Below are positions 1-64,000 of a stretch of DNA of 64,000 nt, piece by piece. Position 1 is the stretch's first letter, and every line of letters begins with the position of its first letter. The notes under the pieces are model-generated. The model saw only the letters and a program-made list of their open reading frames with translations, did no database searches and was not told the DNA's origin. Source of the DNA: Herbaspirillum rhizosphaerae (GTDB lineage Bacteria > Pseudomonadota > Gammaproteobacteria > Burkholderiales > Burkholderiaceae_D); NCBI RefSeq assembly GCF_001189965.1, contig NZ_LFLU01000005.1, positions 186,001 to 250,000 on the forward strand, in the 5' to 3' direction. The position numbers and the translations under genes are program-made.

Positions 1-2348
1 AAGCGCGCCGGCGATACCTGGCCCAACTGATCGTGATGCCAGCGCGCCAGCGCTTCCACGCCGTGCAGCAGGCCGGTGCGGACATCCACCTGCGGCTGGT
101 AGTGCAACTCGAAATCGCCGCCGCGCAAGGCGTCGCGCAAGGCGCCTTCCAGCGCCAGCCGTTCCTGCGCCTGGGTATTCATTTCATCGCTGAAGAAGCT
201 GAAGCGGCCGCGATTCTTTTCCTTGGTCTGGTACATCGCCATGTCGGCGCGATGCAGCAGGATCTCGATGGTGTCGCCGTTGTCCGGGAACAGGGCGATG
301 CCGATGCTGGCCAGCGGCGTCAGCGCCACGCCGGCGATATGGCAGGGCAGCGACAGATTGGTCTGGATGCGTTTGACGACATCGGTGACGCGGTGCAGAT
401 CGCATTGCGCCAGCACGATGACGAATTCGTCGCCCGACAGGCGGCCGACGATATCCGACTTGCGCGCTTCGATCTGCAAGCGCGCGGCGACGGTGCGCAG
501 CAGTTCATCGCCGGCCTGATGGCCGAGCGAATCGTTGATCTGCTTGAAGCGGTCCAGATCGATGAACAGCACCGCCAGCGGAATCCTGGTGCGGGCAGCA
601 TTGGCGATGGCCTGGTTGGCCTTGACCATGAGCAGGCTGCGATTGGGCAGGCCGGTCAGCGAATCGTAGAACGCCAGCTGATGGATGCGCGAACGGGTTT
701 CCTCGCGCTCCAGCGCCAGCGCGCACAGGTGCAGGCTGACGTCGACCAGGCGATGGTGGAAGGCATCGGCCTTGCGCTTGCCGTGATAGTAGAAGGCCAG
801 GGTGCCGATGACGCGGCCGTCGGCCGACTTGATCGGCGTCGACCAGCACGACTGCAATCCCATCGGCAGCACCAGGTGCTTGTAGTCTTCCCACAGCGGG
901 TCGTTGGCGATGTCGGTCACTTCCACCGGTTCGGCGCGGAAAGCGGCGGTGCCGCAGGAGCCGACCATCGGGCCGATCGGCACGCCTTCGATGGCCTGGT
1001 TGTAGGCTTCCGGCAAGCGCGGACCGGCCACCGGGTGCAACAGGCCCTGCTCATCGACGCGCAGCACCGAGGCGATGACGTCGGGTGCGATGTGTTCCAG
1101 CTCCAGGCACACCATGGTCAGCACTTCCTGCAGGCTGGCTTCGCGCACCATGGCGTTGAGCGCCTTGTACTGCAGCACCTCGTGCATCTTGGTGTTGGTG
1201 ATGTCGGTCAGGATGCAGACCGCGTTGAGCAGCTTGCCGTCGCCGTCGAGGATGGGATTGACCACGGTCGACACCCACAGCGGGTGGCCCTGCTTGTCGA
1301 CCATCATCTCTTCGCCGTGGAAGCTGTTGCCCTGCGCGATGACGTCGTAGCAGTCGTCGATCAGTTTCAGGATCGCAGTCTGTCCTTCGAACAACTCGCG
1401 CGGCCGCTTGCCGATAACTTCTTCGGCGGCGAAGCCGAGCATGCGGCTGAAACCGATATTGTGGAAGACGATGTGGTTGGCGTCGTTGGTGATGAAGACG
1501 GCGTTGTCGGTTTCATTGATGCCCAGCGACAGCAGGTGCTGGTATTCGCGGTCGCGCTGCTCGCGCACCATGCGGTAGGACACATCGGAGCCGATGCTGA
1601 TGATCTTGATCGGCAGGCCGTCGACGTCCAGCACCGGCGTGTAGGTCGCCTCCCACCAGATCGGACGGCCGTCGCGCGCGATCCGCTTGAAACGCCCCGA
1701 GAAGAAGCGCCCCTGATTGACGTCGCGCCAGAAGTTTTCATACTCCTGGCTGGCGACATATTCCGGATCGCATAACAGCCCGTGGTGTTTGCCGACAATC
1801 TCTTCGGGCAGATAGCCCATGGTCTTCAGATAGTTGCTGTTGGCGGCCACGATGACGCCGTCGGCGGAAAACTCGATCACGCCGAGCGAGCGGTTGAGGG
1901 CGCGCAAGACGCTGTGGTTTTCCTGCGAGTCGTCGACATGCGCGGTGATGTCGGCTGCGATGGAGACGACATGCTGGAGTTTGCCGTCGGCGTCGAAGAC
2001 GGGATTGCAGGTCGCTTCCAGCCACAGCCGCGAGCCGTCGCTGCGCATGCGCTGCAGCGTGCCGGCGACCACTTCGCCGGCATGCAGGCGGCGCCAGAAC
2101 TCGGCGTATTCGGGGGATTTGGCGTATTCGGGATTGCACAGCATGCGGTGATGGTGGCCGACGATATCGCCGCGCCGGTACGCCATCAGCGTCAGGAAGT
2201 TGTCGTTGGCGCTCAGGATCGTGCCGTCAGGCGCGAGTTCGAGAATCGCCATGGAGCGGGAAAACGCTGCCAGCAGCGCGTCCTTCTCCTCCAGAGAGGC
2301 ACGGCATTGTTGGAGTTCCTGGCTGATATGCTCGCCATCCATCATCAT
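1..2348 (-). CDS. PAS-PAS-PAS-GAF-GGDEF-EAL c-di-GMP signalling protein (C-terminus outside window)
   Basis: Reads on the minus strand from ATG at 2348 (three ATGs in a row, with the purine-rich GAGGGA upstream) and runs open to the window edge, giving about 782 codons. In order: three PAS domains (about residues 13-135, 137-255 and 262-382), the first two of the Aer/BdlA-like type with a CNPEY/CDPEY motif; a GAF domain (about 390-535); a GGDEF domain starting near residue 556; and the start of an EAL domain with the EALARW motif near residue 762. The GGDEF signature reads SGDEF, which is compatible with diguanylate cyclase activity in some family members. There is no transmembrane segment, so it is probably a cytosolic sensor that makes or degrades cyclic di-GMP in response to redox, oxygen or small ligands. 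The next gene downstream lies outside the window. Which activity dominates cannot be told because the EAL catalytic residues are cut off. Confidence 0.9.
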   Translation of the reverse strand, partial: MMMDGEHISQELQQCRASLEEKDALLAAFSRSMAILELAPDGTILSANDNFLTLMAYRRGDIVGHHHRMLCNPEYAKSPEYAEFWRRLHAGEVVAGTLQRMRSDGSRLWLEATCNPVFDADGKLQHVVSIAADITAHVDDSQENHSVLRALNRSLGVIEFSADGVIVAANSNYLKTMGYLPEEIVGKHHGLLCDPEYVASQEYENFWRDVNQGRFFSGRFKRIARDGRPIWWEATYTPVLDVDGLPIKIISIGSDVSYRMVREQRDREYQHLLSLGINETDNAVFITNDANHIVFHNIGFSRMLGFAAEEVIGKRPRELFEGQTAILKLIDDCYDVIAQGNSFHGEEMMVDKQGHPLWVSTVVNPILDGDGKLLNAVCILTDITNTKMHEVLQYKALNAMVREASLQEVLTMVCLELEHIAPDVIASVLRVDEQGLLHPVAGPRLPEAYNQAIEGVPIGPMVGSCGTAAFRAEPVEVTDIANDPLWEDYKHLVLPMGLQSCWSTPIKSADGRVIGTLAFYYHGKRKADAFHHRLVDVSLHLCALALEREETRSRIHQLAFYDSLTGLPNRSLLMVKANQAIANAARTRIPLAVLFIDLDRFKQINDSLGHQAGDELLRTVAARLQIEARKSDIVGRLSGDEFVIVLAQCDLHRVTDVVKRIQTNLSLPCHIAGVALTPLASIGIALFPDNGDTIEILLHRADMAMYQTKEKNRGRFSFFSDEMNTQAQERLALEGALRDALRGGDFELHYQPQVDVRTGLLHGVEALARWHHDQLGQVSPAR

Positions 2349-2509
2349 GGACTGTTCCCTCGCCTGTTCCCTTAGTTGCGTGACTGCTTGCGTGTCTGCA
2401 TCGGTACGCGCACTTCCCCCGTCCGATAACGATCATATGCCGCTTTTAATTCTTGTGGCGGTCCGATGCGACTACGTTACGACAATTAACGGCATTTTTT
2501 TTGTTTGCT

Positions 2510-4237
2510 TCAGAACTGTTCCCACTGATCGTCGCCGTCGGCCTTCGGAGCGGCGATGGCGCTGGCGCCGGTTTTGACGGAGACGGCAGGCGCTTTCGCT
2601 TTCTGTGCGGCAACGGCAGGCGGTTGGGATGCCGCAGCCGCAGGCCTTGGCGGCGCCGGCTTGCGCACCGGCGCACTGACCATGCCGGCGCCGGAAATCT
2701 TGAACACGCTCACGGCCTGAGTCAGGCGGCCGGCCTGGTCTTGCAAAGATTGTGCGGCCGCAGCAGCCTGCTCCACCAGTGCGGCGTTTTGCTGCGTAGT
2801 CTGATCCATTTGCGTGATGGCCTGGTTCACTTGTTCGATGCCGTCGCTCTGCTCCTGGCTGGCGGCGGTGATTTCGCCCATGACGTCGGTCACGCGTTTG
2901 ACGCTGGCGACCACTTCATCCATGGTGACGCCGGCTTGCGCCACCAGCTTGCTGCCCTGGCCGACTTTTTCCACCGAGTCGTCGATGAGCGTCTTGATCT
3001 CCTTGGCCGCCGCTGCCGAGCGTTGCGCCAGGCTGCGCACTTCCGAAGCGACCACGGCAAAGCCGCGCCCCTGTTCGCCGGCGCGGGCAGCTTCCACTGC
3101 GGCGTTCAACGCCAGGATATTGGTCTGGAAGGCAATGCCGTCGATCACGCTGATGATGTCGACGATCTTCCTGGACGATTCGTTGATCGATTCCATGGTG
3201 TCGACCACCTGGCCGACCACGCTGCCGCCCTGCACCGCGACGGTCGAGGCCGACGCCGCCAGTTGATTGGCCTGGCGCGCGTTGTCGGCATTTTGCTTGA
3301 CGGTGGAGGTCAGTTCTTCCATGGCCGAGGCGGTTTCTTCCAGCGAGCTGGCTTGCTGTTCGGTGCGCGAAGACAGATCGAGGTTGCCGGTGGCGATTTC
3401 ACCGGAAGCGGTGGCGATGGTGTCGGTGCTGACGCGCACTTCGCCGACGATTTGTTGCAGGCGGGCATTCATGGTCTTGAGCGCCTTGAGCAGCTTGCCG
3501 GTTTCATCCTTGCTGCTGCTGTCGATATGCGAGGTCAGGTCGCCGGCGGCGACGGTTTCCGCCAGATTGACGGCGCGGTTGAGCGGTTGCGTGATGCTGT
3601 GCGTCGTGACGTAAGCGATCGCACAGGCCAGGATAATCGCGACGGCGGTCAATGCGACAATCAGATTGCGGGCGCTGGCGTATTCCTGCTCAACACTGGC
3701 GGCAGCATCCTGCATCAGCTGGTCCTGAAATTTGTTCAGCTCGTTGAGCGATTTCAGGTAGCGCTGCTGGAGGTCGAAGGTCCCGCCGGTAAAGAGCTGA
3801 TTCAGGGCCTTGTCCTTGTCGCCGACAGCGATGCTTTTGAGCACCTGGTCGCTGGCGGCGGCGTAATCGGCGCGGGCGCGCTGGATTTCATTAAAGAGTG
3901 CACGGCCTTTTTCCGACTTGATGGATTTGTCCAGCTTGTCCATGTCGGCCGCCACTATCTTGATCGCCACGGGGATCAGGTCGTTCTGCAGCTTGAGCTG
4001 CGCCGGATCTGTCATCAGCAGGAGATTGCGCGTGGCGCGGATGATCAGGTTTTCCTGATTGATGATGTCGCTGGCGTAGACGGTTTTCGGATAGGTTTGT
4101 TTGACGACCGCGGACATCTGCTGGTTCAGGGCTGACAAGCGGTTGCCGCCTACGAAACCGGTGATGATGAGCAGCGCTACAAGAATGGCAAAACCGGCGC
4201 CCAGGCGGACGCCGATTTTCAGATTGGTGATGCGCAT
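2510..4237 (-). CDS. Methyl-accepting chemotaxis protein, Tsr/Tar type with C-terminal WEQF tail
   Basis: A 575-residue chemoreceptor. TM1 is at about residues 11-33, followed by a periplasmic four-helix-bundle-like sensor to about 190, TM2 (191-212), HAMP, then the long cytoplasmic coiled coil. The conserved hairpin tip (DGIAFQTNILALNAAVEAAR type) is near residues 360-400. The start ATG at 4237 is preceded by GGGAGA. The extreme C-terminus is QWEQF after an Ala/Pro-rich linker, which resembles the NWETF tether that recruits the methyltransferase CheR and demethylase CheB in high-abundance enterobacterial receptors. The ligand is not predictable from the sensor domain. It resembles the receptor at 5259-6983 over most of its length, suggesting paralogues by duplication. 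No hairpin terminator is visible downstream. Confidence 0.95.
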   Translation of the reverse strand: MRITNLKIGVRLGAGFAILVALLIITGFVGGNRLSALNQQMSAVVKQTYPKTVYASDIINQENLIIRATRNLLLMTDPAQLKLQNDLIPVAIKIVAADMDKLDKSIKSEKGRALFNEIQRARADYAAASDQVLKSIAVGDKDKALNQLFTGGTFDLQQRYLKSLNELNKFQDQLMQDAAASVEQEYASARNLIVALTAVAIILACAIAYVTTHSITQPLNRAVNLAETVAAGDLTSHIDSSSKDETGKLLKALKTMNARLQQIVGEVRVSTDTIATASGEIATGNLDLSSRTEQQASSLEETASAMEELTSTVKQNADNARQANQLAASASTVAVQGGSVVGQVVDTMESINESSRKIVDIISVIDGIAFQTNILALNAAVEAARAGEQGRGFAVVASEVRSLAQRSAAAAKEIKTLIDDSVEKVGQGSKLVAQAGVTMDEVVASVKRVTDVMGEITAASQEQSDGIEQVNQAITQMDQTTQQNAALVEQAAAAAQSLQDQAGRLTQAVSVFKISGAGMVSAPVRKPAPPRPAAAASQPPAVAAQKAKAPAVSVKTGASAIAAPKADGDDQWEQF

Positions 4238-4308
4238 TTGATTCTCCCTTTTTTATTTATATGCGCCTGCCACTTTTGCGGGGGTGTGAACAGTGGACAT
4301 ATCAGACG

Positions 4309-4316
4309 TTATCGGA
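4309..4316 (-). promoter_or_regulatory. Possible sigma-28-like -10 element upstream of the first chemoreceptor
   Basis: Read on the minus strand the sequence is TCCGATAA, one base from the flagellar sigma-28 -10 consensus GCCGATAA, about 75 bases before the chemoreceptor start. The expected TAAA-type -35 is not convincing at the right distance, so this is only a weak candidate. The rest of the 4238-4571 gap between the receptor and the divergent DedA gene shows no other recognisable element. Confidence 0.2.
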
Positions 4317-4571
4317 ACGAACATTCTTGTTCTTGAGCATCGGAAACAAATAAGTTTTACCGCATTTATTTCACTTGAAACCTTGTGCTTTTCCCGTCAT
4401 TCTGTTCCGTTGGCATCCGCTTTTGCGTTGATGGCAAGGCGAAAGGATGAGTAGTGTATGATTCCGGCGCAGCATGGAAGAGTAATCAAGAGCAACTGAG
4501 CGTAATGAATAGTCGGCAACAGTCGGTGATAGGGGCTTTCCCGCGTTGGCCGCGATCAATGAAATGAGTGT

Positions 4572-5219
4572 ATGGATTACTTGCAGTTACTGGATGTGCT
4601 GTTGCACGTCGACAAGTCCCTCGGCATCCTGATAGAGCAATACGGCACGATGATTTATGTAGTGCTGTTCCTGATTATCTTCTGCGAAACCGGCCTGGTG
4701 GTGCTGCCGTTTCTGCCCGGCGATTCGCTGCTGTTCATTGCCGGCACCTTCTGCGCTACCGGCGCGATGAATATCTGGCTGCTGATGTTCCTGCTGGTGG
4801 TCGCCGCCATCACCGGCAACACGCTCAATTATTGGATAGGCAGTGCGATCGGACACAGGGTCTTTACGCACAATTACCGCTGGCTGAATCCGGAAGCGCT
4901 GGCCAAGACCCACTCTTTTTACGAAAAGCACGGCGGCAAAACCATCATCCTGGCCCGTTTCACGCCCATCGTCCGCACCTTTGCACCATTCATTGCCGGC
5001 GTCTCGGAAATGACCTTCATCAAGTTCCAGTTCTTCAACATCATCGGCGCCTTGCTGTGGGTGGTCGGGCTGGTGGTGTTCGGCTACCTGTTCGGCAACC
5101 TGCCGTGGGTGCGCCAGAATCTCAATACGCTGGTGCTGATCGGCATCGCCGCCGCCATCTTGCCGATCATCCTGGGCGGCTTGTGGCAGTTCTATCGCAA
5201 GTTCGGCCGGCGCAAATAA
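4572..5219 (+). CDS. DedA family integral membrane protein
   Basis: 215 residues beginning MDYLQLLD, the usual length for the DedA/SNARE-associated family (VTT domain). Visible family features: the GLVVLPFLPGDSLLF segment (about residues 39-53), a re-entrant loop region, and the basic ILARFTPIVRTFAPFIAGV motif (about 125-143) with the two arginines conserved in DedA proteins. Several hydrophobic helices follow and the C-terminus is short and basic. Bacterial DedA proteins act in the inner membrane in undecaprenyl-phosphate or phospholipid flipping and in envelope and proton-gradient homeostasis; the exact substrate here is unknown. It stands alone between two chemoreceptor genes, convergent with the second one (39 bases between stop codons), so it is probably not functionally tied to chemotaxis. 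Confidence 0.93.
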   Translation: MDYLQLLDVLLHVDKSLGILIEQYGTMIYVVLFLIIFCETGLVVLPFLPGDSLLFIAGTFCATGAMNIWLLMFLLVVAAITGNTLNYWIGSAIGHRVFTHNYRWLNPEALAKTHSFYEKHGGKTIILARFTPIVRTFAPFIAGVSEMTFIKFQFFNIIGALLWVVGLVVFGYLFGNLPWVRQNLNTLVLIGIAAAILPIILGGLWQFYRKFGRRK

Positions 5220-5258
5220 ATCTGCGCCGGGCTTTTCCTCACGCCGTCTCCTGTTTTC

Positions 5259-6983
5259 TTAAAATTCCTCCCAGTGCGCATCGGCGGTGCCGGGGGCGCT
5301 TGCCTTGCTGGTTACCAGCTTCCTGGCCGGCGTCGCGCCGACTGTCGGCGGCCGCGGCGTGATGTCGCGTGCCGTGCGGACAGGATGTGCCGGTTGCACC
5401 GAGGTCGCCGGCGCTGAGGGCTCGCCGATCAGCTGGCGTTCATCCAGTTTGAAGACGCCCACTACCTGCGCCAGATGGCTGGCCTGATCCTGCAATGATT
5501 GCGCAGCAGCAGCGGCCTGTTCGACCAGTGCGGCGTTCTGCTGCGTGGTCTCGTCCATCTGGGTGATGGCATGGTTGATCTGTTCGATGCCGTCGCTTTG
5601 CTCTTGTCCGGCCGACGTGATCTCGCCGACGATATCGGTCACGCGCCGCACGCTGGAGACCACTTCTTCCATGGTATGGCCGGCTTGCTCGACCAGCTTG
5701 CTGCCGTTGCCGACCTTTTCCACGGAATCGTTGATCAGGGTTTTGATTTCCTTGGCGGCGGAGGCGCTGCGTTGCGCCAGGCTGCGCACCTCGGAGGCGA
5801 CCACCGCAAAGCCGCGTCCCTGCTCGCCGGCGCGCGCCGCTTCCACTGCCGCGTTCAATGCCAGGATATTGGTCTGGAAGGCGATGCCGTCGATTACGCT
5901 GATGATGTCGACGATCTTCTTCGACGATTCATTGATCGACTCCATGGTGTGGACCACCTTGCCGACTACGCTGCCGCCCTGCATCGCCACTTCCGATGCC
6001 GACACCGCCAGTTGGTTGGCCTGGCGCGCGTTGTCGGCGTTCTGGCGCACGGTGGAGGTGAGCTGTTCCATGGCGGAGGCGGTTTCTTCCAGCGAACCGG
6101 CCTGCTGCTCGGTGCGCGAGGAGAGGTCGAGGTTGCCGCTGGCGATTTCCGTCGTCGCGGTGGCGATGGTGTCGGTCCCGCGCCGCACCTGGCGCACGAT
6201 GCTTTGCAGGTTGTCGTTCATGGTCTTGAGCGCGCCCAGCAACTGCGCGGTCTCATCCTTGCCGCTGGTGTCGATCTCGGAAGTCAGGTCGCCGGCCGCC
6301 ACGGTTTTCGCCACGGCGACGGCGCGGTTGAGCGGCCTGGTGATGCTGCGCGTAATCGTGAAGGCGATGAAGCCGGCCATCGCCAGCCCGACCGCCGCCA
6401 GCAAAATCAGCATGTTGCTGGCGTGCTGATAATTGCGATCAACTTCTTCGCCGGAAGCCTGCATCATTTCGTGTTGTTGTTTGATCAATTTCTCGACTGC
6501 GCCCATGTAGGCGCTCTGCACCGGACGCACGTCGCTGATGAGCAGATCGATCGCGCCTTCCTTGGTGCCTTCGGCGACCAGCTTGAGCACCTGGTCGCGT
6601 TTTTCCAGGTAGTTCTTTTGCGCGGTCAGCAGATTGGCCAGCAGCGTGCGGCTCTGGTCGTCGGTCAGGCGCTTGTCGAGTTCGGCCAGTTGGGTCTGGA
6701 TGGCTTTTTCGGCGCCGACGATGCGGTCGCTTTCGCTCTTGATCTGCTGGGCGTCTTTGAGCAGCAGGATATTGCGCACCGAACGCGCCACCAGATTGAG
6801 CTGGTCGATGATGTCGCCGGCGATGACGGTCTTGGGGTATTTGTCATGAATGACGTCGTTCATCTGGCGGTTGAGCTGCGATAGCCGGTTGACCCCGACC
6901 ACGGCCATCGCGACCATGAGCAGCATGAGCAGACCGAATCCGAGCCAGAGACGGCTGCTGATCGTAATGTTGGCAATCTTCAC
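5259..6983 (-). CDS. Methyl-accepting chemotaxis protein with C-terminal WEEF tail
   Basis: I place the start at GTG 6983, because the protein then begins with KIANITISSRLWLGFG, matching the N-terminus of the other receptor, and because AGGGGAGAA lies just upstream. A longer reading from 7127 adds 48 residues with no family similarity. The 574-residue product has TM1 (about 9-31), a periplasmic helical-bundle sensor, TM2 (about 190-212), HAMP, and the conserved signalling hairpin around residue 378. It ends HWEEF, a WxxF pentapeptide like the CheR/CheB tether of Tsr and Tar. The cytoplasmic half closely matches the receptor at 2510-4237, while the sensor domains differ more, so the two probably sense different cues through one kinase complex. 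Confidence 0.95.
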   Translation of the reverse strand: MKIANITISSRLWLGFGLLMLLMVAMAVVGVNRLSQLNRQMNDVIHDKYPKTVIAGDIIDQLNLVARSVRNILLLKDAQQIKSESDRIVGAEKAIQTQLAELDKRLTDDQSRTLLANLLTAQKNYLEKRDQVLKLVAEGTKEGAIDLLISDVRPVQSAYMGAVEKLIKQQHEMMQASGEEVDRNYQHASNMLILLAAVGLAMAGFIAFTITRSITRPLNRAVAVAKTVAAGDLTSEIDTSGKDETAQLLGALKTMNDNLQSIVRQVRRGTDTIATATTEIASGNLDLSSRTEQQAGSLEETASAMEQLTSTVRQNADNARQANQLAVSASEVAMQGGSVVGKVVHTMESINESSKKIVDIISVIDGIAFQTNILALNAAVEAARAGEQGRGFAVVASEVRSLAQRSASAAKEIKTLINDSVEKVGNGSKLVEQAGHTMEEVVSSVRRVTDIVGEITSAGQEQSDGIEQINHAITQMDETTQQNAALVEQAAAAAQSLQDQASHLAQVVGVFKLDERQLIGEPSAPATSVQPAHPVRTARDITPRPPTVGATPARKLVTSKASAPGTADAHWEEF

Positions 6984-7317
6984 GTGTTTCTCCCCTCTGT
7001 AAAACATGCAATGACAATGTTGCTGTTTGAAAAGAATCGGGCGGTGCTGCCGGGCAATGCGGCTACGACGTGATGAAAAATTTGAGCAAAGAATATTGCT
7101 GCGAGCGCGGGGCTGCTCTTCCATCATTGTTCATGGATGGACAAGAAGCAAATAAATAGCGCTGTCTAAGCGTAATCAGACTCCGGAACCATCATACGAT
7201 TGCCGCTTCGGTCGGCCATGCGGGGAAATGACGTGCTTATACCGATCTGTTTGCAAGAAGTACGTAAAACAATCGCAAATCGGTTACGCGGGAGAAATAT
7301 TGGAGGCCAGGGGAGGG

Positions 7318-7354
7318 CGCAAAATAAAACTCCCGATGCGGGGGGCATCGGGAG
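7318..7354 (-). terminator. Rho-independent terminator of tsaE-amiC
   Basis: Minus strand: a perfect 10-bp stem (CTCCCGATGC paired with GCATCGGGAG, loop of five) directly followed by a T-rich tail (GTTTTATTTT). It lies about 40 bases after the amiC stop. The remaining gap from 6984 to 7317, upstream of the second chemoreceptor, shows nothing else recognisable. Confidence 0.9.
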
Positions 7355-7391
7355 CGTGTCGTTACTGTACGTAAGTCAGATCTGAATCAGA

Positions 7392-8744
7392 TCAGGTCAG
7401 CTTGTTCTTGGCCAGCGGCGGATTCTTGGAGAAGTATTTCTTGATGCCGGTCATGATGGCGTCGGCCATGTCATCCTGATAACTGTTGTCGGTGAGCTTG
7501 GCTTCTTCTTCCGGATTGGAGATGAACGCCGTCTCGATCAGGATGCTCGGGATGTCCGGCGCTTTCAGCACGGCGAAACCGGCTTGTTCGACGGCGCCCT
7601 TGTGCAGCTTGTTGATGCCGCCGATTTCCCTGAGCACGGCGTTGCCGATGCGCAGGCTGTCGTTGATCTGGGCCGTGGTCGACAAGTCCAGCAGGACGCT
7701 CGCCAGTTGCTTGTCGTGGGTCTTGATGTTGACGCCGCCGATCATGTCGGCCGCGTTTTCCTTGTTGGCGAGCCAGCGCGCAGCGGTCGAGCTGGCGCCT
7801 TTTTCCGACAAGGCAAACACTGACGAGCCGCGCGCGGTCGGTTGCACGAAGGCGTCGGCGTGGATCGAGATGAACAAATCGGCCTGCACCTTGCGCGCCT
7901 TTTGCACGCGCATGCCCAGCGGCACGAAGAAATCAGCGTCGCGGGTGAGCATCACGCGCATGTTCGGCTGTTCTTCGATCTTTTTCTTGAGGCGCTTGGC
8001 GATCGACAGCACCACGTCTTTTTCGCGGTTGCCGCGGCTGCCGATGGCGCCGGGATCTTCGCCGCCGTGGCCGGGGTCGAGCGCGATGGTGATCATGCGC
8101 GTCAGTTGCAGCTTGGTGTCGTCCTGCGGCCTGGCCTTGGCGACCTGCGGCGGATCGTCATCCTGCGCTTGTGCTTGCGGCGCGGGTTTGGCGTCCGGCC
8201 TGGCTTCGGCCAGCGGCGGTTTGATCTCGGTCTGCTGATCCTTGGGCCAGTTGCCCTTCTGGATCAGCGCGGCGATCGGATCGGGCGGGTTGGCCGGATA
8301 CAGATCGATGACGAAGCGGTATTTGTATTCGCCGACCGGTTCCAGCGTGAACACCTGCGGCTTGATTTCGTCCTTCAGGTCGAACACCAGGCGCACTACG
8401 CTGGGGCGGTTCTGGCCCACGCGGACTTGCTTGATGTAGGGATCGTTGGGCTGGATCTTGGCGACCAGGTCTTTCAGTGTCGAATTCAGGTCGATGCCTT
8501 CGATGTCGACCACCAGGCGTTCCGGATTCTTGACGACGAAATGGGTGACCTTGAGGTTGCTGTCGTTTTCCAGCGTGACGCGGGTATAGTCGTCGGAAGG
8601 CCACACGCGCACCGCCAGAATTTGCGATGCCAGCGCCGGCATGGGAGTCAATACGGAGACGAGGAGCGTGCCGCCTGCCTTCAGGATGGTGCGGCGAGTC
8701 TTGGATATCAGAGATTTGGTGCGAATTTCAGTCGAGCGAGGCAT
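7392..8744 (-). CDS. amiC: N-acetylmuramoyl-L-alanine amidase with AMIN domain, Tat-exported
   Basis: 450 residues. The N-terminus carries a twin-arginine signal (KTRRTILKAGG, arginines 17-18) followed by a hydrophobic stretch and an ALA-type cleavage site near residue 40. An AMIN domain (about 44-150) targets the protein to septal peptidoglycan. After a Gln/Pro/Ala-rich linker comes an Amidase_3 catalytic domain (about 215-440) with the zinc-binding signature LDPGHGGEDPGA and the later SIHADAF and ETAFISN motifs. Amidases of this family cleave the amide bond between MurNAc and the peptide stem during daughter-cell separation and are activated by EnvC/NlpD-type LytM proteins. The start ATG 8744 has AAGGG seven bases upstream and lies inside the end of tsaE (37-base overlap), so the two are translationally coupled, as tsaE-amidase pairs are in many proteobacteria. 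Confidence 0.97.
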   Translation of the reverse strand: MPRSTEIRTKSLISKTRRTILKAGGTLLVSVLTPMPALASQILAVRVWPSDDYTRVTLENDSNLKVTHFVVKNPERLVVDIEGIDLNSTLKDLVAKIQPNDPYIKQVRVGQNRPSVVRLVFDLKDEIKPQVFTLEPVGEYKYRFVIDLYPANPPDPIAALIQKGNWPKDQQTEIKPPLAEARPDAKPAPQAQAQDDDPPQVAKARPQDDTKLQLTRMITIALDPGHGGEDPGAIGSRGNREKDVVLSIAKRLKKKIEEQPNMRVMLTRDADFFVPLGMRVQKARKVQADLFISIHADAFVQPTARGSSVFALSEKGASSTAARWLANKENAADMIGGVNIKTHDKQLASVLLDLSTTAQINDSLRIGNAVLREIGGINKLHKGAVEQAGFAVLKAPDIPSILIETAFISNPEEEAKLTDNSYQDDMADAIMTGIKKYFSKNPPLAKNKLT

Positions 8745-9202
8745 TGATGACCCTTGTCAGACAACGCTCGTAATTCTACATCACGTCCGTGTCCTGCAAC
8801 CGTTAGCGAAATATGGATGTCGGGGGCGGGCAACACTGGCTCGCCTTTTTCCGGCCATTCGATGATACAGACGCTGTTTTCGTTGAAATGTTCACGAAAA
8901 CCCGCCTCCAGGAACTCTTCCGGACTGGCCATGCGGTAGAGGTCGAAGTGGATAACGGTTACCATGCGGTCTGCGAGCTTGACCGGGTAGGGCTCGGCCA
9001 GCGTGTAAGTCGGGCTTTTGACGCGGCCTGCATAGCCGGCGGCGTGCAGCAGCGCGCGCGTCAGGGCGGTCTTGCCGGCGCCGAGGTCGCCGTGCAGATA
9101 GATCGCCATGCCCGGCTCCAGCACTTGCGCCAGCGCGGCGCCCAGCGCAGCGGTGCCGGCTTCGTCCTGCAAATGGGTGTGTCGGATATGTTCAGGCGGC
9201 AT
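8708..9202 (-). CDS. tsaE: tRNA threonylcarbamoyladenosine biosynthesis ATPase TsaE
   Basis: The P-loop GDLGAGKTAL (about residues 34-43) and the following SPTYTL and HFDLYR motifs identify TsaE, the ATPase that works with TsaB and TsaD to place threonylcarbamoyl on A37 of ANN-decoding tRNAs. I start it at ATG 9202 (MPPEHIRHTH), giving 164 residues, the family's usual length. The frame stays open to 9331 but that would overlap the divergent queG start and add 43 residues with no similarity. No strong ribosome binding site is visible at 9202. Its partner tsaD is at 24245-25291 in this window. Confidence 0.94.
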   Translation of the reverse strand: MPPEHIRHTHLQDEAGTAALGAALAQVLEPGMAIYLHGDLGAGKTALTRALLHAAGYAGRVKSPTYTLAEPYPVKLADRMVTVIHFDLYRMASPEEFLEAGFREHFNENSVCIIEWPEKGEPVLPAPDIHISLTVAGHGRDVELRALSDKGHQCLARLKFAPNL

Positions 9203-9257
9203 GGATGGCGAAGAAGGCTGCAAAAATTTTGTGTAAAGACGTAATGACTGTGATGCG

Positions 9258-10334
9258 ATGACTGACCTGGTAGCACTTGCCGACACCATCAAAGCCTGGG
9301 GGCGCGAACTCGGGTTCGCCGACCTGCGCATTGCCGATGTCGATCTGTCGCATCGGGAAGCCGGTTTTCAGGCGTGGCTCGACAAGGGTTACCACGGCGA
9401 GATGGATTATATGGCAAGCCACGGGATGAAGCGCGCCCGGCCTGCGGAATTGGTGCCGGGCACGGTGCGCGTGATCACCGCGCGCATGCCCTACCTGCCG
9501 CGCGCGACGTCGCCCGACTGGCGGGAACGGGAAGAAGCGCGCGGCGCCGACGGCAGCGCCGCGGTGGTCTCGCTGTACGCCCGCGGGCGCGACTATCACA
9601 AGGTGCTGCGCGCGCGATTGCAGCAACTGGCCGGCCGCATCGAAAACGAAATCGGCAGCTTCGGCTATCGCGTCTTCACCGACTCCGCGCCCGTGATGGA
9701 AGTCGCCCTGGCGGAAAAATCCGGCCTCGGCTGGCGCGGCAAGCACACCTTGCTGCTCAACCGCGAAGCCGGCTCCATGTTCTTCCTCGGCGAACTGTTC
9801 ACCGACCTGGCGCTGCCGGTCGACGAACCGGTCACGCCGCATTGCGGGCAATGCCGCAGCTGCATCGACGTCTGCCCGACCCAGGCCATCGTCGCGCCTT
9901 ACGAACTCGATGCACGCCGTTGCATTTCTTACCTCACCATTGAACTCAAGGGCAGCATCCCGGTGGAGCTGCGCAGCCTGATCGGCAACCGGGTCTACGG
10001 CTGCGACGACTGCCAGCTGTACTGCCCGTGGAACAAGTTCGCGCAAACCTCGACCTTGCCCGACTTCGACGCGCGTCACGGCCTCGGCAGCGCTTCGCTG
10101 ATCGAGCTGCTGAACTGGAGCGAAGACGACTTCAACCGCAACACCGAGGGCAGCGCGATCCGCCGCGTCGGGCATGAACGCTGGTTGCGCAACATGGCGG
10201 TCGGTCTTGGCAACGCCGCCGCGACGCACAAAGGCGAACCGGCCATCGTCGCGGCTTTGCAAGCGCGGCTCGCACATCCTTCCGCGCTCGTGCGCGAGCA
10301 TGTCGAATGGGCGCTGGAGCGACATTCCTTGTAA
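9258..10334 (+). CDS. queG: Epoxyqueuosine reductase QueG
   Basis: 358 residues with the QueG layout: an N-terminal cobalamin-binding region, a central DUF1730-type segment, and a ferredoxin-like domain carrying two [4Fe-4S] clusters, with CxxCxxCxxxCP near residues 197-207 and CDDCQLYCP near residues 251-259. C-terminal HEAT-like helices follow. The enzyme reduces epoxyqueuosine to queuosine in the anticodon of GUN-decoding tRNAs. It is divergent from tsaE, a common neighbourhood in betaproteobacteria, and both genes act on tRNA anticodon-loop modification. The start ATG 9258 lies only 55 bases from the proposed tsaE start, so the two share a short intergenic promoter region. Confidence 0.97.
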   Translation: MTDLVALADTIKAWGRELGFADLRIADVDLSHREAGFQAWLDKGYHGEMDYMASHGMKRARPAELVPGTVRVITARMPYLPRATSPDWREREEARGADGSAAVVSLYARGRDYHKVLRARLQQLAGRIENEIGSFGYRVFTDSAPVMEVALAEKSGLGWRGKHTLLLNREAGSMFFLGELFTDLALPVDEPVTPHCGQCRSCIDVCPTQAIVAPYELDARRCISYLTIELKGSIPVELRSLIGNRVYGCDDCQLYCPWNKFAQTSTLPDFDARHGLGSASLIELLNWSEDDFNRNTEGSAIRRVGHERWLRNMAVGLGNAAATHKGEPAIVAALQARLAHPSALVREHVEWALERHSL

Positions 10335-10372
10335 AGTGTTGTCTCCACAAAAAACAAAGATGGAGACAAGAG

Positions 10373-12802
10373 ATGTCAAAACTGAAACCGCTCTCGCTGG
10401 CCTTGCTGTTGACCGGTTGCGCCGCCATGTCGCTGGCGCATGCCGCGGCCAACGATGCCGCCACTGAAACCCTGCAGGTCGCCGGCCTGTACAAGAAGGC
10501 CGAAATCCTCATCGACAAATGGGGCGTGCCGCACATCTACGCCGCCAGCCAGACCGACGCCTTTTTCGTGCAAGGCTTCAATGCGGCGCGCGATCGCCTG
10601 TTCCAGATCGACCTGTGGCGCCGCCGCGGCCTGGGCCAACTGTCGGAAGTGTTCGGTCCCGCCTATGTGGCGCAGGACCAGGCCACGCGGCTGTTCCTGT
10701 ATCGCGGCGACATGCAGCGCGAATGGGATTCCTACGGCAAGGAATCGCAGCGCGTGGCGACTGCCTTCGTCGCCGGCATCAACGCCTACGTCGATTTCGT
10801 CACCGCCCATTCTGAGCGTCTTCCCTATGAATTCAAACAACTCGCCTATCTGCCTGCACGATGGCGTCCGGAAGACGTGGTGCGCATCCGCAGCCACGGC
10901 CTGACGCGCAATCTGACCAGCGAAGTGGCGCGCGCCAACGTCGCCTGCAAGGCCGATCTCAAGTCCGACGAGATCCGCTTCGGCCTGACGCCGAAATGGG
11001 AGGCGACGATGCCGGAGGGGCTCGATCCCTGCCTGCCGAAAGACTTGCTCAAGGTATTCCAGCTGGCCACGCAAAACGTCAAGATCACCAAAGACAGTTT
11101 GAATGCCCGGGCGGACGATCACGGCGACAGCATCCAAATCGCTGCCGCGGAAAACCTCGAAGAAACCATGGAAGGCAGCAACAACTGGGTGGTGGCGCCG
11201 TCGAAGTCCGCCACCGGCCGCGCCATCATGGCCAACGATCCGCATCGTGCTTACTCCGCACCGTCGCTGCGTTACATCACGCATCTGAGCGCGCCCGGCA
11301 TGAACGTCATCGGCGCCGGCGAACCGGCCTTGCCGGGCATTTCCATCGGCCACAACGGCACCATCGCTTTCGGCCTCACGATTTTCAACATCGACCAGGA
11401 AGACCTCTACGTCTACGAGCTCAATCCCGACAATCCGAACGAGTACAAATACCAGGGCAAGTGGGAACCGTTCACCGTGTTGCACGAGCAGATCGAGGTC
11501 AAGGGCGGCGCACCGGTCACTGCCGATCTGACTTTCACGCGTCACGGTCCGGTGATCTTCGTCGAAAAAGAAAAGAACCGCGCCTTCGCGGTGCGCTCGG
11601 GCTGGCTGGAGCCGGGCATGTCGCCTTACTTCGGCAGCATCGATTACATGCGCGCGAAGAATTTCAAATCCTTCAAGCGCGCCATGCTCAACTGGGGCGC
11701 GCCGACCGAGAATCAGGTCTATGCCGACGTCAAAGGCAACATCGGCTGGGTGCCGGGCGGCCTCGCGCCCAAGCGTCCCAACTGGGACGGCCTGATGCCG
11801 GTGCCGGGCGACGGACGTTACGAATGGAACGGATTCTGGAGCGGCGATCAGCTGCCGTCGACCTACAATCCGAAGAAGGGTTGGTTCGCCTCCGCCAATC
11901 AGATGAACCTGCCGGACGACTATCCGTATCAGGAGCGCAAGCTCGGTTTCGAATGGACCAACAATTCACGCTTCACCCGTATCAGCGAAGTGCTGGCGTC
12001 GCTGAAAAAGGTATCGCTGAAGGATTCCATGCGTTTGCAGAACGACGACTTGTCGATTCCGGCGCGCCGTCTGGCGACGCTGCTCAAACCGCTGTCTTCA
12101 TCCGATGCGCAGACGCAGGCGGCATTGAACGTGTTCAACGGCTGGGACTATGTCGAACGCGTCGATTCGCCGCAAGCCGCGCTGTATGAGGTCTGGCTGA
12201 CGCGCCATCTCGGCAAGGCCTTCAAGGACGCAGTCCTGAGCAAGGAAGCCGCCGCAGCCATGGGGGCACCCGACGTGGCGGTCGTGCTCGATACGCTGGA
12301 GCAGCCGCAGACACGCCTGGGAAGCAACGCCGCCGACGCGGCGAAGAAGCGCGACGAGATCATGCTTGCCAGCCTCAGCGGCGCGTATGCCGAGATGGTC
12401 AAACTGCAGGGTGACGACGCCAGCAAATGGCAATGGGGCAAGCTGCATCACAATCTGATGGAGCATCCGCTGGCCGGTGTGGTGGACGACGCGACACGCG
12501 CCAGGCTGAATGTCGGTCCGTTGCCGAAGCACGGCGGCGCGTATTCGCCGAACCAGTCGACCTATCGCCCGAGCGACTTCCGTCAGACCAATGGCCCGTC
12601 GTTCCGCGTGGTGGTCGACGTCGGCAACTGGGACAAGTCGGTGGCCGTCAATTCACCGGGACAATCGGGCGATCCGGACAGCCCGCATTACCGCGATCTG
12701 GCCGACAAGTGGCTGAACGGCGAATACTTCCCGCTGCTGTATTCGCGCAAGGCGGTGGAGAAGGCGACGACGCAGAGGATCGTGCTGGAGCCTGCCAGGT
12801 AA
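10373..12802 (+). CDS. Exported penicillin acylase / acyl-homoserine-lactone acylase family N-terminal serine hydrolase
   Basis: 809 residues from ATG 10373, chosen because GGAGACAAG sits just upstream; a longer frame from 10307 overlaps queG. The signal sequence contains LLTGC, which fits a lipobox, but AHAAAN a few residues later would also suit signal peptidase I. The family is an Ntn-hydrolase made as a precursor and self-cleaved into alpha and beta chains. The new beta-chain N-terminus would be Ser269 in GSNNWVV, with the conserved ANDPH, HNGTIAFG and FTRHGPV motifs following. Such enzymes hydrolyse amide bonds of penicillins, acyl-homoserine lactones or other N-acyl amino compounds in the periplasm. 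The substrate cannot be told from sequence alone. It stands alone after queG (38-base gap) and precedes a small repeat. Confidence 0.92.
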   Translation: MSKLKPLSLALLLTGCAAMSLAHAAANDAATETLQVAGLYKKAEILIDKWGVPHIYAASQTDAFFVQGFNAARDRLFQIDLWRRRGLGQLSEVFGPAYVAQDQATRLFLYRGDMQREWDSYGKESQRVATAFVAGINAYVDFVTAHSERLPYEFKQLAYLPARWRPEDVVRIRSHGLTRNLTSEVARANVACKADLKSDEIRFGLTPKWEATMPEGLDPCLPKDLLKVFQLATQNVKITKDSLNARADDHGDSIQIAAAENLEETMEGSNNWVVAPSKSATGRAIMANDPHRAYSAPSLRYITHLSAPGMNVIGAGEPALPGISIGHNGTIAFGLTIFNIDQEDLYVYELNPDNPNEYKYQGKWEPFTVLHEQIEVKGGAPVTADLTFTRHGPVIFVEKEKNRAFAVRSGWLEPGMSPYFGSIDYMRAKNFKSFKRAMLNWGAPTENQVYADVKGNIGWVPGGLAPKRPNWDGLMPVPGDGRYEWNGFWSGDQLPSTYNPKKGWFASANQMNLPDDYPYQERKLGFEWTNNSRFTRISEVLASLKKVSLKDSMRLQNDDLSIPARRLATLLKPLSSSDAQTQAALNVFNGWDYVERVDSPQAALYEVWLTRHLGKAFKDAVLSKEAAAAMGAPDVAVVLDTLEQPQTRLGSNAADAAKKRDEIMLASLSGAYAEMVKLQGDDASKWQWGKLHHNLMEHPLAGVVDDATRARLNVGPLPKHGGAYSPNQSTYRPSDFRQTNGPSFRVVVDVGNWDKSVAVNSPGQSGDPDSPHYRDLADKWLNGEYFPLLYSRKAVEKATTQRIVLEPAR

Positions 12803-12834
12803 AGCGTGTGAAGTAAGTCAGTCAACGAGATGCT

Positions 12835-12902
12835 GTCGTCCCGGCGCAAGCCGGGACCCGGTGTCTTGAGGTCGCTGGGTTCCGGCTTTCGCTGGAGAGA
12901 CA
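12835..12902. repeat. REP-like intergenic element with two small hairpins
   Basis: The gap between the acylase gene and the convergent AEC permease holds CCCGGC-gcaa-GCCGGG followed about 30 bases later by TTCCGGC-tttc-GCTGGAG. Paired short GC-rich hairpins of this form (CCGGCGCAAGCCGG, TCCGGCTTTCGC) are typical of dispersed repeats in betaproteobacterial genomes. Only this one copy was noticed in the window, so the repetitive nature is inferred from its form. Confidence 0.6.
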
Positions 12903-12926
12903 GGGCGGAGCAGGAAGGCGCCGCAA

Positions 12927-13817
12927 TCAATGCACCAGCGTCAGCCAGAACGGAATCGTCACCGCCGACACCAGCGTGCCCAGTGAGATCAGGAAGGCCG
13001 TCACCGGCCCGTTGCCTCCCATGCGCGCAGCGAGGATGTAGCAGCTCGACGCCGTCGGCAGCGAGCAGAACAGCACGACGATTTGCAGCTGCAGGTCCGG
13101 CAGGCCCATCCAGCGTCCCAGGCAATAGGCGACGGCCGGTACGGCCAACAATTTGATGGCGGTGAAATAGGCCGACATCAGCTTGCCTTCGCGCATGCCC
13201 GACAAGCGCAGGCCAGCCCCGACCATCAGCAAGCCAAGCGCAATCGAGGCGCTGCCCAATCGCGACAGCACGGCGCCGGCGACTTCCGGCAGGGTCAGGC
13301 CGCACAGGCTGAACAGCAGGCCCGAGCCGGTGGCGATCAGCAGCGGATTCTTGCCGAGTTCCTTGAACAGGTTGCCGCTGCGATGCGCCAGCGCATGCAC
13401 GGCGGCCATGTTGCAGAGGGGCACGCCGAAGCCGATCAGCAGCGCCATCAGCCCCACGCCTTGTTCGCCGGCCAGGCGCGAGGCGATCGCCAATGCGATG
13501 TAGGAATTGAAGCGAAAGGCTGTCTGCATGCCTGATTCGTAGGTCATCGGGCTGGCTTTGATGAAGGGTTTGCCTATCCATGTCAGCGCGATGCCGGCCA
13601 GCAGCGCCAGCACGCCGACCTGCAGGAATTTTCCGGTGGTTTCCAGGTGCAGCTGCAGGCGCGCGGTCGAGTAAAACAGCAGCGCCGGGAACAGCAGGTA
13701 GTACACCATCTTTTCCATGCCGGCCCAAAAGGCGTCGCCCCAGTCGGTGATGCGGTAAATCACCACGCCCATCAGAATGAGCGTGAAATCGGGGAGGAGG
13801 AGCGAAGCAACTTGCAT
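12927..13817 (-). CDS. AEC family transporter (auxin efflux carrier fold)
   Basis: 296 residues, almost entirely hydrophobic, with about ten predicted membrane helices in two inverted halves and no large soluble domain, the usual size for bacterial AEC permeases. It begins MQVASLLLPDFTLILMG, as in many AEC proteins. Some characterised family members carry malate or malonate, and plant relatives export auxin. Here it lies 12 bases after dctR on the same strand, so it is probably the third gene of a dctS-dctR-permease operon. That context favours an organic-acid substrate, but this is inference. A REP-like element lies just after its stop. Confidence 0.9.
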   Translation of the reverse strand: MQVASLLLPDFTLILMGVVIYRITDWGDAFWAGMEKMVYYLLFPALLFYSTARLQLHLETTGKFLQVGVLALLAGIALTWIGKPFIKASPMTYESGMQTAFRFNSYIALAIASRLAGEQGVGLMALLIGFGVPLCNMAAVHALAHRSGNLFKELGKNPLLIATGSGLLFSLCGLTLPEVAGAVLSRLGSASIALGLLMVGAGLRLSGMREGKLMSAYFTAIKLLAVPAVAYCLGRWMGLPDLQLQIVVLFCSLPTASSCYILAARMGGNGPVTAFLISLGTLVSAVTIPFWLTLVH

Positions 13818-13829
13818 GGTGTTGTATGT

Positions 13830-14420
13830 TTACTTGAGCAGACGCGCCAGTTCGACTGCGGTCTTGACGTTCATCTTGTCGAAAATATGGGCGCGGTGGA
13901 CTTCCACCGTGCGCATGCTGATGCCGAGTTCGTCAGCGATGATCTTGTTCATCTTGCCGGCCAGGATCAGGTCCAGCACTTCGCGCTCGCGCGTCGACAG
14001 CGCTTCGAGCCGCACACGCACGGCATCCTGTTCGCCGGTTGCCAGCGATGCCTGCAGGGCTTCCAGCACGCGGTCCATCAGCTGGTTGTCGTTGAAAGGT
14101 TTTTCAAAGAAGTCGAAGGCGCCGTTCTTGAGCATGTCGACCGCCATCGGCACGTCGCCGTGGCCGGTCAGAAAAATCACCGGACGCCGCCGCGTGATGC
14201 CGCGGCTCTTCAGCGTATCGAACAGCGCCACGCCGCTTTGATCGGGCATGCGCACGTCCAGCAAAATGCATTCGCCTTGCGCGTCGAAGTCGCCGGCCTG
14301 TTCCATCGCTGCCAGAAATTCAGCGCCGCCGGCGTAGGCGGTCGCCGCGATGGCGCGCGATTGCGCCAGCCATGTGAGCGAGTCGCGAATGATTTCTTCG
14401 TCGTCAACAATGTGCAGCAT
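13830..14420 (-). CDS. dctR: C4-dicarboxylate two-component response regulator DctR (FixJ/NarL type)
   Basis: 196 residues: receiver domain (about 1-118) with the acidic pair DDEE at the N-terminus, phosphoacceptor Asp in LLDVRMPD and Lys in FFEKPF, then a LuxR/FixJ-type helix-turn-helix (about 132-190, LSTREREVLDLI...NKIIADELGISMRTVEVHR). It is directly downstream of the sensor kinase gene and close to dctPQM, which matches the Rhodobacter-type DctS-DctR system controlling TRAP-mediated C4-dicarboxylate uptake. The alternative enhancer-binding DctD type is ruled out because there is no AAA+ domain. ATG 14420 is the natural start. Confidence 0.93.
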   Translation of the reverse strand: MLHIVDDEEIIRDSLTWLAQSRAIAATAYAGGAEFLAAMEQAGDFDAQGECILLDVRMPDQSGVALFDTLKSRGITRRRPVIFLTGHGDVPMAVDMLKNGAFDFFEKPFNDNQLMDRVLEALQASLATGEQDAVRVRLEALSTREREVLDLILAGKMNKIIADELGISMRTVEVHRAHIFDKMNVKTAVELARLLK

Positions 14421-14471
14421 CGGATGAATGAGTTTGCGACGCTCTGCCTCGGCGGGCGTCTTTATTTTTAT

Positions 14472-16487
14472 TCAATTGGCGGAACCCTGAGCAGGCAGGG
14501 AGAAGCGGAAGATTGTACCTCCTGTGGGATTGTTGGCATAGGTCAGCGTGCCGCCGTGGAATTCGATGGTGGTGCGGCAGATGTTCAGACCCATGCCCAT
14601 GCCCTCGGCCTTGGTCGAGAAAAACGGTGAAAACAGGCCGGCCGCAACCTCGGGCGGAATCCCGTGTCCCTGGTCGATCACGGAGACGACGATAGCCTGC
14701 TGGCTGGACTGCGACGACGAAGTGTTGCGATCCGGCGCGGCGGCAATGCGCAGGATGCGGCGCTCCGGCGAGATGGCCGCCATCGCCTGGATGGCGTTGC
14801 GGGTCAGGTTCAGCAGCACCTGTTCGAGCAGCACGGCGTCGCCCAGCACGTTCGGCAGGTTGGCGGGGATGGCGGTCTGCAGCACCACCAGGAATTGCTG
14901 CGCCTGCAGTTCGATCAGCGGCGTGACGTTGTCGACGATGCTCTTGATGGAAATCGGCTGGCGTTCCGGTTCGCGCTTCTTGACGAACTGATGCACGCTG
15001 CGGATCACGTTGCCGGCGCGCTGGGCCTGGGTGTTGATTTTTTCCAGCGCCGGTTGCAGCGAGGCCGGATCGAGCGTGCCGTTCTGCATCATGTTGAGTG
15101 CGCCGGTGGTGTAGCTGGAGATGGCCGCCAGCGGCTGGTTCAGCTCGTGCGCCAGCGTCGAGGCGATTTCGCCCATGCAGGCCAGGCGCGCGCTGGCCTG
15201 CAGTTTTTCTTCCTGCATGCGATTCAGGTCTTCGGCGCGTTTGCGGTCGCTGATGTCGAGGATGGAACCCATCCAGCCGGTTTGCTTGCCGTTCTGGTCC
15301 ACTAGCGGCGATTCGAAAATCAGCACCGGAAAACGTTCGCCGTCGATGCGCTGGAAGATGGTTTCGAATTGCGGCGTGACGCGTCCGGCCAGCACCTTGG
15401 AAAAACGTTCCTGGTATTCGTCCATCGCTTCCGGCGCCCAGTAGGGCATGGGCGGGATCTTGCCGACCAGCTCGTCGGCGGCAATGCCGACCATCTTGCA
15501 GAAGGCCGGGTTGACGTAGGTGATGCGGCCTTCCAGGTCGCGCGCGCGCATGCCGGTCACCAGCGAGTTTTCCATCGCGCTGCGAAAGGAGACTTCATTG
15601 ACCAGCGCGTCTTCGGCCGTCATGCGGCGGTTGATGTCGCGCCACAGCGCCCACAGGCTCCACAGCAGGCCCAGCGACAGCACGATGACCGAACCGACCA
15701 GCAGGTTCGGCAGCAGTTTGGGTGCGCTCTTGGTGCTGTTGGTGTGCAGGCGCAGGGTCAGGCCCGGCAACTCCAGCTCGCGGCGATGGGTATAGACGTT
15801 CAGGCCGGGACCGCCGGCGGTGCGGCGCGCCACGACTTTGTCGTCGGTGTCGGTGAGGACGATTTCGTTGTCCTGGGCAAACCACCACGGCACCATTTCA
15901 TTGAGCACGCGCGAGACCGAATAGCTGGCCACGACGCTGCCGACGTAGTGGTGATCGCGGAATAGCGGGATGTGGTAGTCCATCAGGGTCGGTTCGGCGA
16001 TGCCGGGCGGTACGGCCGGCGCGCTATACAGCGGTCTGCGAATGGTGCGGGAATGTTCTTCGGTTTGCTGCGACGGCGCCGATAGCGCATTGCGCGCCAC
16101 CGGGAAATCGTCGGTCGAGGCCACGGGTTTGCCGTCGGCGTTGAACCAGGTGACGCGATAGAACTCGCGGTTGTTGCGCAGCAGCGCGTTCAGCCGCGTG
16201 CGGAACTGCTCCTTCTTCAGATGATCGCCGACGATTTCACGCGCGATCAGGCGCATGCTCTCGTCGTCGCGGCTGAGCTGGAAGCGGATGGCCTGTTCGA
16301 CCCACAACGAGTCGGCGATCAGTTGCTCCTGCCGCTCGCTGGACTCCATTTGCTGCGCCTGGCGCGGCAGCCAGATCAACGTCATCAGGAACAGCAGCAC
16401 CAGCAGGATGGGCATGGCCCAGCGCAGCAGATGACGGCGTCCGGGCGACAGCAGGTGAGAGGGCGAAGAAATTTGCGGCGGGGTCAT
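14472..16487 (-). CDS. dctS: C4-dicarboxylate sensor histidine kinase DctS
   Basis: 671 residues. TM1 (about 21-42) and TM2 (about 264-287) flank a periplasmic sensor of roughly 220 residues, presumably a Cache-type dicarboxylate-binding domain. A PAS domain follows (about 305-415, ending ILDISDRKRAE), then HisKA with the phospho-acceptor in ASTLAHELNQPL (about residue 450) and an HATPase domain with the N box NLTRNAIQAM, the DQGHGIP box and GMGMGLNICRTT. It is immediately upstream of dctR (51-base gap) and divergent from dctP, so it most likely senses extracellular C4-dicarboxylates and activates the TRAP operon. The DctB type, which pairs with DctD, is the alternative but does not fit the FixJ-type partner. 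Confidence 0.94.
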   Translation of the reverse strand: MTPPQISSPSHLLSPGRRHLLRWAMPILLVLLFLMTLIWLPRQAQQMESSERQEQLIADSLWVEQAIRFQLSRDDESMRLIAREIVGDHLKKEQFRTRLNALLRNNREFYRVTWFNADGKPVASTDDFPVARNALSAPSQQTEEHSRTIRRPLYSAPAVPPGIAEPTLMDYHIPLFRDHHYVGSVVASYSVSRVLNEMVPWWFAQDNEIVLTDTDDKVVARRTAGGPGLNVYTHRRELELPGLTLRLHTNSTKSAPKLLPNLLVGSVIVLSLGLLWSLWALWRDINRRMTAEDALVNEVSFRSAMENSLVTGMRARDLEGRITYVNPAFCKMVGIAADELVGKIPPMPYWAPEAMDEYQERFSKVLAGRVTPQFETIFQRIDGERFPVLIFESPLVDQNGKQTGWMGSILDISDRKRAEDLNRMQEEKLQASARLACMGEIASTLAHELNQPLAAISSYTTGALNMMQNGTLDPASLQPALEKINTQAQRAGNVIRSVHQFVKKREPERQPISIKSIVDNVTPLIELQAQQFLVVLQTAIPANLPNVLGDAVLLEQVLLNLTRNAIQAMAAISPERRILRIAAAPDRNTSSSQSSQQAIVVSVIDQGHGIPPEVAAGLFSPFFSTKAEGMGMGLNICRTTIEFHGGTLTYANNPTGGTIFRFSLPAQGSAN

Positions 16488-16580
16488 GGCGCCCTGTTTG
16501 TCGATGGAGATGAAGTGCGGCTAGTTTAGCGTGCTTACGGCGCGATGGGACGAGTCGGGAAGATGATGCGATGCACCATG

Positions 16581-16653
16581 CAAATTGTGGTTATCCACAC
16601 TTGTCTTGAAATTCCCTCATGGCAAAATGCGCTCAAGTCAAAATTGTGACTAC
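16581..16653 (+). promoter_or_regulatory. Possible DctR binding region upstream of dctP: two near-direct repeats
   Basis: CAAATTGTGGTTA (16581-16593) recurs as CAAAATTGTGACTA (16639-16652), 58 bases apart, in the gap between divergent dctS and dctP. The first copy also overlaps a small palindrome, TGTGGTTATCCACA. A weak promoter, TTGTCT-N17-AAAATG (16601-16629), lies between them. Repeated sites in front of a two-component target operon are expected, but no DctR consensus is available here for comparison. Confidence 0.4.
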
Positions 16654-16682
16654 CTATTTCTATAACCAAAAAGGGGACGACA

Positions 16683-17687
16683 ATGAAACTCAAGTCATTG
16701 GTATTTGCACTTTCTGCAGCGGCGATTATTGCCGGTAATGCCTGCGCACAGGCGCCTATCCTGATCAAATTCAGCCACGTGGTGGCCAACGATACGCCGA
16801 AGGGTAAAGCCGCCGAGCGTTTCAAGGAACTGGCCGAGAAAGCCACCAAAGGCCGCGTGAAGGTCGAGGTCTATCCGAACAGCACGCTGTACAAGGACAA
16901 GGAAGAACTGGAAGCGCTGCAACTGGGCGCGGTGCAGATGCTGGCGCCGTCGCTGGCCAAGTTCGGTCCGCTGGGCGTGAAAGAATTCGAAGTGTTCGAC
17001 TTGCCGTACATTTTCCCGAGCAAGGAAGTGCTGTATCGCGTGACCGAAGGTCCGATCGGCAAGGATCTGTTCAAGAAGCTGGAGCCGAAGGGCATCACCG
17101 GCCTGGCGTATTGGGATAACGGCTTCAAGGTTATGTCGGCCAACAAGCCGCTGCACGTGCCGGCCGATTTCCGCGGCCTGAAGATGCGTATCCAGTCGTC
17201 CAAGGTGCTGGACGCGCAGATGCGCGCACTGGGCGCCAATCCGCAAGTGCTGGCCTTCTCCGAGGTGTATCAGGCGCTGCAGACCGGCGTGGTCGACGGC
17301 ACCGAGAATCCTCCATCCAACTTGTACACCCAGAAGATGCACGAAGTGCAGAAGCACGTGACCATCTCCAATCACGGCTACCTGGGCTATGCGGTCATCG
17401 TCAACAAGAAGTTCTGGGACGGCTTGCCGCCTGATATCCGCACCGCACTGGAAGGCGCGATGAAGGATGCCACCAAGTACGCCAATGCCATCGCTCAGCA
17501 AGAGAACGACGCCGCGCTGGCTGCCGTACAAAAGACCGGCAAGACCACTATCTATACCCTCAACGACAAGGAAAAGGCCGAATGGCGCAAAGCCCTGGCG
17601 CCGGTGCAGACGCAAATGGCCGACCGTATCGGCAAGGACCTGATCGCTGCAGTGAACAAGGAAGCGGCGGCGTTAGGCCAGAAATAA
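16683..17687 (+). CDS. dctP: TRAP transporter substrate-binding protein DctP
   Basis: 334 residues with a cleavable signal peptide (MKLKSLVFALSAAAIIAGNACA, cut before QAPI). Family landmarks follow: IKFSHVVANDTPKGKAAERFKELAE near the N-terminus, the VEVYPNSTLYKD segment, and the carboxylate-binding arginine region GLKMRIQSSKVLDAQ with the NPQVLAFSEVYQALQTGVVDGTENPPSN motif. This is the DctP family, which captures malate, succinate or fumarate in the periplasm and hands it to DctQM. AAAGGGGACGACA before the ATG is a good ribosome binding site. dctQ follows after a 130-base gap containing a strong stem-loop, so the binding protein is likely expressed in excess. Confidence 0.96.
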   Translation: MKLKSLVFALSAAAIIAGNACAQAPILIKFSHVVANDTPKGKAAERFKELAEKATKGRVKVEVYPNSTLYKDKEELEALQLGAVQMLAPSLAKFGPLGVKEFEVFDLPYIFPSKEVLYRVTEGPIGKDLFKKLEPKGITGLAYWDNGFKVMSANKPLHVPADFRGLKMRIQSSKVLDAQMRALGANPQVLAFSEVYQALQTGVVDGTENPPSNLYTQKMHEVQKHVTISNHGYLGYAVIVNKKFWDGLPPDIRTALEGAMKDATKYANAIAQQENDAALAAVQKTGKTTIYTLNDKEKAEWRKALAPVQTQMADRIGKDLIAAVNKEAAALGQK

Positions 17688-17725
17688 GTCGTATATCAGT
17701 CAGAAATAAAAATGTTCTAAGAACG

Positions 17726-17763
17726 TTCGGCGCAGTGCAGGAAATTCCCTGTACCGCGCCGAA
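17726..17763 (+). promoter_or_regulatory. Intercistronic stem-loop between dctP and dctQ
   Basis: An 8-bp perfect outer stem (TTCGGCGC with GCGCCGAA) is continued, after a single mismatch, by a 7-pair inner stem (GTGCAGG with CCTGTAC). The 3' side is followed by A-rich sequence and not T, so it should not terminate transcription. It is well placed to protect the dctP message from 3' decay and lower expression of dctQM. Confidence 0.65.
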
Positions 17764-17817
17764 AAAATACTGGCAGGGAAGGGCAAGTTTTACTTTCCCA
17801 CCCACTGAGGAGACACG

Positions 17818-18381
17818 ATGTTGAAATTTCTCGACCACTTGGAAGAGTGGCTCATTGCATTCCTGATGGCGGCGGCGACCGTCATTATCTTTATCGCGGT
17901 GGTGCACCGCTATGCTTCCGGTTTGCCGATCCCCTGGCTGCAGGACGAACTGATCCAGATCAACACCAGCTGGGCCCAGGAGCTGTGTATCTACATGTTC
18001 GTCTGGATGGCCAAGTTCGGCGCCGCTTACGGCGTGCGTACCGGCATCCACGTCGGCGTCGATGTGCTGATCAATCGGATGAACACGCCATGGCGCAACA
18101 AGTTCGTGGTGTTCGGCCTGCTTGCCGGCGCTTTGTTCACCGGCATCGTCGGCACCCTCGGTGCAGAATTTGTCTGGGAAATCAGCCAGCATTCCAGCAC
18201 TTCCGAAGTCATGGAAGTGCCGATGTGGATCGTCTACCTGGCGGTGCCGCTGGGTTCGTACCTGATGTGTTTCCGTTTTCTCCAGGTGGCATGGGCGTTC
18301 ATCAAGACCGGTGAATTGCCTAAACATGACCACGCTTACGTCGAAGGTCTGGACGAAGAAATCAAAGGAGAAAAAGCATGA
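17818..18381 (+). CDS. dctQ: TRAP transporter small permease DctQ
   Basis: 187 residues with four predicted membrane helices, the standard size and topology of the TRAP small subunit: MLKFLDHLEEWLIAFLMAAATVIIF near the N-terminus, the conserved WAQELCIYMFVWMAKFGAAYGVR segment in the second helix, and the VGVDVL motif. It pairs with DctM in the inner membrane. AGGAGACACG precedes the ATG. Its stop overlaps the dctM start by four bases (ATGA), so translation is coupled. The C-terminal tail is charged and cytoplasmic. Confidence 0.95.
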   Translation: MLKFLDHLEEWLIAFLMAAATVIIFIAVVHRYASGLPIPWLQDELIQINTSWAQELCIYMFVWMAKFGAAYGVRTGIHVGVDVLINRMNTPWRNKFVVFGLLAGALFTGIVGTLGAEFVWEISQHSSTSEVMEVPMWIVYLAVPLGSYLMCFRFLQVAWAFIKTGELPKHDHAYVEGLDEEIKGEKA

Positions 18382-19658
18382 ACGCAGCCATTATCTTTAT
18401 CCTGCTGTTCGGCCTGATGCTGACCGGCATGCCGATCTCGATTTCGCTCGGCCTGACGGTATTGACCTTCCTGTTCACGATGACCGACGTGCCGATCCAG
18501 TCGGTGGCGCTGAAGTTGTTTACCGGGATCGAGAAGTTCGAAATCATGGCGATTCCGTTCTTCATCCTGGCCGGCAATTTCCTCACCCACGGCGGTGTGG
18601 CGCGGCGCATGATTAACTTCGCCACGGCCATGGTCGGTCACTGGCACGGCGGTCTGGCGTTGGCGGGCGTGATGGCCTGCGCCTTGTTTGCCGCGGTGTC
18701 CGGCTCGTCGCCTGCTACCGTGGTGGCGATCGGTTCGATCATCCTGCCGGCGATGGTGCGCCAGGGCTTCCCGAACAAGTTCGGCGCGGGTGTGATCACG
18801 ACCTCGGGCGCATTGGGCATCCTGATTCCGCCGTCGATCGTGATGGTGATGTACTCGGTCTCGACCAATACCTCGGTGGGCAAGCTGTTCATGGCCGGTG
18901 TGGTGCCGGGTCTGATGCTGGCGTTCCTGCTCGGCCTGACGACCTGGTATCTGGCGCGCAAGCACAACTACCCCCGCTTGCCCAAGGCGAGCTGGGCTGA
19001 GCGCGGCGCGGCGTTCCGCAAGAGCGGCTGGGGCTTGTTCCTGATCGTGATCGTGATGGGCGGCATCTACACCGGCGTGTTCACGCCGACGGAAGCGGCG
19101 GCGATGGCGGCGGTGTATGCCTTCATCATTGCGGTGTTCGTCTACAAGGACATGAGCCTGAAGCAGGTGCCCAAGGTCTTGCTGGACTCCGCTTCGATGT
19201 CGGCGATGCTGCTGTACATCATCACCAACGCGGTGCTGTTCTCTTTCCTGGTGACCAGCGAAAACATCCCGCAGGCAATGGCGGCGATGATCACCGACAG
19301 CGGCCTGGGTCCGATCACCTTCCTGCTGGTGGTGAACGTGCTGCTGCTGCTGGCCGGCAACGTGATGGAACCGTCTTCGATCGTGCTGATCATGGCGCCT
19401 ATCCTGTTCCCGGTGGCGATGAAGCTGGGCATCGATCCGGTGCACTTCGGCATCCTGATCGTGGTCAACATGGAAGTCGGCATGTGCCATCCGCCGGTCG
19501 GCCTGAATCTGTACGTGGCCTCCGGGATCACCAAGATGGGTATCACCGAGCTGACCGTGGCGGTCATGCCATGGCTGCTGACGATGCTGGCGTTCCTGGC
19601 GCTGGTGACCTACGTGCCGCAGATTTCGCTGTGGTTGCCGAACCTGGTATTTGACTGA
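18378..19658 (+). CDS. dctM: TRAP transporter large permease DctM
   Basis: 426 residues, about 12 predicted helices, the expected length for DctM. Recognisable family stretches include FFILAGNFLTHGGVARR, ALFAAVSGSSPATVVAIGS and LIPPSIVMVMYS near residues 55-160, and the mirrored LLLLAGNVMEPSSIVLIMAPILFPV segment in the C-terminal half. It forms the Na+-coupled channel of the dicarboxylate TRAP system with DctQ and DctP. AAAGGAGAAAAAGC gives a strong ribosome binding site inside dctQ. A structured terminator follows eight bases after the stop. Confidence 0.96.
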   Translation: MNAAIIFILLFGLMLTGMPISISLGLTVLTFLFTMTDVPIQSVALKLFTGIEKFEIMAIPFFILAGNFLTHGGVARRMINFATAMVGHWHGGLALAGVMACALFAAVSGSSPATVVAIGSIILPAMVRQGFPNKFGAGVITTSGALGILIPPSIVMVMYSVSTNTSVGKLFMAGVVPGLMLAFLLGLTTWYLARKHNYPRLPKASWAERGAAFRKSGWGLFLIVIVMGGIYTGVFTPTEAAAMAAVYAFIIAVFVYKDMSLKQVPKVLLDSASMSAMLLYIITNAVLFSFLVTSENIPQAMAAMITDSGLGPITFLLVVNVLLLLAGNVMEPSSIVLIMAPILFPVAMKLGIDPVHFGILIVVNMEVGMCHPPVGLNLYVASGITKMGITELTVAVMPWLLTMLAFLALVTYVPQISLWLPNLVFD

Positions 19659-19665
19659 TGCAATT

Positions 19666-19713
19666 GCCGCCGGGGCCCGTAGACAGGGGCTTCTGGCGGC
19701 ATTGTTGTTTTGG
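19666..19713 (+). terminator. Terminator of dctPQM
   Basis: GCCGCC (19666-19671) pairs with GGCGGC (19695-19700), with an inner GCCC/GGGC pairing, and is followed by ATTGTTGTTTTGG. The T tract is interrupted but the position right after dctM fits. Confidence 0.65.
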
Positions 19714-19759
19714 TGAGATGTTGTTGAAAAGTATGTTTTTCGTTTGCGCAAAAATTACT

Positions 19760-19995
19760 TTGAATGCAGAACAAGTACTGTTAAAGTGCGACCTTCGTCT
19801 GGAAAGACGTCAGAATTTGTAGTCGCAGTATTGTTGTCGGTCATGCTTTAAAAATAGAATTTTAAGTGGGTGATACATAACAAACGGTATTGATACCGAG
19901 GATACTGAGGAGACGTGGGTTCAAGAGACTGTTGAAACGGCCGGAACGCACAGGGGTTAGTTTGAGGCGCATCGTGAGATGCGCCTTTTTTATTT
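19760..19995 (+). ncRNA. Candidate independent small RNA of about 200 nt
   Basis: A promoter-like TTGAAT-N16-TAAAGT (19760-19787) is followed about 180 bases later by a strong intrinsic terminator: a perfect 9-bp stem, AGGCGCATC with GATGCGCCT (19965-19986), then a T-rich tail (TTTTTTATTTT counting the last stem base). dctM already has its own terminator at 19666-19713, and the opposite gene at 20027 runs the other way, so nothing else explains this second signal. No ORF of note lies between. It does not look like a tRNA, and I could not recognise it as 6S or another known RNA. Confidence 0.45.
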
Positions 19996-20026
19996 TGTGC
20001 GCCGGGTTCGTCTTCTGCTCTTGCAT

Positions 20027-20674
20027 TCAGCCCGACAGCCCGAGCGGATGCATGCCGGTCGGCGTCTGTATCAGCGCCAGCAGGTGCGGCGTCTGCCCGG
20101 CGGCCGGACGATGCATGGCGATCTGGCTTTGCAGGCCGATCAGCCTGAGGTTTTCCGTGATGACTTCGGCCTCGGGATGAAAACCTTCCAGCTTCGCCAG
20201 GGAACAGCCCTGATCCTGCATGTTGTCGGTCGGATGGCTGGAGCTGCTCCACTGGATCAGGCTGGGCATCACGCCGTTCATCACCAGCTTGCCGTCCAGC
20301 GGAATGGTGATGCGCCATTGCAACGCGCCGCGGCTCATGTCTTCGACCGGGCCCAGCGGAATTTCCGACGCTGCCGCTGCCGCCTCGATGTCGTCGGTGC
20401 GCACCACCCAGCTTGCCAGGCGCGGCTTGCTGCCTGCGGCCAGATGATCCAGCCCGAACCAGCGCGCACGGTCGGCCGGCGGCGCGGCCGGGTTGATCGC
20501 AATCACCTCCAGGTAAAACCCGCGTCCCAGTTTCAGCAGGGCGTTGTGGGTGCCCAGGCGGACATGTTCGCCGCCGGCTTGCGGCGACACGCCCAGCGTC
20601 TGTTCGATGTAGGCAATCCCTTCGGCGAGCGTGGGGGCGGTGATGACGAGGTGATCGGCGTGGCTGACTGGCAT
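20027..20674 (-). CDS. VOC/glyoxalase-like domain protein
   Basis: 215 residues matching the glyoxalase-like domain family found mostly in bacterial proteins of this length. The N-terminal [24 protein letters not shown] is the first beta-alpha-beta-beta unit with the metal-type His (residue 7), and [10 protein letters not shown] supplies the later Glu. The middle ([10 protein letters not shown]) begins a second module. Members are presumed metal-binding lyases, isomerases or dioxygenase-like proteins; no specific substrate can be assigned. It is transcribed alone, divergent from ogt across a 78-base gap. Confidence 0.85.
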
Positions 20675-20752
20675 GGGCGTCTTGTTCTTTCGTAGGATTG
20701 GCAGGGACCGGCGACGATGTGCTTAAATAGCGTATTCCATTTATATGTCTGA

Positions 20753-21253
20753 ATGATGAAGAATACCCAGGCGGGCGATATTTTTTCTGCCATCGTACAC
20801 GTACCGTTCGGCGGCATCGGCATCCGCACCTCGGCGGGCGTGATTCAGGAGATGGTGTACCTGCCCAAGCACTTCCGCGAAAAAGACGCCACCGACGCGC
20901 TGGCCGACAAGGCCGCCAAACAGATCCTGCGTTACATCGACAAACCGGACTACAAGTTCAAGCTGCCGTTGGCCGAGACCGGCTCCGAATTTCAGCGCAA
21001 GGTCTGGGCTGCGATTTCGTCGATTCCGTGCGGCGAGGTGCGTACTTACGGCCAGATCGCCAAATTCATCCGGTCGGCGCCGCGTGCGGTAGGGCAGGCC
21101 TGCGGCGCCAACTGGTTTTCGCTGGTGATTCCTTGCCATCGCGTAACAGCGTCGGGCGGACTCGGCGGTTTCTCGCATCATGACGACGAAGACGGCTTTC
21201 CCCTGAGCGTGAAACGCTGGCTGCTGGCGCACGAAGGTGTCGATGGCTATTGA
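20753..21253 (+). CDS. ogt: Methylated-DNA--protein-cysteine S-methyltransferase
   Basis: 166 residues with the alkyl-acceptor motif IPCHRV (about residues 126-131), the RNA/DNA-binding helix EFQRKVWAAISSIPCGEVRTYGQIA and the GANWFSLVIP stretch. It removes O6-alkyl groups from guanine (and O4 from thymine) by irreversible transfer to its own cysteine. The short N-terminal domain and absence of an AraC-type domain indicate the constitutive Ogt type and not the inducible Ada type. ATG is doubled at 20753 and 20756. The end overlaps the xerD start, so the two DNA-maintenance genes are translationally coupled. Confidence 0.94.
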   Translation: MMKNTQAGDIFSAIVHVPFGGIGIRTSAGVIQEMVYLPKHFREKDATDALADKAAKQILRYIDKPDYKFKLPLAETGSEFQRKVWAAISSIPCGEVRTYGQIAKFIRSAPRAVGQACGANWFSLVIPCHRVTASGGLGGFSHHDDEDGFPLSVKRWLLAHEGVDGY

Positions 21254-22268
21254 AGCAGACAAGGTCGCCGAACCGATCAAGCCGGTCAAGGCGACCAAGG
21301 CCGCCAAGCCCGCACAGAGGCCTGCAGCCAAGCCGCGCAAGGTCGCCAGCGGCAAAGCCCCCAAGGTCGAAGCCACCGGCGCCAGCCTGGCCGCCATCGA
21401 CGAGTTTTGCGACACGCTTTGGCTGGAAGACGGCCTCGCCAAGAATTCGCTGGAAGCCTACCGGCGCGACATGACGCTGTTCGCACATTGGCTGCAGACG
21501 CAACGCCGCAAGGATCTGCTGGCGACCACCGCGGACGATCTCAACGCTTATTTCGCCGCGCGCCATGCCGACACCAAGGCCAGCTCGGCCAATCGCCGGC
21601 TGGCGGTGCTCAAGCGCTTCTTCCTGCTGGCGTTGCGCCAGAATCGCATCACCCAGGATCCCTGCCTGCGCCTGCGTTCGGCCAAGCAGCCGCCGCGCTT
21701 TCCCAAGGTGTTGTCGGAAGGCCAGGTCGATGCGCTGCTGGCCGCGCCGAACGTCTCCACGCCGCTGGGCCTGCGCGACCGCACCATGCTGGAGCTGATG
21801 TACGCCAGCGGCTTGCGCGTGTCGGAACTGGTATTGCTGAAGTCGGTGGAAGTCGGCATGAACGAAGGCGTGCTGCGCATCACCGGCAAGGGCAACAAAA
21901 CGCGCCTGGTGCCCTTCGGCGAAGAAGCGCGCAGCTGGATCGAGCGTTACCTGCGCGAAGGCCGCCCGCTGATCCTGGAAGGCCAGATCGACGATGCCCT
22001 GTTCGTCACCGCACGCGGCGGCGCCATGACGCGCCAGATGTTCTGGACGCTGATCAAGAAATACGCCATGCAGGGCGACATTCGCGCACCGCTGTCGCCG
22101 CACACCTTGCGCCATGCCTTCGCCACGCATCTGCTCAACCACGGCGCCGACTTGCGCGTGGTGCAGCTGCTGCTGGGGCATGCGGATATTTCGACCACCC
22201 AGATTTATACCCACGTGGCGCGCGAACGATTGAAGAAATTGCACGCCGAACATCATCCTCGCGGTTGA
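21243..22268 (+). CDS. xerD: Site-specific tyrosine recombinase XerD
   Basis: 341 residues from ATG 21243, preferred over GTG 21237 because AAGG lies six bases upstream of the ATG. Residues about 1-45 are a Lys/Ala/Pro-rich extension unusual for XerD, whose normal length is near 300. The core-binding SAM-like domain follows (DEFCDTLWLEDGLAKNSLEAY). The catalytic domain has Arg in ASGLRVSEL, the HTLRHAFATHLL box, His in LLGHADISTTQIY and the nucleophilic Tyr in the same box. With XerC it resolves chromosome dimers at dif. The gene overlaps ogt by 11 bases. No mobile-element features are nearby, so this is the housekeeping enzyme and not an integrase. Confidence 0.93.
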   Translation: MAIEADKVAEPIKPVKATKAAKPAQRPAAKPRKVASGKAPKVEATGASLAAIDEFCDTLWLEDGLAKNSLEAYRRDMTLFAHWLQTQRRKDLLATTADDLNAYFAARHADTKASSANRRLAVLKRFFLLALRQNRITQDPCLRLRSAKQPPRFPKVLSEGQVDALLAAPNVSTPLGLRDRTMLELMYASGLRVSELVLLKSVEVGMNEGVLRITGKGNKTRLVPFGEEARSWIERYLREGRPLILEGQIDDALFVTARGGAMTRQMFWTLIKKYAMQGDIRAPLSPHTLRHAFATHLLNHGADLRVVQLLLGHADISTTQIYTHVARERLKKLHAEHHPRG

Positions 22269-22330
22269 ACGGGCAGAGGTAAAAGTGGTGGCATAATGTG
22301 CGCCAACTCCGGGTTCCGCAAGCGTATCAA

Positions 22331-22825
22331 ATGAGCTCCAAAAAAGACCACATCTCCGAAACTCCCGCCACGCAATTCTTGCGCAAGCAGGGCATTTCCT
22401 TTACCGAACATCCTTACGCCTACGAAGAACATGGCGGCACCAGCGTGTCGGCGCGCGAGCTGGGCGTGGACGAACACGTCGTGGTCAAGACGCTGGTGAT
22501 GCAGGACGAAGCCGCCAAACCGATGCTGGTGCTGATGCACGGCGACCGCAAGGTCTCGACCAAGAACCTGGCGCGCCAGATCGGCTGCAAATCGGTGGAG
22601 CCTTGCAAGCCCGAGGTGGCCAACCGCCATTCCGGCTTCCTGATCGGCGGCACCTCGCCGTTCGGCACGCGCAAGGCCATGCCGGTGTATGTGGAAGGCA
22701 GCATCCTCGAATTGCCGAAGATTTACATCAACGGCGGGCGTCGCGGTTTCCTGATCGGCATCGCGCCGGAGGTGATTGCCAGGGTCTTGTCCGGCAAACC
22801 TGTACACTGCGCGCTGGAAGAATAA
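22331..22825 (+). CDS. ybaK: Cys-tRNA(Pro) / aminoacyl-tRNA deacylase, YbaK/EbsC type
   Basis: 164 residues in the YbaK/ProX editing-domain family. Visible landmarks are the N-terminal [19 protein letters not shown], the VVVKTLVMQ strand with the catalytic Lys, and the [17 protein letters not shown] loop that lines the aminoacyl pocket. These proteins hydrolyse mischarged Cys-tRNA(Pro) in trans. I start at ATG 22331 ([11 protein letters not shown]); a GTG at 22298 in the same frame would add 11 residues, and neither has a strong ribosome binding site. It lies between xerD and plsY on the same strand. Confidence 0.92.
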
Positions 22826-22892
22826 GCAACCCAAAGCCGCTGCAATAAAGAGGCGGCACAGAGAAGAAAACAAAAGAGTAATAGAGGAACAG

Positions 22893-23501
22893 ATGAATAC
22901 AGTATTGTTTGCAATCGCGGCCTACCTGATCGGCTCCATTTCCTTCGCCGTAGTGGTGAGCAAAGCCTTCGGCCTGTCCGATCCGCGCACCTACGGCTCC
23001 AAGAATCCCGGCGCCACCAACGTCCTGCGCAGCGGCAACAAGAAGGCTGCCGTACTGACCCTGATCGGCGACGGTTTCAAAGGCTGGCTGGCAGTCTGGC
23101 TGGCGATGAAGTTCGGTCCGCAATACGGCGTCGACGACACCGGCATCGCGCTGGTGACGATCGCGGTCTTCCTCGGTCATCTGTGGCCGGTGTTCTTCCG
23201 CTTCGTCGGCGGCAAGGGCGTGGCGACGGCGCTGGGCATCTTGCTGGCGCTGAACGTCTGGCTCGGCGTGGCGACGCTGGTGACCTGGCTGGTGATCGCT
23301 TACGCCTTCCGTTATTCCTCGCTGGCGGCGCTGATCGCCAGCGTGTTTGCGCCGTTCTACTACGGCCTGCTGTTCGGCAGCGCCGACGGCATCCTGCTGG
23401 CGGTGCTGGCAATGAGCGCCTTGCTGATCTACCGTCATCGCAAGAACATCGCCAATCTGCTGGCCGGCAAGGAAAGCAAGATCGGTTCGAAGAAGAAGTA
23501 G
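22893..23501 (+). CDS. plsY: Acyl-phosphate glycerol-3-phosphate acyltransferase PlsY
   Basis: 202 residues from ATG 22893 (AGAGGAAC upstream). It carries the three PlsY cytoplasmic motifs: [17 protein letters not shown] with [12 protein letters not shown] (about residues 30-45), the central [21 protein letters not shown] (about 105-125), and a C-terminal [16 protein letters not shown]. Five membrane helices separate them. The enzyme adds an acyl chain from acyl-phosphate to glycerol-3-phosphate, the first committed step of phospholipid synthesis. It is convergent with the hypothetical gene at 23533 (31 bases apart). Confidence 0.96.
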
Positions 23502-23532
23502 GCTGCAAGCGGTCGCATGGCCCGAGGGATGA

Positions 23533-24189
23533 TTAGCCTTCCCAGGGCAACAGAAAATTAAACGACCGTTGTTGCGGCGACATTTTGCGGAACAGCTGGA
23601 ATTTGCGCCATGTTCGCGGCATGAAATCAGTCTTCATTGTCTCCGGCAATTGCCTTTGCCGTTCCACTGTGTGTTTGGCCCGGTTATAGCAGCGGTAGCA
23701 CCAGGATGTGGAAATCAGCAGATAGTTGGCAAGCTGTGCAATGTTGTTGTCGCAGTGCCCAAGAAGTTTGAGATAGGCCGCGGCGCGTGAATGATGCGGG
23801 TTGACGGCGTGTTCTGCAGCAGCCGTTTCTTTCAACTCCAATACGGTCAATGGATTATCTGCATTGTCGCTGCTTAGCTTATTGAGCAAAGGGTGACAGT
23901 CGTGCTCCGGATCGTCGCCGTAATCCCAGGCGTCCAGCCGCACCGCCATGCGCACTTGTTTCTCCGTGTAATTCACCAGGTGCTGGTAGAGATAGCTGAA
24001 TAGCAAATCGATGTGGGCCGGGTTATGGAAATCGATTTCCGATCCCTGTTTGATACGCATCTTTTCGGCCATCAGCCACGCTTCGCCGATCACATCTTCC
24101 GCTTCATATTCCCCTTTTGTGGCAGCCGAGATTCTTTTGAATTTGGCTTTGTGTTTGATCGCGAAAGCTTCAAAGTCGCTATGAGACAT
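23533..24189 (-). CDS. Uncharacterised protein with faint sigma-factor-like regions
   Basis: 218 residues; I do not recognise the family. Residues about 28-42 read EYEAEDVIGEAWLMA, which resembles the region 2.1-2.2 core-binding helix of ECF sigma factors (compare AEDLVQEASLRA in the ECF factor at 36081). Residues about 148-175 (NNIAQLANYLLISTSWCYRCYNRAK) have the spacing of the region 4 helix-turn-helix. The segment between is His/Asn/Asp-rich and unlike normal sigma linkers, and the C-terminus (FQLFRKMSPQQRSFNFLL) is unlike any sigma. The likely readings are a very divergent sigma-like DNA-binding protein or a phage-derived remnant. No anti-sigma gene is adjacent; tsaD follows 55 bases upstream on the same strand. 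Confidence 0.7.
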   Translation of the reverse strand: MSHSDFEAFAIKHKAKFKRISAATKGEYEAEDVIGEAWLMAEKMRIKQGSEIDFHNPAHIDLLFSYLYQHLVNYTEKQVRMAVRLDAWDYGDDPEHDCHPLLNKLSSDNADNPLTVLELKETAAAEHAVNPHHSRAAAYLKLLGHCDNNIAQLANYLLISTSWCYRCYNRAKHTVERQRQLPETMKTDFMPRTWRKFQLFRKMSPQQRSFNFLLPWEG

Positions 24190-24244
24190 CTTTTTCTGAA
24201 AAAAGGACGCATCTTAGCCGGGGGTGTTTCCTGGGGGAATCGTA

Positions 24245-25291
24245 TTACGGGGAGATAGTCCTTGTTTCTTGATTGAGTTCATCCAGCGGCCAGCGCGGCC
24301 GCACGCTGAAGGCGTAGTCGCGCCTGGCGGCTTCGGGATGTTCCTGCAGGCGCATGGCGCCGGCGAAGGCGATCATCGCGCCGTTGTCGGTGCAGAACTC
24401 CAGTTCCGGATAAAACACCTGATAACGGCGCTTGGCCGCCGCAGCGTTCAGGGCTTCGCGCAATTGCTTGTTGGCGCCGACGCCGCCGGCGATCACCAGG
24501 CGCTTCATGCCGGTGTGCTTGAGCGCGTTCATGCACTTGGCGACCAGCACGTCGACGATGGCGTCGACAAAGGCGCGTGCGATGTTGGCCTTGTCCTGTT
24601 CGCAGATATTTGTGGTCTGATTCTTGACCACCGTCAGCACGGCAGTCTTCAGGCCAGAGAAGCTGAAGTCGAAGTTCTTGGAGTGCAGCATCGGGCGCGG
24701 CAACTGATACACGCCGGGCTCGCCGAATTCCGCCAGGCGCGAAATCGCCGGTCCGCCCGGATAGCCGAGGCCGAGCAGCTTGGCCGACTTGTCGAAGGCT
24801 TCGCCGGCAGCGTCGTCGAGCGTCTCGCCGAGCAGTTCATAGCGGCCGACGCCATCCACGCGCATCAATTGCGTGTGACCGCCGGACACCAGCAAGGCGA
24901 CAAAGGGAAACTGCGGCGGATCGGACGACAGCAGCGGCGACAGCAAATGACCTTCCAGATGATGCACGCCGAACACCGGCTTGTCCAGCGACAGCCCCAG
25001 TCCGCAGGCGACCGAAGCGCCGACCAGCAAGGCGCCCGCCAGTCCGGGACCTTGCGTGTAGGCGATGGCGTCGATGTCGCTGTGGGCGATGCCGCTTTTT
25101 TCGAAGACCTGCTTTAGCAAGGGAATGGCGCGCCGCACGTGGTCGCGCGAGGCCAGCTCGGGGACGACGCCGCCGTACTCCTCGTGCATGGCGATTTGCG
25201 AATGCAGGGCGTGGGCGAGCAGGCCTTTTTGCGTGTCGTATAACGCCAGGCCGGTTTCATCGCAGGAGGATTCGACACCGAGAACTATCAT
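24245..25291 (-). CDS. tsaD: tRNA threonylcarbamoyltransferase TsaD
   Basis: 348 residues from ATG 25291 ([14 protein letters not shown]); a longer frame reaching 25405 adds a non-conserved 38-residue lead. Key features: the ASKHA ATPase start GVESSCDET, the metal-binding [12 protein letters not shown] motif (about residues 111-122), the LVSGGHTQL strand, and the [13 protein letters not shown] and [11 protein letters not shown] boxes. With TsaB and TsaE it transfers threonylcarbamoyl from TC-AMP to A37 of tRNAs. In many relatives tsaD adjoins rpsU; here it is about 25 kb away from it. Confidence 0.97.
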
Positions 25292-25438
25292 TGCAGCAGG
25301 GGAAACAGTGAGAACGCCGATGCGTTCGAAGGCGCTATTGTAAAGGAAAGGCGCGGCTGGCCCCGGCTGCGCACAAGGAATGCCGCTTGGTGTACCCTTG
25401 CGCACATGAAAAATGAGCGCAATGGACGAGAGTAAAAC

Positions 25439-26413
25439 ATGACGGATGCAAAGGACTCAGGCACAGAAATGCTGGCAGCGGCCCGCTTCATCAAAGAGAT
25501 CGGTCGCGGCAAGGACGGCGCGCGCAGTTTGTCGCGCGAGGATGCGGCGCTGCTGTACGGCGCGATGCTGGACGGCCGCGTCAGCGATCTTGAGCTGGGC
25601 GCCATCTTGCTGTCGATGCGCGTCAAGGGCGAGTCGGTGGAAGAAATCGCCGGCTTCCTGGATGCCTCCGAAGCTTCGTTCACGCCGCTGCAGGCGCCGC
25701 CCGGAAACTACGCGCCGGTCGTCATTCCCAGCTACAACGGTTCGCGCCACATGGCCAACCTGACACCGCTGCTGGCCTTGTTGCTGGCGCGTGAAGGCGT
25801 ACCGGTGCTGATGCATGGCGTGACGCACGACCCGCAGCGCGTCACCAGCGCAGAGATTTTCGAAGCGCTAGGCATGCATCACGCCCACGATGTCGACGCG
25901 GCGCAAGCGGCATTGGCGCGCGGCGAACCGGCGTTCATGCCGATCCAGTCGCTGGCGCCGAAGATGGCGCGCATGCTGGCGATGCGGCGCGTGCTGGGCG
26001 TGCGCAACTCCACGCATACGCTGGTCAAGATCATGCAGCCCTTCGCCGGTCCGGCATTGCGTCTGACGTCTTACACGCATCCCGAATACCTGGAAATGCT
26101 GGCCAGCTATTTCGTCACCGCTGCGCCGCATGAACGCGGCGATGCTTTCCTGATGCGCGGCACCGAAGGCGAGACGGTCGCCAACGCGCGTCGGGCGCAA
26201 CAGATCGACTGGTTCCATGCCGGCGAACGCACGCTGCTGGTGGAAAAACAAAAAGTGGCGGAAGAGATTCCGGACTTGCCGGAAGGCCGCGATGCCGAGG
26301 CGACCGCGCGCTGGATCAAGGCCGTGTTGGCCGGTGAGAAATCTGTGCCTGAAGCAATTGTTGAACAAGTGGAACATTGCGTTGCCGTCGCTGCGGAGAT
26401 TGCTGCGCGGTAA
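25439..26413 (+). CDS. ybiB: YbiB-type anthranilate phosphoribosyltransferase-like protein
   Basis: 324 residues related to TrpD (glycosyltransferase family 3): an N-terminal helical domain ([34 protein letters not shown], about residues 36-70) and the alpha/beta domain with [15 protein letters not shown] and HGVTHDP. The TrpD PRPP-binding GTGGD motif is missing and reads SYNGSRH, which is characteristic of YbiB, shown in E. coli to bind nucleic acid without known phosphoribosyltransferase activity. So this is unlikely to be the tryptophan enzyme. It is divergent from tsaD (147 bases) and convergent with the small HTH gene. Confidence 0.88.
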
Positions 26414-26518
26414 GCTGCCGCAGCAGTGCCGATCAGCCGTCGGCGAGATGGCGGCGTCAGGTAAGCGAGCAGGGCTGCAGTACTCGTATCTTTTTTTATT
26501 GTGCTGGTGATGCCGCAA

Positions 26519-26947
26519 TCAGGCTTTGGTTTTTGTGCCGGCCTTGGCGACCACAGGCGCCGTGATTTGCGCGAAGGCAAAGATTACTTCCTTGACGATC
26601 TTGCGTTGCGGCGCAGGAAGATTGATGAAGGCTTCGAACGCTTCCCTTTCGCGGTAGCCGATGGCTTCTTCCCAGCGCGCGCGGCGCTTGTCGATGCGCT
26701 TGCCGATTTCTTCGCCGAAGCGCAGATGTTGCGGCGTGACAATCAACCACTCGGCAAGCGTCTCCAGCTTGTCCTGATTCGGCATTGATTCACCGAGAAG
26801 CCAACGACGCACACCGTGCAACGTCATCGGTTTCCCCCAATAGCGCAAATTGAACTCGCGTTCCAGGACTGCAGGCTTAGGCTCATATCCCGCTTTTTCC
26901 ATCGAGGCGCGCAGTCGTTTTGCAAATTTTTCGTTCGCGTTTTCCAT
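26519..26947 (-). CDS. Small XRE/CI-like helix-turn-helix DNA-binding protein
   Basis: 142 residues. The N-terminal half (NEKFAKRLRASMEKAGYEPKPAVLEREFN...LHGVRRWLLGESMPNQDKLETLAEWL, about residues 5-68) fits a phage-repressor-type HTH in which a Trp/Leu-rich recognition region precedes a fifth helix. The C-terminal half is helical and ends in a Lys/Ala/Val tail. Proteins of this type are common, conserved single genes in Oxalobacteraceae and Burkholderiales chromosomes; targets are unknown. It is convergent with ybiB and faces a 657-base, AT-richer intergenic region. No lysogeny genes are nearby. Confidence 0.8.
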   Translation of the reverse strand: MENANEKFAKRLRASMEKAGYEPKPAVLEREFNLRYWGKPMTLHGVRRWLLGESMPNQDKLETLAEWLIVTPQHLRFGEEIGKRIDKRRARWEEAIGYREREAFEAFINLPAPQRKIVKEVIFAFAQITAPVVAKAGTKTKA

Positions 26948-27604
26948 GACGGGAAGTTACTGCCTAGTAGCTAAAAATTGGGTACGTTTGCGTTTCTGAA
27001 TAATTACGCGGAGGATGTGACTTGTAATCAACTCGGCAAATTGCGGCCTCGTTTTGTTCATCTTGTCTTATTTTTAACTTGACTGATAGATAACAATTGT
27101 AACGTGTCTGAATCTGTCAACATGACGCCCAGCAAGACTTTCAGGCCGGTAACGCAATTTTCCCGGCGTCATTTTTTCGACAAACTACCAGGGCGTATGT
27201 AATCTCGTATCATGTCGTCTGGCAAGTAAAGGAAATTTGATAAATTGTTAAAATAATCAGTTAACTTTCGTTACGGAAATGCGGCTTGAAGAAGCCGGGA
27301 TTTTTTGGTGCAGACAGGCTAGAATAGGCGCGGATAAAGGGATTGCGCCGATCGTCGCGAATGAACAATGAGCAAACGGCGATCGCAAAACAGGCGCTGA
27401 AAAGATAAAAGCGGATCAACGTGGACCAACTGCTTATGCGTCGCATTTTCGCGATGCTTTTTCTCCGGCCTTGAATACATAAAAATCTGACGCCCGTTGC
27501 ACGCGGTGTGTGCATGGGATCAGCAGCATTGGTTGTTGTGAATTATTTAGCTTCATTTCGTCACTTGCAGTTGAAACGGAAGATGCACACGGATTTTTCA
27601 GATC
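26948..27604. other. AT-richer intergenic region with a possible short transcript
   Basis: 657 bases without a convincing gene between the HTH gene and the MHYT protein. On the plus strand TTGTCT-N17-TAGATA (27064-27092) could be a promoter, and CGGCTT-GAAG-AAGCCG (27282-27297) followed by GGGATTTTTTGG looks like a terminator, which would give an RNA of about 205 bases. On the minus strand a reading frame of 61-84 codons (27261-27446 or 27515) encodes one hydrophobic helix but has poor ribosome binding sites. Neither is secure. Confidence 0.35.
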
Positions 27605-29665
27605 ATGGCCGGCTCCTATAATTTCTTGCTGATTTGTTTTTCACTATTCGTTGCGACGCTGGCTTCGTACACAGTATTGGAAATCGCTGAACGCATTGCG
27701 TCCCAGGAAACTGCGCGCTATCGCCGCATGTGGCTAGGCGGCGGCGCGATGGTGTTCGGCGTCGGCATCTGGGCCACACACTTCACCGGCATGCTGGCGT
27801 TCCAGCTGCCGATCAATGTCGGCTACAACGCCTTGCTGACGACGTTGTCGCTGCTGCTGTGCATCGCACTGTCGTTCTACCTCCTGCATCGCGCCACCCA
27901 GCGCCGCCTGCGCTGGCCGCGCATGCTGGCCGACGGCGTTGCGCTGGGCGCCGGCATGGCGCTGGTACATTACCTCGGGCTGCATTCCATGCAGATCACG
28001 CCGGCCGTGCATTACACGCCCTGGCTGGAGATCTTGTCGGTGCTGCTGACCACGGGTGTGGCGGTGCTCAATATCTGGGTCATCTATACACTCAACGCAC
28101 GCAAGAGCGATCACTTCTGGAAACGCATCACGCTGGCTGCGGCGCTCGGTTTCGGCATCTTCTGCATGCATGGCCTGAACCTGGCGGCCGCCCGCTTTTC
28201 GCCGGACAGCATCAGCAGCACCTACGGCAACATGGATCGCGACAACCTGATGAGCGTGGTGCTGCTTGGCACCTTGTTCGTCCTGATCGCCGCGCTGATT
28301 TTCAGCGGCGCGCAAAAGACCAAGCTGCTCAAGAAGATCGTCGGGCGCACCAACGACAAGCTGCTGCACTTCGCCACGCACGATGTGCTGACGGGTTTGC
28401 CCAATCGCGCGCTGCTGGCGGAGCGCATCCAGCATGCGATTCATGTGTCCAAGCGCAGCGGTCTGTCGTTCGCGGTGTTGTTCATGGATCTGGACGGTTT
28501 CAAGGCGATCAACGATTCGCTCGGCCACGCGGTCGGCGACGGTTTGCTGATTGCGGTCGGCCAGCGCATCCGCGTTTGCATTCGCGGTGAAGACATGGTC
28601 TCGCGCATCGGCGGCGATGAATTCGTTGTGGTGATGAGCAACCTGGCGACGCCGGAAGTAGTGGAGAATCTGGCCGAGAATATCCTCAGCGTTTTACGCC
28701 AGGATTTTCGCGTCGATGAAGCGACCCTGCGCGTGACGTCCAGCATCGGCATCGCCGTATATCCGAACAGCGGCGAAACGGTCGACGCGCTGATGAAGAA
28801 CGCTGACGCCGCGATGTACGAAGCCAAGCAAAACGGCCGCAATACCTATCGCTTCTTCGAACCGGCCATGCATGCCAGCGCGATGCGCCACCTGACGATC
28901 CGGCATGCGCTGCAACAGGCGGTGGAACACGACCAGCTGTCGCTGCATTTCCAGCCCAAGTTCGACGGCAGGCAGCGTACGCTGACGGGTGTGGAAGCCT
29001 TGCTGCGCTGGAATCATCCCGAGCTGGGCAGCATGAGCCCGACCGAATTCATCCCGATCGCCGAGCGCTCCGGCCAGATCATTCCTATCGGCGACTGGGT
29101 ATTGCGCGAGGTGTGCGCGCAGATTTCGCGCTGGGATGCCGAAGGCAGGCCGCCGGTCAAGGTGGCGCTGAACCTGTCGCCGTTGCAGTTGCGTCCGGAT
29201 CTGGTTGACAGCGTGACCGCCATCGTCGGGCAGGCCGGCATTGCGCCGCAACGGCTGATGTTCGAGATTACGGAAACGGCGGCCATGAAGAACGTCGAAA
29301 AGAGCGTGCGCATCATTACCGATCTGCAGGCGCTTGGCTTTGACATCTCCATCGACGATTTCGGCGCCGGTTATTCCAGCCTCGCCTATCTCCAGCAATT
29401 CCACTGTCGCCAGATCAAGATCGATCGCTTCTTTACCTCGCGTCTCGATCAAGGCGGCGACTCCGGCCCGGCCATCGTCTCGGCGATCATCGCGCTGGCG
29501 CATGCCCTGAATATGGAAGTGGTGGCCGAAGGCGTGGAGACCGAGGCGCAACTGGAGGCGCTGCAAAAACTCAATTGCGATCAGATGCAGGGCTTCCTGC
29601 TGGGGCGTCCCGCTGCCGCCGCCGACATGCAACAACTGCTGGGGCCGGGACGCGCTTTCGCCTGA
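27605..29665 (+). CDS. MHYT-GGDEF-EAL membrane c-di-GMP protein
   Basis: 686 residues. The first ~245 form a seven-helix MHYT sensor, but the three signature sites are degenerate: THFT near residue 60, VHYL near 121, MHGL near 183. A GGDEF domain follows (about 255-425) with an intact RIGGDEF and an upstream RGED that fits the RxxD inhibitory site five residues before it. The EAL domain (about 435-680) has GVEALLRW, the ETA segment, DDFGAGYSSL, IKIDRFF and AEGVETEAQ, so all catalytic acidic and lysine positions seem present. The protein probably both makes and breaks cyclic di-GMP, or favours hydrolysis, in response to a membrane signal. MHYT domains are thought to bind copper and sense oxygen, CO or NO. 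It is convergent with a MATE exporter, 10 bases apart. Confidence 0.95.
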   Translation: MAGSYNFLLICFSLFVATLASYTVLEIAERIASQETARYRRMWLGGGAMVFGVGIWATHFTGMLAFQLPINVGYNALLTTLSLLLCIALSFYLLHRATQRRLRWPRMLADGVALGAGMALVHYLGLHSMQITPAVHYTPWLEILSVLLTTGVAVLNIWVIYTLNARKSDHFWKRITLAAALGFGIFCMHGLNLAAARFSPDSISSTYGNMDRDNLMSVVLLGTLFVLIAALIFSGAQKTKLLKKIVGRTNDKLLHFATHDVLTGLPNRALLAERIQHAIHVSKRSGLSFAVLFMDLDGFKAINDSLGHAVGDGLLIAVGQRIRVCIRGEDMVSRIGGDEFVVVMSNLATPEVVENLAENILSVLRQDFRVDEATLRVTSSIGIAVYPNSGETVDALMKNADAAMYEAKQNGRNTYRFFEPAMHASAMRHLTIRHALQQAVEHDQLSLHFQPKFDGRQRTLTGVEALLRWNHPELGSMSPTEFIPIAERSGQIIPIGDWVLREVCAQISRWDAEGRPPVKVALNLSPLQLRPDLVDSVTAIVGQAGIAPQRLMFEITETAAMKNVEKSVRIITDLQALGFDISIDDFGAGYSSLAYLQQFHCRQIKIDRFFTSRLDQGGDSGPAIVSAIIALAHALNMEVVAEGVETEAQLEALQKLNCDQMQGFLLGRPAAAADMQQLLGPGRAFA

Positions 29666-29675
29666 ACGGCCCTTG

Positions 29676-31037
29676 TCAGTTGGCGACGGCGATGCGCCGC
29701 TGTACCACGCGCAAATACCAGATCAGGAAAAACGCCACCACGCCCAGGCTGGCGCTGTTGCCGAGCCAGAAGCCGGCTGCGCCATGCAGCCAGGGTGGCG
29801 AGAATCCGAACGGGTCCAGTCCCAGAACGTAGCCGCCGCCCAGTCCCACGCCCCACAGCGCCACCGCATAGATCACCGTCGGGATCACCGCGACCTTGTA
29901 GGCGCGCAATACGAATGCCGTCGTCACTTGCAGCGAGTCGAACAACTGGTAAAAGGCGATGAACAGGAACAAGGGCAAGGCCGAGGCGATGATCACTTCG
30001 TCCGGCGTATAGGCGCGGATGATCTGTTCACGCGCAAACCAGACCGCCACGCCGATCAACACCGACAGGATCGCCGACAAGCGGATGCCGGCGCGCGAGA
30101 TGGTCTTGGCCATGCGCCAGTCGCGCGCGCCGATGGCCTGCGCCACCAGCGTGCCGGTCGCGTTGGCCAGCGACAGCGGCAGCATGTACAGCACGGTGCC
30201 GACGTTGGCCGTGATCTGATGCCCGGCCACGGCGACCGCGCCCAGGCGCGCGATGAAGATCGCCATCAGCGTAAAGGCCGTGACCTCGATGAAATAGCTC
30301 AGGCCCATCGGAATGCCGAGTTTCAGCAAGCTGCGTTGCGCAGCCCATTGCGGTTTGATGAAGCCGCTGCCGAACACTTTCAGCTCGCGATAGATCGGCG
30401 CCTTGCGCACCAGCATCCAACCGGTCAGCAGCATCAGCCAGGCAATCAGGCTGGTGGCGATGGCGCAGCCCGGACCGCCGAACGCCGGCAAGCCGAGTCC
30501 GCCGAAGATGAACCAGGCGTTGAGCGGAATCTTCAGCAGCAGCGCGCCGATCTGGATCGTCATGACCATCTTGGGACGCGCAATCGCCGTATTCAATGCG
30601 GCATACACGCGAAACCCCAGCGTCGCCGGCAGCGCCAGCGCTTCGATGCGCAAGTAAAGGGTGGCCTTTTCCGCCAGTTCTGGCGAGGCTTGCGCGACCG
30701 ACAGGAAGGCAGGGGAGAACACCAGCACCAGGCAGCCGATGCAACTGAGAAAAAGCGCGAGCCACAGTCCCTGTTTCACTTCGCGTCCGATGTCTTCCAG
30801 CCGGCGCGCACCGTAGAGCTGGCCGATGATAGGCAGCAGCGCCTGCAGCACGCCCGACAGACCGACGAAGACGCTCACATAGATCGATACGCCCAGCGCC
30901 AGCGCTGCCAGATCCATCGCCGAAAAGCGCGACACCATGGCGGTATCGATCACGCCGTTGGCGATCAGCGCCAGCTGGCCGATCAGAATGGGCCAGGCCA
31001 GCGACGCGATGCGGAAGGTATGGAAGCGTTGATTCAT
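29676..31037 (-). CDS. MATE family multidrug/cation efflux transporter
   Basis: 453 residues with twelve predicted helices in two halves, as in NorM/DinF-type MATE proteins. Landmarks are SLAWPILIGQLALIANGVIDTAMVSRFSAMDLAALALG at the N-terminus and the second-half equivalents GLSYFIEVTAFTLMAIFIARLGAVAVAGHQI. MATE carriers export cationic drugs or metabolites in exchange for Na+ or H+; the substrate here is unknown. I prefer ATG 31037 over the TTG at 31049 by codon preference, although neither has an obvious ribosome binding site. It lies between the MHYT protein (convergent) and the glycosyltransferase gene on the same strand, 150 bases away. Confidence 0.94.
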   Translation of the reverse strand: MNQRFHTFRIASLAWPILIGQLALIANGVIDTAMVSRFSAMDLAALALGVSIYVSVFVGLSGVLQALLPIIGQLYGARRLEDIGREVKQGLWLALFLSCIGCLVLVFSPAFLSVAQASPELAEKATLYLRIEALALPATLGFRVYAALNTAIARPKMVMTIQIGALLLKIPLNAWFIFGGLGLPAFGGPGCAIATSLIAWLMLLTGWMLVRKAPIYRELKVFGSGFIKPQWAAQRSLLKLGIPMGLSYFIEVTAFTLMAIFIARLGAVAVAGHQITANVGTVLYMLPLSLANATGTLVAQAIGARDWRMAKTISRAGIRLSAILSVLIGVAVWFAREQIIRAYTPDEVIIASALPLFLFIAFYQLFDSLQVTTAFVLRAYKVAVIPTVIYAVALWGVGLGGGYVLGLDPFGFSPPWLHGAAGFWLGNSASLGVVAFFLIWYLRVVQRRIAVAN

Positions 31038-31187
31038 GCGGATAAACAATCGACGCAGGCTTCTTGCGGAAGTCTGCGCGCTCTTTTCTTTCTAAGATTT
31101 TCTGGCCTGGCGGCAGCACGGGGCCGGTGCAGACGTCTCGTCCGATTCATGCGCAGCAGACGGCAATCTGCTGCGCGCTGCCCTCAA

Positions 31188-32906
31188 TTATCGCCCAATG
31201 CGGCGATACAGGCGGAAGCGCTCGTCGCGGTCGGACGGACGGCGGCCTTCCCACAGCAATTGCCAGTTGCCCTGGTACTGGCGCAACATCTGTTCGGCGT
31301 TCTGATTATCGATACTGTCTTGCAGCAGCAGGAAGTCGCAGCGCATGTCCGGGCGGTCTTCAAAGCGGACGTGGCCGAAATAGGCGAACGAAGCGCGCTG
31401 CGCCGGTCCGACGTTGGATTCCACGCATTGCTTCACGGCCGACATCTTTTCTTCGATCTGCTGTGCTACGCCGGCGTAGCTCTTGCCGTAATTGACCCAG
31501 GGCAGCCACAGCGTCATCAGCAGCACCCAGCACAGCACCACGCCGCCGGACGACAGCACCACCGCGCGCCACAGCACCGATGGACGGCGCGAGATGCGCC
31601 AATGCACCAGCAGGATCCAGAAAACGGTCGTCAGGATCGCAATCGCCAGCGCAATCATGTTGAAGCCCGGCTGATAGCCTGGCGCCAGCTTGTAGGCATT
31701 CTTCGCGATCTGTGCCGGCCAGCCGGTTTCCTTGGCGATCCAGCCGATCCAGATGAAGGCCGCGCAGGTGGTCAGCGTCATCACCGAGAACCAGTCCACC
31801 GCATTGATGGCGCCGCGCTTCATGGTCGGCAGGCCGAATGCCGCGAGGATGGCCAATGCCGGCAGCAACGGCAGCAGGATGCCTTCTTCGCTGTGCACGT
31901 TGAGCAGCACCAGCAAGGTCAGGGGGATGAAGAAGGCCAGCGGCAGCGAGATATGCAGCGAATGCGGCTGGCGGCGCCAGGCGTACACGGCCCATCCGGC
32001 AAACGGCCAGGCCGGCCAGGCGAACCAGACGCCGTATTTGAGGAAGAATTTCAGCGAGGCCATGGTCGGCCAGTTCAGCTGATAGATGTTCCAGCTCAGC
32101 CAGGTCGAGAATTGTGCGCTGGCTTCCGGCAGCAAGGCGCGGATGGACAGCACCCAGATCACGCAAATGCCCGCCGCTGCCGGCAGCGACACGCCCAGCA
32201 GCGATTTGAAGACAGGACGGTAATACAGGCCCGACAGCACCAGCAAGCCCAGCAGCAGGCCGCTCGGCAATATCCAGCCATGCGTCAGCACCAGCAGGCC
32301 GAGCGTCGCGCCCAGCATCAGGGCATGGCCAAGCTTGTTGGTGTCGAACACGCGCGTCGAGCAGTACAGCGCATACGAGACCAGCGCGATCTGCATGGTC
32401 TTGGCGCTGGTTTCATGGCTGTGCAGCAGCAGGCCGAGGAAGCCGAGGTAGATCAGGAAGGCGCCGTCGGCCAGCGTGCGGCCGAAGTCGCGCGGCTCCG
32501 GCTGGCCGCCGAAGGCCAGTTTGAGCGGTTGCGCTTCATTGCGGCGGCCCAGCAGGTAAGTGGCGTACCAGATCGACAGCGAGCCGACCAGGAAGCAGGC
32601 GACGGTCGAAATGCGCGCCGCCAGCGGATCGCCCAGCAGCCAGCCGAACAGCTTGATGCACAGCGCGCCGAACCAGTAGGCCAGCGGGCTTTCCGCCGGC
32701 ATCGCCATGCCGGCGATGTTCGGCGCCAGCCAATCCATCAGATTGCCGTGCGCCATGGTCCACATGATGCCGAAGCTGGCGGCATCGTCGTTCTTCCACG
32801 GGTCGCGGCCGATCAGGCCGGGCAGGATATAGAGCAGGCCGATGGCGAGCAGGCCCCAGCGAGGCAGTGCATTGGTCGCAGCGGCAGGGAGACGGACTGG
32901 CTTCAT
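31188..32906 (-). CDS. PMT/ArnT-type GT-C family glycosyltransferase
   Basis: 572 residues from ATG 32906; a TTG start at 32954 would add 16. There are about twelve membrane helices with a large loop. The first loop has GRDPWKNDDAASF (about residues 32-46), whose acidic pair matches the catalytic D/E of GT-C enzymes in the ArnT/PMT_2 group, followed by HGNLMDWLAPNIAG and PAESPLAYWFGAL, typical of this family. A soluble C-terminal part (about 490-572) ends in LYRRIGR. It likely moves a sugar from an undecaprenyl- or polyprenyl-linked donor to an envelope acceptor; lipid A modification is possible but no arn genes are near. Confidence 0.88.
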   Translation of the reverse strand: MKPVRLPAAATNALPRWGLLAIGLLYILPGLIGRDPWKNDDAASFGIMWTMAHGNLMDWLAPNIAGMAMPAESPLAYWFGALCIKLFGWLLGDPLAARISTVACFLVGSLSIWYATYLLGRRNEAQPLKLAFGGQPEPRDFGRTLADGAFLIYLGFLGLLLHSHETSAKTMQIALVSYALYCSTRVFDTNKLGHALMLGATLGLLVLTHGWILPSGLLLGLLVLSGLYYRPVFKSLLGVSLPAAAGICVIWVLSIRALLPEASAQFSTWLSWNIYQLNWPTMASLKFFLKYGVWFAWPAWPFAGWAVYAWRRQPHSLHISLPLAFFIPLTLLVLLNVHSEEGILLPLLPALAILAAFGLPTMKRGAINAVDWFSVMTLTTCAAFIWIGWIAKETGWPAQIAKNAYKLAPGYQPGFNMIALAIAILTTVFWILLVHWRISRRPSVLWRAVVLSSGGVVLCWVLLMTLWLPWVNYGKSYAGVAQQIEEKMSAVKQCVESNVGPAQRASFAYFGHVRFEDRPDMRCDFLLLQDSIDNQNAEQMLRQYQGNWQLLWEGRRPSDRDERFRLYRRIGR

Positions 32907-33098
32907 CAAGGTGTTATTGCTCTTGTCTAGTTTTGATGCACTGTTGGAGTGCAAATTCAGGGTATCGTTTTGTCGACGAGTTTGCAGGCGATATTGTGCA
33001 GCAAAACCCTGTTAAAAGTTGTATTTGACCGTAACGGCCATAGGGACGAATACACCCCGGTTGAGACAGATGCGACAGTTGCCGCGCAAGCGGCGGAC

Positions 33099-33134
33099 AA
33101 AAAACAAAAAAGGCAGCCTGAGCTGCCTTTTTTG
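33099..33134. terminator. Bidirectional terminator after rpmE2
   Basis: AGGCAGC-CTGA-GCTGCCT (33111-33128) is flanked by an A tract on the left and TTTTTT on the right, so it can end transcription from either side. It lies 15-20 bases beyond the rpmE2 stop. Confidence 0.85.
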
Positions 33135-33148
33135 ACATCGTGCAGAGA

Positions 33149-33418
33149 TTATTCTGCCGCGACTGCAGTCTTGGAGCCGACTGTGCCGAATTTTTGGCGG
33201 AACTTTTCAACGCGGCCAGCGGTGTCGACGATCTTGTGCTTGCCGGTGTAGAACGGGTGCGATTCGGAAGAAACTTCAATCTTCACGAGTGGGTATTCTT
33301 TACCTTCGAATTCAGCCTTTTCGCGAGTGCCGATAGTCGAGCGGGTGATGAACTTGAAGTCGTTCGAAACGTCGTGGAACAGAACTTCGCGGTAATCAGG
33401 ATGGATGCCTTGTTTCAT
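33149..33418 (-). CDS. rpmE2: 50S ribosomal protein L31 type B
   Basis: 89 residues, [16 protein letters not shown] with the characteristic [26 protein letters not shown] motif. The Cys residues of the zinc-binding form of L31 are absent, so this is the zinc-independent C-minus paralogue that in many bacteria replaces the zinc form under zinc limitation (usually Zur controlled). No Zur-like palindrome is evident upstream, so here it may be the constitutive L31. A good promoter lies 100 bases upstream. Confidence 0.97.
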
Positions 33419-33517
33419 TTTTTGCCTTGAAAATTAATGGTAGCCAATCATCACTTCGTCGGTCGTCTTGCTTCTTGACCCGATTGTCGATCACTTGCCG
33501 GGGGTGAAAAGTCCGAA

Positions 33518-33548
33518 ATTATACAATGAAATCATGGGTTTGCGTCAA
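33518..33548 (-). promoter_or_regulatory. Sigma-70 promoter for rpmE2
   Basis: Minus strand TTGACG (33548-33543) and TATAAT (33523-33518) with a 19-base spacer. The -10 is perfect, the spacer is slightly long. It places the RNA start about 95 bases before rpmE2. Confidence 0.65.
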
Positions 33549-33640
33549 GCCTGAATGGCTTTTGCCAAGCTGGGATGTTGTTTTCCGCAGATCGGGACGC
33601 TTTTTGGTCTCAGAGACAAGTCAGCCGGCAGTCCGAATTG

Positions 33641-33663
33641 CCGCCGGATGCAAGATCCGGCGG
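33641..33663 (-). terminator. Hairpin after the ABC binding protein gene
   Basis: A perfect 9-bp stem (CCGCCGGAT / ATCCGGCGG, loop of five) lies about 30 bases downstream of the stop and is nested inside GACAAG/CTTGTC. It lacks a T tract, so it may stabilise the 3' end or act in Rho-dependent termination and is not a classic intrinsic terminator. Confidence 0.45.
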
Positions 33664-33691
33664 ACGGGCTTGTCAGTTTGTCATGAACAAC

Positions 33692-34906
33692 TTATTTCCA
33701 CAGCGCGCACTTGGATTCCGCCTTGGTGGTCCAGGCTTGTTCCGCCGGAATGGTTTGCACCACCTTGTAGTAATCCCACGGATACTTCGACTCGGACGGC
33801 TTCTTTACTTCCATCAGATACATGTCGTGCACCATGCGGCCGTCCGGGCGGATGTAGCCGTTCTTGGCGAAGAAGTCGTTGATCTTGGTCTTGTGCATCT
33901 GCGCGATGACCTTGTCCGAATCGTCGGTGCCGCTAGCCTTGACCGCATTCAGGTACTGGATCGTCGCCGAGTAGTCGGCGGCTTGCAGCATCGACGGCAT
34001 GCGCTTCATCTTGGCGAAGTAGCGCTTGGACCAGTCGCGGGTTTCCTGATTCATGTCCCAGTACCAGCCGTCGGTCAGGTACATGCCTTGCGTCACCTGC
34101 AGCGTCAGTGCGTGCACGTCGTTGATGAACATCAGCAGGCCGGCCAGCTTCATGGTCTTGTTGATGCCGAACTCGTTGGCGGCCTTGATCGAGTTGATGG
34201 TGTCGCCGCCGGCGTTGGCCAGGCCCAGGATCTGCGCCTTGGAAGCCTGCGCCTGCAGCATGAAGGACGAGAAGTCCGACGCCCCCAGCGGATGCTTGAC
34301 CGCGCCCACCACCGTGCCGCCGTTGGCCTTGACGATGTCGGAGGTGTCCTTCTCCAGCGAGGCGCCGAAAGCGTAGTCGGCGGTCAGGAAGTACCAGCTC
34401 TTGCCGCCGTTCTTGACGATGGCCGAACCGGTGCCCTTGGCCAGCGCGACGGTGTCGTAAGCGTAGTGGATGGTGTAGGGCGTGCATTCTTCATTGGTCA
34501 GCCGCGCGGTGGCGCCGCCGACGGCGATGAAGGTCTTTTTCTTTTCGCCGGCTACCTTGGCCATGGCCAGGCTGGTGCCGGAATTAGTGCCGCCGATCAG
34601 CATGTCCACGCCTTGCTGGTCGAACCATTCGCGTGCTTTCGAGGCGGCGATATCGGCCTTGTTCTGATGGTCGGCCGTGACCAGTTCGATCTTCTTGCCG
34701 TTGACCGTGCCGCCGAAGTCGGCAATCGCCATCTTGATCGCTTCGATGCCGCCCTGGCCGTCGATGTCGATATAGACGCCCGACAAGTCGGTGATGATGC
34801 CGATCTTGACCACATCTCCCGAAATCTGCGCTGCCGCCGGTGCGGCGAATCCCCCTGCAAATGCGGCGGCCACGGTCGCCGCGATGGCTGTCTTGGTGAC
34901 GTTCAT
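33692..34906 (-). CDS. ABC transporter substrate-binding protein, branched-chain amino acid / urea family
   Basis: 404 residues from ATG 34906, preceded by CAGGAGGAGCAACAG; a longer frame to 35002 is not needed. The signal peptide is MNVTKTAIAATVAAAFAGG with cleavage near AAPAAAQ. The mature domain has VKIGIITDLSGVYIDIDGQGGIEAIKMAI and IGGTNSGTSLAMAKVAGE, typical of type I periplasmic binding proteins of the LivJ/peripla_BP_6 family. Ligands of the family include branched-chain amino acids, short amides, urea and aromatic acids. No permease or ATPase genes are next to it, so it must work with a transporter elsewhere. Confidence 0.93.
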   Translation of the reverse strand: MNVTKTAIAATVAAAFAGGFAAPAAAQISGDVVKIGIITDLSGVYIDIDGQGGIEAIKMAIADFGGTVNGKKIELVTADHQNKADIAASKAREWFDQQGVDMLIGGTNSGTSLAMAKVAGEKKKTFIAVGGATARLTNEECTPYTIHYAYDTVALAKGTGSAIVKNGGKSWYFLTADYAFGASLEKDTSDIVKANGGTVVGAVKHPLGASDFSSFMLQAQASKAQILGLANAGGDTINSIKAANEFGINKTMKLAGLLMFINDVHALTLQVTQGMYLTDGWYWDMNQETRDWSKRYFAKMKRMPSMLQAADYSATIQYLNAVKASGTDDSDKVIAQMHKTKINDFFAKNGYIRPDGRMVHDMYLMEVKKPSESKYPWDYYKVVQTIPAEQAWTTKAESKCALWK

Positions 34907-35186
34907 CTGTTGCTCCTCCTGATTGGTTGTGTCTTCGATGCTGCTGTTTTTATACCGTCTGATGGACGGCTGCTTTAACGCGGTGCTCTCTTGCGCCGGC
35001 ATGGATGCATGACCGGTGTGCCGCTGGTTCTACAACGCTTCCAAAATACAACGATGCTGCGCTTGCTGGTGATGAAATATTTGCCGGAGGATTGGCTGCT
35101 GGTACTTTTTTGTGTTTGTCTCTGCTTTGATTCTTATTTGTTTTTTTGCCCCGGTTCTTTCCCGTCCTGACCGCAGCGTGCCTGAA

Positions 35187-35216
35187 ATAGTAGTGTACGC
35201 AGAAAATCACGGTCAA
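35187..35216 (-). promoter_or_regulatory. Promoter candidate for the ABC binding protein
   Basis: Minus strand TTGACC (35216-35211), 18-base spacer, TACTAT (35192-35187). It would give a 5' leader of about 270 bases before the gene start at 34906. The leader is A/purine-rich and no riboswitch fold was recognised. A second weak -10 (TATAAA) occurs near 34955. Confidence 0.5.
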
Positions 35217-35245
35217 GCGGTTTTTCAGCGACTGTTGCACATAAA

Positions 35246-35273
35246 AAAGCCGCGACGGGCGTCACGGCTTTTC
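35246..35273 (-). terminator. Terminator of the sigma/anti-sigma operon
   Basis: Minus strand AAGCCG and CGGCTT enclose a loop that can pair further (GACG/CGTC), followed by a T run (35245 downward). It lies about 25 bases past the anti-sigma stop. Confidence 0.75.
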
Positions 35274-35295
35274 AGGGGGAAATCGGCTGGCGGGC

Positions 35296-36084
35296 TTACT
35301 GATGCGTCGCCAGGCGCAAAATCCCGGAGAACTTCAGCAATTCGCTTTCTTCCACGTCGGATACCGCCCAGTAATGCATCTCGTCCGCCGTCCAGCGCAC
35401 CACGTGGTAGCCGCGGCTGCTCTCGGCCTTCGGCCCGGCGTCCTTGCCGTTGGCCGGCCAGATGTACAGATTGATGGGATGCTTCTGGCGGCGATAGACC
35501 AGCGCCGCGACCGGATGGCCGTCGAGGTAATCCAGCCGGCCGCCTTCCAGCACGAAGCCCTGGGGCGCGAGATCGATCACCGTCGGCGCAAAATTCAGCT
35601 TGCCGTTGAACCACGGTTTTACCGTATGCTGATCGGTGGAGGCGACATCGGTCAGATGGTCGGCTTGCAAGGAGCGTACGTGGTTGGAGATGGCTTCTTC
35701 GGTGATACGGTCATCCGCTGTCGGCAGGTTGAGGTACAGGCCGGCGCTCCAGACTGCAACCAGCAAGGTTGCCATCGCCGTGCCAAGCTGCAGCCAGCTC
35801 AGATTCCAGTTTGCCGGAAAGCTGGGCAGGCTGATCCGCCGGGGCTTGTCCTGCGGCAAGGTATCCGGAATATGCGTGGCGATGCGGGCGGCCAGATCCG
35901 GCGGCGCCTTGAAGTATGCGGTTTCGCTGCGGACGCGTTTGCTCAGCGCCGCTTGTTCGGTGTATTCGCGCCGGCATTCAAGGCAGCCGTCCAGATGGCG
36001 TTGCACGGTCAGCGTTTCCGCAATGCCGAGCTCCTGGTCCACATAGGCCGGCAGCAGTTCCATGATTTCGCTGTGTTCCATCAT
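35296..36084 (-). CDS. Membrane anti-sigma factor with zinc-binding domain
   Basis: 262 residues. The N-terminal ZAS domain (about 1-60) has the HxxxCxxC signature (HLDGCLEC) that binds zinc and clamps an ECF sigma factor. One membrane helix (about 93-113, LQLGTAMATLLVAVWSAGLYL) separates it from a ~150-residue periplasmic domain, which presumably senses the signal; its C-terminal part ends LLKFSGILRLATHQ. The start overlaps the sigma stop (ATGATG at 36084/36081 with GGGGG just ahead), so the pair is translationally coupled. The periplasmic domain does not match RseA or ChrR-type sensors that I can recognise, so the inducing signal is unknown. Confidence 0.92.
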   Translation of the reverse strand: MMEHSEIMELLPAYVDQELGIAETLTVQRHLDGCLECRREYTEQAALSKRVRSETAYFKAPPDLAARIATHIPDTLPQDKPRRISLPSFPANWNLSWLQLGTAMATLLVAVWSAGLYLNLPTADDRITEEAISNHVRSLQADHLTDVASTDQHTVKPWFNGKLNFAPTVIDLAPQGFVLEGGRLDYLDGHPVAALVYRRQKHPINLYIWPANGKDAGPKAESSRGYHVVRWTADEMHYWAVSDVEESELLKFSGILRLATHQ

Positions 36085-36629
36085 TCCCCCTGATTTGCCG
36101 GAGCAAGAATTTTCGCCAGCAGCTTGCGGCCGCGGCCGAGGCGCGACATGACCGTGCCGATCGGGATGCCGACGATGCCGGCGATTTGCTTGTACGACAG
36201 ATCCTCCAGTTCGCGCATGACCATCACCTCGCGAAACTCCAGCGGCAAGGCGGCAAGTCCCTGTTGTAACTGGCGTTCGCTGTCCTTGCGCAAGAGCAGT
36301 TTTTCCGGATTGTTGTCGCGGTAGTGCATGTCGACGGCATCCGTAGTGTCGAGGCTGTGAAACTCTTCGTCGAAGAGTGTGTTCTGCTGTTGCGCATGAT
36401 TCTCCTGATACCAGGTGTAGAAGGTATTGCGCACGATCGTCAGCAGCCACGCACGGGCATCGTCGCCATGGAATCCATCAAAAAAGCGGAAGGCCCGCAG
36501 GCTGGCTTCCTGCACCAGATCTTCCGCATCGTGGCGGCTGCGCGTCAGCCAGCAGGCCAGGTTGAATGCCGAGTTCAGATGCGGCATCACCAGCATGTGA
36601 AATCGTCGGTTCTTTATCGGATCGGTCAT
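36081..36629 (-). CDS. ECF-type RNA polymerase sigma factor
   Basis: 182 residues from ATG 36629. Region 2 (about 18-75) contains HDAEDLVQEASLRAFRFFDGF and ARAWLLTIVRNTFYTWY. Region 4 (about 125-175) has LPLEFREVMVMRELEDLSYKQIAGIVGIPIGTVMSRLGRGRKLL, with the recognition helix in GTVMSRLGR. The linker is short, as in all ECF factors. It shares an operon with its membrane anti-sigma factor and is divergent from a metallophosphoesterase-cupredoxin operon. The promoter upstream carries the same motif as the divergent one, so it probably activates its own transcription. Confidence 0.96.
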   Translation of the reverse strand: MTDPIKNRRFHMLVMPHLNSAFNLACWLTRSRHDAEDLVQEASLRAFRFFDGFHGDDARAWLLTIVRNTFYTWYQENHAQQQNTLFDEEFHSLDTTDAVDMHYRDNNPEKLLLRKDSERQLQQGLAALPLEFREVMVMRELEDLSYKQIAGIVGIPIGTVMSRLGRGRKLLAKILAPANQGE

Positions 36630-36654
36630 GCACGCGTTTCCATGGTTATCAGGC

Positions 36655-36684
36655 TGAAACTGGAAATCTCTTCTTTTTATTCCC
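36655..36684 (-). promoter_or_regulatory. Putative ECF promoter driving sigma/anti-sigma
   Basis: Minus strand GGGAATAAA (36684-36676), 15 bases, GTTTCA (36660-36655). The start codon lies about 26 bases further at 36629. The same two-part motif with the same spacing occurs on the plus strand 20-30 bases away. Confidence 0.7.
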
Positions 36685-36703
36685 GATACGGCGAAAAAAT
36701 AAT

Positions 36704-36733
36704 GGGAATAAATTTGCCGGGACGCCGGTTTAG
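36704..36733 (+). promoter_or_regulatory. Putative ECF promoter driving metallophosphoesterase-cupredoxin operon
   Basis: Plus strand GGGAATAAA (36704-36712), 15 bases, GTTTAG (36728-36733), 43 bases before ATG 36776. GG-AATAA -35 elements are typical of ECF factors, and the exact repeat on the opposite strand makes chance unlikely. Confidence 0.7.
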
Positions 36734-36775
36734 GTCGGTATCGATCAGGTGATCGGTCCAACCTTGGAGGACGTC

Positions 36776-37774
36776 ATGGGCAACGATAGTAGCAATGATA
36801 CGAACAATGGCACAAATAGCGATTTCAGCAATGGCATCGACAATGACACCAGCAGCGGCGTCGACCGGCGCAGCTTTCTGCGCCTGGCCGGGCTGGGCGG
36901 CGTCATCTTTGCCTCCGGCCTGAGCGGCTGGGCCGATGCGGCGGAGGCGAGCGGCTCTGCGGGCGGTATGACTGCGGCGCAAGATTTTTTCTTCGTGCAG
37001 CTGTCGGATTCGCATTGGGGGTTTGAAGGCGACGTCAATCCCGACGCCAAAGGCACCTTGCAGAAAGCCGTCGCGACGGTGAACGCACTGGAGCAGACGC
37101 CGGATTTCATCGTCTTCACCGGCGATCTGACACACACCACGGACGACCCGCGCGAGCGGCGCCAGCGGTTGGCGCAGTTTCGCGACATCGTCTCGGCGCT
37201 CAAGGTCAAGACGGTCTACTACATGCCGGGCGAGCACGATGCCGCGCTGGATAACGGCAAGGCTTATCAGGAATTCTTCGGCAAGACGCACTACACCTTC
37301 GATCACAAGGGCGTGCACTTCATCGTGCTGGACAATGTCTCCGATCCGGCGGCGCGCATCGGCGACGAGCAGCTCGCCTGGCTAGCGGCCGACCTGAAGC
37401 AGCAGCCGGCCGACGCCCGCATCGTGGTGTTCACGCATCGCCCGCTGTTCGATTTGTATCCGCAATGGGATTGGGCCACACGCGACGGCGCCAGGGCGGT
37501 GGAGCTGCTGATGCCGTACTCCAACGTCACCGTGTTCTACGGCCACATTCATCAGGAAAACCATCACATGACCGGCCACATCGCGCATCACTCCGCGAAG
37601 TCGCTGATCTTCCCGTTGCCGGCGCCGGGCTCGCAACCCAGGCGCACGCCGCTGGCCTGGGATGCCGCGCATCCTTACCAAGGACTGGGCGTGCGGACGG
37701 TGAAGCCGGAACCGCGCCCACGCAACACTGAATACACCCTGGCCGAACTGGCCGTAGGAGCGGCGAAATCATGA
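36776..37774 (+). CDS. Tat-exported calcineurin-like metallophosphoesterase
   Basis: 332 residues from ATG 36776, with GGAGG seven bases upstream. Residues 2-29 are almost only Asn, Asp, Ser, Thr and Gly; then comes a clear twin-arginine signal DRRSFLRLAGLGG (about 30-42) and a hydrophobic stretch. The phosphoesterase domain has the metal ligands in QLSDSHWG, FTGDLTHT, MPGEHDAAL (usual GNHD here GEHD), FTHRPLF and YGHIHQENHH. It is thus probably a folded, metal-loaded periplasmic hydrolase of phosphomonoesters or diesters. The cupredoxin gene overlaps its stop by four bases, so both are made together under the divergent ECF-type promoter. Confidence 0.93.
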   Translation: MGNDSSNDTNNGTNSDFSNGIDNDTSSGVDRRSFLRLAGLGGVIFASGLSGWADAAEASGSAGGMTAAQDFFFVQLSDSHWGFEGDVNPDAKGTLQKAVATVNALEQTPDFIVFTGDLTHTTDDPRERRQRLAQFRDIVSALKVKTVYYMPGEHDAALDNGKAYQEFFGKTHYTFDHKGVHFIVLDNVSDPAARIGDEQLAWLAADLKQQPADARIVVFTHRPLFDLYPQWDWATRDGARAVELLMPYSNVTVFYGHIHQENHHMTGHIAHHSAKSLIFPLPAPGSQPRRTPLAWDAAHPYQGLGVRTVKPEPRPRNTEYTLAELAVGAAKS

Positions 37775-38142
37775 GCATGAATATGATGAACAAGAAACGA
37801 CGTTTGTTGTTGGCCGGTTGCGCGGCAGGCGGACTGGGCGCGATGGCGATTGCCGTAGCCCAGCCCAAGGAGAAGGTCATCAAAGTGACGGCCAAGCGCT
37901 TCGATTTTTCGCCGAGCGTGATCCCGTTGAAGAAAGGCGTGCCGGTGACTCTGGAGCTGACCAGCCTCGACATCCCGATGGGTTTCAACGCGCCGGACTT
38001 CGGCGTGCGCGCCGACATGTTGCCGGGCAAGGTTGCGAAGCTCCGGTTCATTCCGGACAAGACCGGCGAATTCACCTTCTACTGCGACATCTTCTGCGGC
38101 TCCGGCCATGAAAGCATGTCGGGTTCGCTGGTCGTTACCTGA
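37771..38142 (+). CDS. Exported CuA-like cupredoxin
   Basis: 123 residues. The N-terminus (NKKRRLLLAGCAAGGLG...) fits a Tat-type signal with cleavage near AIAVA; the LAGC looks like a lipobox but sits too close to the arginines. The mature domain is a small beta-sandwich with C-DIF-C-GSG-H-ES-M near the C-terminus, the CxxxCxxxHxxM ligand loop of the CuA site in cytochrome oxidase subunit II and nitrous oxide reductase. The earlier ligand, normally His in a DxxHSF-type loop, reads DIPMGF here, so Met seems to replace it. There are no oxidase subunits nearby and no membrane helices besides the signal, so it is a free electron or copper carrier. Confidence 0.88.
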   Translation: MSMNMMNKKRRLLLAGCAAGGLGAMAIAVAQPKEKVIKVTAKRFDFSPSVIPLKKGVPVTLELTSLDIPMGFNAPDFGVRADMLPGKVAKLRFIPDKTGEFTFYCDIFCGSGHESMSGSLVVT

Positions 38143-38265
38143 AACGAAACCGTGAAGAGCCTCGCCGTTCTTCGCATGCAGCAGCGCCTTCTTGCAGACT
38201 GCAAGGAGAAAATGTGAACGCCGTGTTGAACGATGTCTGTCGGATGACACGGAAATGCGGGCGCA

Positions 38266-38297
38266 AAAAAATCCGCCGGATTGCTCGGCGGATTTTT
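38266..38297. terminator. Bidirectional terminator between cupredoxin and rho
   Basis: ATCCGCC (38271-38277) pairs with GGCGGAT (38287-38293); flanking AAAAA and TTTTT extend it. It serves both the plus-strand cupredoxin operon and the minus-strand rho gene. Confidence 0.85.
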
Positions 38298-38343
38298 GTA
38301 CGGCAGGTTTGCAATGCCGTCAGCGGCATTGCATGGATGACGC

Positions 38344-39606
38344 TTAGCTGCCGCGACGCATCATGTCGAAGAACTCGGCGTTGTTCTTGGTCGACTTCAT
38401 CTTGTCGAGGATGAATTCCATCGCTTCGATTTCGTCCATGTCGTACATCAGCTTGCGCAGCACCCAGATCTTTTGCAGCTGGTCCGGCTTGATCAGCAGT
38501 TCTTCGCGGCGGGTGCCGGATTTGCTGAGGTTGATCGCCGGATAGACGCGCTTCTCGGCGAGGCGGCGTTCCAGGTGGACTTCCATGTTGCCGGTGCCCT
38601 TGAATTCTTCGTAGATCACGTCGTCCATGCGGCTGCCGGTTTCGATCAGCGCGGTGGCGATGATGGTCAGCGAGCCGCCTTCTTCGACGTTACGCGCAGC
38701 GCCGAAGAAACGCTTCGGACGCTGCAGCGCATTGGCGTCGACACCGCCGGTCAGGACCTTGCCGGATGCCGGGATCACGGTGTTGTAGGCGCGCGCCAGA
38801 CGGGTGATCGAGTCCAGCAGGATGACCACGTCTTTTTTCATTTCAACCAGGCGCTTGGCTTTTTCCAGCACCATTTCGGCGACCTGCACGTGACGCGTTG
38901 CCGGTTCGTCGAAGGTCGATGCAACGACTTCGCCGCGCACCGAGCGCTGCATTTCGGTCACTTCTTCCGGACGTTCGTCGATCAGCAGGACGATCATCAC
39001 GGTGTCGGGATGGTTGGTGGTGATCGCGTGGGCGATGTGTTGCAGCATGACCGATTTGCCGGACTTCGGCGACGCCACCAGCAGGCCGCGCTGGCCGCGG
39101 CCGATCGGTGCGATCAGGTCGATGATGCGGCCGGTGATGTTTTCCTCGCCGCGCATGTCGCGCTCGAGTTGCATGATCTTGTTCGGGTGCAGCGGGGTCA
39201 GGTTTTCGAACAGGATACGGTGCTTGGAAGCTTCAGGCGCTTCGCCGTTGACCTTGTCGACCTTGACCAGCGCGAAGTAGCGCTCGCCGTCTTTTGGTGT
39301 ACGCACTTCGCCTTCGATGGAATCGCCGGTGTGCAGGTTGAAGCGGCGGATTTGCGAGGGCGAAATGTAAATGTCGTCGGTGGACGCCATGTAGCTGGCG
39401 TCGGGCGAGCGCAGGAAGCCGAAGCCGTCAGGCAGGACTTCAAGGGCGCCGTCGCCGAAAATCTGTTCTCCCGATTTCGCGCGTTTCTTGAGGATCGCGA
39501 ACATCAGTTCTTGCTTGCGCAGGCGCGCCGCGTTATCGATGTCCAGGCCAATTGCCATTTCGAGCAATGCGGAGACGTGTAACGCCTTTAATTCTGATAA
39601 GTGCAT
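38344..39606 (-). CDS. rho: Transcription termination factor Rho
   Basis: 420 residues, the typical length. N-terminal helical domain and cold-shock-like RNA-binding domain ([30 protein letters not shown], about residues 60-90), then the ATPase domain with Walker A SPKSGKS (about 178-184), Walker [12 protein letters not shown], the arginine finger region and the Q/R loops ([26 protein letters not shown]). Rho is a hexameric RNA translocase that ends transcription and limits antisense RNA. It is downstream of trxA in the same direction, a common arrangement, with a terminator between them and a roughly 100-base leader that could take part in its autoregulation. Confidence 0.98.
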
Positions 39607-39716
39607 ATGAGTGTCCCGGGATGGGAATAGTAAAAGGTGGGGGAGGGAGTTGCGTGGTGTGTAAATTAAAGAACAAGCTTACTTGTATCTAATCAGGCTA
39701 CCGGTAAGCATAACAA

Positions 39717-39740
39717 GCGGCGATACGAGCGTATCGCCGC
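39717..39740 (-). terminator. Terminator of trxA
   Basis: GCGGCGATAC and GTATCGCCGC form a perfect 10-bp stem around a four-base loop; on the minus strand it is followed by TTGTTATG. It lies 12 bases after the trxA stop. Confidence 0.75.
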
Positions 39741-39751
39741 CTTGAATCTTC

Positions 39752-40078
39752 TTAGATGTTGCTGTCGATGAACGAGGTCAGCTGGCCCTTGGCCAAAGCA
39801 CCGACTTTTTGCGCAGCTGCCGCACCGTTCTTGAACAGGATCAGCGTCGGAATGCCGCGGATGCCGAACTTGGCTGGAATAGCCTGGTTGGAATCGACGT
39901 CCAGCTTGGCGATCTGCAGCTTGCCGTCATATTCTTTGGCGACTTCTTCCAGAATCGGCGCAATCGCTTTGCAAGGTCCGCACCATTCAGCCCAGAAGTC
40001 CACCAGGACCGGCTTGTCGGATTTCAAAACGTCAGCTTCAAAAGATGCGTCGGAGATATGTTTGATGTTTTCGCTCAT
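39752..40078 (-). CDS. trxA: Thioredoxin 1
   Basis: 108 residues with the active-site WCGPCK (32-37) in [14 protein letters not shown], the cis-Pro region [14 protein letters not shown] and the buried Asp at residue 27, exactly the E. coli TrxA length. It reduces protein disulphides in the cytosol using thioredoxin reductase. It lies upstream of rho in the same direction and is divergent from addB across about 417 bases (40079-40495), in which I see no further gene and only AT-rich promoter-like patches such as TATATAT near 40100. Confidence 0.98.
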
Positions 40079-40495
40079 GGTATTTCCTCGGTATGAGGGA
40101 TATATAAGTAGTCAAATAGCGCCGTGGGAACATACCGCTTGCGTGGCTATGCCATCAACGCTTCCTGAAATGCCTAAGTGCTTATTAAGTCATTGCTTAA
40201 AGCAGATGGAGTCGTTGCGCCCTAATTCAAGTTATTTTGAAGTGCGGCAGCGGGTAATCGGCGGGGTACGGAGGCAATCATAACCCATTTTTGAAAAAAG
40301 TGCGTTTCAGATTGAAAGCCTTGTTGCGCGGGCGTTTGCCTGCGCCATGGCCCATGTGCCCGCGCATTCGGGCGGGCTCTCGCATACAATGCCGCAAAGG
40401 CATGGTCCGGCGATAGTTTCCGGCAATGCTTTCGATAGATATTTATTTTGCGTTTTTTTGCGCTTCCACCTCTTTTTCGCCCCGATTCCCATCGC

Positions 40496-43231
40496 ATGCT
40501 TCATTCGCCCTTGCTGATCAGCCCGTCCATCGATTTCTGGCCGCAGACCGCCGCCGCGCTGCTGGACGCCGACCATGCGCTGGGCCAGGCGGTGCGCGCC
40601 GGATCGCGCGATTTTTCCGGCTATCAGGTGGTGGTGCCGGCGTTTTCGCACGCGGTGCATTGGCGCGCTGCGCTGGCGCAGGAGCTGGCGAAGATCGCTC
40701 CAGGCACGCGCGCTTTCATCCCGCCGCGCATCAACACCATGGCCGGCTGGCTGGCCATGCAGGAACCCGAGCCGGCCACCGCCGACAGCGAGCGGCTGAT
40801 GCAGTTGTACGCGCAATTGCGCCAGCACGGCTGGCTCAAGAAGATGTTCACCGCGCGCCGCAATACCGATCTGCTGCCGCTGGCGCAAACACTGCTGTCG
40901 CTCTCGGACGAACTCACGCAGGCGCTGCTGCCCGCCATGGAAAAAGCGCCCGGCGATGCCGACGAGCGCTGGCAAGCCGCCCTCAATCAATTGTCGCCGT
41001 CGGCGCGCAGCATGCTCTCGGACGAGGCGCAACTGGTGTGGTCGATCTGGAAGAGCCAGCTCGACGGCAACGACAAAACCGTGCGGCGCTATGCCCGCAT
41101 GCTGGCCCTGGCGCAGCCGCCGCTGCATGGCACACTGGCGCCGCTGATCTGGATCAGCCCGGTCGCGCCGGAGCCGATGGAGCTGGCCTTTCTCGAAGCC
41201 TATGCCGCGCACACCGACGTGCAGCCGGTCGTCATCGACTGGCGCGGACCGGATATTCCCTTGCTCTATCAGACTGCCTGGCCGGAGTTGTGCGATGCAG
41301 AATTGGCCCCGATGCCCGACGATCTGTTCGCGCCGCAGATGGACGCGCCGACCATGGCGCTGTGCCCGGCCGGCAGCCTGGAAGAAGCCTCGCAGCAAAG
41401 CGCGCTGGTCGTGCTCGACTGGCTGCAGCAAGGCAAGAAGGACATCGCCATCGTCGCGCAGGATCGCGTCAGCGCCCGCCGTCTGCGCGCCCTGCTGGAG
41501 CGCGCCGAGGTCTCGGTCGCCGACGAAACCGGATGGAAGCTGTCCACCACGCGCGCCGCCGCAGCGCTGGCTGCATGGTGCGACGTCGTCACTTCGCGCG
41601 GCGAAACCACCGCCTTGCTGGACTTGCTGAAGTCGCCGTTCATTTTTGCCGGCATGGCGGACAAGCCGGCCGCCGTGATGCAGATCGAGTGGCAATTGCG
41701 GCGCCAGAACATCGCCAGCGAATGGCGCAGCATCCTCGCCGTGTTCAACAATGAATCCGCTGCCGCCGATTGTCTCAACGCGGTTGCCCGGCAAGCTGCC
41801 GTCTTCGATGGCCGCAAGAGCCTGTCGGCATGGAGCGACTGCGCCCAGCAACTGCTGGATGCGCTCGACATGCGCCGTGCGTTCGAAGAGGACACTGCCG
41901 GCCAGCAGGCGCTGCAATTGCTGCAGGATCTGGGCGACGACAGCGCCCGCAATGCCGATGGCGGTGAACTGTTTTCTTTCGCCGAGTGGCGCGCCCTGCT
42001 GAACCTGCAACTCGATGCGGTGACCTTCATGCCACCGATCACCGATCGCCGCGTGGTGATGCTGCCGCTTAACGGCGCGCGCCTGCGCAACTTCGACGCG
42101 GTGCTGGTGATCGGCGCCGATGCCGAGCATCTGCCGTCGCAGCCGCAGGAAACTCTGTTCTTCTCCAACGCGGTGCGGCACGAACTCGGTTTGCCGACGC
42201 GCCTGAGCCGCCAGCATCAGCAATTGCGCGATCTCACCGAACTCTTGTGCGCCAACCGCGAAGTAGTGCTGAGCTGGCAGACCCACAAGGACGGCGAACC
42301 CAATCCCATGAGCCCCTGGCTGGAGCGCATGGAGCTGTGTCTGGCAAGGGCCGGCATGGATCCGATACGCGTGTTGCGCCATCCGCTGCCGGCGCAGCAG
42401 TTGCAGGCGCAGCCGGCAAGCATGCCCACGCCGTCGGCGCCGACGCTGCTGCCGCCGAAATTGTCGGCCAGCGGCTACAACACTTTCGTCGCCTGCCCGT
42501 ATCAATTCTTCGCACTGCGCATGCTGCGCGTGAGCGTCATGGATGAACTGTCCGATATGCCTGAGAAACGCGACTACGGCGGCTGGCTGCATGAAATCCT
42601 GATGACTTATCACGAGACCGTGCGTGATCAGAAGACGCCGCTGGAGCAACGTGCAGCCTTGCTTGCAACGATCTCCGACCAGGTATTCGGCAAAGCCATC
42701 AGCCAGCATCCGGCTGCGCTCGGCTACGCTGCGCGCTGGCAGAAGGTGATGCCAGCATACCTGGTCTGGGCCAACGAACGCGAAGGGCAGGGTTGGCATT
42801 TCGCCTTCGGTGAAATCGCCTTGCAGCACATGCTGGAATGGCCGGGCGGCGGCATCGAATTGCACGGCCGCCTCGACCGCGTCGACGAGAATGCGGAAGG
42901 CGAGCGCGCCGTTCTCGACTACAAGACGCGTCCCTTGCCGTCGCTGGTCACCAAGCTGAAGGATGCCGAAGATCATCAGTTGCCGTTTTACGGTTTGCTG
43001 TCCGGACAAACCATGGCAGCCGCACATTACGTGGCGCTGGAAACCTTCAAGGATAAAACCGGTGACGTCGCTGCGCCGGATTTCGAACGCCAGCAGCAAG
43101 CATTGCAACAGCAGATCGGCACCGTCATGCACGCCGTCACGCAGGGCGCGCCGCTGCCCGCCAACGGCATCGAATCGGTTTGCCAGTATTGCGAAGTACG
43201 CGGCTTGTGTCGCAAGGGAGTCTGGCAATGA
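40496..43231 (+). CDS. addB: AddB-type double-strand break repair nuclease subunit
   Basis: 911 residues from ATG 40496; a TTG start at 40448 is possible but has no support. The N-terminal half is an inactivated helicase-like region with no Walker A. The C-terminal PD-(D/E)XK nuclease domain (about residues 660-905) has SGYNTFVACPYQFFA with a first Cys, the catalytic Asp in LHGRLDRVDE and LDYKTR, and three clustered cysteines (CQYCEVRGLC) at the very end. One Cys ahead of the nuclease core and three after it is the AddB iron-sulphur staple. With AddA it resects double-strand ends for recombination. Its stop overlaps addA by four bases. Confidence 0.93.
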   Translation: MLHSPLLISPSIDFWPQTAAALLDADHALGQAVRAGSRDFSGYQVVVPAFSHAVHWRAALAQELAKIAPGTRAFIPPRINTMAGWLAMQEPEPATADSERLMQLYAQLRQHGWLKKMFTARRNTDLLPLAQTLLSLSDELTQALLPAMEKAPGDADERWQAALNQLSPSARSMLSDEAQLVWSIWKSQLDGNDKTVRRYARMLALAQPPLHGTLAPLIWISPVAPEPMELAFLEAYAAHTDVQPVVIDWRGPDIPLLYQTAWPELCDAELAPMPDDLFAPQMDAPTMALCPAGSLEEASQQSALVVLDWLQQGKKDIAIVAQDRVSARRLRALLERAEVSVADETGWKLSTTRAAAALAAWCDVVTSRGETTALLDLLKSPFIFAGMADKPAAVMQIEWQLRRQNIASEWRSILAVFNNESAAADCLNAVARQAAVFDGRKSLSAWSDCAQQLLDALDMRRAFEEDTAGQQALQLLQDLGDDSARNADGGELFSFAEWRALLNLQLDAVTFMPPITDRRVVMLPLNGARLRNFDAVLVIGADAEHLPSQPQETLFFSNAVRHELGLPTRLSRQHQQLRDLTELLCANREVVLSWQTHKDGEPNPMSPWLERMELCLARAGMDPIRVLRHPLPAQQLQAQPASMPTPSAPTLLPPKLSASGYNTFVACPYQFFALRMLRVSVMDELSDMPEKRDYGGWLHEILMTYHETVRDQKTPLEQRAALLATISDQVFGKAISQHPAALGYAARWQKVMPAYLVWANEREGQGWHFAFGEIALQHMLEWPGGGIELHGRLDRVDENAEGERAVLDYKTRPLPSLVTKLKDAEDHQLPFYGLLSGQTMAAAHYVALETFKDKTGDVAAPDFERQQQALQQQIGTVMHAVTQGAPLPANGIESVCQYCEVRGLCRKGVWQ

Positions 43232-46200
43232 GCGCCATGGAAAGTACTGAAAAAGATACCGGGCCTATCTCAGCTTATGAGATCAACGGCCAGCCTGCCG
43301 AGGCTGCAGCCTTCACCGCCGCCGCCTGCGATCCGCGCCATTCGGTGGTGGTGGAAGCCTGCGCCGGCAGCGGCAAGACCTGGCTGCTGGTGGCGCGCAT
43401 GCTGCGTCTGCTGCTGGCCGGCGCCAAGCCGGCCGAGTTGCTGGCGATTACCTTTACCCGCAAAGCTGCGCAGGAAATGCGCGAGCGCCTGATGGAGCTG
43501 TTGCATGAACTGACGCTGGCGCCGGCGGACAAGGCGCGCGGATTGCTGCTGGAGCGCGGCATCGGCGAAGCGGAACTGTCGCGCGTGATGCCGCAGGCGC
43601 GCGCGCTGTACGAACAGATTTTGTCGGGGCAGCAAAGCCTTTCCATCGATACTTTCCACAGCTGGTTTGCGCGCTTGCTGCAAATCGCGCCGCTGGCGTC
43701 GGGAGTGCCGCACGGCTATGCGCTGACCGAAAAGAACGGCGAGCTGATGAATGAAGCCTATCGCCGCTTCATGCAAGCCGTGCAAAAGCCGCCGCAGGGC
43801 GACATCAAACAAGCCCTGCTGGAGTTATACGACCTGGCCGGCGACAGTGGCGCCAAGCGGCTGCTGGATTCTTTCCTCGACAAGCGCGCCGAATGGTGGG
43901 CGGCGACCATGCCGCCGCTGTCTTCCGACGAGATGCCGTTGCAATGGCTGGAGAGCTTGTGCGGACCCGATGCGCAACGCGATGCGCGCCTCGACGTCTG
44001 GTCGGATGAAGCGCTGAAGGCGAAGCTGTACGAAATTTCTTCCGTGCTGGGCAACGGCGCCGCCGCCAATCAGAAGCGCGCGACTATTATCGAAGCGCTG
44101 GTCACGGGCGAAGCTTCAGCGGAAAATTTCGCCGCGCTGGCATCGCAGTTCTATGACGATGCGGAGAAGACGCGCGGCAACAATGCGCGCACCAAGGCGC
44201 TCAAGGCGGCGCTGGTCGCACACTACGGTGTGGATGAAGAAGTCGCCGTCTCGCTGTTCGAAGAGACTTTCGAACTGACCGGCAATGCGCTCAAGCGCCT
44301 GCAACGCCGCAGCGCCGAAGGCATCGTGCTCAAGCTCAATCGCGCCTTGTTCATCGCCGGGCGCGCGTATCTCGATGCGTATCAGGAAGTGAAGGCTGAG
44401 CAGCGCGTCTTCGACTTCGCCGATCTGGAATGGCAAGCCTATCGCCTGCTGACCAACGAAGAGAGCGCCGCTTATCTGCAAAGCCGCCTCGACGCGCGCT
44501 ACAAACACATCCTGCTGGACGAATTCCAGGATACCAATCCGCTGCAATGGAGCATCGTGCGCTCCTGGCTGCGCGCCTATGGCGGCGATGCGGCGCAGCC
44601 GACGGTGTTTGTGGTGGGCGATCCGAAGCAATCGATTTACCGCTTCCGCCGCGCCGAACCGCGCGTGTTCTCGGCGGCGCGCGACATGTTGCAAGCGCAG
44701 GGCGCTGCCGTATTGCGCGCCAACCAGACGCGCCGCAATGCGACCGCAATCGTCGATGTGCTCAATACCAGCTTCACCGGACGCAATGCCTTGTTCGCAC
44801 CGCAGACCACGCTGGGCATGCCGGGCGGCGGTGTGTGGAAACTACCGCTGGTGCAGGCGCCGGAGGCTGCAGCAGAAGAAGCAACGGCCGACGCAGATGC
44901 CGATGCACAGACGCCGATGCGCAATCCGCTGACCACGCCGCGCGAGGAAGAAGACGACGCGCGCCGCCGCGATGAAGGCACGTTGATTGCACAGGCGATC
45001 TTGCAGGCGCGCAGCAGCATCACCGTCAAAGGCGAAGATGGCGAACGTGCGCTCAAGTGGGGCGACGTGATGCTGCTGGTGAAAAAGCGTCGCCATCTGA
45101 TCGTTTACGAAAGCGCCTTGCGCGAGGCCGGCATTCCCTTCGTTTCCGACAAGCGCGGCGGTCTGCTGGACTCGCTGGAAATCGCCGATCTGATCGCCTT
45201 GCTCACTTTCCTGATCACGCCCAACGACGCGCGTGCGCTGACACATGTGTTGAAGAGCCCCATCATCGGCGCTTCCGATGACGATCTGATCGCGCTGGCG
45301 CAGCGTGAAGAGGGCGACTGGTGGCATCGCGTCCGGGCGCAGCAGCACAGCAGCAATGCGTCGCCTGCGATCGGCCGCGCGGTGCAGCTGCTGTCGCAAT
45401 GGCTGGACGCAGCGCCGCATTATCCGGTGCACGACTTGCTGGACATGATCTTGCATCAGGGCCAGCTGGTGGCGCGCTATGCGCAATCGGTGGCGCCGGC
45501 CATGCGCACGCAGGCGCTGGGCAACATCGAAGCCTTCGTCGAGCTGGCGCTCAATCTGGATGCCGGCCGCTATCCCAGCCTGCCGAAATTCATCGACGCC
45601 TTGCGTGTCCTGCAACGCCATGCCGAGAGCGATGCGCCGGACGAGGCCAGCATCGATGCCGCTGCCGACGCCGTGCGCATTCTCACCGTGCACAGCGCGA
45701 AAGGATTGGAGGCGCCGGTGGTCGTGATGCTCGACACCAACCACAGCGACCCCGCCAACGACAACGTCGGCATCCTGTGCGACTGGCCGCAGGACGAAGA
45801 TGCGCCGACGCATTTCTCCGCCTTCGGACGCAAGAGCGAACGCGGCCTGGCGCGCGATCGCTGGTTCGATGCGGAAGAAGGTTTCAAGCAACAGGAAGAC
45901 TGGAATCTGCTTTACGTCGCCATCACGCGCGCCAAGCAGTTGCTGATCGTCGGCGGCGTGGCAAGCACGCGCGGCGCGCTGGACGGCGGCGTGCAGGAAG
46001 GTAGCTGGTATCACCGGCTGTTCGACCGCAGCGGCGATGTCGCGGGCATGGAAGAAGTGCATCCTGAAGCGCAACGCAACGACGAGATCGCTACGGGGGA
46101 AAAAACGTTTTCATTGGCTTTGTTCGATCCGGAGCCGCAACCGGTGTCGGTTGCGCCGGCGCCGGAAAATTACAGCAACGATGCCATCGAAGAAGGCGTC

Positions 46201-46623
46201 GCCTTGCATGCCTTGCTGGAGCGCATGACGCACGCACGCACGTGGCCGCCGGTATTGCCGGACGATGCGGTGATCGCACGCTGGCTGCCATGCCCGCGTC
46301 CATTGGCAGCGACCATACGCGCGCAGGCAGCAAACATGCTGGCGCAGCCGGCGCTGGAGCGCTTCTTCAATCCTGCGCTGTATCGTCACGCGCGTAATGA
46401 AATGGATATCGTGACCGGCGACGGCGTGTTGCGCTGCGATCGCGTGGTGGTGTTCGATGAGGAGGTCTGGATTCTCGACTACAAGCGTAATCTGCTCGAC
46501 AGCGAACGCGCTGCTTATGCAGCGCAGCTTGCACGCTATCGCGACGCGGCGTTGTCAGTGTTTTCTGACAAACGAATCAGGTCTGCACTGATAACTGCCG
46601 ACGGGCAATTTTGGGAACAATGA
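43228..46623 (+). CDS. addA: AddA-type helicase-nuclease (UvrD family)
   Basis: 1131 residues from ATG 43228, with AAGGGAG upstream. Superfamily 1A helicase motifs: I, ACAGSGKTWLLVARM (about 47-60); Ia, ITFTRKAAQEMR; II, LLDEFQDTNPLQW; III, VGDPKQSIYRFR; V-VI, RILTVHSAKGLEAPVVVMLD and LLYVAITRAK. A C-terminal nuclease domain (about 1040-1125) has CDRVVVFDEEVWILDYKRN, the PD-(D/E)XK core. The enzyme with AddB unwinds and trims DNA ends and loads RecA at Chi-like sites. No recB, recC or recD genes are near, consistent with AddAB replacing RecBCD. Confidence 0.96.
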   Translation: MSAMESTEKDTGPISAYEINGQPAEAAAFTAAACDPRHSVVVEACAGSGKTWLLVARMLRLLLAGAKPAELLAITFTRKAAQEMRERLMELLHELTLAPADKARGLLLERGIGEAELSRVMPQARALYEQILSGQQSLSIDTFHSWFARLLQIAPLASGVPHGYALTEKNGELMNEAYRRFMQAVQKPPQGDIKQALLELYDLAGDSGAKRLLDSFLDKRAEWWAATMPPLSSDEMPLQWLESLCGPDAQRDARLDVWSDEALKAKLYEISSVLGNGAAANQKRATIIEALVTGEASAENFAALASQFYDDAEKTRGNNARTKALKAALVAHYGVDEEVAVSLFEETFELTGNALKRLQRRSAEGIVLKLNRALFIAGRAYLDAYQEVKAEQRVFDFADLEWQAYRLLTNEESAAYLQSRLDARYKHILLDEFQDTNPLQWSIVRSWLRAYGGDAAQPTVFVVGDPKQSIYRFRRAEPRVFSAARDMLQAQGAAVLRANQTRRNATAIVDVLNTSFTGRNALFAPQTTLGMPGGGVWKLPLVQAPEAAAEEATADADADAQTPMRNPLTTPREEEDDARRRDEGTLIAQAILQARSSITVKGEDGERALKWGDVMLLVKKRRHLIVYESALREAGIPFVSDKRGGLLDSLEIADLIALLTFLITPNDARALTHVLKSPIIGASDDDLIALAQREEGDWWHRVRAQQHSSNASPAIGRAVQLLSQWLDAAPHYPVHDLLDMILHQGQLVARYAQSVAPAMRTQALGNIEAFVELALNLDAGRYPSLPKFIDALRVLQRHAESDAPDEASIDAAADAVRILTVHSAKGLEAPVVVMLDTNHSDPANDNVGILCDWPQDEDAPTHFSAFGRKSERGLARDRWFDAEEGFKQQEDWNLLYVAITRAKQLLIVGGVASTRGALDGGVQEGSWYHRLFDRSGDVAGMEEVHPEAQRNDEIATGEKTFSLALFDPEPQPVSVAPAPENYSNDAIEEGVALHALLERMTHARTWPPVLPDDAVIARWLPCPRPLAATIRAQAANMLAQPALERFFNPALYRHARNEMDIVTGDGVLRCDRVVVFDEEVWILDYKRNLLDSERAAYAAQLARYRDAALSVFSDKRIRSALITADGQFWEQ

Positions 46624-46865
46624 TGGCGCTTTCACCATTCAAAACATGACGATCATAAGATAGGAAAAAATTTCGTTTAATATAAAACTGGTTTATCCTC
46701 GGGTTCGCTCTCGGGGTAATGTTCAATAAGCGTTTCAAGCGTTTCACTAAGCGTCGCTTCATTTTCATCATCATTGCATCAGCACTTACGCGTCGGGCAG
46801 GGGATATCCCGGAACAACCGACGCCGCCGGATGCACGTCAAAATCTATAACTGTCAGGAGGAGCT

Positions 46866-48074
46866 ATGCAGTGGACTCTTCCGTCTTTCGCCCTTGCGCA
46901 ACCGGTTCAATGGAACGCGTTGCTGCTGTTCGGCAGTTTGTTGCTGTTCGGGCTGATAGCCGGTCATATCGTGTCGAAGTCGCCATGGGTGCCGCGTATC
47001 ACCGGTTACCTGATCGTCGGTTTCATTCTCGGCGGCGGCGGCCTGAACTGGTTGTCGGGCGATGTGCTGAGCGTCACCAATATTTTTGCCGACATTGCCG
47101 TCGCGCTGGTCGTGTATCAGCTCGGGCGTTATGTCGACATCGGCTGGCTCAAGCGCGAGAAGTGGCTGCTGGCCACCGTCGCGACCTCGGCCGTGTTGTG
47201 TTTCGTGTTCGTCAGTCTGGCCTTGTCGTGGTTCGGCACTTCGCAGGTGCTGGCCTTGCTGGGCGGCGTGTGGGCGATTGCCACGGCGCCGGCGGTGGTG
47301 CTGGTGGTGTTGCGCGATCTGAAGGCCGAAGGCCAGGTCACGCGCCGCCTGGCGACGATGACGGCGCTGAATAATTTCGTCGCGATCCTTGCGGCGTACG
47401 CTTTGCTGCCGGTGATTGCGCACGAGTCCGGCACGCCGGTGCTGACGCTGGTCGAGCACACGGCGTATTCGCTGATCGGGTCCTTCGTGCTGGCGTATCT
47501 GACCTATTGGCTGATGATGCCGCTGGCGCGTTTGCTGGGACGCCAGGGCAGCCGCCAGTTCGTGCTGGTGATTTCGGTCATCGCGCTGGCCATCGGCGTG
47601 GCGCACGCCTTGCATCTGCCGGTGATGCTGACGATGCTGATCTTCGCCATCCTGTCGAAGAACCTGGATCGCCAGTACGACCTGATGGAACTGGAATTCG
47701 GCGTCGCCAACGAATTGTTCGTGGTGATGCTGTTCGTGACGGTGGGCGCCTCGATGCGTCTGGCGGACCTGACCATGGTCGGCTGGTCGGTGCTGATCCT
47801 GATCGCGGCGCGTTTCGTGGCGATGGGCTGCGGCGTCTTCGTCTTTGCCCGTTTTGCGCGCATGAACTGGAAGCAGGCCGGCTTGCTCACGCTGGGCACC
47901 TTGCCGATGACGGAAGCCGGGCTCGGCCTGATGCAGACGATTTCCAGCCTGTATCCGCACACGACCGCCGATGTCGTGCCGCTCTTGGCGGGATGCCTGA
48001 TCGTGCTCGAATTGTTTGGCCCGGTCGCCACGCAATTCGCCTTAATCAAATCTGGTGAAAGTGGACGCGAATGA
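46866..48074 (+). CDS. Cation:proton antiporter (CPA2, KefB/KefC-like)
   Basis: 402 residues with 12-13 predicted helices and no C-terminal TrkA-N/RCK domain, so shorter than KefB/C. Landmarks are SKSPWVPRITGYLIVGFILGG (about 38-58), the GGVWAIATAPAVVLVVLRDLKAEG helix, and the C-terminal AARFVAMGCGVFVFARF and GTLPMTEAGLGL helices. CPA2 carriers exchange Na+ or K+ for protons in the inner membrane. GGAGGAGCT precedes the ATG. Its stop overlaps ybdK (ATGA), so the two genes are translationally coupled, but a functional link between ion exchange and a glutamate-cysteine-type ligase is only suggestive. Confidence 0.9.
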   Translation: MQWTLPSFALAQPVQWNALLLFGSLLLFGLIAGHIVSKSPWVPRITGYLIVGFILGGGGLNWLSGDVLSVTNIFADIAVALVVYQLGRYVDIGWLKREKWLLATVATSAVLCFVFVSLALSWFGTSQVLALLGGVWAIATAPAVVLVVLRDLKAEGQVTRRLATMTALNNFVAILAAYALLPVIAHESGTPVLTLVEHTAYSLIGSFVLAYLTYWLMMPLARLLGRQGSRQFVLVISVIALAIGVAHALHLPVMLTMLIFAILSKNLDRQYDLMELEFGVANELFVVMLFVTVGASMRLADLTMVGWSVLILIAARFVAMGCGVFVFARFARMNWKQAGLLTLGTLPMTEAGLGLMQTISSLYPHTTADVVPLLAGCLIVLELFGPVATQFALIKSGESGRE

Positions 48075-49306
48075 CAACTACACTTATCCAAGAAGACGCA
48101 CTGGCGGCGCAGGCTCCCGCCAGTCCGCACCTGACTCAGCACGCTACCAGCAGCGCAGGCATCCTGCCGTTCACGTCATCGACGCCGTTCACCATGGGCA
48201 TCGAGCTGGAGCTGCAACTGGTCAATCGCCGCAACTACAACCTCGCCAGCGATGCGGTCGATCTGCTGACCTGGATTGCGCCGCGCGAGTTGCAAAAGCA
48301 GATCAAGCTGGAGATGACGCAGGGGATGATCGAGCTCAACTCGGGCATCCATACGCGCGTCGACGACCTGATCGAAGAACTCAAGGGCTTGCGCGCGGCA
48401 TTGAATCGCGGCGCGCAGCATCTCAACATCGATGTCTCCGGCGGCGGCGCGCATCCTTTCCAGCATTGGAACGAGCAGCGCATCACGCCGAGCGAGCGCT
48501 TCTTCCATCTGCATGAGAAATATGGCTATCTGGCCAAGACCTTCACCGTGTTCGGCCAGCATATCCACATCGGCGTACCCAACGGCGACGATGCGCTCTA
48601 CCTGACGCACGCGTTTTCGCGTTTCGTGCCGCATTTCATCGCGCTGTCGGCGGCGTCGCCGTTCTATCAGGGCGCGGACACCAAGTTCGACTCCTCGCGC
48701 AGCAACGTGGTGCGCGCCTTCCCGCTGTCGGGTACGGCGCCGGTGCAGACCAAGTGGAGCGAGTTCGAAACCTATTACGACGAGCTGCTGCAGATGGGCA
48801 TCATCGGCAGCATGAAGGATTTTTACTGGGACATCCGCCCCAAGCCCGAATACGGCACCGTCGAAATCCGCGTGTGCGACACGCCGCTGACCATCGAGCA
48901 CGCCGCCCATCTGGGCGCCTACGCGCAGCTGTTGGCGCGCTGGATCCTGACCGAGCGGCCGTTCGAGATGCGCGACGATTTCTACCTGCTGTACCAGTAC
49001 AATCGTTTCGAAGCCAGCCGCTTCGGCCTGAACGGCATGCTGGCCTTACATGGCGACACGCCCGCGACTTCGAGTAAACTGCCGATCTTCGAGCATTTGT
49101 TGCTGCAATTGCAGTTGTTGCAGCCGTATGTGCAAAACGAGGTCGAACTGATTACCCTGAAGCGCTTGCGCCACATGGCGCACAACCGGCTCAGCGATGC
49201 CGGCTGGTTGCGTCAGGCGTTTACCCAGCGCGGTTCGCTCAACGATATGATGCGCATGTCGTCCGAGCTGTGGATGGATCAGTCTCCGCCTTCTTACTTC
49301 CAATAG
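48071..49306 (+). CDS. ybdK: Carboxylate-amine ligase, YbdK/GCS2 family
   Basis: 411 residues of the glutamate-cysteine ligase family 2: FTMGIELELQLVNRRNYNL (about 37-55) with the metal-binding acidic residues, LEMTQGMIELNSGIHT, FGQHIHIGVPNGDDALYLTH, and the late DIRPKPEYGTVEIRVCDTP motif. E. coli YbdK has weak gamma-glutamyl-cysteine ligase activity; the true substrate in this family is not known. About 35 extra N-terminal residues precede the domain. It overlaps the antiporter gene by four bases and ends 43 bases before the flavoprotein gene. Confidence 0.93.
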   Translation: MTTTLIQEDALAAQAPASPHLTQHATSSAGILPFTSSTPFTMGIELELQLVNRRNYNLASDAVDLLTWIAPRELQKQIKLEMTQGMIELNSGIHTRVDDLIEELKGLRAALNRGAQHLNIDVSGGGAHPFQHWNEQRITPSERFFHLHEKYGYLAKTFTVFGQHIHIGVPNGDDALYLTHAFSRFVPHFIALSAASPFYQGADTKFDSSRSNVVRAFPLSGTAPVQTKWSEFETYYDELLQMGIIGSMKDFYWDIRPKPEYGTVEIRVCDTPLTIEHAAHLGAYAQLLARWILTERPFEMRDDFYLLYQYNRFEASRFGLNGMLALHGDTPATSSKLPIFEHLLLQLQLLQPYVQNEVELITLKRLRHMAHNRLSDAGWLRQAFTQRGSLNDMMRMSSELWMDQSPPSYFQ

Positions 49307-49349
49307 TCCCGCCTGCTTTCGCCAACGAAAGAGGTTGGCGAAAGCAAAC

Positions 49350-50549
49350 ATGACAACACCATTCGATGTAGCAGTAATCGGCGCCGGCGCCGCCGGCATG
49401 ATGTGCGCGGCCGTGGCCGGGCAGCGCGGCAAGTCGGTCGTGCTGATCGATCATTCCGCCAAGCTGGCCGAGAAGATCCGCATCTCCGGCGGCGGTCGCT
49501 GCAATTTCACCAACATCGGCGCGACGCCGCAGAATTTCCTCTCGCAAAATCCCCATTTCTGCAAAAGCGCCTTGTCGCGCTACACGCCTCAGGATTTCCT
49601 CGCGCTGGTCAAACGCTACCGCATCGGCTTCCACGAGAAGCACAAGGGCCAGCTGTTCTGCGACGACACGGCGGAAGACATCATCGAGATGCTCAAGGCC
49701 GAGTGCGATCTCGGTCACGTCGAATGGCGCATGCCTTGCGGCGTGGCCTCGGTCGGCAAGGAAGGCGACCTGTTCCGCCTGGAAACGGACAGCGGCGAGA
49801 TCCTGGCGCGCCATGTCGTCATCGCCACCGGCGGCTTGTCGATCCCCAAGATCGGCGCGACCGACTTCGCCTACCGCATCGCCAAGCAATTCGACCTCAA
49901 GCTGGTCGAGCCGCGTCCAGGCCTGGTGCCGCTGACCTTCGACGGCGCCGGCTGGCAGCCTTTCGTCGACCTGGCCGGCATCGCGCTGGAAGTCGAGGTT
50001 GAAACCGGCGTCAAGAAAGAACGCGGCTATTTCCTGGAAGACTTGTTGTTTACACATCGTGGCCTGTCCGGTCCGGCGATCCTGCAGATTTCCAGCTTCT
50101 GGCAGCCGGGCGCATCGCTCACGCTGAATCTGTTGCCGCAGATCGACGTTGCCGAAACCTTTATTGAGGGCAAGACCACGCTCAAAAAGAATCTCGGCAA
50201 TTTGCTGGCGCAATGGCTGCCGGCGCGGCTGGCGGACGGCTTGCTCAAGGCCAACGGTTTCGACGGCGCAGCGCGCATTGCTGACATGCCTGATAAAGAG
50301 CTGCGCAAGCTGGGCGAAGCGCTCAACCGCTGGACCATCAAGCCGACCGGCTCGGAAGGCTACCGCAAGGCAGAAGTCACCATGGGCGGCGTCGATACGC
50401 GCGAGCTGTCGCAGCAAAGCATGATGGTCACCAAGGTGCCGGGCCTGCATTTTATCGGCGAGGCGGTGGACGTCACCGGTTGGCTGGGCGGCTATAACTT
50501 CCAGTGGGCCTGGGCTTCGGGCGTGGCGGCGGGACAGTCTATTGAATAG
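49350..50549 (+). CDS. FAD/NAD(P)-binding flavoprotein, YhiN/HI0933 family
   Basis: 399 residues from ATG 49350 (a TTG at 49335 would add five). FAD-binding VAVIGAGAAGMMCAAVAGQRGKSVVLIDH at the N-terminus, the family signature KIRISGGGRCNFTNI (about 40-54), HVVIATGGLSIPKIGATDFAYRIA, and the C-terminal FIGEAVDVTGWLGGYNFQWAWASG FAD loop. This family (HI0933-like) comprises predicted oxidoreductases with no firmly established substrate. No other oxidoreductase genes are adjacent. A weak terminator, CCCAA...TTGGG then TTTTTT, lies at 50591-50620. Confidence 0.92.
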   Translation: MTTPFDVAVIGAGAAGMMCAAVAGQRGKSVVLIDHSAKLAEKIRISGGGRCNFTNIGATPQNFLSQNPHFCKSALSRYTPQDFLALVKRYRIGFHEKHKGQLFCDDTAEDIIEMLKAECDLGHVEWRMPCGVASVGKEGDLFRLETDSGEILARHVVIATGGLSIPKIGATDFAYRIAKQFDLKLVEPRPGLVPLTFDGAGWQPFVDLAGIALEVEVETGVKKERGYFLEDLLFTHRGLSGPAILQISSFWQPGASLTLNLLPQIDVAETFIEGKTTLKKNLGNLLAQWLPARLADGLLKANGFDGAARIADMPDKELRKLGEALNRWTIKPTGSEGYRKAEVTMGGVDTRELSQQSMMVTKVPGLHFIGEAVDVTGWLGGYNFQWAWASGVAAGQSIE

Positions 50550-50671
50550 GCTGGGGCGTGTATGCCAGGGTGTATGTTTCCGGAACGCATCCCAATTCCT
50601 TGATTTATTTGGGTTTTTTGCGTGCTGGTTGGAAAAAAGCCACGCATTAGCTTCCATTTGGTGTCGCGGTC

Positions 50672-50680
50672 TGCTAAAAT
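50672..50680 (+). promoter_or_regulatory. Extended -10 promoter of rpsU
   Basis: TGCTAAAAT at 50672-50680 is an extended -10 (TGn before TAAAAT). The -35 region is weak, as expected for an extended -10. It puts the RNA start about 40 bases before rpsU. Confidence 0.5.
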
Positions 50681-50725
50681 CGCGTTCTTTCCGTATCTAA
50701 CCTAACCTCTTTGGTTTGAATCTAC

Positions 50726-50938
50726 ATGACCACTATTCGTCTTAAAGAAAACGAGCCGTTCGAAGTCGCCATGCGCCGCTTCAAGCGCACTATTGAAAAA
50801 ACCGGCCTGTTGACCGAGTTGCGCGCGCGCGAGTTTTACGAAAAGCCGACAGCAGAACGCAAGCGCAAGCTGGCAGCTGCAGTGAAGCGTCATTACAAGC
50901 GCATCCGCAGCCAGCAACTGCCTAAGAAGCTGTACTAA
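50726..50938 (+). CDS. rpsU: 30S ribosomal protein S21
   Basis: 70 residues, [21 protein letters not shown]...[24 protein letters not shown], full length and highly basic. It heads the macromolecular synthesis cluster rpsU-(yqeY)-dnaG-rpoD, here in the order found in betaproteobacteria. A clear terminator after it suggests that part of its transcription ends before the downstream genes, letting S21 be made in excess over primase. Confidence 0.98.
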
Positions 50939-50986
50939 GAAATTCCCGTCGCGCCGCCTCGTTGTAGGGTGCGGCGCGACCACGTT

Positions 50987-51018
50987 AAACCCGCTCTGGT
51001 CCGACCACAGCGGGTTTT
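50987..51018 (+). terminator. Terminator/attenuator after rpsU
   Basis: AACCCGCT pairs with AGCGGGTT (50988-51016) and is followed by TTTTCG. Just before it a 10-bp GC stem (GTCGCGCCGC/GCGGCGCGAC, 50948-50980) adds structure. This resembles the rpsU-dnaG attenuator position in E. coli. Confidence 0.75.
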
Positions 51019-51024
51019 CGCATT

Positions 51025-51149
51025 CGTAGGCCATCGCTAAGCTACTGCGCGAACCGGCATGCGGCCTGCGGTGCTCATCGTACTTGAGTACGATTGAGCT
51101 CCTCGATCCACATGTCGGTCCTGCTCGCTACGCTTATCGACGGCCTACG
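51025..51149. repeat. Large imperfect inverted repeat, 125 bp, between rpsU and yqeY
   Basis: The left arm starts CGTAGGCCATCGCTAAGC and the right arm ends GCTTATCGACGGCCTACG; inner arm parts GAACCGGCATG and CATGTCGGTC also match, and the centre is the exact palindrome TCGTACTTGAGTACGA (51078-51093). Arms are about 38-45 bases with scattered mismatches. The form suits a REP/BIME-type dispersed element or a small MITE; a multicopy nature is inferred. Confidence 0.7.
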
Positions 51150-51240
51150 CGGTCTCATATCAATCCCTTGCTACGCACTTCAGCGGCTGGGATGTGAGGC
51201 TTGTGCTAGTCTGAATAAATCGCTATCTCTGGAGAATGCA

Positions 51241-51690
51241 ATGGGTCTGAAAGAGCAAATCACCGAAGACATGAAGGCGGCGATGCGCGCCAAAGAGGCG
51301 GCCAAGCTGGGTACGATTCGTCTGATCACGGCGGCGATGAAGCAAAAGGAAGTCGATGAGCGCGTTGAGCTCGACGACGCGATGGTGCTGGCGATCATCG
51401 ACAAGATGGTCAAGCAGCGCAAGGATTCCATCAGCCAGTTCGAAGCCGGCGGTCGCCAGGATCTGGCCGATATCGAAAAGGCCGAGCTGGCCATTCTGAC
51501 AACCTATATGCCGGCCGGCCTGTCGGAAGACGAAATCAAGGCGGAAGTGCAGGCCGCCGTGGCCGCTACCGGCGCCGCCGGTCCGCAGGACATGGGCAAG
51601 GTCATGGGCGTGTTGAAGCCGAAGCTGGCCGGCCGCGCCGACATGACCGCCGTTTCCGCGTTGGTCAAGGCTGCCTTGACCGCTGCCTGA
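51241..51690 (+). CDS. yqeY: GatB/YqeY domain protein
   Basis: 149 residues from ATG 51241 (CTGGAGAATGCA upstream); earlier codons in the frame run through the inverted repeat and are not coding. GLKEQITEDMKAAMRAKEAAKLGTIRLITAAMKQKEVD and the C-terminal QDMGKVMGVLKPKLAGRADMTAVSALVKAAL identify the YqeY family, related to the tRNA-binding tail of GatB. It probably binds tRNA or assists amidation of mischarged tRNA, but its role outside GatCAB is unproven. It sits between rpsU and dnaG, 24 bases before dnaG. Confidence 0.94.
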   Translation: MGLKEQITEDMKAAMRAKEAAKLGTIRLITAAMKQKEVDERVELDDAMVLAIIDKMVKQRKDSISQFEAGGRQDLADIEKAELAILTTYMPAGLSEDEIKAEVQAAVAATGAAGPQDMGKVMGVLKPKLAGRADMTAVSALVKAALTAA

Positions 51691-51714
51691 ATCTTGTCAG
51701 GACGCTAATTCCCT

Positions 51715-53523
51715 GTGATTCCACAGTCGTTCATTCAGGATTTGCTCAACCGCGTCGATATAGTCGATGTGGTTGGCAAGTATGTGCAGCTCAAAAAGGG
51801 CGGCGCCAACTTCATGGGCCTGTGCCCGTTCCATAACGAAAAATCGCCGAGCTTCACGGTCAGTCCGACCAAGCAGTTCTATCACTGCTTCGGCTGCGGC
51901 GCGCATGGAACGGCCATCAGTTTCCTGATCGAGTATTCCGGCCTGGGCTTTGTCGAGGCGGTCAAAGATCTCGCGCAGGGCGTGGGCATGACGGTGCCGG
52001 ACAATGACGACCGCATCCCGCCGCAGCAGCGCGCCGAACAGCAGGCCAAGAGCATGGCCTTGTCGGATGCGATGTCGGCGGCCTGCGACTTTTATCGCCA
52101 GCAGCTGCGTGCGGCACCGAATGCGGTCGAGTATCTGAAAGGCCGCGGACTGACCGGCGAAATCGCCGCCAAGTTCGGCCTGGGTTACTCGCCCGACGAA
52201 TGGGACAGCCTGCGCAAGGTATTTCCGGATTATGAAGTGCCGGCGCTGGTCGAGGCCGGCCTGGTGATCGACAAGAGTGAAGAAGAGGGTTCACAGCGCA
52301 TGGGGCGCAAGCGCTATGACCGTTTCCGTCATCGCGTCATGTTTCCGATTCGCAATACCAAGGGCCAGGTCATCGGCTTCGGCGGCCGCGTCATGGACGG
52401 CGGCGAACCGAAATACTTGAACTCTCCGGAAACGCCGCTATTTCAAAAGGGTAGCGAGTTGTACGGCCTGTTCGAAGCGCGCCAGGCGATCCGCGAAGCG
52501 GGTTACGTGCTGGTGACCGAAGGTTATATGGATGTGGTGGCGCTGGCGCAGCTGGGTTTCCCGCAGGCGGTGGCGACCCTAGGTACGGCGTGTACGCCGA
52601 TCCACGTGCAGAAGTTGTTGCGCCAGACCGACGAAGTGGTGTTCAGCTTCGACGGCGATTCGGCCGGTCGGCGCGCTGCACGACGGGCGCTGGACGCCTG
52701 CCTGGTGCATGCCTCGGACAACAAGATCATCAAGTTCCTGTTCTTGCCGACCGAGCACGATCCGGACAGCTATGTGCGCGAAATGGGCGCCGAAGCGTTT
52801 GAACAACAGATTAAAGAAGCCATGCCGCTGTCGCAGTTCCTGATCAAGGAAGTGGTCGGCGACAACGACATGACCACACCGGAGGGCCGCGCCCGCGCGC
52901 AGTTTGACGCCAAGCCGATGCTGCAGGCACTGCCGCCGTCGTCCTTGCGCCTGCAAATCGTGCGCAGCCTGGCGCAGGTCACGCAGACCTCGCCGGCCGA
53001 GATCGAGGCCTTGTTCGAGCTGGCCAAGCCGGTGGTGCAGACCACTGCACGCCGCGCACCGCCGCCCAAGAGCAAGCGCATGGCGCCGGTCGGGCTGGAG
53101 CGGCAGATCATTCGCCTGCTGGTGGCGCATCCCGCGCTGGCGGCGGATCTGGACGACGGGGCGATGCAAGCCATCGGCCGCCAGGCGCCTGACCGCGCCG
53201 ACATGTTGTCGCGGCTGGTCGAGGCCTGCCAGAGCATGGGCGAGCAAGCCAATTTCGCCACGCTGGTCGAGCTGTTGCGCGACGCCGGGCCGGATTTTGA
53301 AAGCCTGATTGCCGAAATCGCGGCTGAAACCGAGTCCGAATTCGATGTCGTCAGGCAAGAAATGGCCGGCGCTGTCCGCCAGACCAAGATGCGCGGCGTT
53401 GAGGATGAGATGGAACAATTGGCAAGCAGCGGGCTCAGGGACGATGCCGCGCGCAGCCGCTACCGCGAACTGATGCAGCAAAAAGAGCACTTGAAGCGTC
53501 TGAGCGGCGCCGAATTCAGTTGA
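51715..53523 (+). CDS. dnaG: DNA primase
   Basis: 602 residues with a GTG start at 51715. CHC2 zinc finger near the N-terminus (LCPFHNEKSPSFTV...YHCFGCG, about residues 37-62), then the TOPRIM catalytic core with VTEGYMDVVALAQLGFPQAVATLGTA (about 265-290) and FDGDSAGRRAARRA, and a C-terminal DnaB-interaction helical domain. Primase makes RNA primers at the replication fork. It is central in the rpsU-yqeY-dnaG-rpoD cluster. The GTG start and weak ribosome binding site agree with the low cellular amount of primase. Confidence 0.98.
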   Translation: MIPQSFIQDLLNRVDIVDVVGKYVQLKKGGANFMGLCPFHNEKSPSFTVSPTKQFYHCFGCGAHGTAISFLIEYSGLGFVEAVKDLAQGVGMTVPDNDDRIPPQQRAEQQAKSMALSDAMSAACDFYRQQLRAAPNAVEYLKGRGLTGEIAAKFGLGYSPDEWDSLRKVFPDYEVPALVEAGLVIDKSEEEGSQRMGRKRYDRFRHRVMFPIRNTKGQVIGFGGRVMDGGEPKYLNSPETPLFQKGSELYGLFEARQAIREAGYVLVTEGYMDVVALAQLGFPQAVATLGTACTPIHVQKLLRQTDEVVFSFDGDSAGRRAARRALDACLVHASDNKIIKFLFLPTEHDPDSYVREMGAEAFEQQIKEAMPLSQFLIKEVVGDNDMTTPEGRARAQFDAKPMLQALPPSSLRLQIVRSLAQVTQTSPAEIEALFELAKPVVQTTARRAPPPKSKRMAPVGLERQIIRLLVAHPALAADLDDGAMQAIGRQAPDRADMLSRLVEACQSMGEQANFATLVELLRDAGPDFESLIAEIAAETESEFDVVRQEMAGAVRQTKMRGVEDEMEQLASSGLRDDAARSRYRELMQQKEHLKRLSGAEFS

Positions 53524-53602
53524 AATGAAGGTCGGGCCTGCACTGCGAAATGCCGGATGTTGTGCAGGATTAGCTTGATCTTGGGGAGAAACACCCTATA
53601 TA

Positions 53603-53611
53603 TGGTATAAT
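53603..53611 (+). promoter_or_regulatory. Extended -10 promoter of rpoD
   Basis: TGGTATAAT at 53603-53611, a perfect TATAAT with the TGn extension; possible -35 TTGGGG (53581-53586) at 19 bases. It would start rpoD mRNA about 235 bases ahead of the gene. The rest of the gap 53612-53851 is a leader in which I see no small gene. Confidence 0.75.
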
Positions 53612-53851
53612 CTAGGGCTTTAGTTCCGCGGCGAAACATACTCCGTGATGCGGAAAAGATTCATTGAACCATCGGTCCATAGGGCGATTTACAGCACATA
53701 AGCTATCGCATGGACACAGCAGAAAGCAAGGGACGAAAGATTTAGGAACGTTGCGCGGTCAGTCCGTGTCTACCGAATAATATCGGGAACGGGTTGCATG
53801 AAGTACATGGTTTGATTGGCGCGATGAGGTAACTCACTTGGCTTTGATTCT

Positions 53852-56443
<2,592 letters not shown>

Positions 56444-56476
56444 GTCAGACCGGGATTCACGTCCCGGCCAGACTCA

Positions 56477-56555
<79 letters not shown>

Positions 56556-56564
56556 GCAATTCAG

Positions 56565-56597
56565 AAGGGCTTACGGTAAAACGTAAGCCCTTTTTGT
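56565..56597 (+). terminator. Terminator after tRNA-Ile2
   Basis: AAGGGCTTACG and CGTAAGCCCTT form an 11-bp perfect stem around GTAAAA, followed by TTTGTTTT. Almost the same sequence recurs at 60664-60696. Confidence 0.9.
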
Positions 56598-56731
56598 TTT
56601 GGTGGTTCTGCGTCAGTTTGAAATAGTGTTTAATGCTGTTTCTGAAGAGCCTGCTATCGCTCCACTGCATGCTTTGCTGTTGCGACATTAGTGCTGTCGA
56701 CGAACGGGCAACACACCACCAGACGGAAACA

Positions 56732-57937
56732 ATGCCTAAATACCTGAAGATCACGTTGTATTGCGCCGTCGGCTTGAGCTTGCTGGCGGGCTTGTGCTGG
56801 CCCGTCACGCGCTTTTTGCGTCTGCCGTCACCCACAGCGTTGGTCGGCCTGGCGCTTGAGTTGCGGCCGTTTTCGCAAAGCTACGTCTATTTCGACAGCG
56901 CCCCGCTCGCAGCGAGTACGAATCCGCAAGCGTTGCAAGCACCGTCCCCAGCGCAATCGACCGCACCATCGCCATTCCTGTCCCAGCAAGTGGCCTGGCG
57001 CAATGGCGGAACCATCGGCCTCGCACAATTTTTAAGCGAAACCCACACCGATGCCTTGCTGGTCATTCATCGCGGCCAGCTCGTTCAGGAACTCTATCCA
57101 CTCGGTGCAAACCGGGAAACCATCTTCCCCTCGTATTCCGTCGCCAAGTCCATCCTGTCCGACCTGACCGGCATCGCCGTGCAAGAAGGTAAACTTTCCC
57201 TCGCTGATCCGGTGCGCAAATATCTCCCGTACCTTCCGGAGAAATTCGATTCGCTGAAAGTGAGCGACCTGCTCAACATGCATTCCGGCATCCACGTCGA
57301 TGAGAAATACGACAGCGTGTTTTCGCAGATCGCTTACATGTACATCACCACTGATCTCAAGCGTTTCGTGCGCGGGCTTGGGGCGACGCAGTTCACGCCG
57401 GGCGAGGGGTTTGTCTATCGCAGCATCGACTATCTGTTGCTGGGCATGGTGTTGTCGGCGGCGACAGGAGAGCCGTTGACGCGCTATCTGCAGGACAAGC
57501 TGTGGCAGCCGATGGGCGCGCAGTTTCCGGCGAGCTGGAGTGTGGATAGCGACGCCGGTGGGGTGGAGAAGAGTTTTTGCTGCATCAATGCGCGCGCCGT
57601 CGATTTTGCGCGTTACGGGTTGCTGCATGTGCGCCGCGGGCAGGCGAACGGCAAAGTAGTATTGCCGGAGAGCTGGATGCAGCGGCCGGAGCAGGTCGGT
57701 GTCGCGGATGCGGACTTTGCCTACGGCCGCGGCTGGTGGTTGCCGCGCCGCGCCACCAACGGGCAGGATTACACGGCCATCGGTATCCACGGGCAGTATG
57801 TCTATATCGATCCGGTCAGCGATACTGTCATCGTCAAGCTGAGCGATCACGGTGCGGAGCAGGACGAGGCGTTGACGGTTGCTGCGTTTCGCAGCATCGT
57901 GGCGTTGTTGTCATCGCCGCCATCGACTCCGCACTGA
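56732..57937 (+). CDS. Membrane-anchored beta-lactamase-family serine hydrolase (NylB/EstB-like)
   Basis: 401 residues from ATG 56732. An N-terminal membrane helix (about 6-27) leads to a linker and a class C beta-lactamase fold. The SxxK motif is SVAKS in FPSYSVAKSILSDL (about 141-148), and the second motif is YRS in GFVYRSIDYLLLG where class C enzymes have YxN. A His/Gly strand (GIHGQYVYID) near residue 350 replaces KTG. This pattern fits esterases and 6-aminohexanoate-dimer-hydrolase-like proteins better than true beta-lactamases. The natural substrate is unknown. It lies directly after tRNA-Ile2. Confidence 0.88.
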   Translation: MPKYLKITLYCAVGLSLLAGLCWPVTRFLRLPSPTALVGLALELRPFSQSYVYFDSAPLAASTNPQALQAPSPAQSTAPSPFLSQQVAWRNGGTIGLAQFLSETHTDALLVIHRGQLVQELYPLGANRETIFPSYSVAKSILSDLTGIAVQEGKLSLADPVRKYLPYLPEKFDSLKVSDLLNMHSGIHVDEKYDSVFSQIAYMYITTDLKRFVRGLGATQFTPGEGFVYRSIDYLLLGMVLSAATGEPLTRYLQDKLWQPMGAQFPASWSVDSDAGGVEKSFCCINARAVDFARYGLLHVRRGQANGKVVLPESWMQRPEQVGVADADFAYGRGWWLPRRATNGQDYTAIGIHGQYVYIDPVSDTVIVKLSDHGAEQDEALTVAAFRSIVALLSSPPSTPH

Positions 57938-57960
57938 GCCGGACATGCAACGATAGAAAC

Positions 57961-57989
57961 AAAAAGGGCCTGCAACGCAGGCCCTTTTT
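57961..57989. terminator. Bidirectional terminator
   Basis: AAAAAGGGCCTGC and GCAGGCCCTTTTT form a perfect 13-bp stem around AAC. It separates the serine hydrolase gene from the convergent membrane protein gene and can stop transcripts from both. Confidence 0.9.
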
Positions 57990-58018
57990 CCATACGGGAT
58001 TCTGGCGATAAGTCGCGC

Positions 58019-59434
58019 TCAATTCCTGGTGCGAATTTCTTTTAATCCGAAATACTTCGCAAAGCAGCCGTTCTCCCATTGCTTGGGATCTTCCTTAATA
58101 TCGTTGAAGAAGGTGATCGGCTTCTGATCTTGCGTATAAGCCTCTACGACCAGCGTCTGGCCTTTTGCCGAACTGACGAGGTTCAGCCGGGCGGTGATCA
58201 GGTCCCGTAACCGGACGCTTTCCTGCATGCCATCCAGCAGCGGTTTCCAGGTCAGATGGGGGGCAAAGACTGAACTTACTATCGTGGCAATGAGTGCACA
58301 CGCGATCAGGCCTGCCAGGAGCGGCCGGGGTTGGCCTTCGGATCTCGCGCGGCTGCGTTGATACAGCTGGGTCGCAACAAAGAATCCGATCAGGTTCACC
58401 AGCAGAAAATCAATCGTTCTGGCTCTCTCCGGCCCCAGCTCATTGAGTGCATACGCTCTGGCAAAAATACTGGCCCACAGCGCGAGGAGAAGAAACAGGC
58501 AGAACGCAAAAGCCTGGTTGCGCGTGAAAGAAAAATCCCGGCGGACGCGGCAGAACCACAGCAGGCAACGGAACATCAGAACGCTGACCAGTATCGGCAG
58601 CGCGTATTTGGTCACCAGCAGCGTGAACGATACCCAGGCGGCGATCAGTACATTGGTGTTGTGGGGCGTCAGACCGGCCCGCAGGAAGTTGCCGGGAGCG
58701 AGGCCGGAAATCAGGGCGCCGACGATTGCCGCAGCCATGATCCATGCAACGGCTCGGTTGTTTTTCGTTGCGAGCGAAACGACGAGCAGGGGAAAGAGCA
58801 GGGTGACATGCGCGAGCATGACCGTTTCATTGAAGCTGGCCAGCAGTATGCTTGCCAGGGAAAGCACCAGGGTGCGCTGCCAGCGCAACTGGACCGCGCC
58901 GGTAAAGATGCGCCATTCTTCCGCGATCAGTACAAGAAAAAGCGCGCAGGATACCCCGTACGTGGCGCCGCCGGAAAGCCAGAACAGTGATTCCCGCATA
59001 CGGAATGTCGTCATGAGAATGACAAAGAACAACAACAGCATTGCCTTTGTTTTCAGATCGACGCTGGACAGGAAATGGCGGACGGCGAAAAAATTGAGGA
59101 CCAGGATCGTCAGCGGGACGAGATAATAATAGTGAAACAGCAGCGTGTCCGCTCCCGCAAATGCGCTGATCAGGAAAGCTGCCGTATACCGGCCTCCCCA
59201 CGTGAAGTATTCAATCACGACGTTCTGGATAACGCCGCGCTCATGCGCGCCGGCGCCATAGCAGAAATCGTCGACCGCAGGGATCGCCAGAAGCGCATTC
59301 CATACAATCCAGCCCAAAAACGCTACGCCCAGCAGGGAGAAGACAATCAGGCAAATTTGCGAAAGCCGTCGGTCGGAGATGTCGAACACGCTGTTTCCGG
59401 GTGTTGTGGCGGAGGATATTTTTTCGGTAGTCAA
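58019..59434 (-). CDS. Polytopic membrane protein, DUF6056-like putative GT-C glycosyltransferase
   Basis: 471 residues with about eleven hydrophobic helices and a soluble C-terminal tail. The first outer loop has VDDFCYG (about residues 54-60), an acidic pair placed as in GT-C enzymes such as GtrC/Wzy-like glycosyltransferases, and later RMRESLFWLSGGATYGVS, a region resembling acceptor-site loops. It is divergent from a GtrB-like gene (205 bases to the proposed GtrB start). In serotype-converting systems GtrB loads glucose or another sugar on a lipid carrier, GtrA flips it and a polytopic protein attaches it to the O antigen; this gene may play the last role, though no gtrA is near. Base composition looks less GC-rich than in its neighbours. 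Confidence 0.8.
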   Translation of the reverse strand: MTTEKISSATTPGNSVFDISDRRLSQICLIVFSLLGVAFLGWIVWNALLAIPAVDDFCYGAGAHERGVIQNVVIEYFTWGGRYTAAFLISAFAGADTLLFHYYYLVPLTILVLNFFAVRHFLSSVDLKTKAMLLLFFVILMTTFRMRESLFWLSGGATYGVSCALFLVLIAEEWRIFTGAVQLRWQRTLVLSLASILLASFNETVMLAHVTLLFPLLVVSLATKNNRAVAWIMAAAIVGALISGLAPGNFLRAGLTPHNTNVLIAAWVSFTLLVTKYALPILVSVLMFRCLLWFCRVRRDFSFTRNQAFAFCLFLLLALWASIFARAYALNELGPERARTIDFLLVNLIGFFVATQLYQRSRARSEGQPRPLLAGLIACALIATIVSSVFAPHLTWKPLLDGMQESVRLRDLITARLNLVSSAKGQTLVVEAYTQDQKPITFFNDIKEDPKQWENGCFAKYFGLKEIRTRN

Positions 59435-59639
59435 ATCGGTATCGCGTTTCTTGTCTATTTGATATGTGAAGCATTTGTCGAACTATCACGCGGGATTGTA
59501 TTTCCATCGCCACCGGGCAGGCAAGGACGCATTTTCCGCTTATGCGGTGAAAGCCGGAAATTTGCATGGCACAGGGTATCCACAATTCATTAGAATGGCA
59601 TCTTTCTCCAGCGCGAGTGGGGAGTTTAATGAGAAAAGC

Positions 59640-60602
59640 ATGGTGATCAAAAGAAAATCCGTATCGATCGTGGCGCCGTTCTATAACGAGGGCGAAGGTG
59701 TCGTCCTGTTCTGGAATGCGATCCGAGAAATCCTTGATGCCATGCCGGCATATGACTTTGAAGTGATTTGCGTCGACGACGGCAGCAAGGATGATACCTT
59801 GCAACAGCTGATATCGATCGCAGCGCAAGATCAACGCTTCCGCGTTGTCGAGCTTTCTCGCAATTTCGGGAAAGAAGCGGCGCTGACCGCCGGGATTGAC
59901 GCGGCGGTTGGCGATGCCGTGATTCCCATCGATGCGGATTTGCAGGATCCTCCCGAGCTGATTTCTGCAATGATCGCCGAGTGGGAAAAGGGTGCGGAAG
60001 TGGTCCTGGCGCGACGGATGGACAGAAGCACAGACACGTATATGAAACGCAAGACGGCGGAATTGTTCTACCGATTCCACAATCGCCTGTCGCACATCAA
60101 GATTCCGGAAAATGTCGGCGACTTCCGCCTGATGGATCGTACCGCGGTTGACGTACTTAAACAGCTGCCGGAGCGGCAGCGTTTCATGAAGGGCTTGTTC
60201 GCCTGGGTGGGTTTCAAGACGACCACCGTGGATTACAAGCGCAGTGCGCGAGAAGTCGGCACCACGAAGTTCTCGGGCTGGAAGCTGTGGAATTTCGCCC
60301 TTGAGGGCATTACGAGTTTCAGTACCGCACCGTTAAAGCTGATGACCTACATCGGCGGCGCCGGGACGCTGATCACCTTGTTTTATGCGCTGTACATCGT
60401 TTTCAGGACACTGATTCACGGGGTCGACGTGCCGGGTTATGCCTCGCTGCTGGTTGCCGTGCTGTTCGTCGGAAGTCTGCAGTTGATCGGGATTGGGATC
60501 CTTGGCGAATACGTGGGGCGGATTTACATGGAAACAAAGCAGCGTCCGACCTATGTCGTGCGCCGGAATCATGGTGGCGCGAACACGACGGATCGCTCTT
60601 AG
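59640..60602 (+). CDS. GtrB/DPM1-like polyprenyl-phosphate glycosyltransferase (GT2)
   Basis: 320 residues from ATG 59640; a longer frame to 59466 is not supported. GT-A domain: VSIVAPFYNEGEGV at the N-terminus, the DXD-region VCVDDGS and IDADLQDPPELI (about 87-100), the GDFRLMDR acceptor region (about 160-167) and then two C-terminal membrane helices (about 225-248 and 262-285), as in GtrB/YfdH. It should transfer a sugar from a nucleotide donor to undecaprenyl phosphate at the inner membrane. It is divergent from the polytopic protein gene, its likely partner. The sugar is not predictable. Confidence 0.92.
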   Translation: MVIKRKSVSIVAPFYNEGEGVVLFWNAIREILDAMPAYDFEVICVDDGSKDDTLQQLISIAAQDQRFRVVELSRNFGKEAALTAGIDAAVGDAVIPIDADLQDPPELISAMIAEWEKGAEVVLARRMDRSTDTYMKRKTAELFYRFHNRLSHIKIPENVGDFRLMDRTAVDVLKQLPERQRFMKGLFAWVGFKTTTVDYKRSAREVGTTKFSGWKLWNFALEGITSFSTAPLKLMTYIGGAGTLITLFYALYIVFRTLIHGVDVPGYASLLVAVLFVGSLQLIGIGILGEYVGRIYMETKQRPTYVVRRNHGGANTTDRS

Positions 60603-60663
60603 CCTGCGCCGTCGTCATCGTTCTTGTAGCGATGCCGTGCGTTCAGGCTGTACTTCCGCAATG

Positions 60664-60696
60664 AAAAGGGCTTACGGTGCGCCGTAAGCCCTTTTT
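60664..60696. terminator. Bidirectional terminator between gtrB-like gene and fdhA
   Basis: AAAAGGGCTTACGG and CCGTAAGCCCTTTT form a perfect 14-bp stem with loop TGCG and T/A runs on both sides. It nearly duplicates the terminator at 56565-56597, including the preceding GCAAT. Confidence 0.9.
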
Positions 60697-60729
60697 CGAA
60701 GAACGACTGCAAAAGGCTGCAAACAACAG

Positions 60730-61926
60730 CTAGGCCGCCAGCGCCCCGTGCGGATCAATCACAAACTTCTTCGGCGCACCCGCATCGAACTCACCGTAGC
60801 CGCCCGGCGCCTGATCCAGCGAGATCACTTGCACGCCGACGATGTCGGCGATGTGCAGGCGGTCCCACAGGATGGCTTGCATGAGCTGGCGGTTGTATTT
60901 CATCACCGGAGTCTGGCCGGTATGCAGGCTGTGCGACTTGGCCCATCCCAGCCCCAGGCGGATGCTGAGGCTGCCGTGCTTGGCGGCGCTGTCGACCGCG
61001 CCCGGATCGTCGGTGACGTAGAGGCCGGGAATGCCGATGCGGCCGGCGGCGCGGGTGATTTCCATGAGCGAATTCAGCACGGTGGCCGGCGCTTCCACCT
61101 GTGAACCGCTGTGACCGTGGCCGCGCGCTTCGAAGCCGACGCAGTCGATGGCGCAGTCGACCTCCGAGTCGCCGAGGATAGCGGCGATCTGGTCGGCCAG
61201 CGTCGCATCCTGCGACAGATCGACGGTTTCAAAGCCGACGCTGCGTGCATGTTGCAGGCGGGTCGCGTTGACGTCGCCGACGATCACCACCGCTGCTCCC
61301 AGCAGTCGCGCCGATGCTGCTGCCGCCAGACCGACCGGGCCGGCGCCGGCGACATATACCGTGGAGCCCGGGCCGACGCCCGCCGTCACAGCGCCGTGGA
61401 AACCGGTCGGCAAGATATCGGACAGGCAGGTCAGGTCGGTGATCTTTTCCATCGCCTTGTCCTTGTCGGGAAAGCGCAGCAGGTTGAAGTCGGCGTACGG
61501 CACCATGACGTATTCCGCCTGTCCGCCGATCCAGCCGCCCATGTCGACGTAGCCGTAGGCGCCGCCTGCGCGTGCCGGGTTGACGCTGAGGCAGACGCCG
61601 GTGTGCTGCTCCTTGCAGGTGCGGCAGCGGCCGCAGGCGACGTTGAAGGGCACCGAGACCAGATCGCCCTTTTTGAGCGTTTCGACGTCCTTGCCGACTT
61701 CGATCACTTCGCCGGTGATCTCGTGCCCCAGCACCAATCCCGACGGCGCGGTCGTGCGGCCGCGCACCATGTGCTGGTCCGAGCCGCAGATGTTGGTCGT
61801 CACGACCTTGAGGATGACGCCATGTTCGATCTTCCGGCCTTGCGGATTGTCGAACTTGGGAAACGGAATCGACTGCACTTCGACGCGCCCGTGCGCGACG
61901 TACACCACACCACGATTTTCTGCCAT
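60730..61926 (-). CDS. fdhA: Glutathione-independent formaldehyde dehydrogenase
   Basis: 398 residues of the zinc alcohol dehydrogenase superfamily, long FdhA branch. It starts MAENRGVVYVAHGRVEVQ. The catalytic zinc region has NICGSDQHM (about 46-54) and GHEITGEVIEVG; the structural zinc loop is CGRCRTCKEQHTGVC (about 98-112); NAD binding is in VYVAGAGPVGLAAAASARLLGA. These features match P. putida FdhA, which oxidises formaldehyde (as its hydrate or by dismutation) with tightly bound NAD. It lies 75 bases downstream of a 6PGDH-like gene on the same strand. Demethylation of aromatic compounds is a common source of formaldehyde. Confidence 0.96.
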   Translation of the reverse strand: MAENRGVVYVAHGRVEVQSIPFPKFDNPQGRKIEHGVILKVVTTNICGSDQHMVRGRTTAPSGLVLGHEITGEVIEVGKDVETLKKGDLVSVPFNVACGRCRTCKEQHTGVCLSVNPARAGGAYGYVDMGGWIGGQAEYVMVPYADFNLLRFPDKDKAMEKITDLTCLSDILPTGFHGAVTAGVGPGSTVYVAGAGPVGLAAAASARLLGAAVVIVGDVNATRLQHARSVGFETVDLSQDATLADQIAAILGDSEVDCAIDCVGFEARGHGHSGSQVEAPATVLNSLMEITRAAGRIGIPGLYVTDDPGAVDSAAKHGSLSIRLGLGWAKSHSLHTGQTPVMKYNRQLMQAILWDRLHIADIVGVQVISLDQAPGGYGEFDAGAPKKFVIDPHGALAA

Positions 61927-62001
61927 GAATCATCTCCTTTGTTATGGGTAAATCCCTGTTGCAATCTGATTAATCCATGATCTGAAATCGGATGATGCAG
62001 A

Positions 62002-62946
62002 TCAGGCAGTCTTCTTCGAGACCTTGATATCGGTCGCCGTTGCAGAGACTGCGGCAATACGGTCGGCAACCTCGCGCCAGCTCTTTTCCTGTTTGTCGAC
62101 GATGCCCGCCAGCACCTGGTCGGCCAGCCAATCCTGGCGCTCGGCGATGGCCGACGACAACCAGGGCGTCAGGCCTGCATCGCCGACGGTGTGGGCGACT
62201 TCGCGCATTTCAGCGGCGCGGCGCCGGCCGTGCTGCACCACGCGCGAGACGAGGTAATCGGCCTGGTGCTGCCAGTCGATACCGGGAAACGTCTCCGCCA
62301 GCGAGGCCAGCACTTCTTGTTCCACTCCATAGTGGCGCGCGGTGAACATGCTCTCGACGGTGAGCGCTTCCAGGCCCTTGATCATCACGCTGCGGCACAT
62401 CTTGATGGCCGAGGCTAAGCCGATGTCGGGTGATGCGTGCGTCATCTTCATGCCGGAGGTCGCCATCAGCGCCATGAATTCCGCTGCATGCGGGCCGCCC
62501 AGCATCATCGGCACGGCAATGCCGTAGGGCGGGATCGACGCCATCACCGCGGCTTCCACATAGAGGGCGCGGCGGCGCGTGAGCAGCGCGAAGCTCTCTT
62601 GCTTGAGCGCCGGCGAGACGGAATTGATATCGAGGAAAAATTGTCCCGGGCGTATCGACGCCGCCGTCTGCACGGCGACCTCGCGCGCAGCGCTTGCCGT
62701 CACCGCAGAGATGATGACGTCGGCGTCGGCGATGGCGGACACGGAATCTGCGCATAACCTCACGCCGGCGGCAGAGGCTGCCTCGTGCATGGTTTGCGCG
62801 GCGACGGCATCGTGCAGCAAGATGTCGTAAGCCGATACGGTGCAGCGTCCCGTCGCCGATAAACCTTGCGCAAGGATCTTGCCGGCCTCGCCGTAACCGA
62901 TGAGGCAGACAGAAATCAGGGCAGGGGTGGACACGGCCACAGTCAT
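62002..62946 (-). CDS. NAD(P)-dependent 6-phosphogluconate/beta-hydroxyacid dehydrogenase-like protein
   Basis: 314 residues from ATG 62946 (GCGGAAACTCTC upstream). Rossmann GYGEAGKILAQGL (about 18-30), the DINSVSPALKQ strand-loop (about 121-132), and the helical C-terminal domain with the Lys in IKMCRSVMIKGLEAL (about 181-195, DUF1932-type). The family reduces or oxidises beta-hydroxy acids or imines; the substrate is not known. It probably shares a transcript with fdhA downstream and is divergent from the LysR gene, which may control it. Confidence 0.9.
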   Translation of the reverse strand: MTVAVSTPALISVCLIGYGEAGKILAQGLSATGRCTVSAYDILLHDAVAAQTMHEAASAAGVRLCADSVSAIADADVIISAVTASAAREVAVQTAASIRPGQFFLDINSVSPALKQESFALLTRRRALYVEAAVMASIPPYGIAVPMMLGGPHAAEFMALMATSGMKMTHASPDIGLASAIKMCRSVMIKGLEALTVESMFTARHYGVEQEVLASLAETFPGIDWQHQADYLVSRVVQHGRRRAAEMREVAHTVGDAGLTPWLSSAIAERQDWLADQVLAGIVDKQEKSWREVADRIAAVSATATDIKVSKKTA

Positions 62947-63213
62947 GAGAGTTTCCGCGAGAAAAAGAGAAGCCCGGCAACCGGGCGGTCGTCCGATTCT
63001 GTGGGAATTCGCTTCGGCGGACCAGCCGAATTCGCCCGCATAGCCATCTAATTTTCTTATTGGAGTGGAAGAATTGATGTCGATTGCATAAGCTGTGGCG
63101 TGACCTCGCGCGTAGTCGCAATGCGAGCTTGTCAAAACCGCGCATATCCTTCATCCTACAAAAAAAGATACCGAAAATTATTCTTCCGCAACGCCAGGAG
63201 CCGCTCTCTTTCT

Positions 63214-64000
63214 ATGACTTCCACCGTAAGCCTGCGACATCTGCGCGCCTTCATCACCGTGGCCGAACTGGGCAGCGTCACGCGCGCCGCCGATGCGCTG
63301 TATCGCGCGCAATCGGCGATTACGCGTTCGGTACACGAGCTTGAAACGGTTATCGGCGAGTCGCTGTTCGAACGCAAGTCCAGCGGCATGCTGCTGACGG
63401 TGTTCGGCAACACGCTGCTGTTCCGTGCACGCAGAGCGGCGCAGGAGTTCGAGCTGGCGCGCGATGAAATCTATAGCAAGATCAAGACGCCGGCCGGCGC
63501 GATGAAGACCTCCATCCTGTCGATGCTGTTCAACGAGCGTCGTCTGCAGATCTTCGTCAAGCTGGCCGAATCGCATCACATGCCCACGGTCGCCAACGCG
63601 CTCGGCATCACGCAACCGGCGGTCAGCGCTTCCATCTCGGACCTGGAAACCAGCCTCGGCGCCACCTTGTTCCAGCGCACGCCCAAGGGCATGCTGCTGA
63701 CCGAAGCCGGCGCCTTGCTGCTGTTTCGCGCCAAGCGCGCGCTGGCCGAACTGCGGCATGCCGAGGCCGACATCTCGGCGCTCAAGGGCACCACGCAAGG
63801 CCGCGTGGTGGTCGGCGCCTTGCCGCTGAGCCGCACCACCATCCTCCCGCGCGCGATCGCCAGCGTGATCGCAGCGCATCCGCAATTGCGCATCACCACC
63901 ATTGAGGGGCCGTTCGACAGCCTGGCGGCGCGCCTGCGCGCGGGCGACATCGACTTCATTCTGGGCGCGCTGCGCCCGCCGGAATATGCCAACGACTTGC
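63214..64000 (+). CDS. LysR-family regulator with two tandem HTH domains (C-terminus outside window)
   Basis: 262 codons are visible from ATG 63214. The first winged HTH is residues about 6-66 (LRHLRAFITVAELGSVTRAAD ALYRAQSAITRSVHELE) and a second complete HTH follows at about 108-168 (LAESHHMPTVANALGITQPAVSASISDLETSLGATLFQRTPKGMLLT). After it comes the start of the usual effector-binding domain (VVVGALPLSRTTILPRAI). Both HTH copies keep the LFxR and GMLLT wing motifs. Normal LysR proteins have one HTH and about 300 residues, so this one should exceed 400. AGGAG lies 13 bases before the ATG. It is divergent from the dehydrogenase gene, 267 bases away; the gap has no other gene. Confidence 0.9.
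   Translation, partial: MTSTVSLRHLRAFITVAELGSVTRAADALYRAQSAITRSVHELETVIGESLFERKSSGMLLTVFGNTLLFRARRAAQEFELARDEIYSKIKTPAGAMKTSILSMLFNERRLQIFVKLAESHHMPTVANALGITQPAVSASISDLETSLGATLFQRTPKGMLLTEAGALLLFRAKRALAELRHAEADISALKGTTQGRVVVGALPLSRTTILPRAIASVIAAHPQLRITTIEGPFDSLAARLRAGDIDFILGALRPPEYANDL

Follow-up and report, generated by a model that had tools for sequence, protein, structure and literature searches.

We analyzed a 64-kb stretch of the Herbaspirillum rhizosphaerae genome (hereafter, the window), in which two pairs of genes point away from each other across a gap of 146 bases, extending from the ATG of an ECF sigma factor gene (36629-36627, minus strand) to that of a metallophosphoesterase (MPE) gene (36776). 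The genes are tightly packed within each pair: those for the sigma factor and an anti-sigma factor overlap by 4 bases, as do those for the MPE and a cupredoxin (Table 1).

Table 1. Coding sequences and predicted regulatory elements of the module, in window coordinates
Feature	Coordinates	Strand	Details
Membrane-anchored anti-sigma factor, 262 aa	35296..36084	-	zf-HC2 8.1e-9; start codon picked by likeness to relatives
ECF sigma factor gene, 182 aa, sigma-70 regions 2 and 4	36081..36629	-	Pfam Sigma70_r2 8.9e-13, Sigma70_r4_2 1.8e-14
Sigma/anti-sigma operon promoter (predicted)	36657..36684	-	-35 GGGAATAAA 36684-36676; -10 GTTT 36660-36657; exact match; 21.7 bits
MPE/cupredoxin operon promoter (predicted)	36704..36731	+	-35 GGGAATAAA 36704-36712; -10 GTTT 36728-36731; exact match; 22.1 bits
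Leader stem-loop CGATC-AGGT-GATCG	36742..36755	+	Local fold; between predicted RNA start and MPE ribosome-binding site
MPE ribosome-binding site GGAGG	36766..36770	+	Sequence
Exported calcineurin-like MPE, 332 aa	36776..37774	+	PF00149 6.1e-12; twin-arginine leader RRSFLRLAG (predicted export)
CuA-like cupredoxin, 123 aa	37771..38142	+	Cupredoxin_1 4.8e-12; COX2 1.8e-8

The sigma factor has the features of the ECF (group IV) proteins, with only regions 2 and 4 in about 180 residues, a TIGR02937 score of 80.6 bits (cut-off 42.9) and a fixed-spacing bipartite promoter-type site upstream of its own operon. Its best NCBIfam model is PRK12533 (224.3 bits, below the curated cut-off of 248). The recognition-helix motif of region 4, PIGTVMSRL, is also found in the solved SigH and in Sinorhizobium meliloti RpoE6, and its MSR is present in all 70 aligned rows with residues at this position. 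Viral contigs, scanned with the same protein, yielded a single match, of 28%, and no useful lead. In the anti-sigma factor, the zinc motif H4-x25-H30-x3-C34-x2-C37 conforms to the ZAS definition C/H-x23-26-H-x3-C-x2-C, as quoted in an excerpt of PMC7907618. H30, C34 and C37 are invariant in a 24-row alignment and not universal in one of 71 rows (47/71, 56/71 and 54/71, respectively, gaps included). The structure model has one probable membrane helix (residues 95-118) and a C-terminal beta domain, and the HTVKPW motif of the periplasmic domain is invariant in the 24-row alignment.

Calcineurin-like MPEs are characterized by the metal motifs D-x-H, GD, GN-H-D/E, H and G-H-x-H. All are conserved in the window protein, whose Pfam domain scores above its cut-off, except for the Asn of motif III, which is replaced by Glu (GEHD rather than GNHD; E153 in 79 of the 79 rows with a residue there). 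An RR pair lies within the first 60 residues in 79 of 81 rows. Among solved entries, Rv0805 and related phosphohydrolases come closest (1e-5). The module MPE shares the Metallophos domain with the class III phosphodiesterases and differs from them by its Tat-type leader and GEHD motif; its scores lie far below the respective NCBIfam cut-offs (CpdA, 45.1 vs 225; SpdA, 39.8 vs 400). The cupredoxin, among solved structures, is most similar to cytochrome oxidase subunit II and to CuA chains (3.7e-15), but the module protein is stand-alone. CuA centers bind copper through two Cys, two His and one Met. The cupredoxin carries C105-x3-C109-x3-H113-x2-M116, a pattern shared by all 76 rows with residues there, and deviates from the full ligand set in that Met70 replaces the first His; across relatives, this position is occupied by Met in 40 and by His in 36 of the 76 rows.

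Divergent copies of a bipartite motif

The initial annotation had pointed to the same bipartite motif, with a 15-base spacer, on opposite strands of the gap, and this proved accurate: GGGAATAAA-N15-GTTT is present in one exact copy per strand. The two copies are 19 bases apart and diverge, one facing the sigma gene and the other the MPE gene, with 27 and 44 bases, respectively, between the site end and the start codon. When up to 2 mismatches are tolerated, the motif is found at 2 places in the window (0.59 expected), a count that is weak taken alone, because 9 of 100 shuffles also reach 2. We trained a matrix on 78 sites of relatives outside Herbaspirillum and applied it to both strands of the 64 kb; it ranks the two gap sites first and second, the next-best place scoring 8.3 bits.

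In the whole 5.27 Mb genome, the exact motif occurs 3 times, namely at the two gap sites and at one site preceding the chemoreceptor gene at C1:192842, a site that is conserved in one congener. Allowing up to one mismatch yields 5 matches (reversed control, 1), and the broader pattern GGAATA-N15-SNGTHT yields 9 (reversed control, 2), among them both module sites and the chemoreceptor site. Four of the remaining matches lie within long open frames (L135, 4.9; L136, 8.9; L138, 4.7; L140, 11.7 bits), one scores 8.7 bits (L139) and one, apparently intergenic, 16.7 bits (L137). The matrix is permissive near 17.4 bits, since a place with a G in the GGAAT core (L005), located within a long opposite-strand open frame, scored that high. 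Further motif matches were seen in congeners (L097 in genome G017 and L102 in G029).

Conservation and co-movement with the sigma gene

We compared 47 dereplicated relatives with the divergent sigma/MPE arrangement. GGAAT-N18-GT, with a spacing of exactly 18, is present on the sigma side in 42, on the MPE side in 42 and on both sides in 37 of them. With a spacing of 17-19, both sites are found in 40 of 47 (shuffle mean 0.035, maximum 2 over 200 rounds); the site is absent from the MPE side in 2 and from the sigma side in 5, although in L014 and L015 the stretch compared was truncated by the match start. Conservation extends to flanks outside the selected core, with A after GGAAT in 38/42 and 42/42 cases and G before it in 34/42 and 33/42. 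The fuller consensus of the relatives, CGGGAATAAA-N13-CGGTATT, with CAGTCT and CGGTTT as -10 alternatives, amounts to GGAAT-N18-GT, and GTTT is the local -10 form of this wider consensus; in relatives, A or C is commoner than T as the third -10 base.

The motif, conserved at fixed spacing, mostly moves and vanishes together with the sigma gene. At five loci where the sigma gene lies downstream of the MPE gene on the same strand (L028, L041, L048, L069 and L076), there is a site before the MPE gene and none before the sigma gene, and where the two genes form separate same-strand units (L044), one site precedes each. Three Collimonas loci (L049, L052 and L081) have a single site before the sigma gene and none before the MPE gene. 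Of 8 scored MPE loci with no sigma gene found in the fetched stretch, 6 are siteless (L058, L061, L063, L064, L078 and L082), the exceptions being L045, with a site of 19.3 bits, and L056, with a weak one of 6.7 bits. Both exceptions are close to contig ends, past which a sigma gene could lie.

Loss of the motifs from close relatives that retain the genes, which the initial annotation had named as evidence against its reading, was looked for among the congeners, and the outcome did not refute that reading. All 11 congeners with an MPE (E-value threshold 1e-60) have at least one site. The 10 with a divergent sigma gene all keep the sigma-side site, and 9 of them have an MPE-operon site above 11 bits; in the remaining genome, G017, GGAAT-N18-GT is nonetheless present. 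In the eleventh congener, the sigma gene lies downstream and a single site precedes the MPE gene. What is observed directly is a pair of conserved sites in which the internal spacing is fixed, the distance from one to the other varies and presence goes with that of the sigma gene. Together, these observations make a very strong comparative case for interpreting the sites as promoters, and the proposal that they belong to the promoter class of the adjoining ECF factor, with predicted autoregulation and activation of the MPE-cupredoxin pair, gains support from conservation, fixed spacing and co-movement alike.

It is nevertheless conceivable, if improbable, that the sites are genuine promoters read mainly by another ECF factor, or by several jointly. 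The genome encodes two further ECF sigmas, L111 (lipoprotein-type) and L112 (RpoE6-type), both with PIGTVMSRL. The operon of L111 is preceded by GGAATAAA-N15-GTAT (12.5 bits), and the targets of S. meliloti RpoE1, RpoE4 and RpoE6 overlap, according to parts of PMC6180224 and PMC10880074. Against such a reading, the sites track the module sigma gene through rearrangements and are missing before 6 of the 8 scored MPE genes for which no sigma gene was found nearby, and the GGAATA-type sequence before the L112 gene scores 2.6 bits, with a 17-base spacing. Nonetheless, since L111 and L112 share the recognition motif and have GGAATA-type upstream sequences, cross-talk is possible, and another sigma could read the gap sites, too.

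We consider it very improbable that both motifs belong to one inverted repeat and serve as half-sites for a dimeric transcription factor instead of as promoters. In the window, GGGAATAAA is indeed paired with its inverted counterpart TTTATTCCC, but across relatives the copies lie anywhere from 2 to 113 bases apart, with 24 different values in 37 loci, whereas GGAAT and GT remain 18 bases apart on each side in most relatives, and loci with the sigma gene downstream of the MPE gene retain a single half. The variable arm distance, with sites conserved per side, argues for two promoters rather than one operator, and we rejected the palindromic reading. Chance similarity in an AT-rich gap, to which the two-mismatch shuffles might point, was likewise rejected and has a negligible probability, given the two-sided conservation in relatives and the matrix ranking.

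Relationship to known ECF systems

The class of promoter is already known, and the motif is not new as a class. SigR-RsrA of Streptomyces and SigH of Mycobacterium form the group usually called ECF12, in which RsrA is soluble. The best solved-structure match of the module sigma factor is SigH (4.7e-23), which we take to be the Mycobacterium protein, and the GGAAT/GTT promoter and PIGTVMSRL helix of this group are both found in the module; the score against SigH_actino (TIGR02947) is 101.8 bits, below the cut-off of 251.55. The module anti-sigma factor matches the RsrA model at 9.5e-9, below its cut-off, and differs from RsrA in being membrane-anchored, with a large periplasmic domain. The module also departs from SigR/SigH in its output, an exported MPE and a cupredoxin, and in its proteobacterial host. 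SigR promoters carry GGAAT and GTTG elements, as described in an excerpt of PMC5005934.

ECF26 is another known system with similarities to the module. Pseudoazurin, the product of the last gene of the sorT-sorU-azu2 set driven by RpoE4, is a cupredoxin, and a cupredoxin is also part of the module output, which otherwise features an MPE and not a sulfite oxidase. ECF26 anti-sigma factors are membrane proteins with a periplasmic C-terminus, as in the module. For this group, to which S. meliloti RpoE1, RpoE4 and RpoE6 and Starkeya SigE belong, the published consensus is -35 GGAATA and -10 GT (PMC6180224) or GGAAT/CGTC (PMC6527743). The module has the same -35 and -10 elements, and the S. meliloti rpoE1 promoter reads GGGAATAAA-N15-GTCT. 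Among five published ECF26-type promoters, our matrix gave a high score to rpoE1 alone (19.0 bits), the others reaching 11.1 (SMc04291), 9.2 (ecfR6), 6.6 (rpoE4) and -5.3 bits (sorT). In a tree with 28 module sigmas, RpoE6 (pSymA) is placed apart from the module clade (support 99/95) and weakly beside L112 of the same genome as the module (89/38), a placement based on one ECF26 reference and long branches. Since GGAAT/GT promoters have been published for both SigR and ECF26, the module represents a further case of a known design.

Predicted circuit and its output

We think it highly likely that both mirror-image motifs serve as -35/-10 promoters for the adjoining ECF sigma factor, which would drive its own operon and, divergently, that of the MPE and cupredoxin under anti-sigma control. 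At rest, the co-transcribed anti-sigma factor, anchored in the membrane and equipped with a zinc motif, would hold the sigma factor, until a signal, presumably arising on the periplasmic side, releases it. The sigma holoenzyme would then fire both promoters outward from the single gap, the minus-strand one amplifying sigma and anti-sigma and the plus-strand one producing the Tat-exported MPE and the CuA-like cupredoxin. The sigma factor very probably switches on the exported pair, and the gap would be an example of a single promoter region acting as a two-way amplifier. Judging from gene order and predicted sites, the same divergent wiring recurs in many related bacteria across Proteobacteria. 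The initial annotation considered the regulon self-contained, a view that is correct only in part, given the third exact site, before the chemoreceptor gene, and the other ECFs with similar promoters.

Among open-licence PMC papers, we found no description of ECF control of an MPE and cupredoxin output, in line with the initial annotation, which knew of no such circuit, nor of an MPE paired with a CuA-type copper protein, nor of GGGAATAAA in connection with a sigma factor. Through its conserved output, the module links a CuA-type copper protein with an exported phosphoesterase whose metal motif is non-standard, and a well-supported promoter consensus with a compact target list makes the function of this recurring ECF/anti-sigma pair testable. 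Our guess, from the CuA-type domain and cytochrome c motifs, is that the pair serves periplasmic electron transfer or copper handling. More speculatively, and with rather low probability, the GEHD-site MPE and His-to-Met CuA-type cupredoxin, joined in some species by a c-type cytochrome, might constitute an undescribed periplasmic redox system controlled by the ECF module. In this genome, a chemoreceptor with a promoter of the same class would extend it into a circuit for sensing, swimming and detoxification or respiration, running alongside the sulfite circuit of ECF26 and separate from it.

Two minor observations concern the surroundings of the module in relatives. Motifs of c-type cytochromes, read by eye, occur in some of the neighborhoods. 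Of the 55 relatives whose MPE-side site has a spacing of 18, 10 contain a palindrome that matches the leader stem-loop, and the changes affect both halves of the stem.

Paired motifs, very probably promoters, between the sigma and metallophosphoesterase genes

Comparison with relatives very strongly supports reading the two motifs between the ECF sigma gene and the gene for the Tat-leader metallophosphoesterase (MPE) as promoters, with the sigma gene predicted to be autoregulated. The initial annotation had proposed as much from one motif on both strands with a 15-base spacer; both copies are indeed exact and lie 19 bases apart. With up to 2 mismatches, the window holds 2 motif places against 0.59 expected, a count that 9 of 100 shuffles reach and that is not compelling when taken alone. 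The genome-wide search proposed at the outset (5,266,109 bases) returned 3 exact matches, and 5 with at most 1 mismatch versus 1 for the reversed control.

Features of the module and its motif copies (window positions unless a contig is named)
Feature	Position	Strand	Remark
Divergent sigma-MPE gap	36630-36775		146 bases
Promoter motif, MPE-facing	36704-36731	+	GGGAATAAA-N15-GTTT, exact match
Promoter motif, sigma-facing	36684-36657	-	GGGAATAAA-N15-GTTT, exact match
Third motif copy	C1:192842-192869 (= L001 1501-1528)		exact, 94 bases before ATG
Leader stem-loop	36742-36755		in MPE mRNA
MPE gene	36776-37774	+	motif III GEHD at residue 153
Cupredoxin gene	37771-38142	+	CuA loop CDIFCGSGHESM

Searches with the four window proteins (tblastn) recovered the module (sigma, anti-sigma, MPE, and cupredoxin genes) in the betaproteobacteria Herbaspirillum, Collimonas, Glaciimonas, Massilia/Telluria, Duganella, Cupriavidus, and Ralstonia, and in MAGs labelled as alpha- or gammaproteobacteria, Bacteriovoracaceae, or Blastocatellia. 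Among the best 80 of 85 relatives retained from an MPE scan of genome contigs, sigma is divergent to MPE in 61 loci; 60 have a gap of <400 bases (L034, in which another gene intervenes, was left out of the count), and dereplication by shared 8-mers reduced these to 47. Gaps were measured between match edges, with a few coding bases included in some and the true gap shortened in two (L014 and L015). The comparison of this gap, likewise proposed earlier, bore out the pair: GGAAT-N17..19-GT occurs on the MPE side in 45/47 loci, on the sigma side in 42/47, and on both in 40/47, versus means of 1.52, 2.00, and 0.035 (maximum 2 for both sides) in dinucleotide shuffles. At a spacing of exactly 18, the counts are 42/47, 42/47, and 37/47; this spacing stands out among those from 12 to 25, the runner-up being 10 occurrences at 23 on the sigma side. 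The consensus of the spacing-18 sites is CGGGAATAAA-N13-CGGTATT, in which GGAAT and GT were set by selection and the remaining positions were unselected. The two copies lie 2 to 113 bases apart, with 24 different distances among 37 loci, a spread that disfavours one rigid operator. A weight matrix built from 78 sites, none of them from Herbaspirillum loci, ranks the two window sites first and second (22.1 and 21.7 bits), the third-best place scoring 8.3.

Within the genus, 11 of 34 genomes carry MPE at E 1e-60, and a twelfth (G026) has sigma, anti-sigma, and both sites (19.2 and 16.7 bits), its MPE being cut by the contig end. Motif loss in close relatives that keep the genes was to speak against the promoter reading; among the 10 of 11 genomes with divergent sigma, sites above 11 bits are present on the sigma side in 10/10 and before the MPE operon in 9/10, and G017 retains an MPE-side GGAAT-N18-GT that scores below this threshold. 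Four congeners (G018, G013, G024, and G003) are apparently the same assemblies as loci L006, L007, L008, and L009, and thus not independent of the 47-locus counts. In G002, G017, G021, and G029, about 600 bases separate sigma from MPE, the plus-strand site, where found, lies at the sigma end, and an extra gene probably follows it. In G015, sigma lies 1.8 kb downstream of MPE on the same strand, with one site before MPE and no cupredoxin found within the fetched stretch.

Rearranged loci and regulon breadth

We scored L034 and 18 of the 19 loci in which sigma is non-divergent or was not found (L075, with only 16 bases upstream, was left out), taking the best matrix place in the 350 bases upstream of the MPE and sigma matches. 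In L028, L041, L048, L069, and L076, where sigma comes after MPE on the same strand, the MPE site scores 15.0-26.3 bits and no site lies within 350 bases before sigma (below -4). Sites precede both MPE and sigma in L044, where they form separate same-strand units (22.5 and 27.2 bits), and in L034 (27.9 and 22.2 bits). Collimonas loci L049, L052, and L081 have a site before sigma (16.7-20.8 bits) and none before MPE (-4.8); L067 has one before MPE (16.2 bits) and none before the sigma gene further off. Sigma was not found in 8 loci, of which L058, L061, L063, L064, L078, and L082 are siteless (at most 1.0 bits), and L045 (19.3 bits) and L056 (a weak 6.7 bits), both close to contig ends, have a site. 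Upstream of the Nitrospirae MPE-cupredoxin genes, TTGACA-type sequences were seen by eye (L061 3100-3400, L063 1500-1724) and no ECF was found nearby, suggesting sigma-70 control in these two loci.

The third exact copy precedes a methyl-accepting chemotaxis protein gene, recognised as such by eye. Among the 34 congeners, the only other exact site at this position is in G013, where it scores 25.8 bits and the module is likewise present; by DNA search, the chemoreceptor region is present in at least G000 and G013 (among the best 22 candidates per genome). The match to a tandem receptor copy (G000) and to a homologue (G015) starts only just before the ATG, and the motif is not matched before the tandem copy. 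Since two genomes are few, we regard the chemoreceptor as a probable member of the regulon.

Five MPE-less congeners (G001, G007, G010, G012, and G033) carry this class of motif upstream of a small secreted protein, which we take to be of the YxFxxD lipoprotein type, with another ECF sigma adjoining; here open frames were read for one locus, L092. The window's genome also holds this second system (L111, contig C54), with a 12.5-bit site. Judged by these sequences, one GGAATA-type promoter class is common to several ECFs in the genus. The second system (L111, L092, L089, L093, L094, and L103) has an MSR recognition helix and GGAATAAA-N15-GTAT upstream.

Predicted products of the module

All four products have Pfam domains above gathering scores: regions 2 and 4 in the ECF sigma, zf-HC2 in the anti-sigma, Metallophos in MPE, and Cupredoxin_1/COX2 in the cupredoxin. 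With start codons set by comparison with relatives (in 3 of the 4 genes the longest open frame starts earlier), sigma/anti-sigma and MPE/cupredoxin overlap by 4 bases, and each pair therefore looks co-transcribed. In the anti-sigma, a zinc motif at the N-terminus is followed by a helix at 95-118, hydrophobic by eye; the AlphaFold2 model (24-row alignment; mean pLDDT 82.9, pTM 0.56) adds a beta domain at the C-terminus, expected to lie in the periplasm. The modelled likeness to RseB/MucB is weak: matches span about 80-100 columns at a TM of about 0.25, the best with E 2.7e-4. Two short chains from the RslA/sigma-domain complex (3hug) also match, at E 0.34 and probability 0.98-0.99, which of the two proteins they represent being unspecified. 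We read the protein as an ordinary membrane-bound anti-sigma carrying its sensor in the periplasm.

In MPE, motif III reads GEHD rather than GNHD (residue 153), with Glu for Asn in 79/79 rows with a residue there and the other metal motifs kept; by alignment, this is a fixed change at a metal-site position. In Rv0805, the residue aligned with this Glu is the GNHD Asn (chain position 99 in the aligned entry), which we infer to be N97, and an Rv0805 N97A variant has a solved structure. Among solved structures, the cupredoxin is closest to cytochrome oxidase subunit II and CuA chains. The CuA loop of the window protein is intact, and Met70 occupies the first-His position of CuA proteins, where 40/76 rows with a residue have Met, 36/76 have His, and none has a third option. 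Together with c-type cytochrome motifs read by eye near MPE in L034 and the Collimonas loci, GEHD and the CuA-like cupredoxin suggest a periplasmic redox or copper-linked role.

The MPE leader contains a small stem-loop, possibly an mRNA stabiliser or operator. Of 55 relatives with an MPE-side site, 10 have a matching palindrome, in which both arms of the stem have changed; these include Herbaspirillum, Collimonas, Telluria/Massilia, and Paralcaligenes.

Relation to known ECF systems

The recognition-helix motif PIGTVMSRL is shared by the module sigma, solved SigH, and RpoE6 of S. meliloti, whereas the RpoE-like sigma of the window's genome has VRSR there. Published work gives GGAAT and GTTG elements for SigR promoters (PMC5005934), GGAATA and GT for ECF26 promoters, and GGGAATAAA-N15-GTCT for the S. 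meliloti rpoE1 promoter (both PMC6180224); further ECF26 papers are PMC6527743, PMC3511301, and PMC10880074. With the module matrix, ECF26-type promoters score 19.0 (rpoE1), 11.1 (SMc04291), 9.2 (ecfR6), 6.6 (rpoE4), and -5.3 bits (sorT), and the ECF15 promoter rpoE5 scores -8.0. The tree joins the module sigmas in one clade, with support of 99/95, together with sigmas of B. stagnalis and R. leguminosarum, and leaves RpoE6 outside. We therefore place the module, at the level of class only, among ECF/zinc-anti-sigma circuits with GGAAT-type promoters. What is new is the output pairing of MPE with cupredoxin and its breadth, not the regulatory principle.

A Burkholderia stagnalis replicon (L087 3871-6839) carries a diverged module (sigma 52%, anti-sigma 43%, MPE 35% with GEHD), in which the partner of MPE is a different kind of cupredoxin, plastocyanin-like by eye; its sites score 18.9 and 24.9 bits.
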